In this document: one piece after another, positions 1-57,721 of the stretch
Layout of the letters: every line of letters starts with the position of its first letter
Numbering within the stretch: the first letter of the stretch is position 1
Assembly: GCA_012744275.1 (NCBI GenBank)
Contig: JAAYIE010000046.1
Location: 1-57,721, forward strand
Source: Desulfobulbaceae bacterium
Lineage (GTDB): Bacteria > Desulfobacterota > Desulfobulbia > Desulfobulbales > Desulfobulbaceae
Length of the DNA: 57,721 bases
Reading direction: 5' to 3'
The notes under the pieces: model-generated
Told to the model about the DNA's origin: nothing
The model's input: the letters and a program-made list of their open reading frames with translations, nothing else
Database searches by the model: none
Made by a program: the position numbers and the translations under genes

Positions 1-233
1 AACCTGCATGTTTTATGATACCGCCCTAACCCTGACTCACCTTATGCGAGCGGTCCAAAGAGTAAATAAGAAAATATATACGACCAGCCCCACTTTTCCG
101 TAGTAAAGCACTGCACAAACAGGCACAATAGCCTTTTCAGACAGGGAAGCCGGAACTGTGCCAGCCTCCTTAAATATACATGCCGTTATGTAAACAAGTT
201 CTCCGGTAGCGTCAATTTTATTCCATTATTTTC
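1..233. other. Left-edge non-coding region
   Basis: No supportable gene is seen. A reading frame is open on the + strand from the window edge to about position 115, and could be the tail of an upstream gene, but it is too short to assign. The rest is the leader of the nucleotidyltransferase gene at 234. No clear terminator or promoter could be picked out by eye. Confidence 0.3.
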
Positions 234-1142
234 ATGCAAGCCATCCTCCTTGCCGCAGGCTTCGGTACCAGACTCAGACCCTATACGAATCTGCGTCCTA
301 AACCACTCTTCCCGGTACTAAACCAGCCGTTGCTGTATCGGCTGCTGGAACGCCTGGACAACAGCGGTTGCGACCGTATTATCGTCAATGCCCATCATTT
401 GGCTGGGCAGATTGAAGCGGCACTGATCGGTCGGCACAAGGTGCGGCTCCAATATGAGCCGGAGATACTCGGCACCGGCGGCAGCCTGCGCCAGGCATTG
501 CCCAACCTTGGGAGTAGCCCTGTACTGGTGGCCAACGGAGATGTGTACCACGATATATCCCTAAAGGCCCTGTATGAGCACCATACCAGAAGCGGCAATG
601 CCGTCACCCTAGCCATGCACGACCAGCCCCGCTTCAACAACGTGCACACAGCAGGTGACAGGGTGCTGGGATTTAGAGGTAGCAACAACCACGACGCCTG
701 CCACAACTGTCTGGCTTTCACCGGCCTGCAGGTGGTGAACCCGGAGGTCATTGCCCAAATTCCAGACGGCCGCTTTTTTCATAGTATCGACTTGTACCAG
801 CAGCTTGCACCCACAGGTTGCATTGGCCTTATGCGGGTGGATGGCTCTTTCTGGCAGGACATGGGCACCCCAACGGATTACCTCACATTGCATCAGGCCC
901 TGCTGCCCCACGCCGATCACTGGCTCATTGATGCCAGTGCCCGGGTGGCAAAGGGGACCCACCTGAAAGGCTGGGGCTGCATTGGGCCGGGTGCAGTGGT
1001 GGCTACTGACGCAGAGCTAGAAGATTGCGTGGTATGGGATGGTGCATGCATTCAGGCAGGGGCCAGACACCGATTTCGAATCCTCACCGGCAACATGGCC
1101 ATTGATGATCAGCCTGATGAGGCCGGGGAGCTCATGTCGTGA
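234..1142 (+). CDS. NDP-sugar nucleotidyltransferase (MurU/GDP-mannose pyrophosphorylase-like)
   Basis: A 302-residue cytoplasmic sugar-1-phosphate nucleotidyltransferase. The N-terminus has the family signature LAAGFGTRLRP followed by KPL, the nucleotide and sugar-phosphate binding loop. VANGDV near residue 100 is the metal-binding aspartate region, and DMGTPTDY near residue 208 is typical of the family. The C-terminal 60 residues (KGTHLKGWGCIGPGAVV) look like a short left-handed beta-helix, which MurU itself lacks, so it is closer to mannose-1-phosphate guanylyltransferase-like proteins. Its stop overlaps the start of a phosphotransferase. That pairing resembles the AmgK/MurU muropeptide recycling couple, in which a sugar is phosphorylated and then activated with a nucleotide. 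The true sugar and nucleotide cannot be read from the sequence. Confidence 0.85.
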   Translation: MQAILLAAGFGTRLRPYTNLRPKPLFPVLNQPLLYRLLERLDNSGCDRIIVNAHHLAGQIEAALIGRHKVRLQYEPEILGTGGSLRQALPNLGSSPVLVANGDVYHDISLKALYEHHTRSGNAVTLAMHDQPRFNNVHTAGDRVLGFRGSNNHDACHNCLAFTGLQVVNPEVIAQIPDGRFFHSIDLYQQLAPTGCIGLMRVDGSFWQDMGTPTDYLTLHQALLPHADHWLIDASARVAKGTHLKGWGCIGPGAVVATDAELEDCVVWDGACIQAGARHRFRILTGNMAIDDQPDEAGELMS

Positions 1143-2221
1143 TGGATGCTGCCACCCTTATTGCCCAAGCGGCAAAGCTGCTCAGCAAAGACAGTAGAGC
1201 CCAGCACCAGCTTACGCCACCACAACTGGAAAAACTGAGTGCAGATGGCTCCTCGCGCCGTTTTTACCGTATATATGCCGAAAATGCAGACCATAACGGT
1301 CATGGTGATACGCCTTGCAGTTCTGTGCTGGCCATCTTGCCGCCGGAAGGGGCCAGCACCAAGGAAATGGCTGAAGCTGAAAGCGTTGCCCATATCGGCC
1401 GACATCTGCACCGCTTGGGTGCACCTACTCCCGAAATCTACGCCTGGGACAAGGTAAGTGGTCTGGTGCTCTGCGAAGATTTCGGCAACAAACAACTGCA
1501 CGGCAGCGCCGCTAGCCCTGATCAGCAGGGGCGACGCCTGCTACTCTATGAAAAAACACTGCAGGCGCTAGCCCGTATGCAGGTGCGGGGGGCAGAGGGT
1601 TTTGATCCCAACTGGTGCTGGGACACACCCCGCTATGATGCGGCACTTATGCAGGATCGTGAATCTGGCTATTTTCTTAAGGCCTGCTGCCGCGATCTCC
1701 TGGGACTCGTTTTTGATACCGAAATCCTGGCCGAAGAATGCCGCCTTTTGGCCGCACAGGCTGCCCAGGCGCCAGCGCATTTTTTTCTGCACCGGGATTT
1801 CCAAAGCCGTAACATCATGCTGGTGCATGGACAGCCTGCCTTCATCGATTTTCAAGGTGGACGCCTTGGGCCTTTGGCCTATGATGTGGCATCACTTTTG
1901 CTTGATCCCTACGCGGCCCTGCCTGCCTCCATGCAAGACCATTTGCTGCAGGTTTACCTGGAAGCCCTGAATCGAGAAACCAGCTACGATCAGGACCAGT
2001 TCCAGGACGAATATCTGCTTCTTGCCCTGCACCGCACCATGCAAATCCTGGGCGCCTTTGCCTTTTTGAGCCACGTAAAAGGCAAGTCTTTTTTTGCGCA
2101 GTTTCTCAAACCCGCAGCTGTATCACTGGCCACCCTGCTTGCGAAGCCGGCATTTGCCCGTTATGTTGGGTTACGCCAACTCAGCGTCCAATGCTGCCAC
2201 CGATTGAACAGCTTGCAGTAA
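1142..2221 (+). CDS. Aminoglycoside phosphotransferase-family sugar kinase (AmgK-like)
   Basis: About 359 residues with the APH/choline-kinase fold. The catalytic loop HRDFQSRNIM (near residue 220) carries the Asp base and Asn. The metal-binding segment FIDFQGGRLGP follows, with YDVASLLLDPY after it, as in AmgK-type anomeric kinases. The ATG at 1142 overlaps the upstream stop as TGATG, and a GTG at 1139 is an alternative start. Translational coupling to the nucleotidyltransferase suggests the two act in sequence: phosphorylation of a free sugar at C1, then nucleotidyl transfer. In pseudomonads this is the MurNAc recycling route. That role here is inference from family and pairing. Confidence 0.82.
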   Translation: MDAATLIAQAAKLLSKDSRAQHQLTPPQLEKLSADGSSRRFYRIYAENADHNGHGDTPCSSVLAILPPEGASTKEMAEAESVAHIGRHLHRLGAPTPEIYAWDKVSGLVLCEDFGNKQLHGSAASPDQQGRRLLLYEKTLQALARMQVRGAEGFDPNWCWDTPRYDAALMQDRESGYFLKACCRDLLGLVFDTEILAEECRLLAAQAAQAPAHFFLHRDFQSRNIMLVHGQPAFIDFQGGRLGPLAYDVASLLLDPYAALPASMQDHLLQVYLEALNRETSYDQDQFQDEYLLLALHRTMQILGAFAFLSHVKGKSFFAQFLKPAAVSLATLLAKPAFARYVGLRQLSVQCCHRLNSLQ

Positions 2222-2338
2222 ACGCAAACTCCTTTTTAGACCTCGGCTTCCTGGCACAGGAACAGCCAATAAAGCCGGAACCTCCCCATGCCGTGCCAGT
2301 CCATGGACAAACACTGATTGAAGCTAGACAATACTATT

Positions 2339-3682
2339 ATGAGCAGTACTGCCAGCACCCTCATCGCCCTGATCGGACGCCCCAATGTGGGCAAATCCAC
2401 CCTGTTCAACCGCCTGACCCGGCGTCGCGACGCCCTGGTCGATCCAACTCCTGGTGTTACCCGTGATCGTCATTATGCCCAGATCGAATGGGAAGGGCAT
2501 GCATTTTCCCTGGTGGATACCGCCGGCATTGAAGACGATGACGACCTTATGGGCGCCCATATCCGCGAGCAGGCCATGTTAGCAGTAGAAGAGGCTGACA
2601 TTATCTTCTTCCTCATGGACGGGCGTGAAGGGCTGACTCCGGCTGACACAGAAATAGCGGGTATCCTGAGACGTTCACAAAAAACCGTCTTCTACATTAT
2701 CAATAAGATCGATAACGCTGAACTGGAAGACACCCTGCTGGGGCCATTCTGGGAATTAGGAGCCGAACAGCTGTGGCCCCTTTCCGCCGACCATGGCCAC
2801 GGTTTCGACGGACTGATGACAGGGCTGTCGCCCCTTCTGAATCGTGAAGCCGAGCATGACGAACTGCCCGAAAACACCTTAAGGGTTGCCTTTGTTGGCA
2901 GGCCTAATGTGGGTAAGTCGTCGCTCATCAATGCCATTGTTGGCGAAACTCGCATGCTGGTATCCGAAGAGGCAGGTACCACCAGAGATGCCGTGGATAC
3001 CCGCCTCAGCTACGGCCAGTACTCCTACCTGCTGATCGACACCGCTGGCATTCGTCGCAAGGGTAAGACCAAGGACAAGCTGGAAAAATTCTCCATCCTC
3101 AAGACCCTGCGGGCCCTTGGTCGCTGCGACGTGGCCCTGGTGCTTCTGGATGCAGCTGAAGGTATTACCGAACAGGATATCAGGGTTATCGGCTACACAC
3201 AGGAACAGGGGCGGGCGCTGATAGTGCTCATCAACAAGTGGGATCTGCTGGAAAACGACCGCAAACGCCAATTGCAGCTTCTGGAGGAGGTGCGCATTGC
3301 GCTGAAATTCATCCCCTTTGCCCCGGTACTCAAGGTGTCAGCCCACAAAGGTACAGGCATTAAACGCCTCTTTCCAGAAATGGGCAAGGTGCAGCGCCAG
3401 TTCCACCAACGTTTTTCGACCGCCGGCCTTAACCGCCTCTTGGCCGAGGCGGTGGAGCGGCACGAGCCACCCTTCCACAAAGGCCGCCGCCTCAAATTCT
3501 ATTACACTTCACAGCTGGCCACCGCGCCCCCCCGCTTTGTCGTAGTGACGAATGACCCCAAGGGCATCCACTTCTCCTATCAGCGCTATCTGACCAACTG
3601 CTTCCGGGAAGGGCTTGGGCTTGACCGGGTGCCTGTGCAGCTTTTCTTCCGGGAGCGCAGTGGTCGGAAAAGCAGAAAATAG
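2339..3682 (+). CDS. der: Ribosome biogenesis GTPase Der (EngA)
   Basis: This is Der, a tandem-GTPase protein needed for maturation of the 50S ribosomal subunit. Two complete G domains are visible. The first has P-loop GRPNVGKST, DTAG and NKID; the second has GRPNVGKSS, DTAGIRRKGK and NKWD. A C-terminal KH-like domain holds the PPRFVVVTNDP segment. The length of about 447 residues is normal for the family. ATG at 2339 is preferred over an in-frame TTG at 2318 because homologues begin just before the P-loop. The gene follows the kinase gene after 117 bases. Confidence 0.97.
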   Translation: MSSTASTLIALIGRPNVGKSTLFNRLTRRRDALVDPTPGVTRDRHYAQIEWEGHAFSLVDTAGIEDDDDLMGAHIREQAMLAVEEADIIFFLMDGREGLTPADTEIAGILRRSQKTVFYIINKIDNAELEDTLLGPFWELGAEQLWPLSADHGHGFDGLMTGLSPLLNREAEHDELPENTLRVAFVGRPNVGKSSLINAIVGETRMLVSEEAGTTRDAVDTRLSYGQYSYLLIDTAGIRRKGKTKDKLEKFSILKTLRALGRCDVALVLLDAAEGITEQDIRVIGYTQEQGRALIVLINKWDLLENDRKRQLQLLEEVRIALKFIPFAPVLKVSAHKGTGIKRLFPEMGKVQRQFHQRFSTAGLNRLLAEAVERHEPPFHKGRRLKFYYTSQLATAPPRFVVVTNDPKGIHFSYQRYLTNCFREGLGLDRVPVQLFFRERSGRKSRK

Positions 3683-3897
3683 CTGTCTGTGACCGTGTAC
3701 AGGAGAGCCGCCTTCTACGGCCAGGTTTTGCATGTACAGCGAAAAACAATGGAATTCCATTCCAGAGCGAATCGACACAGGTGGAGAATCTATGGCAAGA
3801 TATTGGAGCATCCGTAAACACAGGTAGAACGGGGCATCATATAATACCCCCCAGCTATGGTGCTGATATACACCCATTTCCTGTTTGAGCAATAGAT

Positions 3898-6012
3898 ATG
3901 AGATCACTGCCCAAGGATAGAATTATATCGTCCATGCACAACATCAGTACTCTGCTCACCCAGCATATCTCTGTTGAAAATGCATTTGAGTCAATTGCCA
4001 AAGAAATATCACATGCCTTCGGGCTGACGAGACTTATCATTTTCCTAGTCAATAAAGATAAAAATTTGATAGAAAATCAGCATACCTATGGATTTAATCC
4101 GCAAGAGGCTGAAAGGGCCAAGCTTCCGTACAGGATGAATGACCATGATTGCGTAGAAACCAGAGTGGCAAAAACAGGAAAATATATCCTCATAAAGGAT
4201 TATGAAAAAGATAGCACGCTGACCAAAATAGATATCAAGGTAAGCAGGATAATGAGCAGGGTGTCGTCTATTACGGTCCCCTTAAAAATAAAAGAAGATA
4301 TCATTGGCATGATAAGTGCCGACAAAGGGGATGCGAAGTTAAATTTATCTGACAAAGATATTCATACTTTTTTAACTTTTGCAAATCAGGCCAGCATTAT
4401 TATTGAAAATATACGTCTACAGGAACAAAACAAAAAAAAGATTATTCAACTTCTCGACCTGCAAAAAGCAGGCAATGATACCAGTTCGACCCATAACATT
4501 GAGGAACTTTCCAAAATTATCACGGAGAGGGCATTACAATTATCCAATGCTTCCATCTGCTCCCTCTTCATAAGAGACGATGAACAGCAAGAAATGGAAA
4601 GGGCCTTTACCTCCAAGGCAGACCATGAAGCACATCAAATGGATACCTGGTTTATTATCAACAAAAATATCATCAACCAGGTTGCTGAAACTGGCAAAAT
4701 CTTCATGACCTGCAATGAAGATAAGAATGGAGAGCCGAAGTCGGCCTGCCCTACGGCAATCCAGTCGCTCCTTGCCCTTCCCCTGATAAGCGAACAACAG
4801 GTTTTTGGTGTTTTGGCGCTCGGCACTACTGAAAAAAAAACCTATCCTGACGACGACCTCAATATATTGACTATTTTTGCCAGCCATGCCGCGAGCACAA
4901 TCAAGAATGCTCGGTTTTACAGCCAGATAATTACAGAAAAAATTCTGAGGGAAAATATCCTTGAAAGCTCCCCCAGTGGCATGATTTCCATTGACCGTAG
5001 TAAACAGATTTCCTCTGTCAACAGGCGGGCAGAAGAAATCTTTTCCATCAAAAGGGCAGACGCTTTAGGAGCCCATCCCAGAGATATCTTTGGGGATAAG
5101 GTTTCGACTGTCATTGAGCAGGCCATTGATCAACATAAAATTGCGGTACGCAAGGAGATCCGGCGGAAAAACAGCTCCGGAGAAACCATCATCTTGGGGT
5201 TGACCTCGTCGTTGTTGCGCAATCACCAAGGAGGGCTGGTTGGGGCACTCCTTATTGTCCGCGACCTCACCAATGAAAAGAAAAAAGATGCGCTGATCAG
5301 GCGCTTTGACCGGCTCGCCTCCCTCGGTCAATTTTCCGCTGGCATTGCCCACGAAATCAGAAATCCGCTCGCCAGCATCTATTTCAATGTGCAGCTGCTG
5401 GGAAAAAAATTGACTCTGCCGCCTGATGCTCAGGAACTTCTCACCGATACCTGCAAGGGAATCGACAGAATCAGAAACCTGGTCAAAGGTATGCTGGACT
5501 ACGCCAAACCGGCGCAACCTGCCTTGGAGCAAGGCTCCATCCTGCGCATTCTCAAAGAGACCATTACTCTGATGGATTTGCAGTTGAAGAAAAAAAAAAT
5601 CGTGGTCGCTCTGCGTCCCTGCGACACGCTGCCTGACATCATCTTGGATGCGCACCAGATACAACAGGTCTTTGTCAACCTGCTGCTCAACAGCATGGAA
5701 GCTATGGCAGATGGAGGGATTATTACCATTGGCGTAGACAAAGAAATACATGAACAGCACAGACAGATTGTACTCCGATTTCACGATCAGGGCGAGGGTG
5801 TTGCCGCAGAATTAATTGGCAAAATATTTGATCCGTTTTTTACTACCAAAACCAAAGGTACTGGCCTTGGATTGTCCATTGTGCATAAAATACTTGAGCA
5901 GCACAATGCCACCATTGAAGTGTTCAGCAATAAAAATTCAGGGACTACTTTTGTCTTACGTTTTCCCATCGCGAATTCAGAGGTGATACCATGTATCGAT
6001 ACAAAATTTTAA
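3898..6012 (+). CDS. Soluble GAF-GAF-PAS sensor histidine kinase
   Basis: A 704-residue kinase with no evident membrane segment, so it probably senses a cytoplasmic signal. Order: GAF-like domain (about 20-170), second GAF-like domain (about 200-345), PAS domain (about 350-460, SSPSGMISIDRS), HisKA dimerisation domain with phospho-acceptor His485 in AHEIRNPLAS, and HATPase domain with NLLLNSMEAM (N box), HDQGEGV (G1) and GTGLGLSI (G2). Its last 22 bases overlap the response regulator gene, making a cognate pair. The gene is visibly more AT-rich than der or the downstream metabolic genes. Ligand unknown. The head-to-head position with the fatty-acid oxidation operon suggests, but does not prove, that this operon is its target. 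Confidence 0.93.
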   Translation: MRSLPKDRIISSMHNISTLLTQHISVENAFESIAKEISHAFGLTRLIIFLVNKDKNLIENQHTYGFNPQEAERAKLPYRMNDHDCVETRVAKTGKYILIKDYEKDSTLTKIDIKVSRIMSRVSSITVPLKIKEDIIGMISADKGDAKLNLSDKDIHTFLTFANQASIIIENIRLQEQNKKKIIQLLDLQKAGNDTSSTHNIEELSKIITERALQLSNASICSLFIRDDEQQEMERAFTSKADHEAHQMDTWFIINKNIINQVAETGKIFMTCNEDKNGEPKSACPTAIQSLLALPLISEQQVFGVLALGTTEKKTYPDDDLNILTIFASHAASTIKNARFYSQIITEKILRENILESSPSGMISIDRSKQISSVNRRAEEIFSIKRADALGAHPRDIFGDKVSTVIEQAIDQHKIAVRKEIRRKNSSGETIILGLTSSLLRNHQGGLVGALLIVRDLTNEKKKDALIRRFDRLASLGQFSAGIAHEIRNPLASIYFNVQLLGKKLTLPPDAQELLTDTCKGIDRIRNLVKGMLDYAKPAQPALEQGSILRILKETITLMDLQLKKKKIVVALRPCDTLPDIILDAHQIQQVFVNLLLNSMEAMADGGIITIGVDKEIHEQHRQIVLRFHDQGEGVAAELIGKIFDPFFTTKTKGTGLGLSIVHKILEQHNATIEVFSNKNSGTTFVLRFPIANSEVIPCIDTKF

Positions 6013-7361
6013 TTGTCGATGATGATATCCTCCTGCAGAATTCTCTAAAATATGTACTTTCCGACAACTACGATACTGTGGTTGTTGGGAGCGGATCAGC
6101 AGCAATTGATCTCATCAACAAGGAGATAATTGACCTTGTCCTGCTTGATATCAGGTTACCCGGAATAAATGGCCTGCAAACCCTTAAAAGTATCAAACAG
6201 CAGCATCCAGATATGTTAGTCATTATGATGACTGCCTATGAAGACATAGATTTCGTTATTACATCAATGAAGGCTGGGGCTCATGACTTCTTGGTAAAGC
6301 CACTTGAAATTGAAATGCTTGAGCTGATTATCAACAAGGCCTTAGAAACCCTCCGACTAAAAAAAGAAATTGAAATTTTACGCAATTCCTATTTCGAACG
6401 CTCACAGCTTTCAGACATTGTGGCGGAAAGCAGAGAATTTTGCCAGATTCTTGAATATGCTGGAAAAATTGCAAAAAGTCATGACACTACGGTGCTGATA
6501 GATGGAGAGAGCGGCGTAGGCAAGGAGGTTGCGGCTCGGGTCATTCATCAGTATAGCAGCAGATTTGATCAACCCTTTATCGGCATCAACTGTGGGGCAA
6601 TCAACAAGGATCTGCTTGAAAGTGAGCTCTTTGGATACGCAAAGGGGACCTTCACCGATGGCCTGCAAGAGGGAAAAAAAGGAAAAATAGAGTTGGCTGA
6701 CCGGGGCACCATGCTGCTTGATGAAATCAGCGAAATGAGACCATCGGCCCAGGTAAAATTGCTGCGTTTTCTTGAAGAACGGGAATTCTATCCGGTTGGT
6801 GGCACGGAAAAGAAAAAAGTAGATGTACGTATCATAGCAATCACCAACAAAAAACTGGAAGAACAGGTCAAAAGTGGCGATTTCCGTGAAGATCTGTACT
6901 ACCGTTTGAATGTGGCCCGGATTTCCATTCCTCCGCTACGGGAGCGCAAGGCCGACATCATCCCGATGACGCTTTTTTTCATTCATAAATACAACAGTAT
7001 CTTTCTCAAAAATTTTCAGAAGATTGCACCTGAGGCGGAGAGGGCGCTGTTGCAATACCCATGGAAAGGGAACATACGCGAGCTGAAAAATACGATGGAA
7101 CGTATCGTTTTGATGGAAGATGACAGCTGCGTGCGCCTCGAACACCTGGCCTTTCTAAATATAGGCGGGCCAGGGGCTGCAAAAAACAGTGGCCATGGAG
7201 TTACCCTTCCACCCGAAGGGCTTCACCTTGATGAGTGCATTCATCAGCTCATCATTCAGGCACTGGAAAGGAGTGGACACAACAAAAGCCGCGCTGCCCG
7301 CCTGCTTGGCATCTCCAGACCAACGCTCGTTTACCGGATGAGCAAGTACGGCATAGAATGA
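5991..7361 (+). CDS. Sigma-54-dependent response regulator (NtrC family)
   Basis: A 456-residue response regulator: receiver domain with phospho-acceptor Asp53 (LLDIRLPG) and KPLE; AAA+ domain with Walker A GESGVGKE, Walker B MLLDEIS and the arginine-rich RLNVARISIPPLRERKADI segment; C-terminal Fis-type helix-turn-helix (NKSRAARLLGISRPTLVYR). The sigma-54 contact loop, normally GAFTGA, reads GTFTDG here (residues 219-224). The Phe and Thr are kept but the flanking residues differ. The start overlaps the kinase gene and has an AGGTGA ribosome site. Likely targets are sigma-54 promoters such as the one at 17646-17662, which is an inference. Confidence 0.95.
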   Translation: MYRYKILIVDDDILLQNSLKYVLSDNYDTVVVGSGSAAIDLINKEIIDLVLLDIRLPGINGLQTLKSIKQQHPDMLVIMMTAYEDIDFVITSMKAGAHDFLVKPLEIEMLELIINKALETLRLKKEIEILRNSYFERSQLSDIVAESREFCQILEYAGKIAKSHDTTVLIDGESGVGKEVAARVIHQYSSRFDQPFIGINCGAINKDLLESELFGYAKGTFTDGLQEGKKGKIELADRGTMLLDEISEMRPSAQVKLLRFLEEREFYPVGGTEKKKVDVRIIAITNKKLEEQVKSGDFREDLYYRLNVARISIPPLRERKADIIPMTLFFIHKYNSIFLKNFQKIAPEAERALLQYPWKGNIRELKNTMERIVLMEDDSCVRLEHLAFLNIGGPGAAKNSGHGVTLPPEGLHLDECIHQLIIQALERSGHNKSRAARLLGISRPTLVYRMSKYGIE

Positions 7362-7366
7362 TAAAA

Positions 7367-7403
7367 AACGCTCATTACCACTACACCTCCGGTAATGAGC
7401 GTT
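7367..7403 (-). terminator. Intrinsic terminator of the fatty-acid oxidation operon
   Basis: A perfect 13-bp stem (7367-7379 pairing with 7391-7403) with an 11-base loop. On the minus strand it is followed by a T run, so it ends transcripts arriving from the transporter gene at 7435. On the plus strand it lies right after the response regulator gene but lacks a U tract there, so its action in that direction would be weak. Confidence 0.85.
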
Positions 7404-7434
7404 ATACGCGTACAAGTGCTGCAGGAACGTGTAA

Positions 7435-8040
7435 CTATTTGACCAATGGACCAGGCAGCGGGATAACCTTTTTGCCGAATACAGTATTATTCACAATGGC
7501 TCCAACTGTATAAATACCGAGCCAGCCGCAGGCTATTAGCAGATAGCCAACTATAGGCTTGAAGGAGGCGCCAACTAAGCCCATGTCGAGCAGTACTATA
7601 ATCCAGAGTACCACATCCAAGCCGAGGACGATGAGGGTTAAGGTCAAAGGCGCCCTGAAATAGGCCGGAGTAACAATGGTCAGGAATGCAGCTCCTGCCA
7701 TCCAGCACCAACCTTCCACCATGGGTAGCGGTTTGACTGCCTCGCCAAACATGCCGGTCAGCATCAGGAATTTTGCCAAAACACTCAGGGCTGCACCGAA
7801 CATGAAAAAAGCCGAGAAGAAAAGGAAAACATTGCCGCCGGTGATATTATGATCCTTCAGTTCGATGACTGCCGTTGTATATTGGACGATACCACCACCA
7901 ATCAGCCAGGCTGCCAAGAGTGGCAAGCCCCCCACGCCGACCTTGTCCAGAAAAACAGCAGCGAAACCAAAACAGGCAACCGCCAGTGCGCCTAATCCTG
8001 CCGGCGCTGGTGTAACAAAAGAGTGCTGATGCTCAGACAT
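7435..8040 (-). CDS. satP: GPR1/FUN34/YaaH-family acetate/succinate transporter
   Basis: A membrane protein of about 201 residues with six hydrophobic segments, matching the AceTr/SatP family. The N-terminal region AGLGALAVACFGFAAV and the GGIVQYTTAVIELKD stretch are typical. These carriers move acetate or other short monocarboxylates across the inner membrane. ATG at 8040 is chosen over an upstream GTG at 8076 because it follows a strong purine-rich ribosome site (GGGGGA). It is the last gene of the operon, after etfA, so it may export acetate made by thiolysis or CoA transfer, or import the substrate. Confidence 0.85.
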   Translation of the reverse strand: MSEHQHSFVTPAPAGLGALAVACFGFAAVFLDKVGVGGLPLLAAWLIGGGIVQYTTAVIELKDHNITGGNVFLFFSAFFMFGAALSVLAKFLMLTGMFGEAVKPLPMVEGWCWMAGAAFLTIVTPAYFRAPLTLTLIVLGLDVVLWIIVLLDMGLVGASFKPIVGYLLIACGWLGIYTVGAIVNNTVFGKKVIPLPGPLVK

Positions 8041-8140
8041 TATTTCCCCCTTAACCCAGTTGAGTAAAAGCCCCACAGCCGCAGAGCTCTGGGACTGCCA
8101 AACAGCATTCTTTACAGCACAAATAAGGCCACTCTATGAT

Positions 8141-8168
8141 GCACACCCGGCAAAAGCACCGGGTGTGC
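8141..8168. terminator. Strong hairpin between etfA and the transporter gene
   Basis: A perfect 10-bp GC-rich stem (8141-8150 with 8159-8168) and an 8-base loop, in the 158-base gap between etfA and the transporter gene. No T run follows on the minus strand, so it is more likely a transcript-stabilising or attenuating hairpin than a full terminator. Confidence 0.45.
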
Positions 8169-8198
8169 GCAGGGGCAGCCTATTCAGCGCTTTATGTT

Positions 8199-9167
8199 CT
8201 ATTTGCCTGCGTTGATTTTTTCGGTCAGTACCGGAATAAAATCCAGGATATCGGCCACCACGCCGATGTCTGCGCTCTGAAAAATTGGCGCAGTCTTGTT
8301 CTTGTTGACCGCGACAATAAAGGGAGAGCCCTTGATGCCGCCCATGTGCTGAAAGGAGCCGCTGATACCAAGGGCCAGGTACACCTTGGGGCTGACGGTT
8401 TGGCCAGATGTTCCCACCTGACGCGATTTTTCCAGCCATTTAGCATCGACCACGGGCCGTGAACAGGCAACGTCAGCACCCATGGCTGCTGCAAGTTCAT
8501 GCACCATGGCCAGATTGTCCTCTTCCTCGATACCACGGCCAACAGCAACAAGAATCTCGGACTTTGTAATGTCGATATCGCCAACTTCTGCTGCGATCAC
8601 CTCGACAAAACTGCGCTTGCTGGAAAAATCACTTACCTCGGTGGATTTATCCACCACTGCTCCCTGACTACCGGCTTCAGCCGGCTTGAATGCGCCGGCG
8701 CGTACACTGATTATTGCGCCATTTGCCAATCCGCAGGCGGAACGGGAAGAAACAGCTCCACCATGCTCCTGACGCACCAGTTTCAGAGTGTCACCCTCAA
8801 TGCCTTCAAAACCGACTACATCCGAGGCAAAGGCGGCATCAAGTTTCACGGAAAGACCAGGGGCCAAGTCCATGGAGAAAGAATTGTGGGTCAAAAGGAG
8901 CAATGACTTGGCAGGGAGAATTGTTGCCAGTGCTTTTCTGTATACTTCTGCATTGGGATATTGCAGGGCGTCATTGGCAATCGTGATGACCTCGGAAAAA
9001 TACGGCGCTACCTGACCGGCCACCTGCCCCACGTCTGCAGTTCCTCCCAGAACAATGGCGCATGGAGCGGCAGCTGCATCAAGTGCCTTTGCAGCAGCAG
9101 CCAATTCAAAGGCGGAATCATCCGCGGTTCCATTTTTATGGGTAATGTACACAAATATGGCAGCCAT
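8199..9167 (-). CDS. etfA: Electron transfer flavoprotein subunit alpha
   Basis: A 322-residue Etf alpha subunit. The C-terminal FAD-binding domain is intact: VGTSGQTVSPKVYLALGISG, QHMGGIKGSPFIVAVN and the ADIGVVADI segment. Together with EtfB it carries electrons from the acyl-CoA dehydrogenase. The start codon overlaps the etfB stop by one base, so the two are translationally coupled. The EtfD gene beside it indicates the quinone pool as acceptor. I see no direct evidence for a bifurcating type. Confidence 0.96.
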   Translation of the reverse strand: MAAIFVYITHKNGTADDSAFELAAAAKALDAAAAPCAIVLGGTADVGQVAGQVAPYFSEVITIANDALQYPNAEVYRKALATILPAKSLLLLTHNSFSMDLAPGLSVKLDAAFASDVVGFEGIEGDTLKLVRQEHGGAVSSRSACGLANGAIISVRAGAFKPAEAGSQGAVVDKSTEVSDFSSKRSFVEVIAAEVGDIDITKSEILVAVGRGIEEEDNLAMVHELAAAMGADVACSRPVVDAKWLEKSRQVGTSGQTVSPKVYLALGISGSFQHMGGIKGSPFIVAVNKNKTAPIFQSADIGVVADILDFIPVLTEKINAGK

Positions 9168-9943
9168 TATTTTATACCTCCCTTTGCCTGCAGCAAGGCA
9201 ACCAGTTTATCCGCCATTTCTTCATCGCTTCCTTCGAGCATTTCTGCGCCAGCGCCCAGTTCGGGCTGGAAGTACTCCAGCTTCTGCAGGCGCAGGGGCG
9301 TGTCGGTAAAACCTATATCCGAGGCACCCAGGGTGGGAATTTCCACTGAGGCAACCTTGCGGATACCACGGATACTGACATAACGTGGTTCGTTGATGCC
9401 GGTTTGAATGGAGAGCACGCAGGGCAGTTCGATTTCACTGATCTCCTGGCTGCCTCCCTCAATTTCCCTGCCGATTTTCAATTTTTTCTCATCCAGTACC
9501 TCGATCATGTTGACCAGGGAGGCAAAGGGCTTGTCCTGCATGGCGGCCAGCATACCGCCCACCTGCGCTCCGCCCTCGTCTGCCTGGGCCCCGCACAGAA
9601 CAAGGTCAAATTTGTTCTTGTCAATATAGGCGCTGAGGATGGCCGCAAGTTTACGGCCGTCTGCATCTTCAAAGAGCGGATCGCTCAGCAGTACACCCGA
9701 TTCCGCGCCCATGGCCATTTCCCGGCGAAGGATCTCTTCGTTTTCCTCCGTGCCAACACTCACGACGGTGACAGAGCCACCAACCTTGTCAACAATCTGG
9801 ATCGCCTCTTCAACGGCGTAGTTATCCCACTCATTAACGGCGTAGACCAGATCATCGGTATCAATGTCATTACCTGCCCGGTTGAGCCGAATTTCGTTTT
9901 CAGACGAATCGGGCACTCGTTTTACACACACAAGGATATTCAT
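9167..9943 (-). CDS. etfB: Electron transfer flavoprotein subunit beta
   Basis: A 258-residue Etf beta subunit beginning MNILVCVKRVPDSSE, as in the family. The AMP/nucleotide-binding region (VVSVGTEENEEILRREMAMGA and LCGAQADEGGAQVGGMLA) and the recognition-loop area SIQTGINEPRYVSIRGI are present. It forms the soluble electron carrier with EtfA. It lies between the membrane-bound EtfD gene (upstream) and etfA in the operon. Confidence 0.96.
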   Translation of the reverse strand: MNILVCVKRVPDSSENEIRLNRAGNDIDTDDLVYAVNEWDNYAVEEAIQIVDKVGGSVTVVSVGTEENEEILRREMAMGAESGVLLSDPLFEDADGRKLAAILSAYIDKNKFDLVLCGAQADEGGAQVGGMLAAMQDKPFASLVNMIEVLDEKKLKIGREIEGGSQEISEIELPCVLSIQTGINEPRYVSIRGIRKVASVEIPTLGASDIGFTDTPLRLQKLEYFQPELGAGAEMLEGSDEEMADKLVALLQAKGGIK

Positions 9944-10030
9944 TCAGTTTTTCCTCCTATACTCTCACGTGAAAGGGAAGTTGCCTGTACTGCATACATA
10001 CAATATCCAACCAGGCGAAAAAATCGCCCG

Positions 10031-12106
10031 TTATACCCTGTCGCCGTCCTGTACAAGCTCCACCTGTCCGGCAAAGAGTTCTGTCAGATCAACGATCTTC
10101 AGTTCATTTTCCAGCCCGGCAATCTTGACCGCATCCTCCATGTTGATCAAACAGAAGGGACAAGCCGTAACCAGTACATCTGCGCCCGCTGCCCGCGCCA
10201 TATTCACCCGGACAACCCCCATGCGCGTTTCTTCTTCCGGCTCGTAAAACAGGGCCAGACCACCACCACTACAGCAGAAGGAGCGGTCTTTGTGTTTTTC
10301 CATTTCCACCCGTTTCATCCCGGGAATCGCATCCAAAATCCGTCGCGGCTCATCATAGAGCAGGTTATGACGTCCCAGATAGCAGGGATCATGGTAGGTA
10401 TACACCTTGCCGCTCTCCTCCAAGGGCCGCAGGGAAAATTTTCCCTGATCAAGCCCCTCAACCAGGAGCTGGCTGATATGCTTAACTGGCGGCAAGCCGG
10501 TGTAATCATGCTTAAGGGCATTAAATGCATGCGGATCGGTAGTAATAACTTCCTGGGGATCGGCTTCCAGGATGGCTTCGGTATTGTGTTCCTTTATTTC
10601 CTGGAACAGCATCTCTTCACCAAAGCGTCGTATCTCATTGCCTGCGTCCTTTTCCTGCTCGCCGAGGATACCGAAGTCCTTGCCCAGGTGGTGCATAAGA
10701 TGCGCAGCTTTCCGGTTGATCTCGATAATGCGGTCATCATAGGAGCCAACACTGTCCACAAAAAAGAGGGATGCAACCGTATCTCCCTGCTTGAGCAGTT
10801 TCACCGGTACGGCCTGGGCAAAGGCCTCATCCTCTATCCATTTACCACGCTGTTTTGCCGTCTTACCGTAAGGATTACCACGTTTTTCCAAGGCACTCAG
10901 TGGCTTTTGCAATGATTGTGGCACCATGCCCTCATCAACCAGGCCACGGCGTAGGTCAACAATCTTGTCGATATACTCAATAGCCAGCGGACACTCTTCT
11001 TCACAGGCACCGCAAGTGGTACACGACCAGATCTCGTCTTCACTGTAAATACCACCGATCAGGGCAGAAGCTTCCTGGGGTGCACCCCAGACCGGGTAGC
11101 TTTTGAAAAGCAGATCCCTGGCCTTGATGGAGATAAAGCGGGGCGACAGCGGCCGTTTGACCGCATTGGCCGGACACTGATCAGAACAACGGCCGCAATC
11201 TGCGCAGCTGTAAAAGTCCAACATGTGTTTCCAGGTAAAATCCTCAACCTTCTTGATGCCGAAGGAATCCAGTTGATCAAGGTCTTCACCGGCAAGCCCG
11301 TAGCGCACGGGTTTGATATTACCCTTTTCCAAGCGCATAAACAGGACATTGAACAGGGAGGTCAGCACATGGAAATGTTTGCCAAAGGGGAGGAAGCACA
11401 GAAAGAAAAAGAAAACCAGATCGTGCACATAGTACGACAGGATGTGGATCGCCTGCAGAGTTCCAGCCGAGCTTCCCTGCAGCATGGCGGTAAAAATAGC
11501 GACAAGAGTCAAGGGTGCTGCAAAGTGCCCATTTCCTGCCCCGGCAGCAAACGCACTCGCCTCAAAAAGACTCTCTGAAATCATAAGTACGGAGATAATG
11601 GCCAGCACAAAAACAGCCTCACCAGTGTGGTCCTTGCCGTACTGGGATGGGACCGCATAGCGGGGAGGTTTGACAATGCCCCTTCGGATGCCCGCAATAA
11701 CACAGGCAATCAAGACGATGGTGGCAGCGTAGTCCTTGGCGATATTGTACCAGGTCTCCAGCGGCCCAACGAGGAAGGGCCAGTGGAAATTTTCCTGAAA
11801 ACCTATGAATACCAGGCCAAGGGAACGGAGTAGCAGCACTAGAAAGCCAAAAAAAATGGCCATGTGCAGTACGCCGGCCAGCATGTACCTGGGCTGCTTG
11901 ATTTGCAGCAGCCAGAGCGACCACACCTTAGCCGCCCGCTCACCAAACCTGTCCCACCTCTCATCCTTGGCCGCCTTGCGCAGAGGGACCATTCTTTTGC
12001 TGATGATGTACGCAAACAGGGCAATGGCGACAACAGGAATGAGGATGGAAAAAATTTGGGTTTTAACGCCCAGAACAACAAATTGCGCGGGCCCGACAAT
12101 ATCCAT
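10031..12106 (-). CDS. Membrane Etf:quinone oxidoreductase (NarI/HdrD-type fusion, EtfD)
   Basis: About 691 residues. The N-terminal 250 or so form a NarI-like membrane cytochrome b region with several hydrophobic helices. Two [4Fe-4S] motifs follow (CADCGRCSDQCPANAV and CTTCGACEEECPL), then a C-terminal CCG domain pair of the heterodisulfide reductase D type, including CYLGRHN, FCCSGGG and ACPFCLINM. Proteins of this build next to etfBA pass electrons from acyl-CoA dehydrogenases to menaquinone. Start: the second ATG of an ATGATG pair is best spaced from AAGGAG; 12109 and 12136 are alternatives. A 267-base gap separates it from the dehydrogenase gene upstream. Confidence 0.9.
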   Translation of the reverse strand: MDIVGPAQFVVLGVKTQIFSILIPVVAIALFAYIISKRMVPLRKAAKDERWDRFGERAAKVWSLWLLQIKQPRYMLAGVLHMAIFFGFLVLLLRSLGLVFIGFQENFHWPFLVGPLETWYNIAKDYAATIVLIACVIAGIRRGIVKPPRYAVPSQYGKDHTGEAVFVLAIISVLMISESLFEASAFAAGAGNGHFAAPLTLVAIFTAMLQGSSAGTLQAIHILSYYVHDLVFFFFLCFLPFGKHFHVLTSLFNVLFMRLEKGNIKPVRYGLAGEDLDQLDSFGIKKVEDFTWKHMLDFYSCADCGRCSDQCPANAVKRPLSPRFISIKARDLLFKSYPVWGAPQEASALIGGIYSEDEIWSCTTCGACEEECPLAIEYIDKIVDLRRGLVDEGMVPQSLQKPLSALEKRGNPYGKTAKQRGKWIEDEAFAQAVPVKLLKQGDTVASLFFVDSVGSYDDRIIEINRKAAHLMHHLGKDFGILGEQEKDAGNEIRRFGEEMLFQEIKEHNTEAILEADPQEVITTDPHAFNALKHDYTGLPPVKHISQLLVEGLDQGKFSLRPLEESGKVYTYHDPCYLGRHNLLYDEPRRILDAIPGMKRVEMEKHKDRSFCCSGGGLALFYEPEEETRMGVVRVNMARAAGADVLVTACPFCLINMEDAVKIAGLENELKIVDLTELFAGQVELVQDGDRV

Positions 12107-12153
12107 CATGTTCTCCTTGGCAACAAAACCGATCAATTGCGACCGTTACTGTT

Positions 12154-12203
12154 GCCTGCTTGTTCCACTCCGATACATAGTTACAGGTGCAGAACAAGCA
12201 GGC
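12154..12203. repeat. 12-bp perfect inverted repeat upstream of the EtfD gene
   Basis: GCCTGCTTGTTC at 12154-12165 is repeated inverted at 12192-12203 with a 26-base spacer. It lies in the gap between the acyl-CoA dehydrogenase gene and the EtfD gene. It could be an operator for an internal promoter, or a hairpin in the polycistronic mRNA. No terminator-like T run follows. Confidence 0.5.
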
Positions 12204-12373
12204 AGAATTGTACTTCCACCTGCCTGTCTTGCTGCTCAGGCAGATGGAACCGTTCCGGTTTCAGATCGCAACACTGTTATGTGTTATGGCGGCATGGGCG
12301 AATGCGCAGCTGCGCACCGTAAGCTGCGGTGCGGGGCATTCCCGCCTCCTTTCTCCTTCAAACTGCAGCAGAG

Positions 12374-13519
12374 TTATTTGCCTTTCTTCAGCAGCTCGCG
12401 GGCAATAACGTGTCGCTGTATCTGATTGGTGCCTTCATAAATAGTCAGAATACGGGCATCACGGTAAAAACGCTCCACCGGGTATTCCTTGATATAGCCG
12501 TAACCACCATGAATCTGGACAGCGTGGCCGGTCACCCTGTTGGCCATTTCCGAAGCAAAGCATTTAGCCATGGAAGCGGCCATGGTGCAATTTTCGCCCC
12601 GATCTTTCATGGCTGCGGCGTTCAAAACCAGCAGACGGGCAGCTTCGATGTCAATGGCCATATCGGCAAGCATCCACTGTAGCCCCTGGAAATTTGCAAT
12701 GGGTTGGCCAAACTGCTTGCGCTGCTTCGCGTATTTCACAGCCTCATCCATGGCAGCCTGGGCAAGGCCTAAAGACAGGGAGGCTATACCGATACGGCCT
12801 GCATCCAATCCGGACATGGCAACGGTGAAGCCCTTCCCTTCTTCGCCAAGCACCCTGGATACCGGTACCTTGCAGTCGGTAAAAACCAGGTCAACCGTAT
12901 CGGAGGCACACTGCCCCATCTTGTCTTCCACCTTGTCCACCTTGAACCCAGGCATATCGGGGGTAATAAGAAAGGCGGTAATGGCATCAGAGCCCTCTGG
13001 CTTGGTGCGTGCGAGCAGAATGGTAACACCACCGTTTTTACCAGAGGTTATGAAGCGTTTGGTGCCGTTAATCAGATAATGATCCCCTTGTTTGGCCGCG
13101 CTGCACTCAATAGCCTGGGCATCGGAGCCAGCTTCCGGCTCGGTCAGGGCAAAGGCGCCGATAATCTCACCTGCGGTCATGGGCACAAGAAACTCTTGTT
13201 TTTGCTCTTCAGTGCCAAACTTTTCGATACTGCCGCAGCAGATGGAGTTGTGGACCGACATAATCACGGCAGTCGAAGCACAGGCCGCGGCGATTTCGCT
13301 GAGCGCCAGGGCGTACGACACTGTTCCCATGTCCTCCCCACCATACTTTTCGGAAACCAGCATGCCCAACAGGCCCAATTCCCCCATCTTCTTCAGGCTG
13401 TCAGCCGGGTACAGATGTTTTTCATCCCGTTCAGCGGCAAGTGGAGCCAGTTCTTTGCGAGCAAAATCTCTGGCCATCTTCTGGATCATCAACTGTTCTT
13501 TACTCAGTTCGAAGCTCAT
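12374..13519 (-). CDS. Short-chain acyl-CoA dehydrogenase (butyryl-CoA dehydrogenase-like)
   Basis: 381 residues, the standard length for the family. ALTEPEAGSDA and the FITSGKNG segment form the FAD/substrate region. GRIGIASLSLGLAQAAMDEAV is the FAD adenine-binding helix. IYEGTNQIQRHVIARELL near the C-terminus holds the catalytic Glu in the position used by short- and medium-chain dehydrogenases. It would oxidise an acyl-CoA such as butyryl-CoA to the 2-enoyl-CoA, giving electrons to EtfAB encoded downstream. Chain-length preference cannot be proven from the sequence. Confidence 0.93.
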   Translation of the reverse strand: MSFELSKEQLMIQKMARDFARKELAPLAAERDEKHLYPADSLKKMGELGLLGMLVSEKYGGEDMGTVSYALALSEIAAACASTAVIMSVHNSICCGSIEKFGTEEQKQEFLVPMTAGEIIGAFALTEPEAGSDAQAIECSAAKQGDHYLINGTKRFITSGKNGGVTILLARTKPEGSDAITAFLITPDMPGFKVDKVEDKMGQCASDTVDLVFTDCKVPVSRVLGEEGKGFTVAMSGLDAGRIGIASLSLGLAQAAMDEAVKYAKQRKQFGQPIANFQGLQWMLADMAIDIEAARLLVLNAAAMKDRGENCTMAASMAKCFASEMANRVTGHAVQIHGGYGYIKEYPVERFYRDARILTIYEGTNQIQRHVIARELLKKGK

Positions 13520-13628
13520 ACCTCATCCCCATTTGCTGTTGTTATTATTGATGATACGCTTCAGTCCGGCATGAAGCCAATTTGGTTCTCGTCCTGGCGG
13601 TGTTGCCAGGCACTCGACTGTCCAGCTT

Positions 13629-14411
13629 TTATCTGTTCTCGAAAACAGGTTTGCGCTTTTCCAGAAAGGCAGCCATGCCTTCAGCCCTGTCGTAGGTGGC
13701 AAAGGCAAGGCCAAAGAGTTCTGCCTCATAGGCACAGGCCCTGTCCATATCCATCTCTAGGCCGTTATTGATTGCTTCCTTGCTGAAACGCACAGCCAGA
13801 GGGCCTTTGCCAGCAATTTTTTGCGCCATTTCCAGGGCGCTTTCCAAGTGTTTGCCCGTCTCCACCACCTTGTTGACCAAGCCAATAGCATGCGCCCTGG
13901 CAGCATCAATAATATCACCAGTATAAATCAGTTCCTTGGCAATACCCTTACCAACAAGACGCGGCAAACGTTGTGTGCCCGCAAAGCCGGGCAAAACGCC
14001 GAGATTTACTTCCGGTTGACCAAACTTTGCGTTTTCACTGGCAATACGGATGTCACAGGCCATGGCGAGCTCACAGCCTCCGCCCAGGGCAAAACCACCA
14101 ATAGCCGCAATAACGGCCTTGGGCATGTTTTCAATGGCTGTAAACACCTTCTGCCCCTTATAGGCAAAGGCCCGAGCCGCCAATGGGTCAAGATCTTTCA
14201 TGGCCGCAATATCAGCCCCAGCAACAAAAGCCTTTTCGCCCGCTCCGGTCAGGACAAGCACTTTGAGGGCATTGTCCGCACCCATGGCGGCAAAGGCATG
14301 CTCCAGTTCCGCGATGGTGTCGGGATTGAGCGCGTTTAAGGCCTTGGGGCGGTTAATAGTGACAATGCCAACATTCCCCCGGCTTTCAACCAGCAGGTTT
14401 GCATATTCCAT
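13629..14411 (-). CDS. Enoyl-CoA hydratase (crotonase family)
   Basis: 260 residues with the crotonase fold signatures: VAGADIAAMKDL (oxyanion hole), FALGGGCELAMACDIRIAS and the two catalytic-glutamate regions (GGGCELAMA and PEVNLGVLPGFAGTQRLPRLVG). It hydrates crotonyl-CoA-type enoyl-CoA to the 3-hydroxyacyl-CoA. It sits between the CoA-transferase genes and the acyl-CoA dehydrogenase gene of the same operon, as expected for beta-oxidation. The next enzyme, 3-hydroxyacyl-CoA dehydrogenase, is not encoded here. Confidence 0.94.
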   Translation of the reverse strand: MEYANLLVESRGNVGIVTINRPKALNALNPDTIAELEHAFAAMGADNALKVLVLTGAGEKAFVAGADIAAMKDLDPLAARAFAYKGQKVFTAIENMPKAVIAAIGGFALGGGCELAMACDIRIASENAKFGQPEVNLGVLPGFAGTQRLPRLVGKGIAKELIYTGDIIDAARAHAIGLVNKVVETGKHLESALEMAQKIAGKGPLAVRFSKEAINNGLEMDMDRACAYEAELFGLAFATYDRAEGMAAFLEKRKPVFENR

Positions 14412-14458
14412 ACCTTCCTCTTTGCTTTGTAATAGTTTACAGGCTCTGCAGCCAAAAC

Positions 14459-15280
14459 TTATGCTTTAGGCTTGTTTTTGGGAATAAAAATTTCATCCGG
14501 GTCAAGCACCTCATGGATGATGCGCAGTTCTTCTCTGGTTGGAGGAGCTGTCTCTCCTTTCACCCGTGAAACGTCGAGATCGAACTGGCAGAGTGATTTG
14601 ACCTCTTCCACCGTTTTTCCCGGATGATAGGTATCCAGGTACATGTGGCCATCGTGCTCGTCAAAACGGAAAACACCGGCGGTGCTGATGACCGCGGAAG
14701 GCCCACCCTGGTATGCTGATCCATACAGTTCGCGCCTGTGCACCCATTCACCACCTGGCCATTTTTTGACCCTCCAGCCAGGACTGGTGATATAGCTTAC
14801 ATTTTCGACAAACCGTCTCTTTTCATGCACCATGATAAAAACTGTTCGCTTGGAAAATGAGTTGATATCAGGATTACCACCGCTCCCAGTCAAGCGCAAG
14901 TCTGGTTCGAGGTAGTTACCGATACAAGTAGTGTTCACGTTGCCATACTTGTCTATTTCTGCCCCGCCGAGATAGCCAAGATCCACCAGGCCACGTTGGG
15001 CAATGGAAAAAGCATCATTGAGGCCGGAAGACCTGGAGGCACCGGTTTCGCAGCGGGCATCACCAACCGAGGTTGGTAATTCCGGGGGCCGCCCATCCAG
15101 GGTGCCCGCTTCAAAAATGAGTTTGAGGTTCGGAGCATGGGTTTTCTGTCCCAGCATGATCGCCACCATGGGCAGACCGGTACCAGCAAAAACGATTTCA
15201 TTGTTGCGCACTTCACGGGACGCGGCGCAGCAGAGTAAATCCGCCAGATTATATTCTTCAGGAGAAGCGTATTCGCTCAT
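14459..15280 (-). CDS. CoA-transferase subunit B (GctB/IpdB family)
   Basis: 273 residues, beta subunit of a family I CoA-transferase of the glutaconate CoA-transferase/IpdB type. Supporting regions are FAGTGLPMVAIMLGQKTHAP at the N-terminus, RGLVDLGYLGGAEIDKYGNVN in the middle and TGSGGNPDINS, a glycine-rich CoA site. It follows subunit A after 12 bases. In this operon it probably loads CoA onto the incoming short-chain or dicarboxylic acid from acetyl-CoA. IpdAB homologues in actinobacteria instead open steroid rings, so the substrate is uncertain. Confidence 0.88.
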   Translation of the reverse strand: MSEYASPEEYNLADLLCCAASREVRNNEIVFAGTGLPMVAIMLGQKTHAPNLKLIFEAGTLDGRPPELPTSVGDARCETGASRSSGLNDAFSIAQRGLVDLGYLGGAEIDKYGNVNTTCIGNYLEPDLRLTGSGGNPDINSFSKRTVFIMVHEKRRFVENVSYITSPGWRVKKWPGGEWVHRRELYGSAYQGGPSAVISTAGVFRFDEHDGHMYLDTYHPGKTVEEVKSLCQFDLDVSRVKGETAPPTREELRIIHEVLDPDEIFIPKNKPKA

Positions 15281-15292
15281 AATATCAACCTC

Positions 15293-16246
15293 CTAGCGTC
15301 GAGGACTGTAGTTGAGTGCCGTGTTCGCCCGCAGCTTGAGCATTCTCGCCCAACCAAGTTTTTCCAGGTAGGCGATATGATCAAGACCGAAAACCCATTC
15401 CTTGGCGAACGCATCAAAGCCTTCCTGGGTACGGGTGTTGGCATAAAAGTCTTTGAGGAAGGCGCCATCCACATCGTAGCGGCCAAACATGCCGGTAGGA
15501 TGCGCACCATACGGGCATTCCACAATATAGTCGACCTCGAAACTGGGAATGGTATTTTGATCCGCATTTCTGCGCAAGTACTCTTCGGGTACGATCTCTT
15601 CAGCGACCACAATGGTGACATCGGCTGCACGGCAAGCCTCCGGATCGGAATAGTACTGGCCCCCAACCCGTACGGTACCTTCTTCACCGACCTGCTGTAC
15701 GCAAAGAACAGCGACATCGACCTTAACCGCCGGGATAAGCACAACCTGGCCTGCATCGAAGAAGGGATCTTCGGCAAAGATGTATTTCTTTTTGGCAACG
15801 CGCTTACCGTCGCGACGGCCTGCCCTACCCAGCATATCGTATTCGGGATTATGAATATCCGTACCCAGTGAGGTCTGGGTAACCGCATAAGGTGCGCCGG
15901 ATGCGGCTGCGCTGAAGCGGAACATCATCTCAGCATGGCTGTAGTCCTCCACGATGATTTCTTTCGTACCGACCTTCCGCGACAGATTGGCTCCGTACTT
16001 GCCGTAGAGTTCGTGTCCGACCCAGCAGGATTCCCATACATCCACGCAACCGGCACCAACCAGGAATTCGGTTTGCGGCCCACCATTCACCTCAATAAGG
16101 TGGATACCGGTTTTTTTTTGGCGGATCAATTCAAAGACAAAGGCAATGGGCCTGCGCCAGATGGTAAATCCAGAAAAGGTGAGACTCGACCCGTTCTTTA
16201 CAAGTTCTGCAGCCGCTTGCATGGTAATTCTTTTACTGTTACCCAT
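15293..16246 (-). CDS. CoA-transferase subunit A (GctA/IpdA family)
   Basis: 317 residues, alpha subunit paired with the gene downstream. The N-terminus shows SLTFSGFTIWRRPIAFVFEL, the glycine/aromatic loop seen in GctA/IpdA proteins, and IHLIEVNGGPQTEFLVGAG follows. It is second in the operon, between the thiolase and subunit B genes. It probably forms a heteromer with subunit B that activates a carboxylic acid with CoA, saving ATP. Substrate unknown; butyrate or another short acid is the context-based guess. Confidence 0.87.
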   Translation of the reverse strand: MGNSKRITMQAAAELVKNGSSLTFSGFTIWRRPIAFVFELIRQKKTGIHLIEVNGGPQTEFLVGAGCVDVWESCWVGHELYGKYGANLSRKVGTKEIIVEDYSHAEMMFRFSAAASGAPYAVTQTSLGTDIHNPEYDMLGRAGRRDGKRVAKKKYIFAEDPFFDAGQVVLIPAVKVDVAVLCVQQVGEEGTVRVGGQYYSDPEACRAADVTIVVAEEIVPEEYLRRNADQNTIPSFEVDYIVECPYGAHPTGMFGRYDVDGAFLKDFYANTRTQEGFDAFAKEWVFGLDHIAYLEKLGWARMLKLRANTALNYSPRR

Positions 16247-16297
16247 AGGTACCCCCCTTGTTTGTTGTGTCGTAACACTCTGTCTTAACCTGCGGCA

Positions 16298-17473
16298 TCA
16301 ACGCTTGACGATCATCGCAACAGCCTCCCCGCCCCCCAGGCACAGGGAAACCAGTCCTTTTTTCTTATCCTGTCGCACAAGTTCATGCAAGAGGGTCACC
16401 AACAGGCGGCAACCGCTTGCACCGATCGGATGCCCCAAAGCTACACTGCCGCCATTGACGTTGACTTTGGTCGGATCAAGCTCCAGGGTTTTGAGGGCAG
16501 CCACGGTGGAGCCGCTGAAGGCTTCGTTGATCTCATACAGATCGATATCGTCCTTACCGATACCCTCTTTTTTCAAACATTTGGGCACCGCCCAGATGGG
16601 AGCGACCAGAACGTATTTCATATCGATGCCGTAGGAGGCTTGGGCGCCTATCGACGCCATGATGGTGCAGCCCAGTTCTTCGGCTTTTTTTCGGCTCATA
16701 ACCACCACCGCAGCTGCCCCGTCACTGATGATCGAAGCATTGCCCGCAGTGGTAACGCCGTCTTTTTTGAAAGCTGGCTTCATTTTGGCCAGCTGCTCGT
16801 AGCTGGTTTCCTGGGGACACTCATCTTTGGAAAACAGAAGCGGATCTTTTTTGCGCTGGGGCACCGATACCGTCATAATTTCCTGTTCAAACTTCCCTGC
16901 CGCCTGAGCCGCCAGGGTGCGGCGATATGATTCAGCAGCATAACGGTCCTGATCTTCCCGGCTAACCTGATAGCGTTCTGAGCAGAGTTCGTTGGAAATA
17001 CCCATGTGGAAATCGTTCACATGATCCCATAGTCCATCATGTACCATATGATCATGGATTTTCTCTTCTCCCATGCGGTAACCGAAACGAGCTTTTTTGA
17101 GAAAATAAGGCGCCAAGCTCATATTTTCCATGCCGCCGGCAACCACAACCTCGGCATCGCCACACTGCACCGCCTGGGCAGCGAGCATCACCGCCTTCAA
17201 TCCCGAGCCGCAGACTTTGTTAATGGTGAGCGCTTCCACTTCTTCCGGCATGTTGGCCAGGTGCGCAGCCTGCTTGGCTGGATTTTGCCCATAGCCGCAG
17301 GGCAGCACCTGGCCCATTATCACCTCGTTAACCTGCTCTTTCGGGATCCCAGACCGCTTCACGGCCTCCTCAATCACAAGTGCTCCGAGCTTGGTAGCTC
17401 CGAGGCTTCCCAAAGTACCATTAAAACCACCCAAGGGTGTTCTGACCGCACTAACGATCACCGCTTCTTGCAT
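16298..17473 (-). CDS. Acetyl-CoA acetyltransferase (thiolase)
   Basis: 391 residues from the ATG at 17473, which follows a GGGAGG ribosome site and matches the usual MxEAVIVSAVRTP thiolase start. An upstream start at 17524 would add 17 unsupported residues. All catalytic elements are present: the nucleophilic Cys in NKVCGSGLKAVMLA, the His in ALGHPIGASGCR and the second Cys in SLCLGGGEAV. It cleaves acetoacetyl-CoA (or a 3-ketoacyl-CoA) to acetyl-CoA. First gene of the operon, with a sigma-54-type promoter about 170 bases upstream. Confidence 0.95.
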   Translation of the reverse strand: MQEAVIVSAVRTPLGGFNGTLGSLGATKLGALVIEEAVKRSGIPKEQVNEVIMGQVLPCGYGQNPAKQAAHLANMPEEVEALTINKVCGSGLKAVMLAAQAVQCGDAEVVVAGGMENMSLAPYFLKKARFGYRMGEEKIHDHMVHDGLWDHVNDFHMGISNELCSERYQVSREDQDRYAAESYRRTLAAQAAGKFEQEIMTVSVPQRKKDPLLFSKDECPQETSYEQLAKMKPAFKKDGVTTAGNASIISDGAAAVVVMSRKKAEELGCTIMASIGAQASYGIDMKYVLVAPIWAVPKCLKKEGIGKDDIDLYEINEAFSGSTVAALKTLELDPTKVNVNGGSVALGHPIGASGCRLLVTLLHELVRQDKKKGLVSLCLGGGEAVAMIVKR

Positions 17474-17645
17474 ATCAACCTCCCGCACCAAAGTGCTCTG
17501 AGCGACATCTGCTGGGCCTTGCACCCAATTTGCCGAAAAATTTTTTCTCTTTTTCCGGTAATTGCCATTGTATCCTGCACGGACTCCGCTGCACCCAAAA
17601 AGCGCCAGGACTGCAAAAAAGAGCGCACAGGACCAAAAATGTTTA

Positions 17646-17662
17646 TTGCATGAATCGAGCCA
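17646..17662 (-). promoter_or_regulatory. Sigma-54 (-24/-12) promoter for the thiolase operon
   Basis: On the minus strand the sequence reads TGGCTCGATTCATGCAA. It has GG and GC exactly 10 bases apart and matches the consensus TGGCACG-N4-TTGCA with two mismatches (the fifth and twelfth bases). Transcription would start near 17636, giving a leader of about 160 bases before the thiolase ATG. The NtrC-family regulator at 5991-7361 is an obvious candidate activator. Confidence 0.65.
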
Positions 17663-17828
17663 GTTTAGAAAAGCAAGCCATCATATTGATTTTACTTCTT
17701 ATTATAAAATGGCTCGAAAAAAAACAAACAAGCTGAATGCATGAAATACTGCATATCGAGAATGCCGCCAAGGCAGCCCACCGCCAACTCGATCGTTTTT
17801 TATTATAAATACAGGCAATTAACAACAA

Positions 17829-17844
17829 TGAAGCATTTGCTTCA
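17829..17844. promoter_or_regulatory. 16-bp palindrome, candidate activator site 1
   Basis: TGAAGCATTTGCTTCA is a 7+7 perfect palindrome with a 2-base centre, about 175 bases upstream of the sigma-54 promoter. That is the usual distance for an enhancer bound by an NtrC-type activator. It shares the AAGCATT core with the palindrome at 18026. Confidence 0.4.
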
Positions 17845-17860
17845 CAGCCAAGGGCACAAT

Positions 17861-18167
17861 GGAGTGGCAACTACGCAAATGGTGTTTATTACAGCAAGCA
17901 ATAACACAGGTTTTGGCATGGCAAGCCTGACCTGAAACAAAGGCAGCTTAAAATTGCTTTAGAAAATGAGAAAAATGCGGCCCATGTGTACACTACATTA
18001 CGGTACGTCCTCATGTTCCACAACCAATGCTTGAAAGCATTTGAGCTTTACTATGAGGTTGGAGTCAACACCCCGGCCAAGCTGGGTCTATAAAAAATGG
18101 GGGAGAATTACCCGCGTTTGAAAGGAATTTTAGCTGCAAACAGCGAGTACTTCTTACCGAAGATATT
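17861..18167 (+). pseudogene. Possible decayed reading frame
   Basis: Protein-like translation is seen on the + strand but is broken. A 23-codon frame starts at the ATG at 17869 with an AAGGG-like site upstream. An offset frame (about 17910-18090, including LKAFELYYEVGVNTPAKLGL) follows. After one TAA stop the same frame continues (KMGENYPRLKGILAANSEYF) into the fdhE tail. I do not recognise the family. It may be a remnant of a lost gene, or chance; the fragments are short and no similarity was tested. Confidence 0.2.
18026..18041. promoter_or_regulatory. 16-bp palindrome, candidate activator site 2
   Basis: AATGCTTGAAAGCATT is a perfect 7+7 palindrome with a 2-base centre, about 370 bases upstream of the sigma-54 promoter. 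It shares the AAGCATT element with the palindrome at 17829. It might be a second regulator-binding site, or a hairpin in RNA read from either strand. Confidence 0.3.
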
Positions 18168-19058
18168 TCAGGAGCAAATTACCGGACCGGGAAGAAACAG
18201 GGGATTCATCCCACTTCTTGCATAGCCCTCTTCGGCCATACGAAGATCAAGGGCCAAGGTGGCCAGATCGTCGGCCAACGGCTCTAGTTCAGGCTCTTCC
18301 TGCTGATACATCACCTTGATGTAACTGCGGCAATCGCCGCAGGCCTCGGCACGCACGTGTTCCATTTCGCCCTGCAGGGTAAAATAGCCGAGATCGCGAC
18401 CCTCGCCACAGTGGCTGCACTTAGAGCGCACCATATGCCAAGATGAACCGCACAGACCACAATACAAATAGCGCAAGCCCTTGGCTTTGCCGGCGGCCAG
18501 GATCACTCCTGCCACCGGTTGTCCTCCACACAGAGGGCAAACCTCGGCTTCCTGATTCCTGGGCGGCGGTATCTGCGCCTGCGCCAGTACGTACCGCGTC
18601 CACTCCAGTTGCAGTGCTGCTGCGGTGAGGGGGGCCATTGCCGGCACCACATCGGGCATGCGCCCGGCCAGCAGGGCCTCAGCCTGCGCAAGGAACCAAG
18701 GTTCTTCACGCTCCGGCAAGGAAGAAAAATAATCCCGCTCCTGCTCTGCCACCAGATTCACCGTGGCTTGGCCCAGCCTGCGCAGCGATCTCCAAACCAG
18801 AGACGAGGCCTGTAGCCAAGCCCCTTTGGGGGCAGTTGCTGGCAAAGGCGGTGACTTCATCAATTCTTCATGCTGTGCTGCGCCCAAACGCGCAACAAAA
18901 TCAAGATATGCCGCCAGCACATTGCCCTCTAGGGCAAGCTGGCGGCATCGTTGCTCGCGGACGGCAAACAAGGTGGACTCGGGAAGCCGGCATTCTTCAA
19001 TAGCTCCCCGGACCTCTTCCACCTCTCCCGGCTGCAGTATGCGAGTCCGTACCATCAA
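18168..19058 (-). CDS. fdhE: Formate dehydrogenase accessory protein FdhE
   Basis: 296 residues, a cytoplasmic iron-binding protein needed for activity of respiratory formate dehydrogenases. The C-terminal half carries the paired cysteine motifs of the family: CPLCGG, YCGLCGSSWH, CSHCGEG and ACGDCRSY. It is the last gene of the fdn operon, overlapping the cytochrome b gene by four bases. Placement after the alpha, beta and gamma subunit genes confirms the function. Confidence 0.93.
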   Translation of the reverse strand: MMVRTRILQPGEVEEVRGAIEECRLPESTLFAVREQRCRQLALEGNVLAAYLDFVARLGAAQHEELMKSPPLPATAPKGAWLQASSLVWRSLRRLGQATVNLVAEQERDYFSSLPEREEPWFLAQAEALLAGRMPDVVPAMAPLTAAALQLEWTRYVLAQAQIPPPRNQEAEVCPLCGGQPVAGVILAAGKAKGLRYLYCGLCGSSWHMVRSKCSHCGEGRDLGYFTLQGEMEHVRAEACGDCRSYIKVMYQQEEPELEPLADDLATLALDLRMAEEGYARSGMNPLFLPGPVICS

Positions 19059-19726
19059 CCCACCGTATTCCCGCCTAAATCGGGCCGTACTGCAGCGTCA
19101 CGGGCCTGCTGCATCTTTTCCTCATACCAAAGCCGGTTATGGTACTGAGCCCAGGCAGATGTAACCCGACCTGACAGCATCCCACTAATCGCACCGCTTG
19201 TCCAGATGGCGGCATAGACATGTACGATCAGACTGAGAACCGCAGCAAAGGCTGACAAGGCATGCACCAGTACCGCCACCCGCCGCAGATCCACGCTGAA
19301 GGCGTCGGCAAACAGGGGCTGCCAGATAATCACCCCGGTAATCAGCAGCAGCAGAATGAGCAGTAATTGAGTGCGCGCCAGCATTTTCTGCCCAAAATTA
19401 TATTTGCCAGTGGCTGGTGCATTGTCCATACGGTTGCGCATGATTTCCGGAATATGGGTCGCCCATTTACGGTCATCTGCGGTGATATGCATATCCTTGC
19501 GAATACGAATAAACCAGGTTAGAAAGGCGAGCACCGTCACCATAGCAAAGTATGGATGAAGCATGCGTGCCCAGGTACCGCCGCCAAAGAGATTGGACAA
19601 CCAGTACAAGCCCGGGTGGAAAAAGGCCAGCCCCGAAAGACCGGTGAGAATAAAACTGCTGGCAAGCAGCCAATGATGGCATCGCTCGCCAGCACTGTAC
19701 CTGCGGATAACCCGTTCCCTGTTCAT
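19055..19726 (-). CDS. fdnI: Formate dehydrogenase cytochrome b subunit (gamma)
   Basis: 223 residues with four hydrophobic helices, the diheme cytochrome b556 that anchors formate dehydrogenase and reduces menaquinone. The N-terminus [21 protein letters not shown] has the conserved heme-ligand His region. Further His residues lie in [17 protein letters not shown] and [21 protein letters not shown]. It overlaps fdnH and fdhE by four bases on each side, so all are co-translated. Confidence 0.93.
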
Positions 19727-20592
19727 GCGACCTCCTCCTCGTTGTGCTCCTTATTCGGGCCCTGGCTCACATAGTGGAAAAAGGCAGCCAGTACGGCAGT
19801 CGCCAGGCCAACATTCATCACAGTTTTGGCAACACCCTTCCACAGACTCACCAGCGGACTCAGCACCGGATCCTTGGGCAGACCACTGTACAATCCAGGC
19901 CGGTCGGCGTGGTGGAGCACATACATGACATGGGTACCGCCCAACCCCGGCGGGTCATACACGCCTGCCTGGCTGTATCCGCGCGCCTGCAGATCCTGCA
20001 CCCGGCCAGCGGCATGGAGGCGCATATCTTCCTTGGTGCCGAAGACAATGGCCCCGGTGGGGCACACCTTGGCGCAGGCCGGTTCGGTGCCCACCGCGAT
20101 CCGGTCGGAGCAGAGCGTGCACTTGTAGGCCTTGCCGTCCTGTTCGGAGATGCGGGGGATATTGAAGGGGCAGCCGATAATGCAGTAGCCGCAGCCCGTA
20201 CAGTGTTCTTGGTGGAAATCAACGATGCCGTTGCTGTAACGGATTATCGCGCCAGGAGCCGGGCAGGATTTCAAGCACCCTGGATCGCTGCAGTGCATAC
20301 AACCATCCTTGCGGATCAGCCATTCCAGCTTGCCGGGCGCAGGTTCTACCTCGGCAAAGCGCATCACCGTCCACGATTGGGCGGAAAGATCAGCCGGGTT
20401 ATCGTACACGCCCACATTGCGGTTTACAGTATCACGCAGGTCGTTCCATTCCATGCAGGCTACCTGACAGGCCTTGCAGCCAATACATTTAGAAATATCA
20501 ATGAGTTTCGCCAACTCCGGGGTCTTGCGCGCCTTGGGTGCAGGCGTGGTCGTGGCGGAGCGGGCGCTGATATCGAGCGATTGCAGTGCCAT
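19723..20592 (-). CDS. fdnH: Formate dehydrogenase iron-sulfur subunit (beta)
   Basis: 289 residues. Four [4Fe-4S] clusters are predicted from [38 protein letters not shown] and CTLCSDRI...CAKVCP. A single C-terminal transmembrane helix ([18 protein letters not shown]) anchors it in the membrane facing the periplasm. It links the molybdenum/tungsten site of FdnG to the FdnI hemes. It is encoded 11 bases after fdnG. Confidence 0.95.
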
Positions 20593-20603
20593 GGCATCCC
20601 TCC

Positions 20604-23600
20604 TTAGGCTTTCTCGATTTTCACGAGAAACGCTTTGAATTCAGGGGTATAGGTGTTCGCATCCCCGACAAAGGGGGTCAGGGTATTGGCCAGATAGCCA
20701 TTCTTGGCCACGCCCAGGAAACCCCAGTGCAGCGGCACGCCCACGGTGTGCACCTTCTTACCCGCTATTTCAAGCGGCCGAATGCGTTTTGTCACCACGG
20801 CCATGGCAACAATAAAACCCCGCTTGGAGATTACCCGTACGCTATCGCCCGCCTTGATACCCTTTTCCCTGGCAAGCTCCTCGCCAATTTCCACAAACTG
20901 CTCCGGCTGGGTAATGGCATTGAGCCGGGCATGTTTGGTCCAGAAATGGAAGTGCTCGGTCAGGCGGTAGGTCGTGCACACATGCGGGAATTCAGCGGCA
21001 TCGCCAAAGCTGTCTTGATCACTGGCGAAGATCCGGGCTGCCGGGTTGAAACGGGCTGCCTCGTTGCCGCCATTAAAGGGATTAACCGCCAGAGGTGACT
21101 CCACCGGTTCGTAGTGCTCGGGGAAAGGACCTTCCGCCATTTTATCCACGGCAAACAGCCGCGCTACACCCTCTGGATTCATGATAAAGGGGCCCATGCC
21201 GTCGGCAGGGGGCGAGGCAGCGTTGAAATCCGGTACGTCAGAACCAAGCCAGCGCGATTTGTCCGCATCCCAGTAGACCAGGCTGCGGCTGGGATCAAAG
21301 GGCTTACCCTCCACATCACAGGAAGCACGATTGTAGAGCACGCGCCGATTAGCTGGCCAGGAGAAGGCCCAATTCAGGGTTTGGCCAATGCCATACGGGT
21401 CACTGTTGTCACGCCTGGCCATGAGGTTACCTGTTTCCGGCCAGCAGCCGGCAAAGAGCCAGCAGCCGCAGGAGGTGGAACCATCATCACGCAGTTCCGC
21501 AAAACCGTTAAGCTGCTGCCCAGCCTTGACCAGTACTTTGCCCGGATCGGACGGATCAGTCACGTCAAAGAGGGCCTTGCCCGAGAATTCTCGCGCCAGC
21601 TCTTCTGGTGTGGGCTCATGGGGAGTCAGATAGGGCCAGGTAAGATTGAGCACCGGATCAGGGAAAGCACCGCCGTCCTTGGCATACATCTCGCGCAATT
21701 TCAGGAAAATGCCTGCCAGGATGCGCTGATCGCTTATGGCCTCACCTGGAGGATCAGCTGCCTTCCAGTGCCATTGCAGCCAGCGGGACGAGTTGACGAT
21801 GGAACCGTTTTCCTCGGCAAAGCAGGTGGAGGGCAGACGAAAGACCTCGGTCTGAATCTTGGTCGGGTCAACATCGTTGTACTCGCCGTGATCCTGCCAG
21901 AACTCGGAGGTTTCCGTGGCAAGCGGATCAATCACCACCAGGTATTTCAACTTGGAGAGTGCGTTTGATACCTTGATCTTGCAGGGGGCAGAGGCAAGCG
22001 GGTTAAAACCCTGGCAGATGTACCCGTTCATCTCGCCATTGTTCATGTTCTCAAACACCTGCAGGATATCGTACATCTTATCCAGCTTGGGCAGCCATTC
22101 AAAGCACCAGCCATTATCTTCGGTAGCGGCATCGCCGTACCAGGCCTTCATGGTGCTCACGAAAAAACGGCCAAAATTCTGCCAGTAACTCATCTGGTTA
22201 GGCCTGAGCGGCTTGAGCGAGGAGCGGGCAATATAGGCAGCCGCGCTCTGGCGTACAGCTTCGGGCTGATTCGGCTGCATGGGCTGCTCCGGCGAATCTG
22301 TGGCCTCATCCGGCTCCTGTCTGGGTTTGCTTTCACCGGGCAGATTCAGGTAACCGGGCAAGAGGTTGCTCAACAGGCCAAGATCGGTCAGGCCCTGGAT
22401 ATTGGAGTGCCCGCGCAGGGCATTCACCCCGCCTCCGGCCATACCGATGTTGCCCAGGAGTAATTGGATCATGCAGGTGGTGCGGATGATCTGCGAACCC
22501 TTGGAGTGCTGGGTCCAACCCAGGGCATAGAGCGTGCTCAGGGTTTTATTGGGCGCGGCGGTTTCGGCGATCATCTTGCAGATGGTGAGAAAATCTTCCT
22601 TGGGCGTACCGCAGACCGTGGCCACCATGTCGGGCGTGTAGCGTTCATAATGTTTTTTCAGCAGCTGATATACGCAAAACGGATGTTGCCTGCTCGGATC
22701 AGTCAGCACATAGCCGTCCGGCCCCAGCTGATACTTCCAGGTGTCCTTGTTGTAGCTGCGTTTTTCCGGATCATAGCCGCTAAACAGGCCGTCTTTGAAG
22801 GCAAAGCCCTCATCTACCAGAAAGGTGAGATCGGTATAGGCGTTGACGTAGTCGTGGTTAATCGAATCTGTTGACAGCAAATAGTTGATAACACCGCCGA
22901 GAAAGGCGATGTCGCTGCCAGCGCGGATAGGGGCATAAACATCTGCCACCGCAGCCGAACGGGTAAAGCGCGGATCCACCACAATCAGCTTGGCACCGTT
23001 GTGGGCCTTGGCTTCGGTTACCCATTTAAAGCCGCAGGGGTGGGCTTCGGCGGCATTACCGCCCATGATAAGGATTAGATTTGCATTCTTGATATCGACC
23101 CAATGATTGGTCATTGCGCCGCGGCCAAACGTGGGGGCAAGACTTGCCACCGTGGGGCCGTGTCAGACCCGGGCCTGATTATCAAAGGCAAGCATGCCCA
23201 AACTACGGGCGATCTTATGGGTGAGGTAACCGGTTTCGTTACTGGATGCGGATGCGGCCAGCATACCCGTCGACACCCAGCGGTTGACGGTTTCGCCGTG
23301 CTGGTTTTTGCCGATGAAATGGGCGTCCCGATCTTCCTTCATCAGGGTGGCGATGCGGGTAAAAGCCTCGTCCCAGGAAATGCGCTGCCATTCTTTTGAG
23401 CCGGGCTTGCGGTATTCAGGATAGTGCAAACGATTTTCACTGTGGATAAAATCGAGCAACCCTGCGCCCTTGGGGCAGAGTGTGCCCCGATTCACCGGAT
23501 GATCCGGATCGCCTTCGATGTGCATGATGCTCGCCTTGGCATTGAGCGAGCCATCACCCTGACTGTAAATGAGCAGGCCACAGCCCACTGAACAGTAGGT

Positions 23601-23753
23601 GCAGGTGTTGCGCACCTCGGTGGCCCGCTGCAGCTTGAACTGGCGCACCCCGGCCAGCGCTTCTTTGGCGGGCCCCATGCCCAGCGCGACCATACTGGAA
23701 CCCGCAAGCCCTGCCGCACTGATCTTCATTAACTGACGTCGTGTGAGTTGCAT
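20604..23753 (-). CDS. fdnG: Formate dehydrogenase alpha subunit, selenocysteine-containing
   Basis: About 1049 residues, read through an in-frame TGA at 23163-23165 as selenocysteine 197. The residues around it (NQARV[11 protein letters not shown]) are those known for FdnG-type enzymes, and both flanking frames continue the same protein. A twin-arginine signal ([18 protein letters not shown]) at the N-terminus exports the folded protein. [11 protein letters not shown] binds the first [4Fe-4S] cluster. The rest is the bis-MGD fold. ATG at 23753 follows a GGGGGA ribosome site; an upstream start at 23792 would bury the Tat signal. It oxidises formate to CO2 in the periplasm. Confidence 0.95.
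23123..23159 (-). promoter_or_regulatory. Bacterial SECIS element in fdnG mRNA
   Basis: Starting three bases after the UGA codon, the mRNA can fold into a stem closed by GGCC/GGCC at its base and GGCA/UGCC at its tip, with an AGUCU apical loop. The position and the G-U-containing small loop resemble the SelB-binding hairpin of E. coli fdhF and fdnG. The selA, selB and selC genes are not in this window. Confidence 0.7.
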
Positions 23754-23893
23754 AGCTTCCCCCTTGCAGAGCATGGAAATTGCAGGACACACTGTGGCAC
23801 TTCATAGTACCACAATGGGCCTGCCCAACTGGAGTCAGCTTAGCAGTAGTTGCAAAGATTTCCTACAAAAAAAACGAGTCGAAATTAGCCAGG

Positions 23894-24793
23894 CTAATTT
23901 AAAAAATGTATCGAATCTTCAGATAAATCGTCATGATTCTTTTTGCACGAGCTGCTACAGAGCGCACCCAAAGGAACAACCTTCAGATGACGTTTTTTCA
24001 GAGCATGAAAAATCTGTTCCAATTCGGCCAGCCATAATTGAACATTGTGCGGGGCACCTGGCGGAGCGGTATCATGCAAAAGCAAAATGTCTCCGGGCTG
24101 TATTTGCCTGAGGATGCGACGGGCCAAGCCCTTCACCCGACGATTGCCCATATCCCTGGCCCTGCAGCTGAAATTAACCGCCTTAAGCCCGCTCAGGTGC
24201 AGGGCTTCGGCATAGGCGGGCACATTCACTCCCACCGGTGGCCGAAAAAACACGGGATGAACCCCATGCCGTGCCAGGCAACGCTGGGTCAGTAGCATTT
24301 CCTGTGCCAGCCGGGATGGGCTGCGGAACATGATGCAGCCATCATGACTGTAGCTATGATTGCCAAATTCGTGGCCTGCTGCAAGGATCGCCTCCACCAG
24401 CTCGGGATGACGCCTCACCTTCGTGCCATTAACAAAAAAAGTGGCACAGAATTCGTATCGCGCCAACAGAGCAAGGAGCGCTGGCGTTGCCACGGGATCA
24501 GGACCATCATCAAAGGTGAGGCTGATCTGCCTGACATCCCGGCGACCATGACTGATAACCGGATAAAAAAAGGAGAAGCCTGGAAACAAGGGGGCCAAAA
24601 TACAGATCAGAACAAAAAAGACCAGCGGCAAGGGCACCAAGATCGGTACAGCAAAGGCCAAAATGCCAGTGCTGCCCGCGGCGATCAGGCCGCTTTTCTC
24701 GGCGCGGGACAAAGCACGGCCCCTGCTGCGCTGGAACAGCAGGGGATTGTACGAAAAAGCTGAACGGCCGGCATTGCCGGAGTTTTTTTTCAT
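23894..24793 (-). CDS. Membrane-anchored polysaccharide deacetylase (NodB domain)
   Basis: About 299 residues. Two hydrophobic segments (residues 30-70) anchor the protein, followed by a complete NodB domain. TFDDGPDP is motif 1 (catalytic base and metal Asp), HSYSHD motif 2 (metal His pair), RPPVG motif 3 and DILLLHD motif 5. It removes acetyl groups from a polysaccharide such as a peptidoglycan, exopolysaccharide or lipid-linked sugar. The start at 24793 shares one base with the preceding glycosyltransferase stop (TAATG), so the two are coupled. An in-frame start further upstream would lie inside that gene. Confidence 0.88.
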   Translation of the reverse strand: MKKNSGNAGRSAFSYNPLLFQRSRGRALSRAEKSGLIAAGSTGILAFAVPILVPLPLVFFVLICILAPLFPGFSFFYPVISHGRRDVRQISLTFDDGPDPVATPALLALLARYEFCATFFVNGTKVRRHPELVEAILAAGHEFGNHSYSHDGCIMFRSPSRLAQEMLLTQRCLARHGVHPVFFRPPVGVNVPAYAEALHLSGLKAVNFSCRARDMGNRRVKGLARRILRQIQPGDILLLHDTAPPGAPHNVQLWLAELEQIFHALKKRHLKVVPLGALCSSSCKKNHDDLSEDSIHFLN

Positions 24794-25620
24794 TAGCGTA
24801 TGGGCAGCCAAATAAACGCAGCCAAAGCCGCCAAAGCAAGTACATGCAAAGTGATCAGCTGCCAGCGATATCGATGGTACCACTGGTCAAACTGCTGCAG
24901 TATTATCAGGCCCCCACAGAGCCTGCGCATGCGGTCAAGCGACAGATACACATCGTTATCCGAGGGAGAATCGCTTTGGAAGGCAAGGGCAGGATAAGCC
25001 ACGTACATGCGCTCACTCTTAAGATCGCGCAAAAAATCATCGTAGGCGACGTTATGCCAGGGATACTGGCGAGTGAGCGTTTTGGCAAAAGCCTGGGTAA
25101 TGGCATAAGCATGGGTGAGGCTGCGGTAACGGATCCGTGCAGCCGGAAAATTACGAAGCTTCCAGCAGTTGCGCACCATACAACCTAAAAAAAACATATC
25201 CCAGCCTGGATGTGTTTGCATACAACGCACCAGCTGTGCCAGGCGTTCAGGTGAATATTGTAAAAAAACCACGTCATCTTCAAAAATGAGTATTCTCCGG
25301 GCGCCACTGGCCAGTCCCTTTTCCATGCAGAGCAGGTGAGACTCGTAAATACCCTGTTCGGGATTATCCAGGTGCTTGTGCACCAAAACGAACTCGACCC
25401 GGCTGGCCAGGCCCACCTGGTCAAACTGTACCTTGGCCTCAACGCGGCGATCTTCACGGTTGACCAGGGAAATACAATAAATCCGGTCAAAAAACGACCA
25501 GTCTCCTGCTCCACCCCCATCACATAAAACCGGGCTATTCTTGTCGCTTGCACAGGCCGTACCCTTTTTGCTAGGATGCATGCCTGCTGCATTAAAATAA
25601 TGGGAGTCGGCAAAAAACAT
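24793..25620 (-). CDS. Glycosyltransferase family 25 (LPS biosynthesis type)
   Basis: 275 residues resembling GT25 enzymes (Lex2B/LgtB-like lipooligosaccharide galactosyltransferases). FDRIYCISLVNREDRR is the N-terminal family signature. GIYESHLLCMEKGL and LIFEDDVVF give the acidic donor site, and AYAITQAFAK lies further on. A C-terminal hydrophobic helix (ITLHVLALAALAAFIW) suggests membrane attachment, which is unusual for the family. Its coupling with the deacetylase gene suggests that both modify the same surface glycan. Confidence 0.8.
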   Translation of the reverse strand: MFFADSHYFNAAGMHPSKKGTACASDKNSPVLCDGGGAGDWSFFDRIYCISLVNREDRRVEAKVQFDQVGLASRVEFVLVHKHLDNPEQGIYESHLLCMEKGLASGARRILIFEDDVVFLQYSPERLAQLVRCMQTHPGWDMFFLGCMVRNCWKLRNFPAARIRYRSLTHAYAITQAFAKTLTRQYPWHNVAYDDFLRDLKSERMYVAYPALAFQSDSPSDNDVYLSLDRMRRLCGGLIILQQFDQWYHRYRWQLITLHVLALAALAAFIWLPIR

Positions 25621-25649
25621 TTTCCCTATCTCACCTTGCGCTGAAAAAC

Positions 25650-27080
25650 GTGAAAATCACCCTGGTGCACCCAGCCGGCTCCAACTGGATGCCCGGCAAA
25701 AAAGATATCAGTGCCACTGCCAATCGCATGGCTCCCCTTGGTCTGCTCTCCATTGCCGCCTACCTGGAACAGCAGGGCCATCGGGTGACAGTGCTGGACT
25801 GTTTAGGGCCGCAAGCGCCCGGGAACGCAGGGGAAGCAGCCAGGCGAGTACTTGCCGGCACCCCCGATCTGGTGGGCGTGACTGCCACTACCTCTGGTTT
25901 TCTCGACGGCTATGCCATTGCCTCTGCTCTCAAGGCAATCAGCCCCCACCTTCCCATTGCCTTTGGCGGCGTCCATGTTTCAGCCTTGGGAGCTCACCTG
26001 CTCAAGCAGTTTCCATTAATCGATTTTCTGTGTCTGGGCGAGGGAGAACAAACCCTGACCGAACTGGCAGACGGCAAAAACCCTGTTTCCATTGGCGGGC
26101 TGGTATGGCGGGACGGGGACCTCCTCCACACCAACCCGCCGAGGCAGCACCTGCAGGAACTCGATGCCCTCCCCTATCCTGCCTACGAAAAACTCGACGG
26201 TTTCCCGCAGCGCTATCACCTGCCCCTGTTCAGCTATGTGCGCGCACCCGGCGCGACCATGATCACCAGCCGTGGCTGTCCCTATCAGTGTTCCTACTGT
26301 GATCGCTCCGTATTCCAGCGTGGCTACCGCGCTAACTCGGCCGAATATATCTACGAACACATCAAATACCTGCGCCAAAAATTCGGGGTGCGCCACATCA
26401 ACATTTACGACGACCTCTTCACCTTGGACCGTCCCCGCATCGAGGCACTCTGTGCCCTGCTCGCAAGCAAACCCTTGGGGATACAGTTTAACTGCGCAGT
26501 CCGGGTAGGGCACGCCGACAAAGAACTTTTAAGGCTGCTGCGCCGGGCCGGCTGTCTGATGGTTTCCCTGGGAATAGAGAGTGGTGAGCCAGCACTTTTG
26601 GATGTGCACAAACCCGGCGTCTATCTGGAGGCCGTGCAAGATACGGTCGCGCGTATTCAGCAGGCAGACTTACGGGTGAAAGGGCTTTTTATGATGGGCC
26701 TGCCCGGTGAAACTGTGGCCTCGGCCAAAAAAACAAGCGATTTTGCCCTTGACCTTGACCTGGACGACATGAACATGGCCAAGTTCACCCCCTTCCACGG
26801 CGCTCCAATATGGGGAGACATAGCCACTTATGGTGAATTCAGGGAAGATTGGCGCTTAATGAACTGCCTAAATTTTGTGTTTCGGCCCAAGGATATCGAT
26901 TCCTGGGAGACCCTGGAGCTACTCTATAATATGCATGTTAAACGTTTCTACTCCGACCCGGCATGGCGCAGACGTTTTCGCTCGCGGCTCTGGCAGCACC
27001 GCCACAGCATCTACCGGTTGCTGCGGCACCTGCCGGATTTTCTTATGGCCATGCGCGCCTTTGAACCTAAACAACAATAG
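25650..27080 (+). CDS. B12-binding domain radical SAM protein
   Basis: 476 residues with an N-terminal cobalamin-binding domain (HPAGSNWMPGK; VTVLDCLG; FGGVHVSALG) and a radical SAM domain with CPYQCSYC (Cys210, Cys214, Cys217). GIESGEPALLD and MMGLPGET are typical of the class. GTG is the likely start. It is divergent from the glycosyltransferase/deacetylase pair with only 29 bases between them, so shared regulation and a role in lipid or glycan modification are possible. No substrate can be named: this superfamily includes methylases, hopanoid enzymes and ring-forming enzymes. Confidence 0.88.
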   Translation: MKITLVHPAGSNWMPGKKDISATANRMAPLGLLSIAAYLEQQGHRVTVLDCLGPQAPGNAGEAARRVLAGTPDLVGVTATTSGFLDGYAIASALKAISPHLPIAFGGVHVSALGAHLLKQFPLIDFLCLGEGEQTLTELADGKNPVSIGGLVWRDGDLLHTNPPRQHLQELDALPYPAYEKLDGFPQRYHLPLFSYVRAPGATMITSRGCPYQCSYCDRSVFQRGYRANSAEYIYEHIKYLRQKFGVRHINIYDDLFTLDRPRIEALCALLASKPLGIQFNCAVRVGHADKELLRLLRRAGCLMVSLGIESGEPALLDVHKPGVYLEAVQDTVARIQQADLRVKGLFMMGLPGETVASAKKTSDFALDLDLDDMNMAKFTPFHGAPIWGDIATYGEFREDWRLMNCLNFVFRPKDIDSWETLELLYNMHVKRFYSDPAWRRRFRSRLWQHRHSIYRLLRHLPDFLMAMRAFEPKQQ

Positions 27081-27133
27081 GTGCGTAATCCATTGGGAAG
27101 GCAGCCTGGGAAGGACCTGCAGCACAGCACCAG

Positions 27134-27604
27134 CTATCCTTTTTTCCAGCTGAGGTACGGATGGCTGCTGAGCATGGCGTTGGTGTAGCGCAAATCGCCA
27201 CTCACCTCTTCCCCCACCCAATCCGGCTTGAGTACCTGCTGTTCGGCCGAGGCAAGTTCCACCTCGATCAATATCAGGCCGCTGTTGGCGCCAAAGAATT
27301 CATCTACCTCCCAAACCAGTCCACCGTGGTGAATGCAATATCTCGTTTTCTGTATAAGCGGTGCCTGGCAGAGCTTGAAGAGGTCTTTGGCATCCGTCTC
27401 GGGAATGGCATATTCAAATTCAGAGCGGCTGATACCGTGGGTTGGCCCTTTAATGGTGAGAAACCCCTGGTCGCCAGCAAGCCGCACCCGCACTGTCTGC
27501 TCCTGACTGGCACAAAGATAGCCCTGTAGATACGGCGTTCCTGTTGCCAGACCGCGCCAGCCCTCACTAGCCGGCAAAAATTTACGTTCGATTTCCCGTG
27601 CCAT
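27134..27604 (-). CDS. CYTH domain protein (triphosphate tunnel metalloenzyme)
   Basis: 156 residues. The signature ExExK is EIERK at residues 4-8. Charged beta-strands follow, with RVRLAGDQGFLTIKGP, EFEYAIP and IQKTRYCIHHGGLVWEVDEF, which line the tunnel that binds triphosphates and two metal ions. The family includes tripolyphosphatases, thiamine triphosphatases and class IV adenylyl cyclases. Bacterial single-domain members are mostly inorganic tripolyphosphatases. The gene lies 24 bases after the zinc-ribbon protein gene. Confidence 0.87.
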   Translation of the reverse strand: MAREIERKFLPASEGWRGLATGTPYLQGYLCASQEQTVRVRLAGDQGFLTIKGPTHGISRSEFEYAIPETDAKDLFKLCQAPLIQKTRYCIHHGGLVWEVDEFFGANSGLILIEVELASAEQQVLKPDWVGEEVSGDLRYTNAMLSSHPYLSWKKG

Positions 27605-27628
27605 AAAGTTTCAATCTTTTGCAGCCGG

Positions 27629-29068
27629 TTAAACAGGACTACAAGGTTGCATCCCATCCTGGTTAAGGCCTGTTGATGCCATGATGCATTTTTCTAGCCG
27701 ACAGAGTAAAAGGGAACTGGTTTCTCCCGACACGATTTCTTCCGGCGCATGGAATAAGACCGTGTGGAACTGCAACCCTTCACCCTCAAAGCCCCGATGC
27801 TCCTGCTGCAGGGCAATGATGCGATCCAGTACTACCTGATAGTCCGGCTTGCCGGTTTTCGGCAAAAGCAGCCACAACAGATCCTGGCGAAAGCGGGAGA
27901 GCAGATCGACATTACGAATTTTCTCGCTGATACGATAGACAAAGGTGTCCAGCAACTCCATTCTGGCCCGGTTGGCCTCAGCGTCCACCTGGCCAGCAAA
28001 CTGGAGCCTGATGCCGATGAGGGTAAAAACCTCGCAGGAATCGCGGCCACAGAAATCCAGCAACCAGTTGATCATGTTGGTAAAAAAATGTGACGCCACC
28101 ACATTCGTTTCGTTCAGAACATCCGCAGGCTCAATAGTAAGGCCGCTTTTGAGGGCGTCGATACCTGCCCCAGTCAGCTCATAGCTATAAATTTGCCGTA
28201 CCAGCAGACGCCCAACCGGAGCCTGGCTGCCACACCGCAGGCAGTGAGCCTGCGGATCAGGCTGGGTGAAACTGTTGCCGCAACTGCGGCAGTTGAAGTT
28301 ACCTTGCACCCAATCATAGTCCGTTTTAATCTGCTGGAGCATGGCCTTGCACTGTGGACACATGAAGCCTTCTTCTGCAGATGAAGGCTTCTCTGCAACA
28401 TGGCCGCAAAGAAGGCATTGCATAAATGGAACCTCTTCTATAATGGTTCCCTTGCACTGCGGGCAATGATCCACCAAATTCAGCTGCAGGCTGCTGCACA
28501 CCGGGCAGTGACTGGTGCGATCGATCAGTTGCCGCCGCTGCAAATATCTCCAATCGCACAGGATAGCCAGCCGGGATGCCACCAGATGAGCAGACCCCAG
28601 CATGGCCTCAAGCAGGGTATAAGCGTAAGCATGTTCGTCCAGCCACACCCTGTGTGGGACGAGTTGTCGGTCGGGTCGGGAATACAGCAAAGCAAGGATG
28701 CGCAGGTAATCGCCCACGTCCACGTGAAAAACAGCATCATCCAACTCCGCCAGGCGGCGCAGGATCGGCTCGGCTTCGGTCGCTGCCGCAGCTACATCGG
28801 TCACCACTCCATCGACGAGCAGATCAAGCGGCTTGCCAAACCCTTCCGTGGTATACAATGGCTGCAGGCTGGTTCTCGGATCCTGCCGGAGAATGTGTAC
28901 GAGCCGGGATACCGACCTGGAGTCGGGGTAGGCCAGGACGAAAACGCTATCCCGCTGCTCTTCAAAGGAAATTTCATCGATATTCACGCAGTATTGCACC
29001 GGCTTGCCAGCTGTCTCCTCGGCAAAGCGCGCCACATCATCCGGTGGCAGAAAACAGACAAGTTTCAT
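27629..29068 (-). CDS. Zinc-ribbon (TackOD1-like) protein with degenerate GGDEF domain
   Basis: 479 residues. Residues 1-95 look like a receiver-like N-terminal domain without an obvious phospho-acceptor site. Residues 186-280 carry seven CxxC pairs (CPVC, CPQC, CLLC, CPQC, CRSC, CLRC and relatives) and the segment IKTDYDWVQGNFNCRSCG, which resembles the TackOD1 metal-binding output domain. Residues 345-460 have a GGDEF-like pattern (ELLDTFVYRISEKIRNVDLLSRFRQD) but no GG[DE]EF motif, so no cyclase activity is expected. Probably a signalling protein of unknown partner. Assigned from pattern only. Confidence 0.6.
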   Translation of the reverse strand: MKLVCFLPPDDVARFAEETAGKPVQYCVNIDEISFEEQRDSVFVLAYPDSRSVSRLVHILRQDPRTSLQPLYTTEGFGKPLDLLVDGVVTDVAAAATEAEPILRRLAELDDAVFHVDVGDYLRILALLYSRPDRQLVPHRVWLDEHAYAYTLLEAMLGSAHLVASRLAILCDWRYLQRRQLIDRTSHCPVCSSLQLNLVDHCPQCKGTIIEEVPFMQCLLCGHVAEKPSSAEEGFMCPQCKAMLQQIKTDYDWVQGNFNCRSCGNSFTQPDPQAHCLRCGSQAPVGRLLVRQIYSYELTGAGIDALKSGLTIEPADVLNETNVVASHFFTNMINWLLDFCGRDSCEVFTLIGIRLQFAGQVDAEANRARMELLDTFVYRISEKIRNVDLLSRFRQDLLWLLLPKTGKPDYQVVLDRIIALQQEHRGFEGEGLQFHTVLFHAPEEIVSGETSSLLLCRLEKCIMASTGLNQDGMQPCSPV

Positions 29069-29486
29069 AGACCCGATACCCGGAAAAAGGATCTGAGCAA
29101 TCCAGCTTCCAACAATATTACCATAAACGTGATATCACCGCATTTTTACAAACGAATTTACAGCCTATAAAAAGCCTGCCAAAGGTGCAAGAAGATTTTC
29201 TTCTCCATTGCAAAGCAGGGAACGGGATCAGGGAGCAGTAGCGAACGTAGCTCAAGACATGCAGAACATCTTGCTGTTGCAAAATTTCGCACAAACATCT
29301 ACAACAGGAATGGGACTGGGTCGAAAAATGGCGCTACCTGAAAACGGCATCAGATGACAGGCGCTTGCCCCATAGCGTGAAAGATATACATTGTCAGGCC
29401 ACTTTGTGGTAGCTTAAAGGCATGAGACGGGGCGGATTCAAAGAAGCGTTTTGATATGGTGCCGAAATAAGTGACAGGGTGGAGAC
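29069..29486. other. Intergenic region, no supported gene
   Basis: 418 bases between the divergent TackOD1-like and sirtuin genes, presumably holding both promoters. No tRNA, terminator or clear -35/-10 pair was recognised. The + strand has an open stretch of about 55 codons without an ATG (29252-29413, including HLQQEWDWVEKWRYLKT). It looks protein-like but has no start or ribosome site, so I do not call it a gene. Confidence 0.4.
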
Positions 29487-30311
29487 ATGGACAGCAAACT
29501 GCACGCTCTTTTACAGGACATTGCCAGAGACCAAGGAAACATAACTGTACTCAGCGGCGCGGGTATATCCGCGGAAAGCGGCATCCCCACCTTCCGGGGG
29601 CCGGAAGGCTACTGGACAGTGGGCTCCACGGTGTATCAGCCTCAAGAAATGGCAACCTTTGCCATGTTCTCCCAGGTACCCGACGAAGTATGGAAATGGT
29701 ATCTCTACCGCATGGGCATTTGCCGCGGAGCAGATCCCAATCCGGGACATTATGCCTTGGTCGAGTTGGAAAAATGTTTAGGCGATCGCTTCACTCTCAT
29801 CACCCAGAATGTCGATGGCCTGCATCTGCGCGCCGGTAACAGCTTGGAACGCACCCTGCAGATTCACGGCAATGTCAATTACATGCGCTGCTCACTCGAC
29901 TGCACTGGCCAAGTTTATCCTATTCCTGCGGACGTAGCCCCCAAGAACAAGGGAGATCAGTTGAGCGACAGTGACCGCCGGCACCTGCGTTGTCCGCAGT
30001 GCGGTGCACGAACACGCCCCCATGTACTCCTTTTCGATGAAAGCTACAACGAACAGCACTACCATTTTTACAGCGCCTTGAACGCTGCAAAAAAAACTGA
30101 CCTGCTGATTGTGGTCGGCACTGCAGGCGCAACCAATCTGCCCAACCAGGTCGCCCGCGAGGCTTTCCGCCAAGGAGCTGCCATTGTGGATATCAACATT
30201 GAGATGAATCCCTTTGCCCAACTGGCTCAGCAGTGTGAGCGTGGCTTTTTCTACCAAAGCCCCAGTGCTGGTGCCCTGCCCGCCATGGCCGAGGTATTGC
30301 TGGCGAAATAA
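29487..30311 (+). CDS. Sir2-family NAD-dependent protein deacylase
   Basis: 274 residues, sirtuin fold. GAGISAESGIPTFRG is the NAD-binding loop, TQNVDGLH and the catalytic His in LQIHGNVNY follow. A zinc ribbon is formed by CSLDC and CPQCG, then RPHVLLFDESYNE and VVGTAGATNLPN. It removes acyl groups from lysines using NAD. In a cell burning short-chain acyl-CoAs it may reverse non-enzymatic protein acylation, but that is inference. The gene starts with ATG 418 bases from the divergent gene. Confidence 0.93.
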   Translation: MDSKLHALLQDIARDQGNITVLSGAGISAESGIPTFRGPEGYWTVGSTVYQPQEMATFAMFSQVPDEVWKWYLYRMGICRGADPNPGHYALVELEKCLGDRFTLITQNVDGLHLRAGNSLERTLQIHGNVNYMRCSLDCTGQVYPIPADVAPKNKGDQLSDSDRRHLRCPQCGARTRPHVLLFDESYNEQHYHFYSALNAAKKTDLLIVVGTAGATNLPNQVAREAFRQGAAIVDINIEMNPFAQLAQQCERGFFYQSPSAGALPAMAEVLLAK

Positions 30312-30346
30312 TTTTTCAGCTGTCTTTGCTGCAGTTATACACTCCC

Positions 30347-30982
30347 ATGGATATCAGCGCGTTACGCCAGGATTATCAAAATACCCCCCTGACCCGGGAC
30401 CAACTGGATGCCGACCCGGTTCAACAGTTCGCCCACTGGTTTCAGCAGGCCTGTGACGCCGGCATTACTGAACCTAACGCTATGAGCCTGGCCACTGTTG
30501 CCACCAATGGCCAGCCGAGTCTGCGTACGGTGCTGCTCAAGTTTTTTGATGGGCAGGGCTTTGTTTTTTACACCAACTTCGGCAGCCGCAAGGCGCAGGA
30601 AATGGTCGCAAATCCGCAGGTAGCCTTGCTCTTTCCCTGGGTTGGGCTGGCACGCCAGGTATGCATCACTGGCAAAGCCGGGCGAATAAGCGCAGCAGAG
30701 TCGGCACGCTACTTTGCCAGTCGGCCGAGGGAAAGCCAGCTGGGAGCGTGGGTTTCCAGACAAAGCGAGGTTATCTCGTCGCGCCATTTGCTCCTGCACG
30801 AATTTGAAAAGGCAAAACAAAAATTTCTCAAAGGCAAAATTCCCCTGCCGGATTTCTGGGGAGGATACCGGGTTGTCCCCACCAGCATGGAATTCTGGCA
30901 AGGACAGACCAACCGCCTGCACGACCGCTTTCTGTACCAGCGGAAAGAAGTCGGCTGGAGCCTGGAGCGACTTGCACCCTGA
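30347..30982 (+). CDS. pdxH: Pyridoxamine 5'-phosphate oxidase
   Basis: 211 residues, an FMN enzyme making pyridoxal 5'-phosphate from pyridoxine- or pyridoxamine-phosphate. Signatures seen: EPNAMSLATVATNGQPSLRTVLLK, FYTNFGSRKAQEMVANPQVALLFPW and the C-terminal WGGYRVVPTSMEFWQGQTNRLHDR/W segment. ATG at 30347 fits the family start better than an in-frame TTG at 30326. It follows the sirtuin gene closely on the same strand. The enzyme uses O2 as oxidant in known examples, which is of interest for a presumed anaerobe. Confidence 0.95.
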   Translation: MDISALRQDYQNTPLTRDQLDADPVQQFAHWFQQACDAGITEPNAMSLATVATNGQPSLRTVLLKFFDGQGFVFYTNFGSRKAQEMVANPQVALLFPWVGLARQVCITGKAGRISAAESARYFASRPRESQLGAWVSRQSEVISSRHLLLHEFEKAKQKFLKGKIPLPDFWGGYRVVPTSMEFWQGQTNRLHDRFLYQRKEVGWSLERLAP

Positions 30983-31051
30983 CTGGCTTCGCTCTTTCTT
31001 TCATTTTCTCTTGTACCGGCAGCATCGCTCTCCTCATATCTTTTCCCATTT

Positions 31052-32842
31052 ATGAGTTTCTCTAAAATATCCGTACTTATCTGTGCTGTTGCGCTGTGCT
31101 TACTGCCCCTTCATTCCCTGGTGGCGGCAGATGCCGCTTGGGCAGAGCAAAAAAATACCCGGGTACAGGCGCACAAAACAAAAGGACCAGCTGAAAATGG
31201 CGACACCGCCGGCGAAGTCATTGCTCCGGGATTTAAATCCACACTGGACGACACAACATCTCCGCCCACGCCCGGCAAAACCCCCGAGGAAAAGCTGGCC
31301 ATGCTCAGTGCCCTGCTTAAGCAGGGTAACAACCTGCGTCAGGATGTCGCCCAAGTGCAGCAATCCTTGGAACGCAGTTCTGAATCCTCTGACAACACAA
31401 CGTTGGCGGCTGAACTCAGCGCCTTGAACCAGCAGTTGAGTGAATCCAGCCGTGATTTTGAACGTATTGCCACCGGGGTAGAGCTCTCGATTTTTGCACC
31501 CAAAAAAGAAGTGCCGTTCAACTGGAAAGACGAATTTTCCTCCCTGATCGACCCCATGATCAAGGAAATGCGAGCACTGACCGCAGACACCAAAAAACGA
31601 GCGGATTTAAGGGAAGCAATTACAAACCTAACCAAACAAACCGATACCGCTGCCCAGGCCCTCGTCAACTTGCATGCCCTGATTGAAGCCAGCCAGGACA
31701 AAACCATGGTGAGGCAGCTCAACGAGCTTAAGAGCAGCTGGCACAATGAACATGAACGGCTCCAGGGCAAACTGGACCTGGCACAGATGGAGCTGCAATC
31801 CCTAGAGACGCAGGACGGTTCCCTATGGAAAAGATCCGGTCAACGCATGGCCTCCTTTTTCAAAAATCGCGGCCTCTACCTGATGCTGGCCCTGCTGGCC
31901 TTTGCTGTCACCTTTTTTCTCCTGCGCTACCTGTTCAGCCTGATCCTGCACCGCATACCCAGAGATAAGGACGGCCGTCCGCATATGTATGCACGGCTCG
32001 CCTCTATTTTCTCACAATTTGCCTCGTTCATCCTCGCCCTGGTCGCCCTTCTGGCTGTCTTCTACATTGCGGCAGACTGGTTCATGCTCAGCCTGATGCT
32101 GCTACTTTTCATTGGCATACTTTGGGCTCTGCGCCAGACCCTGCCGCGCCAATGGCAACAATCTCTGCTCATGCTGAACATGGGCCCGGTACGGGAAGGC
32201 GAACGCCTGGTGCTCGACGGCGTGCCCTGGCGAGTGGATAGTCTCAGCATGTTCTGTCGTCTTTCCAATCCGACCCTAAATCAGGTGCTGCGCATACCTA
32301 TTGAAAGCATGCTCAATCGCGTTTCCCGCCCCTACGATCTGGCCGAACCCTGGTTTCCCTGTAAAAAAGGCGACTTCATCCAACTGGATAAAGATAGCGT
32401 GGTGCAGGTTACCAGCCTTTCCCACGAACAGGTGGAGGTGGTGCGTGCAGGCATGACAACTACGTACCCCACTGCGACCTTCCTTGGCATGGCCACCGCC
32501 AACATGTCTCAGAAATTTACGGTCAGCACCACGTTGGGCCTCTCATATGATCTCCAGACGGATATTACCGACCGTATCCCGAAAATACTGCGTACCTACC
32601 TGCTAAACAGGCTTGACGGAGAGGGGTACAGTTCCAAGTGTCTCAGTGTGACCTGCGAATTCAGCCTGGCGAACAGCTCCACCTTGGATATCGCCGTCAT
32701 TCTTGAATTTCAGGGGGATATGGCCAGTCAGTACTACCGGCTGCGCCGTGCCCTGCAGCGATGGTGCGTGGATTGTTGTACCGAAAATCGCTGGCAGATC
32801 CCCTTTAACCAGATAGTTGTACACACCAACCAACCGGCATGA
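31052..32842 (+). CDS. MscS-family-like mechanosensitive channel protein
   Basis: 596 residues. A signal peptide (about 1-26) is followed by a Lys/Gln-rich periplasmic domain with coiled-coil stretches (80-260), then transmembrane segments around residues 274-365 and a soluble domain. The C-terminal pattern (MGPVREGERLVLDGVPWRVDSL, a low-complexity beta region, and FNQIVVHTNQ at the end) resembles MscS-type channels with large N-terminal extensions. The assignment rests on overall architecture, not on a sharp motif. The stop overlaps the glcD start by four bases, so co-expression with the oxidase genes is likely. Confidence 0.55.
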   Translation: MSFSKISVLICAVALCLLPLHSLVAADAAWAEQKNTRVQAHKTKGPAENGDTAGEVIAPGFKSTLDDTTSPPTPGKTPEEKLAMLSALLKQGNNLRQDVAQVQQSLERSSESSDNTTLAAELSALNQQLSESSRDFERIATGVELSIFAPKKEVPFNWKDEFSSLIDPMIKEMRALTADTKKRADLREAITNLTKQTDTAAQALVNLHALIEASQDKTMVRQLNELKSSWHNEHERLQGKLDLAQMELQSLETQDGSLWKRSGQRMASFFKNRGLYLMLALLAFAVTFFLLRYLFSLILHRIPRDKDGRPHMYARLASIFSQFASFILALVALLAVFYIAADWFMLSLMLLLFIGILWALRQTLPRQWQQSLLMLNMGPVREGERLVLDGVPWRVDSLSMFCRLSNPTLNQVLRIPIESMLNRVSRPYDLAEPWFPCKKGDFIQLDKDSVVQVTSLSHEQVEVVRAGMTTTYPTATFLGMATANMSQKFTVSTTLGLSYDLQTDITDRIPKILRTYLLNRLDGEGYSSKCLSVTCEFSLANSSTLDIAVILEFQGDMASQYYRLRRALQRWCVDCCTENRWQIPFNQIVVHTNQPA

Positions 32843-34266
32843 ATCAGTTGACTGAAGCCCATCTTGAGGCCCTGCGCGAAATCGTTGGAGCAGAGCACGT
32901 TGCCACCAGCCGTACTGATCTGCTCTCCCACTCCTTTGACGCCACCCAGCGGCAATTCATGCCAAATGTGGTGGTGCACCCACACACTACCGAAGAGGTG
33001 GCGGCCATTGTGCAACTGGCGGCATGCCACTGCCTGCCCATACTGCCCCGGGGTGCGGGCAGCGGCTTCACTGGTGGCGCGTTACCGGTGCGGGGCGGTA
33101 TTGTGCTGGTGCTCACCCGTATGAACCGAATCCTTGAAATCGACAGTGACAACCTCATAGCCGTGGTGGAGCCCGGCGTGGTCACCGCCAGACTGCAGGA
33201 GGCGGTGGAGAGGGTCGGTCTCTTTTACCCTCCGGATCCGGCCTCCAAGGAATTCAGCACCCTTGGCGGCAATGTGGCGGAATGCGCCGGGGGACCGCGC
33301 TGCGTTAAATATGGCGTCACCCGCGATTATGTACTTGGCCTGACGGTGGTAACACCTGATGGAGCAATTATCCATACCGGTGGCCGTACCATAAAAAATG
33401 TGGTTGGCTATGATCTGACCAGGCTTTTTGTCGGTTCGGAAGGAACTCTCGGCATCGTTACGAAAATTATTTTGCGACTCTTGCCCAAGCCCGCGAGCAA
33501 ACGCACCATGCTGGCCACCTTTGCCGATATCGATGGTGCCGCCGAGGCAGTCTCGACCATCATTCGCGGTAAAATTATCCCGACCACGCTGGAATTCATG
33601 GATGCCTCGGCTATAAAATGCGTACGCGGTCTGCCTGGCATCGACCTGCCTGAAAATTGCCAGGCACTGCTCATCATTGAAGTGGATGGCGAAGCTGCTC
33701 AATTGACGCCGCAGTTGAATCGCATCGTCGAGCTGATTCAGCCCCTGGGCCTGCTGCAGGCTAGCATTGCCCGCGATGCTGACGAGGCGGAAGCACTCTG
33801 GCGGGTACGCCGCAGTGTCAGTCCGAGTCTGCGCAAGTTGGGGCCCAATAAATTCAATGAAGATATCGTTGTGCCCCGTGCCAGGGTGCCTGAGATGATC
33901 CGTGCCCTGGACGACATCTCCAGCCGCCTTGATCTACCCATTATCAACTTTGGCCATGCCGGCGATGGCAATATCCACGTTAATGTCATGGTAGATTTAC
34001 GGGAACCAGGCATGGAAGCCAGGGTACAGGAAGCCCTGGCAGACATTTTCCGCACCACCATTGCCTTGGGTGGTTCAGTGAGCGGCGAGCACGGTATCGG
34101 CCTTGCCAAGCAGCCCTATATTGCCTTTGAGCTTGATTCCCCTACCCTTGCGGTCATGCGGTCGATAAAGGCAGCGCTTGATCCGCAGGGTATCATGAAT
34201 CCAGGCAAAATATTCCCGGAAAAGGTCGATACCACTCATCCGGCTACGGAATCGGTAAGCCTGTAA
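32839..34266 (+). CDS. glcD: FAD-linked oxidase, GlcD-type (glycolate/D-lactate dehydrogenase)
   Basis: 475 residues, a vanillyl-alcohol-oxidase-fold flavoprotein. PRGAGSGFTGGALPVRGGIVL is the PP-loop for FAD. DPASKEFSTLGGNVAECAGG and VVGYDLTRLFVGSEGTLGIVT follow. FGHAGDGNIHVN and SGEHGIGLAK are the C-terminal His motifs. It oxidises a 2-hydroxy acid such as D-lactate or glycolate. Its stop overlaps the glcF start, so the two form one enzyme that feeds electrons to the membrane. Confidence 0.92.
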   Translation: MNQLTEAHLEALREIVGAEHVATSRTDLLSHSFDATQRQFMPNVVVHPHTTEEVAAIVQLAACHCLPILPRGAGSGFTGGALPVRGGIVLVLTRMNRILEIDSDNLIAVVEPGVVTARLQEAVERVGLFYPPDPASKEFSTLGGNVAECAGGPRCVKYGVTRDYVLGLTVVTPDGAIIHTGGRTIKNVVGYDLTRLFVGSEGTLGIVTKIILRLLPKPASKRTMLATFADIDGAAEAVSTIIRGKIIPTTLEFMDASAIKCVRGLPGIDLPENCQALLIIEVDGEAAQLTPQLNRIVELIQPLGLLQASIARDADEAEALWRVRRSVSPSLRKLGPNKFNEDIVVPRARVPEMIRALDDISSRLDLPIINFGHAGDGNIHVNVMVDLREPGMEARVQEALADIFRTTIALGGSVSGEHGIGLAKQPYIAFELDSPTLAVMRSIKAALDPQGIMNPGKIFPEKVDTTHPATESVSL

Positions 34267-35621
34267 TGAGTATCCATAAACAACTCAGCGACTATAGCCG
34301 GGAGCTGGACGAATGCGTACGCTGTGGCGCCTGCCAGGCGCAATGCCCAAGCTATCTGGCCATCGGTAAGGAAGGTGCAGCCGCCCGGGGCAAGATTGTT
34401 CTGGCGGCGGAGGTGTTGGCGGGCAGGATGGAACTGGACGAGGAAGGTAAGCGCGATCTAGCTCTGTGTCTGCTCTGCGGAGCATGTGCGCGCACCTGCC
34501 CCAACCACGTGCCTACTGATGCCATTGTCAGCGCATTACGGCGGGAAATCAGCGAAAAAGATGGGCTCAGCACCATTGGCAAGGGAGTGGCGGCCCTTAC
34601 CGGCAATCCGCGTCTGCTCGGCACCCTTGTGCGCGGCACAAAAATTTTTTCTTCTCTTTTATTCCGGAGAATTCCAGAAACAAGCGGACTGCGCCTGCGC
34701 TTCTCCCCACAAAACTTGCAGGACCGCGTACTTCCGCCCTTGCCCAGGCGCAATTTGTTCTCCAGGTTGCCCGAACGTCTGCAAGGGAAGGCAGGAAAGG
34801 CTACACTCGCCTTTTTTGCCGGTTGCACCATTACCTACCTCTATCCGGAGATGGGCGAGGCAACAGCACGCCTGCTCAATCGTCTAGGCTACACCGTGCT
34901 GATCCCCCGTGGGCAGGGCTGTTGCGGCATGCCAGCCCTCAGCTCGGGTAACGGTGCCCTGGTAGAACAACTTGCCCACACTAATACGGCGGCATTTGAC
35001 ACGGCAGCATTTCCCAGTGAGCCGATTGAGCATATCATCACTGCCTGCGCCTCGTGCGGAGGGGCCCTGACCCGCTTTTACGGCGAGATGCAAACAGAAG
35101 CACTGCACGATTTTTCTGGCAAAGTCATGGACATCCATGCCTTTCTCAAAAAAGAAGGCTGTATTGACACCTTGGCAGCGCTGCCCAAAAACAGCGACCG
35201 GGTCAAGGTTTGCTACCACGATCCTTGCCACCTGAAAAACCACGGTATCACCCGTGAGCCCCGTGAGCTTTTGCGCGCCTTGCCCACAGTGGATTATGTG
35301 GAAATGGACGGTGCTGCTCTGTGCTGTGGCTTGGGCGGCACCTTTTCCGCCTCCCAACCCGGGCTCAGCCGTGCGATCGCCGACCGCAAAATAGCCGGGC
35401 TGAGCGCAAGTGGGGCAGAGCTTGTGGCCAGTGGATGCCCTGGCTGTATCATGCAGTTGAACGACATCATCCACCGGGCAGGGCTGCCCATGCGGGCAGT
35501 GCACACCATGAACCTGGCCTTGGCCGCCTTGGAAGAAGGCCTTTCTGACACTGCCATCCTGCACAGCGGCCATCCCCCCTGTCAAAACACTTCAGTTGCG
35601 CCCTGGGCCACTGAATCATAA
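34266..35621 (+). CDS. glcF: Iron-sulfur subunit, GlcF-type (glycolate/D-lactate dehydrogenase)
   Basis: 451 residues. Two ferredoxin motifs at the N-terminus (CVRCGACQAQCPSYL and CLLCGACARTCPNHVPT) bind [4Fe-4S] clusters. Two CCG domains follow (FFAGCTITYLYPEMG with QGCCGMPALS; HDPCHLKNHG with CCGLGGT and SGCPGCIMQL). It accepts electrons from the GlcD flavin and passes them on to quinone or another partner. It is encoded directly after glcD with a one-base overlap. Confidence 0.93.
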   Translation: MSIHKQLSDYSRELDECVRCGACQAQCPSYLAIGKEGAAARGKIVLAAEVLAGRMELDEEGKRDLALCLLCGACARTCPNHVPTDAIVSALRREISEKDGLSTIGKGVAALTGNPRLLGTLVRGTKIFSSLLFRRIPETSGLRLRFSPQNLQDRVLPPLPRRNLFSRLPERLQGKAGKATLAFFAGCTITYLYPEMGEATARLLNRLGYTVLIPRGQGCCGMPALSSGNGALVEQLAHTNTAAFDTAAFPSEPIEHIITACASCGGALTRFYGEMQTEALHDFSGKVMDIHAFLKKEGCIDTLAALPKNSDRVKVCYHDPCHLKNHGITREPRELLRALPTVDYVEMDGAALCCGLGGTFSASQPGLSRAIADRKIAGLSASGAELVASGCPGCIMQLNDIIHRAGLPMRAVHTMNLALAALEEGLSDTAILHSGHPPCQNTSVAPWATES

Positions 35622-35648
35622 TACCGGACACTTCACCTGAATGCGCCC

Positions 35649-37013
35649 ATGAGTTCACAACAAAAAAATCCTCTGATCGAATTCCTCGCCTCGGTCCAAC
35701 TGGCCATCTTTCTCCTGTTTTTGCTGGCCACTACAGCCATTATTGGCACAATCATTCCCCAGAATGCACAACCCGCTCTCTATGTTGAACAGTACGGGCC
35801 CATGGCTGCCCATTTTTTCCAGCTGCTCGACATTCCCGACATGTACAATTCCTGGTGGTTCACTGGCCTACTGGCACTTTTTACCGCCAACCTGATTGTA
35901 TGCAGCGCCGATCGTATTCCCAGACTCATACGTCTGCTCAGACGCGACAACCTTGAGACAACTCCGGAACAGCTGGCGCGCTACGAGTTGCTGCGCCGCA
36001 TTGACATGTCACTTACCCATCCGGATCATAATGCCCAGCTTGACCATCTGCGGCAATTTTTCAGGAAGCATGGCTGGAAAACGCAGGAACGCCGCAAAGA
36101 CAACGGTGTTTTACTTTTTGCCCAAAAAGCGCCGTGGTCACGCTTTGGGGTTTACGTGGTGCATGCCTCCATCCTCGTTATTCTCGCGGGTGCAGTACTA
36201 GGTTCGCCAGCCTTTGCCAGAAAAGTACTCAAGCAAAACAACTTTGCCTACAAGGGCTCCATTATGCTGCCGGAACAGGGTTCCACCGACCATGTAATTT
36301 CCTCCAAGGGTGGCGATCCCGTAATCGACCTGGGCTTTACGCTGCGCTGTGACCATTTTCACATCGCTTTTTACGACAACGGCATGCCCAAAACCTATCG
36401 ATCACAACTGACGGTACTGGAAAACGGCAAGGAGGTCTTGCAACAGGATATTGAAGTTAACAGGCCGCTGAAATACAGAGGGGTCACCTTCTACCAGTCC
36501 AGCTACCAGCCCTACCAGGATTATACAGTACAGCTGCGCAAAGAGCCGGACAACATCGTAACCTCTCAGACTATTGTACCCGCGCGACAGATACAGTGGC
36601 AGGAAGGCGGTATCAGCTACGGTATCATTAACCGTGAGCGCCAGGGGGAAATAACCAGGCGGGTGAAGATCTGGCTGCACGACGGTGAGGGTGAGGCCAC
36701 TCAACTCTGGGTGGAAATGAACCAGGAAACCGTGATTGAACGGGCAAGCGGGAAGTATCTGCTCACCATCAAACAGGTGTACGCCACTGGTTTACAGGCT
36801 GCTAAAGATCCGGGCGTATGGTTGGTGTATCTGGGCTGCCTGCTCATGCTGGTGGGCCTGTACATCGCCTTCTTTCTTTCCCATCGAAAACTTTTTGCCT
36901 TTGTGGGTACAAGCGGCAGCAGTGATCTGCTTTTCGCTGGAATGACCAATAAAAACAAAGTACAGTTTGAACGCATCTTTACCCGTATGGCGGACAAGCT
37001 GGAACAGCGCTAA
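35649..37013 (+). CDS. resB: Cytochrome c biogenesis protein ResB
   Basis: 454 residues. Hydrophobic segments at the start (LAIFLLFLLATTAIIGTIIP), near residues 65-85 and 165-180, and at the end flank a large periplasmic domain. GVTFYQSSYQPY is the conserved ResB segment. It works with CcsB/ResC as the system II heme delivery and ligation complex for c-type cytochromes. The window's NrfHA hemes would need it. It follows glcF after 27 bases and precedes ccsB by 28. Confidence 0.92.
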   Translation: MSSQQKNPLIEFLASVQLAIFLLFLLATTAIIGTIIPQNAQPALYVEQYGPMAAHFFQLLDIPDMYNSWWFTGLLALFTANLIVCSADRIPRLIRLLRRDNLETTPEQLARYELLRRIDMSLTHPDHNAQLDHLRQFFRKHGWKTQERRKDNGVLLFAQKAPWSRFGVYVVHASILVILAGAVLGSPAFARKVLKQNNFAYKGSIMLPEQGSTDHVISSKGGDPVIDLGFTLRCDHFHIAFYDNGMPKTYRSQLTVLENGKEVLQQDIEVNRPLKYRGVTFYQSSYQPYQDYTVQLRKEPDNIVTSQTIVPARQIQWQEGGISYGIINRERQGEITRRVKIWLHDGEGEATQLWVEMNQETVIERASGKYLLTIKQVYATGLQAAKDPGVWLVYLGCLLMLVGLYIAFFLSHRKLFAFVGTSGSSDLLFAGMTNKNKVQFERIFTRMADKLEQR

Positions 37014-37041
37014 TTCCAACTTTACCGCAAGGACACACACC

Positions 37042-37887
37042 ATGGACAGTTCCCTGTTATTCGGTTTTACCATGATCGCCTATATCTTGGCTTCGGCCAT
37101 ATATATTGGCGGTTTGCTCTTCAAAACGCCACGTTTGGGCCTAGCGGGAACCTGCCTCACCTGGGGCGGGGTTGCCATGCACAGTGTCGCCACCCTGCTG
37201 CGCTGGCAGGAATCCTACCAGATTGGTGCGGGGCATGCGCCGCTGACCAACATGTATGAATCGCTGGTCTTCTTTGCCCTGTGCATCGCCCTCACCCACC
37301 TTTTTCTCGAACACCGCTACAAAGTGCGGATGCTGGGAGCCTTTGTACTGCCGCTGGCTGCCCTTTCCATGGCCTACGCCTCTTTTTCACCACGCATAGA
37401 TGACAGTATCAAACCGCTCATTCCGGCCTTGCAGTCCAACTGGCTCATTGCCCATGTGGTTACCTGCTTTATCGGTTACGGGGCCTTTGCAGTCGGAGGC
37501 GCACTCGGCCTGGTGTATCTGCTGAAAAATTCGCGCACGCCCAAAGAAGAACAGGCTGCGCACAGCCTGCTTCCGGGGCTTGCCGCCATTGATGAACTCA
37601 TTTACAAAACCCTGATTTTCGGATTCCTCTGGCTCAGTGCCGGCATCATCACCGGGGCAATCTGGGCCAATGAAGCCTGGGGCACCTACTGGAGTTGGGA
37701 CCCGAAGGAAACCTGGTCCATCATTACCTGGTTTCTCTATGCTATAACCCTGCATGTGCGCTTCACCCGTGGCTGGAGCGGCACCCGCATTGCCTGGCTT
37801 TCACTGGTCGGTTTTGTGGCTGTACTTTTCACTTATTTTGGTGTGAACTTTTTCCTGTCAGGGCTGCACAGCTACGGCTCGAGCTGA
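37042..37887 (+). CDS. ccsB: Cytochrome c biogenesis protein CcsB/ResC (CcsA-type)
   Basis: 281 residues from the ATG at 37042, which is preceded by AAGGA; upstream in-frame starts lie within resB. Multiple hydrophobic helices are visible and the periplasmic WWD motif WGTYWSWDPKETW is intact, followed by TRGWSGTRIAW. It forms the heme channel and lyase with ResB. His residues on both sides of the WWD loop (HVVTCFIGYGAF and ITLHVRF) are candidate heme ligands. Confidence 0.94.
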   Translation: MDSSLLFGFTMIAYILASAIYIGGLLFKTPRLGLAGTCLTWGGVAMHSVATLLRWQESYQIGAGHAPLTNMYESLVFFALCIALTHLFLEHRYKVRMLGAFVLPLAALSMAYASFSPRIDDSIKPLIPALQSNWLIAHVVTCFIGYGAFAVGGALGLVYLLKNSRTPKEEQAAHSLLPGLAAIDELIYKTLIFGFLWLSAGIITGAIWANEAWGTYWSWDPKETWSIITWFLYAITLHVRFTRGWSGTRIAWLSLVGFVAVLFTYFGVNFFLSGLHSYGSS

Positions 37888-38069
37888 TGGATTCCCGAGC
37901 CGGCCAAAAATTTCAATTTACAGGTCAAGGATTTCAGTTGGCAGGGCCGGCCTGTCGGACATATCGAGATCCGCAACGTCTAGGTGTGGCACAGGGAGGG
38001 AAAGACTAACATTGAAATTTCACTGGTGCTTGGACCTCATTGCAGAATGAAGGCTGTGTATCCTGTAAT
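37888..38069 (+). pseudogene. Possible decayed frame continuing ccsB
   Basis: After the ccsB TGA the same frame stays open for 31 codons to a TAG at 37981. It then continues for about 36 more codons to the TAA inside the terminator hairpin. The translation is protein-like (LQVKDFSWQGRPVGHIEIRNV, stop, VWHREGKTNIEIS) with no start codon in front. It may be the broken tail of another gene, or chance. No family recognised. Confidence 0.2.
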
Positions 38070-38102
38070 AAAAAAACCGGTTCTTTAAGAACCGGTTTTT
38101 TT
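38070..38102. terminator. Strong bidirectional intrinsic terminator
   Basis: A near-perfect stem of AAAAAACCGGTTCT pairing with AGAACCGGTTTTTT, with a 3-base loop, gives a T run on both strands. It ends the ccsB-side transcripts from the left and the glyS-side operon from the right. Confidence 0.9.
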
Positions 38103-38235
38103 ATGCACAGAGATGTCTAACTCGCAAAAACTCATCAGATGCCGTATCTAAGACTTGATCCCCTTGGCACCATAACGTATATTCCCGTCATCATGACCAT
38201 TCTCACGCACAAGCTTCCCGAACGAACATACATGT

Positions 38236-40326
38236 TCAGTGCTCCTCCACACTAATGCGGGAGATGTCTGCCACCTCCAAAATCATGGCCATAAGAGCTG
38301 TGAGCATATTAAGCCGGTTCTGACGCTGCTGCGGGTCATCCGCCATCACCATAACCTGATCAAAAAACCGATCGACCGGCTCCTTAATCAGGAGCATGGT
38401 AACCAAAGCTTGCCGGTATTGAGCGGCCGCCAAAAACGGGCGGCTTTTTTGCTGTGACTCACCCAAGGCAGCAAAAAGGGCCTTCTCGGCATCCTCTGTA
38501 AACAGCTCCGGCCTGATCTCTGTTGCCCTGTTACTCTTGACAATGTTGCGAATACGCTTAAACGAGGCTGCCAGTATACGAAAATTTTCTTCTTTCTGCG
38601 CCTCGAGCAGAGCTTCGATGCGTAAAATGCAGTCACGAATATCATCAAAACGAGCAGCAGTAGCGGCATCAACCACATCTTGAGGCCGTCCTTCCGCGAT
38701 CTGCTCATTTTCAAAGCGCAGCCGGATAAAGGCCAACAAATCTTTGAGGCAGTGTTCATCTGCCCCACTCAGGTTACTATATTGCGCCAGCGCCGTCTGA
38801 GCCAATTCACGAAGCGATACCGTCAAGCCCTGACGGCGGATAATGTTGATCAGGCCAAGCGCCTGTCGCCGCAGGCCAAAGGCATCTTTGTTACCAGTGG
38901 GTTTTTCACCGATGGCAAAGCAACCAACCAGGGTATCCATGCGGTCGGCAAGCCCGATCAGGGCACCGGGCAAGGATGACGGCACAACCCCGCCAGCTCT
39001 CAAGGGCAGGTAATGCTCTTCAATTGCCAGGGCCACTGCTTCAGATTCACCATCACAACCAGCATAAACCCGGCCCATAATCCCCTGCAGGGATGGGAAC
39101 TCACCCACCATGCTGGTAAGCAAATCTGCCTTGGCAAGCTGGGCTGCCCGGCCTACGATTTCCTCCTGTCCTGGCGCCAGTTTTCTGGCCAGATACACCG
39201 CCAAGGCTGTGATGCGTTCCATCTTTTCCCGCATCGTACCGAGCTTCTGCTGAAAGACAATGCCGTCAAGCTCCGGGCTGCGTTCGGCAAGTGGCCTTTT
39301 GCGGTCTTCATTAAAAAAGAACAAGCCGTCTTCCAGACGGGCGCGCAACACCCGTTCATGCCCGCTGGCTGCAAGGGCCTGATCAACAATGTTGGTATTG
39401 TTCACAGCCACGAAATAGGGCAGCAGATCGCCATCTGCGTTCACAACAGGAAAATATTTTTGATGCTCTCGCATGGAGGTGACCAAGGCCTCGCTGGGCA
39501 ACTGCAGAAATTTTTCATCAAAACGACCGCAGATGGGATAAGGATGCTCAACCAGATTGGTGACCGTAGCTAAAAGTCCCTCGTGCAGCACAGCCTGCGC
39601 TCCGACAACCGGCACCTGCTGCTGTACAGCGCTGTTCACTGCAACCACAACCTGCTCTCGCCGCTGGACAGGGTCTACCACCACGAAACGGGCAGCAAGC
39701 CCCTGCAGGTAGGAATCCAGACCATCCACGGTAAAAGGTTCCGGTGCATGAAAACGATGACCGTGGCTGATATTGCCGCAGGGGATGTTTTCAATGGCGA
39801 GTGGCAGTACTTCGCCGTCATAAAGAGCCAAAAGCCACTGGATGGGCCGGGCAAAGACCAAATTGGTATTGGCCCAGCGCATTGATTTTGGGAACACGAT
39901 TTCCCTGACCAGAGATTCCAGCAATTCCGGCAGGAGGGCGCGCGTTTCCAGGCCTTTGATATCCTCGACTGCCATAAGGTAGTCGCCCTTGGCCGTGGTA
40001 ACCACTTGCAAATCCTCTGCCTTAAGGCCATGGGAGCGGGCAAATCCCGTCGCAGCCTTGCTCATGCGGCCATCTGTATCCACACCAGCGGCCTTGGAAG
40101 GACCGATATATTCCACCCGCCGATCTTGCTGCCGATCTTGCAGAGCCCGAACAGCCAAGGTCAGACGGCGAGGTGTGCCAAAGGTTTGCATACCTTCATA
40201 GGCAAGGCCTAACTCTTCCAGCTTTCGTGCCGCACGTGCGGCCATGCTCGCCAAAGCTGGTTCAATATAGCCTGCAGGGATTTCCTCGGCGCCGATTTCA
40301 AACAGCAGTTCGCGCATTGCGGTCAT
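38236..40326 (-). CDS. glyS: Glycine--tRNA ligase beta subunit
   Basis: 696 residues, typical length for the beta subunit of the heterotetrameric bacterial enzyme. It starts MTAMRELLFEIGAEEIPAGYI, with the ATG three codons in also usable. VFPKSMRW, NTNIVDQALAASGHERVLRARLEDGLFF and the C-terminal anticodon-binding-type helices (FFDQVMVMADDPQQRQNRL) are typical. The alpha subunit gene (glyQ) is not in the window. Last gene of the rpoZ operon. Confidence 0.97.
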   Translation of the reverse strand: MTAMRELLFEIGAEEIPAGYIEPALASMAARAARKLEELGLAYEGMQTFGTPRRLTLAVRALQDRQQDRRVEYIGPSKAAGVDTDGRMSKAATGFARSHGLKAEDLQVVTTAKGDYLMAVEDIKGLETRALLPELLESLVREIVFPKSMRWANTNLVFARPIQWLLALYDGEVLPLAIENIPCGNISHGHRFHAPEPFTVDGLDSYLQGLAARFVVVDPVQRREQVVVAVNSAVQQQVPVVGAQAVLHEGLLATVTNLVEHPYPICGRFDEKFLQLPSEALVTSMREHQKYFPVVNADGDLLPYFVAVNNTNIVDQALAASGHERVLRARLEDGLFFFNEDRKRPLAERSPELDGIVFQQKLGTMREKMERITALAVYLARKLAPGQEEIVGRAAQLAKADLLTSMVGEFPSLQGIMGRVYAGCDGESEAVALAIEEHYLPLRAGGVVPSSLPGALIGLADRMDTLVGCFAIGEKPTGNKDAFGLRRQALGLINIIRRQGLTVSLRELAQTALAQYSNLSGADEHCLKDLLAFIRLRFENEQIAEGRPQDVVDAATAARFDDIRDCILRIEALLEAQKEENFRILAASFKRIRNIVKSNRATEIRPELFTEDAEKALFAALGESQQKSRPFLAAAQYRQALVTMLLIKEPVDRFFDQVMVMADDPQQRQNRLNMLTALMAMILEVADISRISVEEH

Positions 40327-40341
40327 GACGACAATGAAGAA

Positions 40342-41103
40342 TCAGAGATTATGGGCCGCAGCCAGCCCAGAGAAAACGGATGAATCAGACAAAGGACCAT
40401 AGGGTGGCCGCTCATCGGGCCACTCACGAGCGGCAAAACCTGCATATCCATTTGCCGTATTTTTCACAAGCACTTTGTACCAGTCCACAACATTGGTTTT
40501 TTCAAGGGCCGCGCCTATGGTCGCACAGGCATTTTCCACCGTGGGTATTTGGTCGCCTGCAGTGGTCAGAGCCTCTTCCACCAAGGCGATTAAATCTTCA
40601 ATCCAGAGCAGGCGTCGCATCCGCACCGCCACCGTGGCTAAACCCCACATGGTGGGCGCGGGCTTTGCATCTGCACAAGATAACGCGGGTACGGGCACAT
40701 CGACTGCAACTACCAGATCCAGCTCGTCCGCCAGTGAACCGTACAATCTGCAGGTATAGCGGGCAAGCCGCATCTCGCCATTGCGGCTCAGGGTAAAGAA
40801 ATAAGGAAAACACATCTCAAGATGCGCAGCTTCGGCATCAAGCAGTTCTTTCATTTCCTCCATGATGCGCTGATAGGCGGCCAAGGTAAAACGGTCGTGG
40901 AAGCGATTGAGGATTTCCACAAAGCGGCTCATGTGCGTCCCCTTGAAATGATGCGGCAGGTTGACGTACATGTTGACAGTGGCAATAGTTTTTTGGGCGC
41001 GGTGCGCTTTGTCAAGCACGATGACCGGGTAGCTCACTCCCTTGACGCCCACCTTGCGGATATTGATGCGCCGGCTGTCAGGCAGATTTTGAATGTCTTT
41101 CAT
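40342..41103 (-). CDS. FolE2/MptA-family protein (DUF198), probably not a standard cyclohydrolase
   Basis: 253 residues. The first half is clearly FolE2: RKVGVKGVSYPVIVLD, ATVNMYVNLPHHFKGTHMSRFVEIL. In canonical FolE2 (GTP cyclohydrolase type IB) the region near residue 140 carries LCPCSKxIS and AHNQR, with metal-binding and catalytic Cys/His, and an NHSAYA-like His motif lies near the end. Here residues 137-155 read PVPALSCADAKPAPTMWGL, and the C-terminal His motif is NTANGYAGFA. One nearby Cys (Cys143) remains but out of register. No frameshift explains this; no frame restores the motif. Its role is unknown. It lies between the receiver gene and glyS. Confidence 0.8.
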   Translation of the reverse strand: MKDIQNLPDSRRINIRKVGVKGVSYPVIVLDKAHRAQKTIATVNMYVNLPHHFKGTHMSRFVEILNRFHDRFTLAAYQRIMEEMKELLDAEAAHLEMCFPYFFTLSRNGEMRLARYTCRLYGSLADELDLVVAVDVPVPALSCADAKPAPTMWGLATVAVRMRRLLWIEDLIALVEEALTTAGDQIPTVENACATIGAALEKTNVVDWYKVLVKNTANGYAGFAAREWPDERPPYGPLSDSSVFSGLAAAHNL

Positions 41104-41158
41104 AGGGGTGCCCGTATAACAAACGCAGCTGCTGGCCGATTTTCTAGCGCATTGGACG

Positions 41159-41515
41159 TCAGGTCAGCAGCTTGCGTACCGTGTCTTTCAACTCGTCCAT
41201 ATCATAGGATTTAACCACATAGGCATCCGAGGCCCAGGCACCAAGATCCTGCTTAAATTGCTGGTAGGCGGAGTTGAGCACAATCGGCAAATCCGGACAC
41301 TGTTCCTTCATGCGCCTGAGCACCTCTATGCCGTTGATGCCGGGCATATTGATATCCAGAATCACCAGATCTGGCGGGCTGGCACTGAAGGCGGCCAAGG
41401 CGGCCTCACCGTTGAAGGCTGTTTCCACCGTATAACCTTCATCGGTAAATTCTTCATTGTACAACAGCTGGATGGCGGGTTCGTCATCCACAATCAAAAT
41501 TCTTTTCTGTAACAT
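41159..41515 (-). CDS. Single-domain response regulator (receiver only)
   Basis: 118 residues, a CheY-like receiver with no output domain. The N-terminal ILIVDDEPAIQ acidic pair and the phospho-acceptor Asp in DLVILDINMPGINGIEVL are present. The conserved Lys lies in YVVKSYDMDELK. It would act through protein-protein contact. It is encoded 9 bases after galT, within a housekeeping operon, so its kinase is probably elsewhere. Confidence 0.93.
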   Translation of the reverse strand: MLQKRILIVDDEPAIQLLYNEEFTDEGYTVETAFNGEAALAAFSASPPDLVILDINMPGINGIEVLRRMKEQCPDLPIVLNSAYQQFKQDLGAWASDAYVVKSYDMDELKDTVRKLLT

Positions 41516-41524
41516 GCTCCCTCC

Positions 41525-42526
41525 TTATAGCTGTACTTCTTTCAGATATGAACAACTCAGCTCCGGCGGCATGGGGTTGATGTAAAAGCCTGTTCCCCAT
41601 TCAAAGCCGGCAATGGAAGTCAGCTTGGGTACGATCTCGAAGTGCCAGTGGTAATGCTCAAGGGGACCTGTGCGGAGTGGCTGGGTGTGCAGGAGAAAAT
41701 TATAGGGGATATCTTTTATGCAGCTGTCGAGCCGGCGCAAAGTTTCAGAAAAAATGCGGGAAAGCGAAGGCAGCCAAGAGTCGGGCATATCAATGTAGGA
41801 AGAACTGTGTTGCCGGGGCAGAATCCACAGCTCAAACGGAGACCTGGGCGCAAAGGGAGTCAGGGTAACAAAGTGCTCGTTCTGGCAGACCAGGCGGATA
41901 TCCTGCTGCAGTTCCTGCCGGATGATATCGCAGTAAATGCAGCGGTCCTTGTAGCAGAAATAGGAAAGACAACCCTCAAGTTCAGAGGTGATCATCCGCG
42001 GCAAAACCGGCAGGGCAATCAGCTGGGAGTGGGAGTGCTCCAGGGAAGCTCCGGCAGCACTGCCATAGTTTTTAAACACGACCACATAGTTGAAGCGAAT
42101 ATCCCTGGACAGGTCCCGAATCCTGTCCTGGAAAGCCATAAAGGTCAGTTGCAGGTCTTGCGGTGGCAGATGGGTGAAGCTGGCATCGTGATGAGGGGTA
42201 TCAATGATGACCTCATGCGCTCCAATGCCGTTCATGCGGTCGTAGAGACCTTCGGCTTCCTTATCCAGATTGCCTTCGATTACCAGTGCCGGGAACTTGT
42301 TCGGCACCACCCGCAGCGTCCAGCCGGGGGTGTTGGCCTGTCCGTTGTTGCGGCCATAGGCCAGCACCTCGGGCGGTGTGGTTTTTTCATTGCCTGGACA
42401 AAGCGGACAAAAGCCGCCCTTGCTCTTCGTGCTGACATCAACGTAAAAATCCGTAGGCCGCTTGCCCCGCTCCTGGGCAATGATGATCCAACGGCCAAGA
42501 ATAGGGTCTTTGCGCAGTTCAGGCAT
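41525..42526 (-). CDS. galT: Galactose-1-phosphate uridylyltransferase (GalT family)
   Basis: 333 residues, a HIT-superfamily nucleotidyltransferase. CPLCPGNEKTTPPEV and CIYCDII are zinc-binding cysteine pairs, and EHSHSQLIALP contains the HxHxQ catalytic motif with the nucleophilic His. The C-terminal EHYHWHFEIVPKL segment supports the fold. It moves UMP between UDP-glucose and galactose-1-phosphate, but relatives also act on other sugar phosphates or on ATP/ADP. Neighbours give no sugar context. Confidence 0.9.
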   Translation of the reverse strand: MPELRKDPILGRWIIIAQERGKRPTDFYVDVSTKSKGGFCPLCPGNEKTTPPEVLAYGRNNGQANTPGWTLRVVPNKFPALVIEGNLDKEAEGLYDRMNGIGAHEVIIDTPHHDASFTHLPPQDLQLTFMAFQDRIRDLSRDIRFNYVVVFKNYGSAAGASLEHSHSQLIALPVLPRMITSELEGCLSYFCYKDRCIYCDIIRQELQQDIRLVCQNEHFVTLTPFAPRSPFELWILPRQHSSSYIDMPDSWLPSLSRIFSETLRRLDSCIKDIPYNFLLHTQPLRTGPLEHYHWHFEIVPKLTSIAGFEWGTGFYINPMPPELSCSYLKEVQL

Positions 42527-42531
42527 AGCGC

Positions 42532-42894
42532 TCAGCGGCCCTGTTCTTTTTCACGCTTTTCCTGCTTGGTTTTACAGTCAATGCACAGTTCGGTCACCGG
42601 CCGTGCTTCCAGGCGCTGTAGCGAAATATCCTGGCCGCAATCTGAACAGGTGCCATAGGAACCATCACTGATCCGAGCTAGCGCCTCATCGATTTTTTCG
42701 CGGAGTTTGCGTTCCCGCTCACGGATACGCAACTCGAAACTCAGGTCAGACTCCATGCTGGCCCGATCATTGGGATCCGGAATATTGCCGGTCTGGGAAT
42801 TCAGCGTATCCAGCGTGCGCTCCACGTCGGCGTTGATCGACGCCTTCATATCTTCAAGCTGCTTCTTGAAGGTCTGCAATTCTTCACTTGTCAT
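42532..42894 (-). CDS. dksA: DksA/TraR-family zinc-finger transcription regulator
   Basis: 120 residues from the ATG at 42894, which is preceded by AGGAGG; a start at 42957 would extend deep into moaC. Two helices ([38 protein letters not shown]) and a C4 zinc finger (CSDCGQ...CIDCKTKQE) fit DksA-type proteins that enter the RNA polymerase secondary channel. It overlaps the moaC end by 11 bases. Whether it carries the DD motif of classical DksA is unclear: the coiled-coil tip reads NIPDPNDRASM. Confidence 0.87.
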   Translation of the reverse strand: MTSEELQTFKKQLEDMKASINADVERTLDTLNSQTGNIPDPNDRASMESDLSFELRIRERERKLREKIDEALARISDGSYGTCSDCGQDISLQRLEARPVTELCIDCKTKQEKREKEQGR

Positions 42895-43405
42895 GGCCTT
42901 CCTCCTCTTTGGCGGGATGCACGAACAATCCGCTTTTGCCGCCGCTTTTGCGGACAAGCCGGATATTGGAAATGGTCATGGCTTTATCCACAGCTTTACA
43001 CATATCATAAATGGTCAGAGCCGTAACTGCAACCGCTGTCAGTGCTTCCATTTCCACCCCGGTGCGGCCCGTGGTGCCGACCACTGCCCGGATAACGATC
43101 CTGTGTTCCTTTTCCTGCAGGGTAAAATCAACCCCTGCGTGGGTAATGGCCAGGGGATGGCACAAGGGAATAAGCTGATCCACCCGTTTTGCCGCCATGA
43201 TACCGGCGATACGGGCAACGCCCAGCACATCACCCTTACCCATGCTGCCTGCCTGCACCAGAGAAAAGGCCTGCGATGACATGGTAATCGATCCTTCGGC
43301 AACAGCTTCGCGCTGACTTTCAGCTTTTGTGCCCACCTGGACCATGTGGGCCTCACCACCTGCAGTGAAATGGGTAAAACGCGCTTCTTCAGCCATGGGC
43401 CGCAT
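42884..43405 (-). CDS. moaC: Cyclic pyranopterin monophosphate synthase MoaC
   Basis: 173 residues, an enzyme of molybdenum-cofactor synthesis that acts after the radical SAM protein MoaA. The signature [30 protein letters not shown] and the [21 protein letters not shown] segment are intact. The start may be 43405 or the ATG at 43396. It overlaps the dnaJ end. It supports molybdopterin enzymes such as the formate dehydrogenase in this window. Confidence 0.96.
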
Positions 43406-44549
43406 GTTCCTTGCCGCTTCTGCCTTTTTTCTTCTGCTTACCTAGATGCCCCTGGAAGAGGCGACTGAAAAAACCGCCATCCTCTTGCTCTTGGCTCAGT
43501 TCGGCAAAGCGTTGCAGCAGTTCCTTCTGTTCCTTGCTCAGGCGGGTAGGGGTCTGCACCTGTACCTCTACAATCATATCGCCACGATGGCCTCCACGCA
43601 GACTGACCACACCTTGGCCACGCATGGTAAAATGGTCGCCTGACTGCACTCCTGCAGGAATATCCAGCCTGCTATTGCCATGAATAGTGGGGACATCGAG
43701 GCTGCAACCAAGGGCAGCAGAGGCCATAGCCAGCGGCAGTCTCAAAAAAATAGTCTGATCTTCGCGTTGAAAATACTCGTGCGGCTCCACATGCAACACC
43801 ACATACAGATCACCTGAGGGCCCACCCCGACGACCACCTTCGCCCTCGCCGGAAAGCCGCATGCGCGAACCGTTGTCCACCCCAGCAGGGATGTGGATAT
43901 TCATCTTTTTTTCCTTGCGCACCAAACCTTCGCCACCGCAGTCCTGACAGGGTTCAGTGATCACCTGGCCGGCTCCACTGCAGTGTGGGCAGGGTGTGCT
44001 CACCTGAAAAAAGCCCTGTGAGCGCAGGATCTGGCCTCGGCCATGACAGGTCGGGCATGTCTGCGGCTTATGGCCTGGACGGGAACCCGAACCTTCGCAG
44101 GTCCAGCAGGTTTCACGTTTGCTGATTTCCACTTCTTTATCCACGCCATGCACCGCATCCATGAAGGAGATGCGTAAATCATAGCGCAAATCTGAGCCCT
44201 GCACCGGTGCGTTGGGATCCTGACGGCGGCTGCGACCGCCGCCAAAGCCAAAGATATCGCCAAACATCTCATTGATGTGCGAAAAGATATCCTCGCTGCT
44301 CCCGGGCCCGCGGTAACCACTACTGCGCAGACCGTCCTTGCCGTAGACATCGTAGATGCGGCGCTTCTGCGGATCGCTCAGTACCTCATAGGCCTCGGCA
44401 GCTTCCTTGAAGCGCATCTCCGCCTCGGCATCCCCCGGATTACGATCCGGATGGTACTTCATTGCCTTTTTGCGATAGGCCTTTTTTATGGCTTCACCCG
44501 AGGCGTTTTTCTCCACCGCCAGGATATCGTAATAGCTCTCGCTCATCAC
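43389..44549 (-). CDS. dnaJ: Chaperone protein DnaJ
   Basis: 386 residues. J domain with HPD (YHPDRNPGD), a Gly/Phe-rich linker, and four CxxCxGxG repeats of the zinc finger ([32 protein letters not shown]). The substrate-binding C-terminal domains follow. It is the Hsp40 partner of DnaK; no dnaK or grpE is nearby. It overlaps the rpoZ stop by four bases and the moaC start at its end. Confidence 0.97.
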
Positions 44550-44830
44550 ACTTCAGTCGTTGATGCGGACGGGGTCGCGGTTGCTTCTCCAGCCGTCTCG
44601 TTTTTCTTTTCTTTTTTGTGTTTTGTGCCCAGCTCATGAATATTTTCCAGGGATACTTTCCCGGCTGCAACCTCGCGCAGGGTCATCACCACTTCCTTGT
44701 TCTTACCCTCTACCAAAAAGGGTTCACCCTTGCGATGCTGGCGGATGCGCTCCACCACCAGATGGATCAAAGCAAAACGGTTACCGCCTTCAACGCGGTG
44801 CAAGCAATCTTCTACGGTTATACGTGCCAT
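44546..44830 (-). CDS. rpoZ: DNA-directed RNA polymerase subunit omega
   Basis: 94 residues with the RpoZ start [10 protein letters not shown], then [19 protein letters not shown] and [11 protein letters not shown]. The C-terminal 30 residues are Lys/Thr/Ala rich, as is common. It helps assemble RNA polymerase and forms part of the ppGpp site. First gene of the operon running to glyS. Upstream lies a terminator that separates it from purA. Confidence 0.94.
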
Positions 44831-44839
44831 TCACTTTCT

Positions 44840-44876
44840 CCCAGAAGAAAAATCCTGGAGAGTGGTCTCCAGGATT
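44840..44876 (-). terminator. Intrinsic terminator after purA
   Basis: A perfect 10-bp stem (44852-44861 with 44866-44875) with a 4-base loop. It is followed on the minus strand by TTTTTCTTCT. It ends the purA transcript just upstream of rpoZ, so rpoZ must have its own promoter or rely on read-through. Confidence 0.85.
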
Positions 44877-44994
44877 CCTCCCCCAACTATTTGATACAGC
44901 ATCAAGTTGCAACGCGAGCAGAGATGTGCTTGCGTCGCGACTTTGTGAATAATCACTGTCTTGTTAATTGGCAAGGCAGGGAAACTCGCCAGAC

Positions 44995-46302
44995 TTACAC
45001 CCCTTCAAAGGGATTGCGCAGCAACATGGTAGCCTCACGCTCCGGGCCAACGGATACAATGACTGGCGCCACTCCACTTAAATCTTCCAAGCGCTGCAGG
45101 TAATCACGGGTGCTCTGGGGCAAATCGTCATAGGCGCGGATGGCTGAGATATCTTCTTCCCAGCCCTGCGCAGTCTCGTATACTGGCTGAACAAGGGCTG
45201 CCTGGCGGATATTCTCCGGCATGCGGTCAAAACGCTGGTCTTCCACCTGATAGTGGGTGGCCAACTGCAGGTTTTTTAAGCCTGAGAGCACATCAAGCTT
45301 GGTAACAGCCAAACCAGTCAGGCCATTGAGTCGCACTGCATCCCTGGCCACAACCGAATCAAACCAACCGCAACGGCGGCGGCGACCGGTGGTTGCCCCG
45401 AATTCATGCCCCTTGTTCTGGAGGTGGTCGCCAATAGCGTCACCTTCTAGCAACTCCGTGGGGAAGGGACCACCACCTACCCTGGTTGTATATGCCTTTA
45501 TGATACCAATTACAGCGTCAATATGGACTGGGCCGAAACCGCTTCCTGTACAGGCATTGCCAGCAATGGTATTCGATGAGGTAACAAAGGGATAGGTGCC
45601 ATGGTCCACATCCAGCTGGGTTCCCTGCGCTCCTTCAAAAAGGATATGCTTGCCCTCCTTTCTGGCCTGGTCGAGTACAACGGATACGTTGCCAATATAG
45701 GGCGCAAGCCGCTCGGCCAGCACTTCAAACTCTGCGGCAATGGCACCAGCGTCAATGGCGGGCTGCTGATATAGACGGGTGAGGAGAAAGTTTTTCTCCT
45801 CAATCGATACGGCCAGCTTTTCGCGGAACAGGGCCATATCAAGCAGATCACCCATTTTCAAGCCAACGCGGCCAACTTTATCCATGTAACAGGGGCCGAT
45901 ACCCCGGCCGGTAGTGCCGATTTTCTTACTGGTGGAGAGAACGCCTTCCCTGGCTTGATCAAGCAGGCGATGATACGGCATAATCAGGTGAGCGTTGCTA
46001 CTGATTAACAGCCGTTTCGGGCTCACCTGCAGGCCCTTTGCTGCCAAGTCATCCATTTCGCGGATGAGCACTTCGGCATCGACAATTACTCCGTTGCCAA
46101 TGGCGCAAACCTTGTCTTCGTAGAGAATGCCGGAAGGAATGATGTGAAAAATGTACTGTTTTCCCTCCACCACCAGGGTATGACCGGCATTATTTCCGCC
46201 CTGGAAGCGCACCACATAATCGGCATAGCGGGTCAGGAGATCGACCACCTTCCCTTTACCCTCGTCTCCCCACTGTGCCCCGACAACAACGACGCTGGCC
46301 AT
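44995..46302 (-). CDS. purA: Adenylosuccinate synthetase
   Basis: 435 residues from the ATG at 46302, preceded by GGAGG; a start at 46320 would add six residues without support. GAQWGDEGKGKVVD is the GTP-binding loop, and NNAGHT, GRGIGPCYMDKVGR and the C-terminal NKxD-like TKLDVL motif fit the family. It makes adenylosuccinate from IMP and aspartate. It is isolated by a terminator downstream. Confidence 0.97.
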   Translation of the reverse strand: MASVVVVGAQWGDEGKGKVVDLLTRYADYVVRFQGGNNAGHTLVVEGKQYIFHIIPSGILYEDKVCAIGNGVIVDAEVLIREMDDLAAKGLQVSPKRLLISSNAHLIMPYHRLLDQAREGVLSTSKKIGTTGRGIGPCYMDKVGRVGLKMGDLLDMALFREKLAVSIEEKNFLLTRLYQQPAIDAGAIAAEFEVLAERLAPYIGNVSVVLDQARKEGKHILFEGAQGTQLDVDHGTYPFVTSSNTIAGNACTGSGFGPVHIDAVIGIIKAYTTRVGGGPFPTELLEGDAIGDHLQNKGHEFGATTGRRRRCGWFDSVVARDAVRLNGLTGLAVTKLDVLSGLKNLQLATHYQVEDQRFDRMPENIRQAALVQPVYETAQGWEEDISAIRAYDDLPQSTRDYLQRLEDLSGVAPVIVSVGPEREATMLLRNPFEGV

Positions 46303-46448
46303 GTATCCTCCGTGAAACACGAAAACAGCCCGCGCATATAGATGCCGGGCCTTTATTCAAAAAGATATTAAGTCTAACAGAATATACAAAAAAGTTAAAG
46401 GACGATTTAGCGATGCTGCATTCTACACAGCCGGTTACCGACAATGCA

Positions 46449-46481
46449 ACAGGCTCCGCCACAAGGTGCAGCAGAGCCTGT
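46449..46481. terminator. Hairpin downstream of nrfA
   Basis: ACAGGCTC at 46449-46456 pairs with GAGCCTGT at 46474-46481. It lies just after the nrfA stop, between nrfA and the purA promoter region. No T run follows on the minus strand, so it is at best a weak terminator. Confidence 0.35.
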
Positions 46482-46507
46482 ATGTACTTACGCTAGAACC
46501 TGACTTT

Positions 46508-48004
46508 TTAATACGAGGTCTTACGAACCATGTCCTTACGGGAGGCAGGGTCGAAAACGCCTTTTTCTTCAGCCTGCTTGAACCATTCGTTGCGCAAGCC
46601 GTCGAGGAACTTGGTCTTTTCTGCAGCTTCCTTGGGCAGATCAATACCCACGATTGCCTGGGCCTTTTCCTTGGTGGAGAAATCCGGCGCCTCATAATCA
46701 GCCGCACCATACTTGGCCAGAATGGCCCGCAGTTTGATACGCGCTTCCTGACCGTAATTCACTGCGCCTGCCAGAGACCGCAGGGTTTCCTCCGGTGCAT
46801 GGAAGAAGGCGCCATGGCTGGCTACAGCAAAATCCCAGCGCCACTGGCCACTGCGGATATCTTGCAGGGCAGCCTGCATCTCAGTTTCGGTTGCACCCAA
46901 TTCCCAAGCTTTGGCTGCTTCGAGATGGGCCTTGGCCAGGGACTCGGTGGCTGCCTTGGCAAGCTCATTTTTACGCTGCAGTTTCTGTTCAACCAATTGC
47001 TTGAAGCCTGCCTCGGTATCCTGGTGACAGTTCAGGCAGGTGTTGGCGATATTGTCCAGCGGGCTGCCTACCTGGTGATTAGAATACTTTACTCCGCCTT
47101 CACGCACATACGGCATGTGGCAATCTGCACAGGCAAGACCGTTACGAAAATGGATACCAGTACGATAGGTTTCATATTCCGGATGCTGCGCCTTCAGGAT
47201 GGGGGCGCGGCTCAGTTTGTGGGTAAAATCGGTGAAGCCATACTCATCGTAGTAACTTTCTATTTCTTCAGCGGAAAAGCCTTTTTCCCAAGGCAGAGTC
47301 ACCACTTTGGCCTCTTTTTTCTCGCCCTTGTCATCCCATTCAGTAGTCTTGAAATAATATTCCACGTGACACTGTGCGCACACCAAAGAGCGCATGTCCT
47401 GATGGGTGGCATTGGGAAATTTAAGCGTACCTTCGGTATCTAAGGCGCGCTTGAGATAGTCGCGGGTCACGGTGAGCTGCATGGTTTTTGGATCATGGCA
47501 GTCGGCGCAGCCAACCGGGTTAACAATCTCATTGCCGTACTTGGCCCAAGCGCCGGTAAAATATTCCATCTCGCCATCCCTGGCAATTATCCTGGGGACG
47601 TCCGGAGATTTACAGGTCCAGCAGGCGGTCGGCTGCGGCCCGGTTTTGTTATCAATCGGTGCACCGGTACGCAGGGTGTTGTGATTATCCTCAAGCATGT
47701 AATAATGCCCGCGTGGTGCATTATAATCCTTGGAAAAGGCGTAGCCGGCCCAGAGAATCGGCAGAGCAGGGATATCCTTGAGAGCATCTGTCAGGGTATC
47801 GCTGGTGCGGGTCAGCATGTAGCTGTCGTACTGCCGGGGGTAATACTTGGCCCACTCGGACGAACGGGTTTCAAAAGGCTTGATGGCGGCCATCGTGTTG
47901 ATTCTTTCCTGATCCGCCTTGTTTTCACGGATGGAAACGGTCAAGAGCACCATCGGCACAATAGCCAGCACAGCGAGGGTCGTTACAACTAATGATTTCT
48001 TCAT
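46508..48004 (-). CDS. nrfA: Ammonia-forming cytochrome c nitrite reductase NrfA
   Basis: 498 residues, a periplasmic pentaheme enzyme. A hydrophobic N-terminal signal (LVVTTLAVLAIVPMVLLTV) is followed by CWTCK, the catalytic heme with Lys ligand, and four CxxCH motifs (CADCH, CAQCH, CADCH, CLNCH). It reduces nitrite to ammonium with six electrons. It is encoded 15 bases after nrfH, its membrane quinol-oxidising partner. The CxxCK site needs a suitable heme lyase; ResB/CcsB is the only maturation system in the window. Confidence 0.97.
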   Translation of the reverse strand: MKKSLVVTTLAVLAIVPMVLLTVSIRENKADQERINTMAAIKPFETRSSEWAKYYPRQYDSYMLTRTSDTLTDALKDIPALPILWAGYAFSKDYNAPRGHYYMLEDNHNTLRTGAPIDNKTGPQPTACWTCKSPDVPRIIARDGEMEYFTGAWAKYGNEIVNPVGCADCHDPKTMQLTVTRDYLKRALDTEGTLKFPNATHQDMRSLVCAQCHVEYYFKTTEWDDKGEKKEAKVVTLPWEKGFSAEEIESYYDEYGFTDFTHKLSRAPILKAQHPEYETYRTGIHFRNGLACADCHMPYVREGGVKYSNHQVGSPLDNIANTCLNCHQDTEAGFKQLVEQKLQRKNELAKAATESLAKAHLEAAKAWELGATETEMQAALQDIRSGQWRWDFAVASHGAFFHAPEETLRSLAGAVNYGQEARIKLRAILAKYGAADYEAPDFSTKEKAQAIVGIDLPKEAAEKTKFLDGLRNEWFKQAEEKGVFDPASRKDMVRKTSY

Positions 48005-48019
48005 ACCGTTCTCCTGTGG

Positions 48020-48559
48020 TTACTGAATATCCCGTTCGAGGAAATTGATTTGCGTGGCGGTCAGGTTGCGCATACGGCCATGCGGCACCGTGCGGTGGCA
48101 TTCCCAGCAGCGCCGGCCCATGCTCACCGTGCTGTCTTCAACCTTGGCGTACAAACGACTGTTATCCATCATCTGCGAAACGATCTCTCCGTGGCAGCGG
48201 ATGCAGTTGTCCTGAATGCGGCCGGCCGCATTATCGGTAACCCGCAGATTGTAACCGTAGGTCTTGAAGGTCATGGCCCAAGAGTGGCGCAAACCGTCCC
48301 TGGCCTTGGCCATCATTTTATTGACAAAGGAGTCGTGGGGGAGATGGCAGTCAATACACACCGTTCGACTGCGGTGGGAGCTGTGTTGCCAAGTGGCATA
48401 CAGGGTGTTCATGGGATGGCAGGTGATGCAGGCCTCGGCATCAGTCGACAGATAGGAGAGCATCTTCGATTCCCGCACCAAGTTGACAAACACAAGCAGC
48501 GCGACCACAACTGAAAAAACGGCGACATAGGTCAGTGTACTCTTCTTTTTCATAGGCAA
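48020..48559 (-). CDS. nrfH: Cytochrome c nitrite reductase small subunit NrfH
   Basis: 179 residues, a membrane-anchored tetraheme cytochrome of the NapC/NrfH family. One N-terminal helix (LTYVAVFSVVVALLVFVNLV) is followed by CITCH, CIDCH, CIRCH and CWECH. It takes electrons from menaquinol and passes them to NrfA, which follows it in the operon. ATG at 48559 or 48553 could be used. Confidence 0.96.
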   Translation of the reverse strand: MPMKKKSTLTYVAVFSVVVALLVFVNLVRESKMLSYLSTDAEACITCHPMNTLYATWQHSSHRSRTVCIDCHLPHDSFVNKMMAKARDGLRHSWAMTFKTYGYNLRVTDNAAGRIQDNCIRCHGEIVSQMMDNSRLYAKVEDSTVSMGRRCWECHRTVPHGRMRNLTATQINFLERDIQ

Positions 48560-48998
48560 CCCTTGCTCGTGGCCGGCTGAATCCCTGTCTGCCCGGTGCC
48601 GATAAGACGGAAAGAATGCACAAATCGTATCTGCACCTGCCCTCTTTTTCCCGCATGCTATTCAATAATTTACAAGGCATCAAGGTTTATTTGATCACAC
48701 TGATAACTTATTATGATATACAGTTCATGCCCGATACAATCGATAAAGTGGCTCTCAATGAAACTCAGCCAGTTTTAACTGATACAAGAGCTATAAACAG
48801 ACACAGACGGCAGCTTCTGCTTTTGGAATTCATTTTTAAAACATCATCTTGATATTACGTGAAAAAATGGTTTCAGGCTGGATCTTGTTTAGGGCCTTTA
48901 TCGATAATAATCCGGTTATTTCTAACCACTCCTTCACCTGCTTTTGCTTGGCGGCAGCGCGCAAAACACAATATAGGGTAAACAACACTTACTCAACC
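48560..48998. other. Divergent control region between nrfH and ygbA
   Basis: 439 AT-rich bases between nrfHA (minus) and the YgbA-like gene (plus). It must hold both promoters. An imperfect palindrome (ATCAA-N7-TTGAT near 48682) is visible, and the rest gives no clear consensus by eye. Short open frames here have no support. A shared nitrite or NO responsive regulator site is plausible but not demonstrated. Confidence 0.4.
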
Positions 48999-49358
48999 AT
49001 GACAGCATCGAAAAACCCGTTCGAATTCCAGTCCTCACGAATGCGGCGTGAGGCTCGCACCGTTACACTTATGATTCAAAAATATTGTCAAGATCACCAC
49101 CAGCATACTCAGGACACTGCTCCATGTCCGGATTGCGCTGAGCTGCTGCGCTATGCCCTAACACGCCTTGAGCGCTGCCCCTTCCAAGCGAATAAAAACA
49201 CCTGCGCCAAGTGCCCAATCCATTGCTATGCACCGGATAAACGCACTCGCATCAGGGAGGTGATGCGCTATGCTGGCCCCAGGCTTTTGTGGAGTCACCC
49301 CTACCTAAGCCTGATGCACCTGCTTGACGGTCTGCGTCCCGCCTGTACAAAGGATTGA
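48999..49358 (+). CDS. YgbA-type nitrosative stress protein
   Basis: About 119 residues from the ATG at 48999; a start at 48849 would add 50 residues that do not look like the family. RMRREARTVTLMIQKYC and the Cys pairs CPDC, CPFQ..CAKCPIHCY, followed by RTRIREVMRYAGPRLL, match the small protein annotated as the nitrous oxide-stimulated promoter family (E. coli YgbA). That E. coli gene responds to nitric oxide through NsrR and aids recovery from nitrosative stress. Its place next to nrfHA agrees with that role. Confidence 0.85.
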   Translation: MTASKNPFEFQSSRMRREARTVTLMIQKYCQDHHQHTQDTAPCPDCAELLRYALTRLERCPFQANKNTCAKCPIHCYAPDKRTRIREVMRYAGPRLLWSHPYLSLMHLLDGLRPACTKD

Positions 49359-49542
49359 ATACAATCAGAAGCGGACTGGACATCCTGTTCTTAGCCGATG
49401 CGCTTTGACTGCCATTGCGATACAAATTGATTAGGCTATTTAACGATGTGATCCTTTTCGATCATTCGTCCATCTGAAAGCTGAAGCAGGCTGGCAGCAG
49501 GCAACCAACCTATTTTGCCCAACCGCATCAAGAAGGAATACC

Positions 49543-51024
49543 ATGCTGACAAACGTGGATTTAGCCCAAATGGAGAAGAACAATCCCTTTGCTGCCATGA
49601 AAAGAAGTGAACTGGCGGCGCAACTCGCCATGCTGCAGCGACAGTGTATCCATATGAATATACCGGCTCTGATTATCATCGAGGGCTGGGAATCTGCAGG
49701 CAAGGGCTATGCCATCAATGACCTGGTGCGCGAGCTGGATACCCGGGCCTTTCAGGTGCATGTTTTTGAACGCGATGGCGAAGAAGAAGAAAAACGCTCC
49801 TTTACCTGGCGTTTCTGGACACGCATCCCGGCCAAGGGCGATTTCGCCATCTTTGACCGCAGCAGCTATTACGACATGATGAACGATCTTGACCTGAACA
49901 AGGGTGAGATCAAAAAAAGCATCGCCCGCATCCATGATGCGGAAAAAATGCTGTACGATGATGGCACGGTCATCCTCAAATTTTTCCTCAACATCACTCA
50001 AAAAACCCAGCAGGAACGCATTGGTGAACTGTTTGAGGACGATAACCGCAAATTTCTGGTCACCAAGAATGATACTGACCAAAACAAACACTATACAAAG
50101 TACGAGAAGCACTTTTCCAACATTCTGAATCTGTCCAACTTCGATTTTGCACCCTGGCACCTGCTCTCCGCGGAAGACCGCAAAGCAGCCTCAAAATATA
50201 TCCTGGGCACCTCCATCCGCCTCATTCAGGAGGGGGTTGACCGTCACCTGAGCAAGCAAAAAACAGCCAAGACCTTTATCCGCGCCTACAATCGTGAAAC
50301 CACCTGCCTGCAGGATCTGAAAACAGATCTGTTTCTTGAGGAGGAGGCGTATCTAAAAAAAAGCAAGGCCCTGCAGCAGGAGGCACAGGAACTCGCCTAT
50401 GCGCTCTACACCAACAGGGTACCGACCATCCTGGTTTTTGAAGGTATGGACGCGGCTGGCAAGGGCGGGGCCATCAAACGGCTGACCAAGAGCATGGACC
50501 CGCGCGGTTATACGGTCAACCCCACCTCTGCGCCCTCGGATGCAGCCAAGGATCACCACTATTTGTGGCGTTTTTACAACAACTTCCCCAAATGCGGAGT
50601 GATGAGCATCTTTGACCGCTCCTGGTATGGCCGGGTATTGGTGGAGCGGGTGGAAGGCTTTGCTACCCCGGCGGAATGGGAGCGGGCCTACGGCGAAATT
50701 AATGCCATGGAACAGGAGCTGGCGGATTTTGGCGCTTTGATCCTGAAATTTTTTCTCTATATTGACAAGGATGAGCAGTACAAACGCTTCATGGCCCGGC
50801 AGGCAGACAAACCCTACAAACTCACCGATGAAGACTGGCGCAACCGCGATAAGTGGGACGCCTATGTCCTGGCCAGCAATGAGATGATCGACCGCACCAG
50901 CACCGCCGCAGCACCATGGATACTAGTGGAGGGCAATGACAAACCCTATGCCAGGATCAAGGTGCTGGGCGAGTTCAACCAGCGGGCAAGGGCAATACTG
51001 CAATTAGCTGCGGATAAATCATAG
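49543..51024 (+). CDS. pap: Polyphosphate:AMP phosphotransferase (double PPK2)
   Basis: 493 residues with two PPK2 domains. The first has GWESAGKG and FDRSSYYDM; the second has EGMDAAGKGGAIKRL, DPRGY and FDRSWYGRVLVERVEG. That double layout is the class II PPK2 pattern of Pap enzymes, which make ADP from AMP and polyphosphate. The second domain has the most canonical P-loop. AAGGA lies just before the ATG. Neighbours do not indicate a pathway. Confidence 0.93.
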   Translation: MLTNVDLAQMEKNNPFAAMKRSELAAQLAMLQRQCIHMNIPALIIIEGWESAGKGYAINDLVRELDTRAFQVHVFERDGEEEEKRSFTWRFWTRIPAKGDFAIFDRSSYYDMMNDLDLNKGEIKKSIARIHDAEKMLYDDGTVILKFFLNITQKTQQERIGELFEDDNRKFLVTKNDTDQNKHYTKYEKHFSNILNLSNFDFAPWHLLSAEDRKAASKYILGTSIRLIQEGVDRHLSKQKTAKTFIRAYNRETTCLQDLKTDLFLEEEAYLKKSKALQQEAQELAYALYTNRVPTILVFEGMDAAGKGGAIKRLTKSMDPRGYTVNPTSAPSDAAKDHHYLWRFYNNFPKCGVMSIFDRSWYGRVLVERVEGFATPAEWERAYGEINAMEQELADFGALILKFFLYIDKDEQYKRFMARQADKPYKLTDEDWRNRDKWDAYVLASNEMIDRTSTAAAPWILVEGNDKPYARIKVLGEFNQRARAILQLAADKS

Positions 51025-51210
51025 CCGGTACGGTGCGTCCGGGCTTGTGCCGTTTTCCCGCACTTTCCGCACCACGCCTAACCGTGGCAGCCAGCAGGCA
51101 ACGGTTGCGGGCCTATCTTGACACTCTTGGGCAAATCCCGTAGAGTTTCTCCTGATTTACTGCTGGATATATCCCCTCTTCTGACCTGCAACCGCACCTG
51201 GTATTTACCC

Positions 51211-51663
51211 ATGTTTGGAATTGGCCTGCCGGAAATGATTGTCATCTTTGCCGTTGCACTCATTGTGATCGGCCCGGACAAACTGCCCGATCTGGCCAGG
51301 TCGCTTGCCAAGGGCCTTTTTGAACTCAAACGAACACTCAACGAGGTACGGGGCAGCTTTTCCGAAGAGGAAGATGCCATTAACTCCGTGCGCGACGACC
51401 TGCGCAAGACAGCTGAAGATTTGCGCAAGAAGGTGATGCTGGACGAAATCCCACCCCGACAGCTGCCAGCACCAACAAAATCTGAACCGGAAGCCGAGGC
51501 TGACCGTCTGGAAATAGCGCGACAAACCGGGCCGCCCGTTCCGATTTCCGGCGGGGTCAATCGACCTACAGATCCAGCAAAAACAAGCGCAACTACCGAA
51601 CAGGCTTCCCCCCCACTTCCCGCAGAACAACCGGAACAGGACAAGGCGGAACCCGCTCCATGA
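51211..51663 (+). CDS. tatB: Sec-independent protein translocase subunit TatB
   Basis: 150 residues from the ATG at 51211. [19 protein letters not shown] is the single transmembrane helix with Glu8, [11 protein letters not shown] the hinge and amphipathic helix, and a Pro/Glu-rich tail follows. This fits TatB rather than TatA because of the length and the LxEV-type segment ([11 protein letters not shown]). It serves export of Tat substrates, such as FdnG in this window. The stop overlaps the tatC start. Confidence 0.88.
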
Positions 51664-52385
51664 CATCGCTGCTGGCAGCCTTTCGCCCGCATTACGCTGA
51701 ACTGCGCACTCGGTTGGTTCATGCGGTTATCGCTGTTTTCCTGTGCAGTGCCTTAGCCTATATCTTCAAGGATATCCTGGCCACCTGGTGCATGCAGCCC
51801 CTGCAGTTTGCCTACCCCCAGGCAGGCAAGCTGGTTTACACCAGCCTGCCCGAGGCCCTGCTCAGTTACATCAAGCTCTCCCTTATTGCCGGGCTTATGC
51901 TCAGCTTTCCCTACCTGCTCTACCAGGTGTGGATGTTTGTTACCCCGGCCCTGCTGGACAAAGAAAAACGTCTGGTCAGGCAGGTGCTTTTGTGGGGCAC
52001 CCTGCTCTTTATCAGCGGGGCGTCCTTTGCCTTTTTTGTGGTGCTGCCGCGCCTGCTGCAGTATTTCATGAGCTATGCGGGACCAAACCTCATCCCCATG
52101 CTCAAGCTCGGCGCTTACCTCACTTTCATTGCCCGTATGGTACTGGCTTTTGCTCTGGCCTTTGAAATCCCTTTTCTCATGGTCATGTCGGTGCGCACCG
52201 GTCTCACCAGCCGCGATCATTTTCGCGACAAACGCCTCTATTTTTATGCAGTCATAACTGTACTTGCCTTTCTCCTTGCTGCAGGCGATCTCACCGCCAC
52301 CGTGCTCCTCACTGTACCGCTGGTTGGATTGTACGAAACCGGCATCCTCGCCTGCCGCCTACTGGGCCGTCAAAATACAGCATGA
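51660..52385 (+). CDS. tatC: Sec-independent protein translocase TatC
   Basis: 241 residues with six hydrophobic helices, the receptor that recognises twin-arginine signals. The first part ([20 protein letters not shown]), [14 protein letters not shown]-like loop and [17 protein letters not shown] are typical, as is [18 protein letters not shown]. It is coupled to tatB by overlap and to the EamA gene by a four-base overlap. Confidence 0.95.
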
Positions 52386-53254
52386 ATCGGGCGCGTCTCC
52401 TTGGCTGGTTGGCCCTTTTCGGCTCGGGTCTCTGTTTTTATCTGGCGACCATTATCATCAGATGGGGCCAATCCTACGTCCGCATCGACTCCTCGCACTA
52501 TGTGCTGGCCCGTTTTCTCTTTGGCTTTGTGTTAGTGAGCGCCACCCTTTGCATTGAAAGACGGATGCCCCGCTGTCATAACCTCCACGCCATTGCAGGT
52601 CGGGCCATCACCAATGCTGCCGCCGTGCTTTTCTTTTACAAGGCGGTTGAGGTATCAACAGTGGCGAGCGCCAATATCCTCAACATGACCTATCCCATCT
52701 TCGTGGCCATCCTCTCCTGGTTCACTCTACGCAGCCAGCGTGATATTATGGCAATCGGTATTGTGGCCATATCGAGCCTGGGCATCTGGCTGATCCTCGC
52801 GCCGGGCTTGTCTGTTTCTGGCCACAATGACATCTGGGGTCTATTGTCAGGAGTCTTTGCCGCATTTTCCATGATCTACCTGACCATGTGTCGCAGGCAG
52901 CACGATTCCAGCACCATTTTATTTTATGTGTTCGCCATAGGGATTGTGATGATGCTGCCAATCATGGCACGCTCGCTTTTCATCCCCAATGCAGCCGAGC
53001 TGTTCTTCCTAGTTGCCTGCTCCCTTGCCGGTGTGGTGGGCCAGTACTTGCTTACCTACGGCTTTCTCTTTGTCACTGCGGTTGAAGGCTCGGTGATCTC
53101 CTCATCCCGCATCCTCATTGCTGCCCTCTTGGGCCCGGTGCTGGTGGCAGACCCGCCACTTACCTGGTCGGGCTGGCTGGGTGCGCTCCTTATTTTCGGC
53201 GCAAACGTGGCGCTCGCCCTGCGTAAAATGCCGGCGCAGACTCCGAGCCAATAA
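52382..53254 (+). CDS. EamA-family membrane transporter (DMT superfamily)
   Basis: 290 residues with about ten hydrophobic helices and two EamA repeats (NAAAVLFFYKAVEVSTVASANILNMTYPIFVAILSW is characteristic of repeat 1). Substrates of this family are metabolites such as amino acids or nucleotide derivatives; none can be read here. It overlaps the tatC end. The C-terminal PPLTWSGWLGALLIFGANVALAL is the second repeat end. Confidence 0.85.
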   Translation: MNRARLLGWLALFGSGLCFYLATIIIRWGQSYVRIDSSHYVLARFLFGFVLVSATLCIERRMPRCHNLHAIAGRAITNAAAVLFFYKAVEVSTVASANILNMTYPIFVAILSWFTLRSQRDIMAIGIVAISSLGIWLILAPGLSVSGHNDIWGLLSGVFAAFSMIYLTMCRRQHDSSTILFYVFAIGIVMMLPIMARSLFIPNAAELFFLVACSLAGVVGQYLLTYGFLFVTAVEGSVISSSRILIAALLGPVLVADPPLTWSGWLGALLIFGANVALALRKMPAQTPSQ

Positions 53255-53282
53255 TAAGATCCTGACCGTCTCATTTCAGGGC

Positions 53283-53313
53283 AAGTTGGGCTTCATCAAG
53301 GATCAGCCCAGCT
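53283..53313. terminator. Weak hairpin between the EamA and radical SAM genes
   Basis: AAGTTGGGCT (53283-53292) pairs with AGCCCAGCTT (53304-53313), with one G-T pair. It lies between convergent genes. No strong T run follows on either strand, so function as a terminator is doubtful. Confidence 0.3.
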
Positions 53314-53415
53314 TACTTTCATAATACTGATTATACGTTTTCAGGTTGGGGCAGGTTGGATCTGGGCGCAACGGGACTCAGCACAAGCAGAAAACTCTTT
53401 GAGGTAAAACTAAAA

Positions 53416-54453
53416 TCAATCCTTAACTGGAAGCACTTCCTCTTTCAAAAGACAACAGGAGATGCGGTGTAGCGGTGAACCGTCTTCAGCATAGCTGATG
53501 TTATCGGGCTGCAAAAGCCGGTTCATAATACAGCCTTCGGGGATGTGCAGGGGAAAGAAACGGCCTTCATTTAAGCCCTGCCGGTGCACCAGCTGGTCGT
53601 TTTCAATGGTATAGCTGTGGATGGGGTAATCCTCGCAGAGGGGGCACTGGTAGACCCGGCCATTGGGAAAGATAAAATAGTTTTCCGCCACCAGGCCCGC
53701 GCACTCAAAGGAGTCTTCACGGTTGAGATACACCTTGGGGTAGGTTACGTGGATACCCCTATGGGCCGCATCCGCCGCCACCTGCGGCACCACACTGAAC
53801 CACTCCTCCGGCCGTACTTGCCAGCTTTGGCCAGGAGCCACCGTATCCTTAGCAGACTTACCACGCAGGCCGATCACCTGAATAAAAAAACGCTGTACAC
53901 CCAATTCCTGCACCAGGGCGGGCATGCGTGCAAGATGTTTAATATTCAAGGCAGAAACCGTGTAGATTAAACTGGTATTAAAACCAGCAGCCACGGCCCG
54001 ACGGATATTAGCAGTGCACACTTCAAAACTGCCAGGACCGCGAATGGGATCATTCACCGCTGCTTCCGGCCCATCCAGGCTGAAACTCAGGTAATCCAAC
54101 TCCTGCGGGCTAACTTTGTGCAACAGATCGTGGAAGAGATAGCCGTTGGAATCCACGGTCACACTAAACCCCATGCCCTTGGCTGCGCGGATGATCTCCG
54201 CCAGATCTGGATGCATGGTCGGCTCGCCGCCCAGCAAGATCAGGTTCGTTATCTGTTCGTCTTCAGCATCGGGCCGGGAAAAAAGCGCCAGCCATTTGGT
54301 CACGGTTTCCAGCGGCAAGGTGCAGGTGCCATGCTCGATCGGATTGATGTAGCAGTGACGGCAGCGCAAGTTACAGGTAGTGAGGATATGAAAAAAAACA
54401 TTGCGCTCGCCCGGACGAAAACCCACGGTGCGCGCTTGAACTGCTGTTGTCAT
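53416..54453 (-). CDS. Radical SAM protein with C-terminal cysteine-rich region
   Basis: 345 residues. CNLRCRHC (Cys27, Cys31, Cys34) is the SAM/[4Fe-4S] motif. LLGGEPTMHPDL and FSLDGPEAAVNDPIRG follow, as in SPASM/twitch radical SAM enzymes. The C-terminal third has further cysteines (YQCPLCEDYPIHSY, ISCCLLKEE) that could hold an auxiliary cluster. The family covers peptide-modifying maturases and other enzymes; no precursor peptide gene was recognised nearby. It overlaps the deaminase gene by four bases, so they are co-expressed. Confidence 0.88.
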   Translation of the reverse strand: MTTAVQARTVGFRPGERNVFFHILTTCNLRCRHCYINPIEHGTCTLPLETVTKWLALFSRPDAEDEQITNLILLGGEPTMHPDLAEIIRAAKGMGFSVTVDSNGYLFHDLLHKVSPQELDYLSFSLDGPEAAVNDPIRGPGSFEVCTANIRRAVAAGFNTSLIYTVSALNIKHLARMPALVQELGVQRFFIQVIGLRGKSAKDTVAPGQSWQVRPEEWFSVVPQVAADAAHRGIHVTYPKVYLNREDSFECAGLVAENYFIFPNGRVYQCPLCEDYPIHSYTIENDQLVHRQGLNEGRFFPLHIPEGCIMNRLLQPDNISYAEDGSPLHRISCCLLKEEVLPVKD

Positions 54454-54986
54454 AGCCCGGGCTCGTCAAGGGTTTGCGCCAGGGTGTAGCGGGCCAGCAA
54501 ACTGTCTTGCCAGTAGTCACCCATCCGAAAAAAGTGCTGAAAAAGCTTCAGACTCTCACGCCTGAGTACGCGACCAACGAGCTGCACCTGCATATTCGCA
54601 TAGAGCGGATTAAGCTGTTGCAGGGGAATGCCGGTACCGCCGCCCATCACATCCTCATAAGCCCAGACAAAGGTACGGATACCCGCCAGCAAGGCGCTAG
54701 CATAACACATCAAACATGGTTCCATGGTGGTGTACAGGGTGATTGCAGCTGTATTCACCTGCGGAAATTCTTGCAGCAGGCTGCGGAGGGCATTGATTTC
54801 GGCATGGTCCATCTCATTGCGGCTTTGAGCCTGGCTGTTCCGCCGCCTGCCACGCGCCAGCACCTGCCCGTTCGCCACCAGCACTACGCCCACCGGAAAT
54901 TCACCCTGGCTGAGTGCAAGCCTAGCTTCAATCAGGGCTTCGCGCATGTATAATTCGTGCTCCAGCATCGGTAACTCCATGTCCAT
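54450..54986 (-). CDS. Nucleoside/nucleobase deaminase (CDA fold, TadA/GuaD-like)
   Basis: About 178 residues from the ATG at 54986; a GTG at 55043 would give a longer form, and the choice is uncertain. HAEINAL and PCLMC form the zinc site of cytidine-deaminase-fold enzymes. EFPVGVVLVANGQVLARGRRRN resembles TadA-type deaminases, while the region ending MGGGTGIPL differs. It could act on tRNA adenosine or on free guanine or a nucleoside. Coupled to the radical SAM gene. Confidence 0.82.
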   Translation of the reverse strand: MDMELPMLEHELYMREALIEARLALSQGEFPVGVVLVANGQVLARGRRRNSQAQSRNEMDHAEINALRSLLQEFPQVNTAAITLYTTMEPCLMCYASALLAGIRTFVWAYEDVMGGGTGIPLQQLNPLYANMQVQLVGRVLRRESLKLFQHFFRMGDYWQDSLLARYTLAQTLDEPGL

Positions 54987-55103
54987 ATCAAGCCCGCCTG
55001 TGTCGGCTTCGGAAAATGCTCCTCGGAGTTTTCCTTTGCACACCTGTGCCGCTTTTTTCCTCGCCTCCTTGATACATTGCTCTAATCTGGTACTGGGGTG
55101 GTA

Positions 55104-56087
<984 letters not shown>

Positions 56088-56495
56088 GACAACCTCATAA
56101 AATAAGGGATAAGGCTTCAAACCTCGGAAAGGAAAAGTATAGCGTTACAAGATACTCATTCGCCCATGCACTGGCTACAGAATTTACATACTATGTAATC
56201 TAGACTAACAAGGCCATGATTCAATAAAAATCCATCAATGAAAACAGTTTGAAAATGCAGTAGACATCCACCGGCAAAGCTAATGGCTTGAGATTGCGAT
56301 GTGCTCAAAGCGGTATGTGAAAAAGGTTTGCTGAGCATCTGCCAGTGGTCGCCTGGCGCGATATAGTTTCAACTTGATCTGACACCTTGGTTGTCAAGCT
56401 GAGGGTTCACGGATTCAGGATCTTTTTATCGACGTCATATCAATTCTCCCACCCTACAACAAAATCTTTAACATTGTCATAATCACATTATTTTT
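56088..56495. other. Intergenic region with left arm of the inverted repeat
   Basis: 408 bases between hemB and the metallo-beta-lactamase gene, AT-rich toward the right. It holds TTCACGGATTCAGG at 56406-56419, which recurs inverted at 57599-57612. A short minus-strand frame (56156-56338) is not supported. No terminator with a clear T run was seen on the minus strand after the beta-lactamase stop. Confidence 0.45.
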
Positions 56496-57612
56496 TTAGA
56501 TTTTTGACCTGAAAAATGGGGCATTGATAGCACTGGCGTGGATCTCGTATCTATCTTTATAGCCAGTTACAAACACATCACCATGTAAGCCATTCACAAA
56601 AATAGGGACACTCATTTCATCTGCGATATCCCGAGATCTCTTAGCCCTATCAGTGTCCCAATATCTCACAGGGCATGGTGCTAAAAATGCATCGGCACCA
56701 ACAGTTTTATGGAATGCTGAAACAGCCATGCCTTCTAGCCCATGATGAGGCAATTTTAGTATATTCGCTTTTAAGTCAGCATTTCCAACCAGACGTTTAC
56801 TTCTGCGTGCATTAAGGTCTCCGGCAAAAAAAATTGAATATTTATTTGTTTCCAGTTTCATCAGAATGGACGTGTCGTTTATATCGGTGGCAGAATCCTC
56901 GCTTTTCCAAAGATCAACAATGCGAATCTGCACATCCTTTGATAGATTAATCTTTTGCCCAACGACAACGTCTGTAGTTGGTATCATTTGCGTTAATTTC
57001 AAATATGAACTGTAGTCGCAGCTGAAGTCTGAAGTGCAAATACTTTCCAACTCTGGTGGGCGATGAGTAAAAAGATGTTTTATTTTAATACCAGATTTCA
57101 ATATTTCAAACGCACCCTCGTAATGATCTTTGTGGGCGTGAGAAACAAAAAAATAATCTATCGTGGAGATGTCCCTTCCCTTCAAGAATGGCACTAGCGA
57201 TTTTTGGGCTTGTGATTGATAACCCGCATCTATTAAAATTTTTGGCCCTTTTGGAATCTCGATTAAATGTGCATCTCCCTGGGCGTCTATATTGACATTA
57301 ATCATTGTGTATTCAAACAATTTTTGTTCAAAAGCATGATGATAAATGAAACTTAAAAGAGCCCCCATAAAGATTAAAAGTATCAGTGTTTTTTTCATCA
57401 AAAAGTACCCAACGATCCGGGTGGACCGCCCTGTGTTTTATCGAAGACAGTTTAGTTTGAGTCAGGCTGCGTTGGCTGGCTCCTTCAGCCGGAGGACACC
57501 CATTTTCGTTTTCCATGGAAGCAACATGTCCTGTCGGCGAAAGCAATCCGCGATTGCTGGCCCAATCCACCCGTGCCCTGGTTTTCAGGTACTATATACC
57601 TGAATCCGTGAA
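56406..57612. mobile_element. Segment bounded by a 14-bp inverted repeat (possible acquired element)
   Basis: TTCACGGATTCAGG at 56406-56419 and its exact inverse at 57599-57612 enclose a 1.2-kb AT-rich segment. It carries one metallo-beta-lactamase gene and no transposase. Bases outside the 14-bp match differ. It resembles a cargo segment between ends of an element, or the remains of one, but no target duplication was verified. Confidence 0.35.
56496..57401 (-). CDS. ComEC/Rec2-like metallo-beta-lactamase-fold protein, exported or anchored
   Basis: 301 residues. An N-terminal hydrophobic helix (TLILLIFMGALLSFIYH) suggests a signal anchor. The metal motif HxHxDH is SHAHKDHYEG (His88, His90, Asp92, His93). 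ILIDAGYQ comes before it, and SIFFAGDLNARRSKRL and KLPHHGLEG follow. These match the C-terminal nuclease-like domain of ComEC proteins without the channel part. Such stand-alone forms may be extracellular nucleases or phosphodiesterases. Base composition is much more AT-rich than the rest of the window, suggesting transfer. It ends at the window's AT-rich right part. Confidence 0.85.
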   Translation of the reverse strand: MMKKTLILLIFMGALLSFIYHHAFEQKLFEYTMINVNIDAQGDAHLIEIPKGPKILIDAGYQSQAQKSLVPFLKGRDISTIDYFFVSHAHKDHYEGAFEILKSGIKIKHLFTHRPPELESICTSDFSCDYSSYLKLTQMIPTTDVVVGQKINLSKDVQIRIVDLWKSEDSATDINDTSILMKLETNKYSIFFAGDLNARRSKRLVGNADLKANILKLPHHGLEGMAVSAFHKTVGADAFLAPCPVRYWDTDRAKRSRDIADEMSVPIFVNGLHGDVFVTGYKDRYEIHASAINAPFFRSKI

Positions 57613-57721
57613 GGCTTAGATCAGTATGCTGCGACTCGGTATCAAACCGGTACATTTCGAGATACTCAAGTCAACCTATGCCAGTTTTGTCGAAAGCTAC
57701 ATTGAAAATGGCCTCATATCC
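57402..57721. other. Right-edge region, unresolved
   Basis: 320 bases without a supported gene. Several overlapping short frames are present. A + strand frame with ATG at 57626 stays open to the window end (LRLGIKPVHFEILKSTYAS...) and may be the start of a gene cut off by the window. The right arm of the inverted repeat lies at 57599-57612. No terminator or tRNA recognised. Confidence 0.35.
57626..57721 (+). CDS. Possible partial gene at the right edge
   Basis: 32 codons from an ATG to the window edge, starting MLRLGIKPVHFEILKS. An in-frame TAG lies three codons before it. The ribosome site is weak. No family can be named from so short a piece. It may be a real gene just outside the inverted repeat, or chance. 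Confidence 0.2.
   Translation, partial: MLRLGIKPVHFEILKSTYASFVESYIENGLIS

Follow-up and report, generated by a model that had tools for sequence, protein, structure and literature searches.

A FolE2-like gene of the Desulfobulbales and its paralogue as probable complementary halves of a GTP cyclohydrolase IB

The window, i.e., the whole analysed stretch of 57,721 nucleotides from a Desulfobulbaceae bacterium (contig JAAYIE010000046.1), contains a FolE2-like gene, called type c here, which is most likely the N-terminal domain half of a FolE2 encoded by two genes. A second gene of the same genome, called type a, carries the C-terminal motifs which c lacks. We consider it quite probable that an ancestral FolE2 was duplicated, that each copy lost the part of the active site which the other retains, and that a and c now form a heteromer with a shared GTP cyclohydrolase site. 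The features of the window which are referred to in the text are the following:

38236..40326 (-): glyS (glycyl-tRNA synthetase beta chain); downstream of c in 40 of the 41 fetched loci
40342..41103 (-): type c FolE2-like protein, 253 amino acids, ATG start, proposed N-domain donor of the heteromer (profile match, alignment, AlphaFold2 model, fold match)
40429..40482 (-): WYKVLVKNTANGYAGFAA, residues 208-225 of c, in place of W..V..E..ESIHNHSAYA (alignment)
40639..40689 (-): PALSCADAKPAPTMWGL, residues 139-155 of c, in place of LCPCSKEIS...AHNQR (alignment)
40921..40944 (-): KGTHMSRF, residues 54-61 of c (alignment)
41159..41515 (-): single-domain response-regulator receiver, upstream of c in all 41 fetched loci
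41525..42526 (-): GalT-like uridylyltransferase (PF01087, also DUF4921), neighbour in all 41 fetched loci

The type c gene, its family and its locus

The window gene had initially been annotated as a FolE2-family protein without the signature Cys/His motifs, and this was borne out. PF02649 matches residues 1-181 with 128.3 bits (cut-off 25), and three solved FolE2 sequences align from residues 1-2 to 142-179. The cut-off of the NCBIfam FolE2 equivalog is not reached (105.8 vs 215 bits), and an identity as MptA was ruled out by the NCBIfam MptA score (44.2 bits, cut-off 220). The N-terminal half is FolE2-like, as had been described, and retains DIQ..DSRR, NMYVNLPHHF and KGTHMSRFVEIL. Each residue of KGTHMSRF is present in all 42 c sequences of the alignment.

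The CPC, HNQR, KRPDEK and HNH/H.H motifs, with their Cys, His and Glu residues, carry the metal-binding and catalytic residues of known FolE2. In the window gene, LCPCSK, AHNQR, KRPDEK and IHNH are all absent, and NTANGYAGFAA stands at the C-terminal H-N-H stretch, in agreement with the loss of the His motif noted before. The ligands are not found at equivalent positions either: in the alignment of the 42 c sequences, C153, C155, H165, E207, E212, H252, and H254 are each kept in 0-5%.

The structure prediction proposed as a check was carried out with AlphaFold2 from seven sequences and gave two T-fold units (pLDDT 74.7, pTM 0.73). The best fold match of this model is 2r5r with a Z score of 21.2 over 212 residues. 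Among solved structures, those of FolE2 align with the model over 207-218 residues at Z of about 19-21, followed by urate oxidases with Z of 13-15; a Foldseek search was also run on the model. Type c thus shares with FolE2/GTP cyclohydrolase IB (PF02649; 2r5r, 3d2o, 5k95, 8g6c) the bimodular T-fold, the KGTHMSRF of the N-terminal domain and a match over the whole length, but it lacks the Cys/His/Glu motifs of the C-terminal domain, which lie on a separate paralogue.

PF02649 was searched in 55 genomes, comprising the window's own and relatives from its genus, family, and order, and was matched in all of them in three score classes. From 41 genomes, 41 c-class loci were fetched and aligned with the window gene. 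The motif C[PA]CS is absent from all 41 fetched c ORFs. They have in common the N-terminal half, followed by Y.C...G(S/T)L and a GxWG stretch, which lies in the replacement of LCPCSKEIS...AHNQR and whose G and W are kept in 40 and 41 of the 42 sequences, respectively. The longer form PRSxGxWG occurs in about half of the family (R 19/42, S 26/42), and the H of GHWG is not retained in the window's own genus. At the position of HNHSAYA, mostly GYSTFAS is found. A subfamily of this kind, which was to be sought in other Desulfobacterota, therefore exists across the order Desulfobulbales (41/41 fetched orthologues). Outside the order, 316 genomes of a 376-genome sample of the phylum match A1, the profile for the C-terminal part of type c, nearly always once. 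The loci read from the best-scoring matches, 30 (L045-L062, L147-L158; 28 different genes) and additionally L067, all carry CPCS, and no type c was seen among the best matches of this sample.

The gene order at the c loci is rpoZ, dnaJ, (moaC), dksA, galT, receiver, c, and glyS on one strand. The suggested conservation beside glyS, galT, and a receiver gene was confirmed, with galT, receiver, and c together at every fetched locus and glyS absent only from the fetched stretch of L105, while other members are missing at some loci, partly through contig ends. The receiver gene precedes c throughout the fetched loci of the order. Elsewhere in the window, a SECIS_3 element (23110-23168 (-), 82.7 bits) overlaps the start of ORF 20604-23150 (-), a molybdopterin oxidoreductase (PF00384, PF01568). 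Because of this overlap, the ORF probably starts further upstream with a UGA read as selenocysteine, as in formate dehydrogenases. Furthermore, ORF 27629-29068 (-) contains a TackOD1 domain ("Thaumarchaeal output domain 1," PF18551, 136 bits) in a bacterial genome.

The alternative frames of the 42 c genes were analyzed from residue 111 onward for the look-alike patterns LCxC, CPCS, HNQR, and HNH, which were found in 3 of the 84 frames. The carriers are the window gene (LCRCKARAHH), L086, and L096, none of the look-alikes is common to different genes, and they were judged to be due to chance. In frame, the looser pattern H[NS]H occurs in a single c gene (L069), by eye as HSH in the motif-replacing loop. 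The whole-gene dN/dS of c is 0.06-0.27 in nine within-genus pairs (dS is saturated in the 0.06 pair). For the N-terminal half, values of 0.025-0.09 were obtained from eight pairs (dS saturated in one), vs 0.14-0.47 for the C-terminal half. Based on these values, c is under purifying selection, which is strongest in the N-terminal domain. The statement that other frames do not restore the motifs and that no simple frameshift is involved holds true: a simple frameshift or pseudogene is excluded by the alternative frames, the in-frame orthologues, and the low dN/dS.

A second paralogue with the reciprocal pattern

A check for a second folE or folE2 in the genome had been recommended, and one was found, although it is not fully canonical. 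This type a gene (G000:C155:74418-75116) matches PF02649 with 224 bits and contains LCPCSKEIS, AHNQR, LKRPDEK, and IHAH. KGTHMSR is absent from it, and type a in general lacks the D..Q..D.R start as well. Of the residues of KGTHMSRF, the H is found in none of 30 type-a sequences, 28 of which have Cys instead, and the R in only one. The partner from the window's genome remains below the NCBIfam FolE2 cut-off (206.7 vs 215 bits), which was passed by two of the three type-a proteins tested. Types a and c are located on different contigs of the window's genome and far apart in the single-contig genomes examined, which counts against a heteromer. By eye, no folate gene was read among the ORFs adjoining the type-a gene in the window's genome, which is a lead only.

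The two types were compared in an alignment of 33 complete FolE2 rows, 30 type-a (L001, L004-L032) and 42 type-c proteins. The complete rows comprise 32 from other orders or phyla and L003 from a genus of the order (g9, see below); two genes occur twice, so that 31 are different, and KGTHMSR is invariant in all of them. Conservation in at least 90% of the complete rows was found for 106 columns; 16 of these had intermediate values in a or c and were left unclassified. The remaining 90 columns are retained in both types (24), in a only (41), in c only (24), or in neither (1), whereas 11.7 columns of the last class are expected under independence (Fisher P 1.6e-7, to be taken as a guide only, as columns are not independent). 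Every one of the 41 a-only columns falls within reference residues 114-257, and 21 of the 24 c-only columns fall within residues 12-103, so by alignment the reciprocal loss follows the domain boundary. As members of one family, a and c differ in that CPC, HNQR, KRPDEK, and H.H are kept and KGTHMSR and D..Q..D.R lost in a.

Other enzymes for the same step were searched as well. The type IA enzyme (PF01227) was found in none of the 55 genomes, while 11 of 14 controls were positive. A third PF02649 paralogue, class b, is MptA-like and occurs in part of the order (e.g., G027, G035, G037, G040). All 15 class-b loci (L110-L124) have GIHMSR and CPCT, and HSQR and HxH are present as well in the loci that were read completely. 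Like c, this MptA-type cyclohydrolase is a PF02649 paralogue but, unlike c, it is by motif a complete enzyme. It was found neither in the window's genome nor in 23 searched genomes of its genus, and for the first step of folate synthesis the window's genome yielded no candidates other than a and c.

Co-occurrence was determined in 197 genomes of the order with at least 85% completeness, using a profile for type a (A2) and the above profile A1 for type c. Presence was called at E<=1e-100 with A2 and E<=1e-25 with A1, thresholds set after the gap between the groups had been seen; the narrowest pass of c is G525 with 6e-26. Both genes are above threshold in 174 genomes. In another five, both are present but one of them is truncated at a contig end (a in G440, G444, G467, and G562, c in G038), which gives 179 of the 197. 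Both were found in all 41 genomes with at least 99% completeness and in all 17 genomes with 10 contigs or fewer. In ten genomes with c, a was not found (G025, G039, G043, G047, G441, G455, G493, G526, G569, G577), the most complete of these being 97, 96, and 95% complete and c itself being cut in G577. In five genomes with a, c was not found (G033, G458, G468, G544, G580). These absences from 10 and 5 of the 197 genomes argue against a heteromer, though all 15 are drafts with 85-97% completeness. Four of the ten carry class b (G043, G047, G569, and, from the score profile alone, G441), and c might outlive a there.

Finally, neither a nor c occurs in the genus g9, of which three genomes of at least 85% completeness were sampled (G030, G456, G457). 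Each of them has a single FolE2 with KGTHMSR, CPCS, HNQR, and HNH (L003, L191, L192), and no c gene lies upstream of glyS in any of the three. In the quick tree described below, L003 groups with a Eubacterium sequence on a long branch. The single FolE2 of this genus may have been acquired.

In a quick maximum-likelihood tree with a weak backbone and only one row from another phylum (L068), a and c each form one clade (support 100) beside the FolE2 of Desulfobacterota. An origin of type a outside the phylum is unsupported by this placement. When a and c were constrained to group together, with L068 left out, the likelihood was 18 units above that of the free quick tree (p-AU 0.79). One a+c clade is thus not rejected, and a single duplication behind both types is allowed, if not proven, by these sequences. 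The a/c split is old, since 13 of the 15 families of the order that were searched contain both types; f7 and f11, with one genome each, show c only. Types a and c evolve faster than the other five of the seven proteins compared. Their rate correlation beyond background is the highest of 21 pairs (partial r 0.49, from the 36 of 38 genomes in which every gene was found), and the next values, 0.46 and 0.45, belong to unrelated housekeeping pairs. It fits a partnership and is suggestive, not strong alone.

A proposed heteromeric FolE2 and competing explanations

The pattern is best explained by an ancestral FolE2 gene which would have been duplicated before the Desulfobulbales diversified, after which the copies would have shed complementary halves of the active site. 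Type c would contribute the N-terminal T-fold domain with D..Q..D.R, N.Y, and KGTHMSR, and type a the C-terminal T-fold domain with the CPC, HNQR, KRPDEK, and H.H motifs. Most likely, both assemble as a heteromer, in which the interface between the N-terminal domain of c and the C-terminal domain of a would form the complete GTP cyclohydrolase site. The other interface, between the N-terminal domain of a and the C-terminal domain of c, would be dead. The association of a and c, the site between subunits, the shared activity feeding folate synthesis and the single duplication are deduced from the patterns described above.

Urate oxidase also contains two T-fold units per chain. In this T-fold tetramer, the sites are located at dimer interfaces, where Thr57*/Lys10* of one subunit meet Arg176, His256, and Asn254 of another (PMC2490695). 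If FolE2 is built in the same way, an a/c heteromer would have one class of interfaces with all motifs and another with neither set. Urate oxidase differs from a/c as a homomer with both halves in every chain. The QueF of V. cholerae, another bimodular relative, has its sites inside one subunit (PMC5372742). This speaks against a simple complementation of a and c, as a FolE2 built like QueF would need domain swapping. If the site lay within one chain, neither a nor c would have a complete one; the columns fit an inter-subunit site instead.

The nearest precedent among the literature examined is the deoxyhypusine synthase of trypanosomatids. When this enzyme forms a heterotetramer with a paralogue that is catalytically dead, its activity increases 3000-fold, and both proteins are essential (PMC3663545). 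An impaired enzyme is paired with a dead paralogue in this case too, but the reaction is unrelated and the organism is a eukaryotic parasite. No title or abstract among the matches listed dealt with a split or heteromeric FolE2, and a literature search for "FolE2" with "Desulfobulb" gave no match.

Alternatively, c could be a regulatory or scaffolding pseudoenzyme, which binds a nucleotide or pterin via its N-terminal domain or tunes a, while a alone catalyses the reaction with a changed N-terminal domain. This would agree with a protein without the Cys/His/Glu motifs which is nevertheless under purifying selection, with the receiver gene adjoining it at each of the 41 fetched loci, whose cluster also includes dksA and rpoZ, and with the C-terminal motifs retained in a. 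However, it leaves unexplained why a has lost the very N-terminal residues kept by c, including KGTHMSR, and why both are jointly absent from genus g9, which has a complete FolE2, and we regard it as unlikely. Even less credible is a different, metal-independent enzyme with the conserved GxWG replacement as part of a new active site. Lineage-specific conserved residues indeed replace the lost motifs (W 41/42, G 40/42), but dN/dS is higher in the C-terminal than in the N-terminal half, the reverse of what it predicts, and the window's own genus does not conserve the H of GHWG. Of the initial proposal of a paralogue with a new role, the conserved paralogue stands across the order, whereas the new role is not favoured, because a reaction divided between two chains explains more, the partner lacking the N-terminal motifs that c keeps. 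A decaying copy or an assembly error would account for the lost C-terminal motifs and the score below the NCBIfam FolE2 cut-off, but is practically negligible given the same pattern in 41/41 orthologues, the fixed synteny, the dN/dS of 0.06-0.27, and the presence of c in single-contig genomes.

Two features expected of an obligate heteromer were observed: conserved residues of the putative active site have been lost reciprocally, and the copies are retained jointly. We are inclined, with less confidence than for the heteromer itself, to extend it to nearly the whole order: the first step of folate synthesis would depend on two half-dead FolE2 paralogues joined in an obligate heteromer, its sole working site lying between the N-terminal domain of c and the C-terminal domain of a. 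The dead interface, with conserved residues of its own (GxWG in c, Cys in a), would fix a strict a:c assembly.

By family score, many type-a proteins would be taken for ordinary FolE2 and c for a stray paralogue, so that both would be misread. If true, two unlinked genes would be jointly required for folate synthesis, and a homo-oligomeric enzyme would have become an obligate two-gene heteromer through reciprocal degeneration, a clear natural case with one genus showing a one-gene solution. It would also reveal which residues of FolE2 act across the subunit interface and would provide a ready system for testing the origin of complexity that is hard to reverse.
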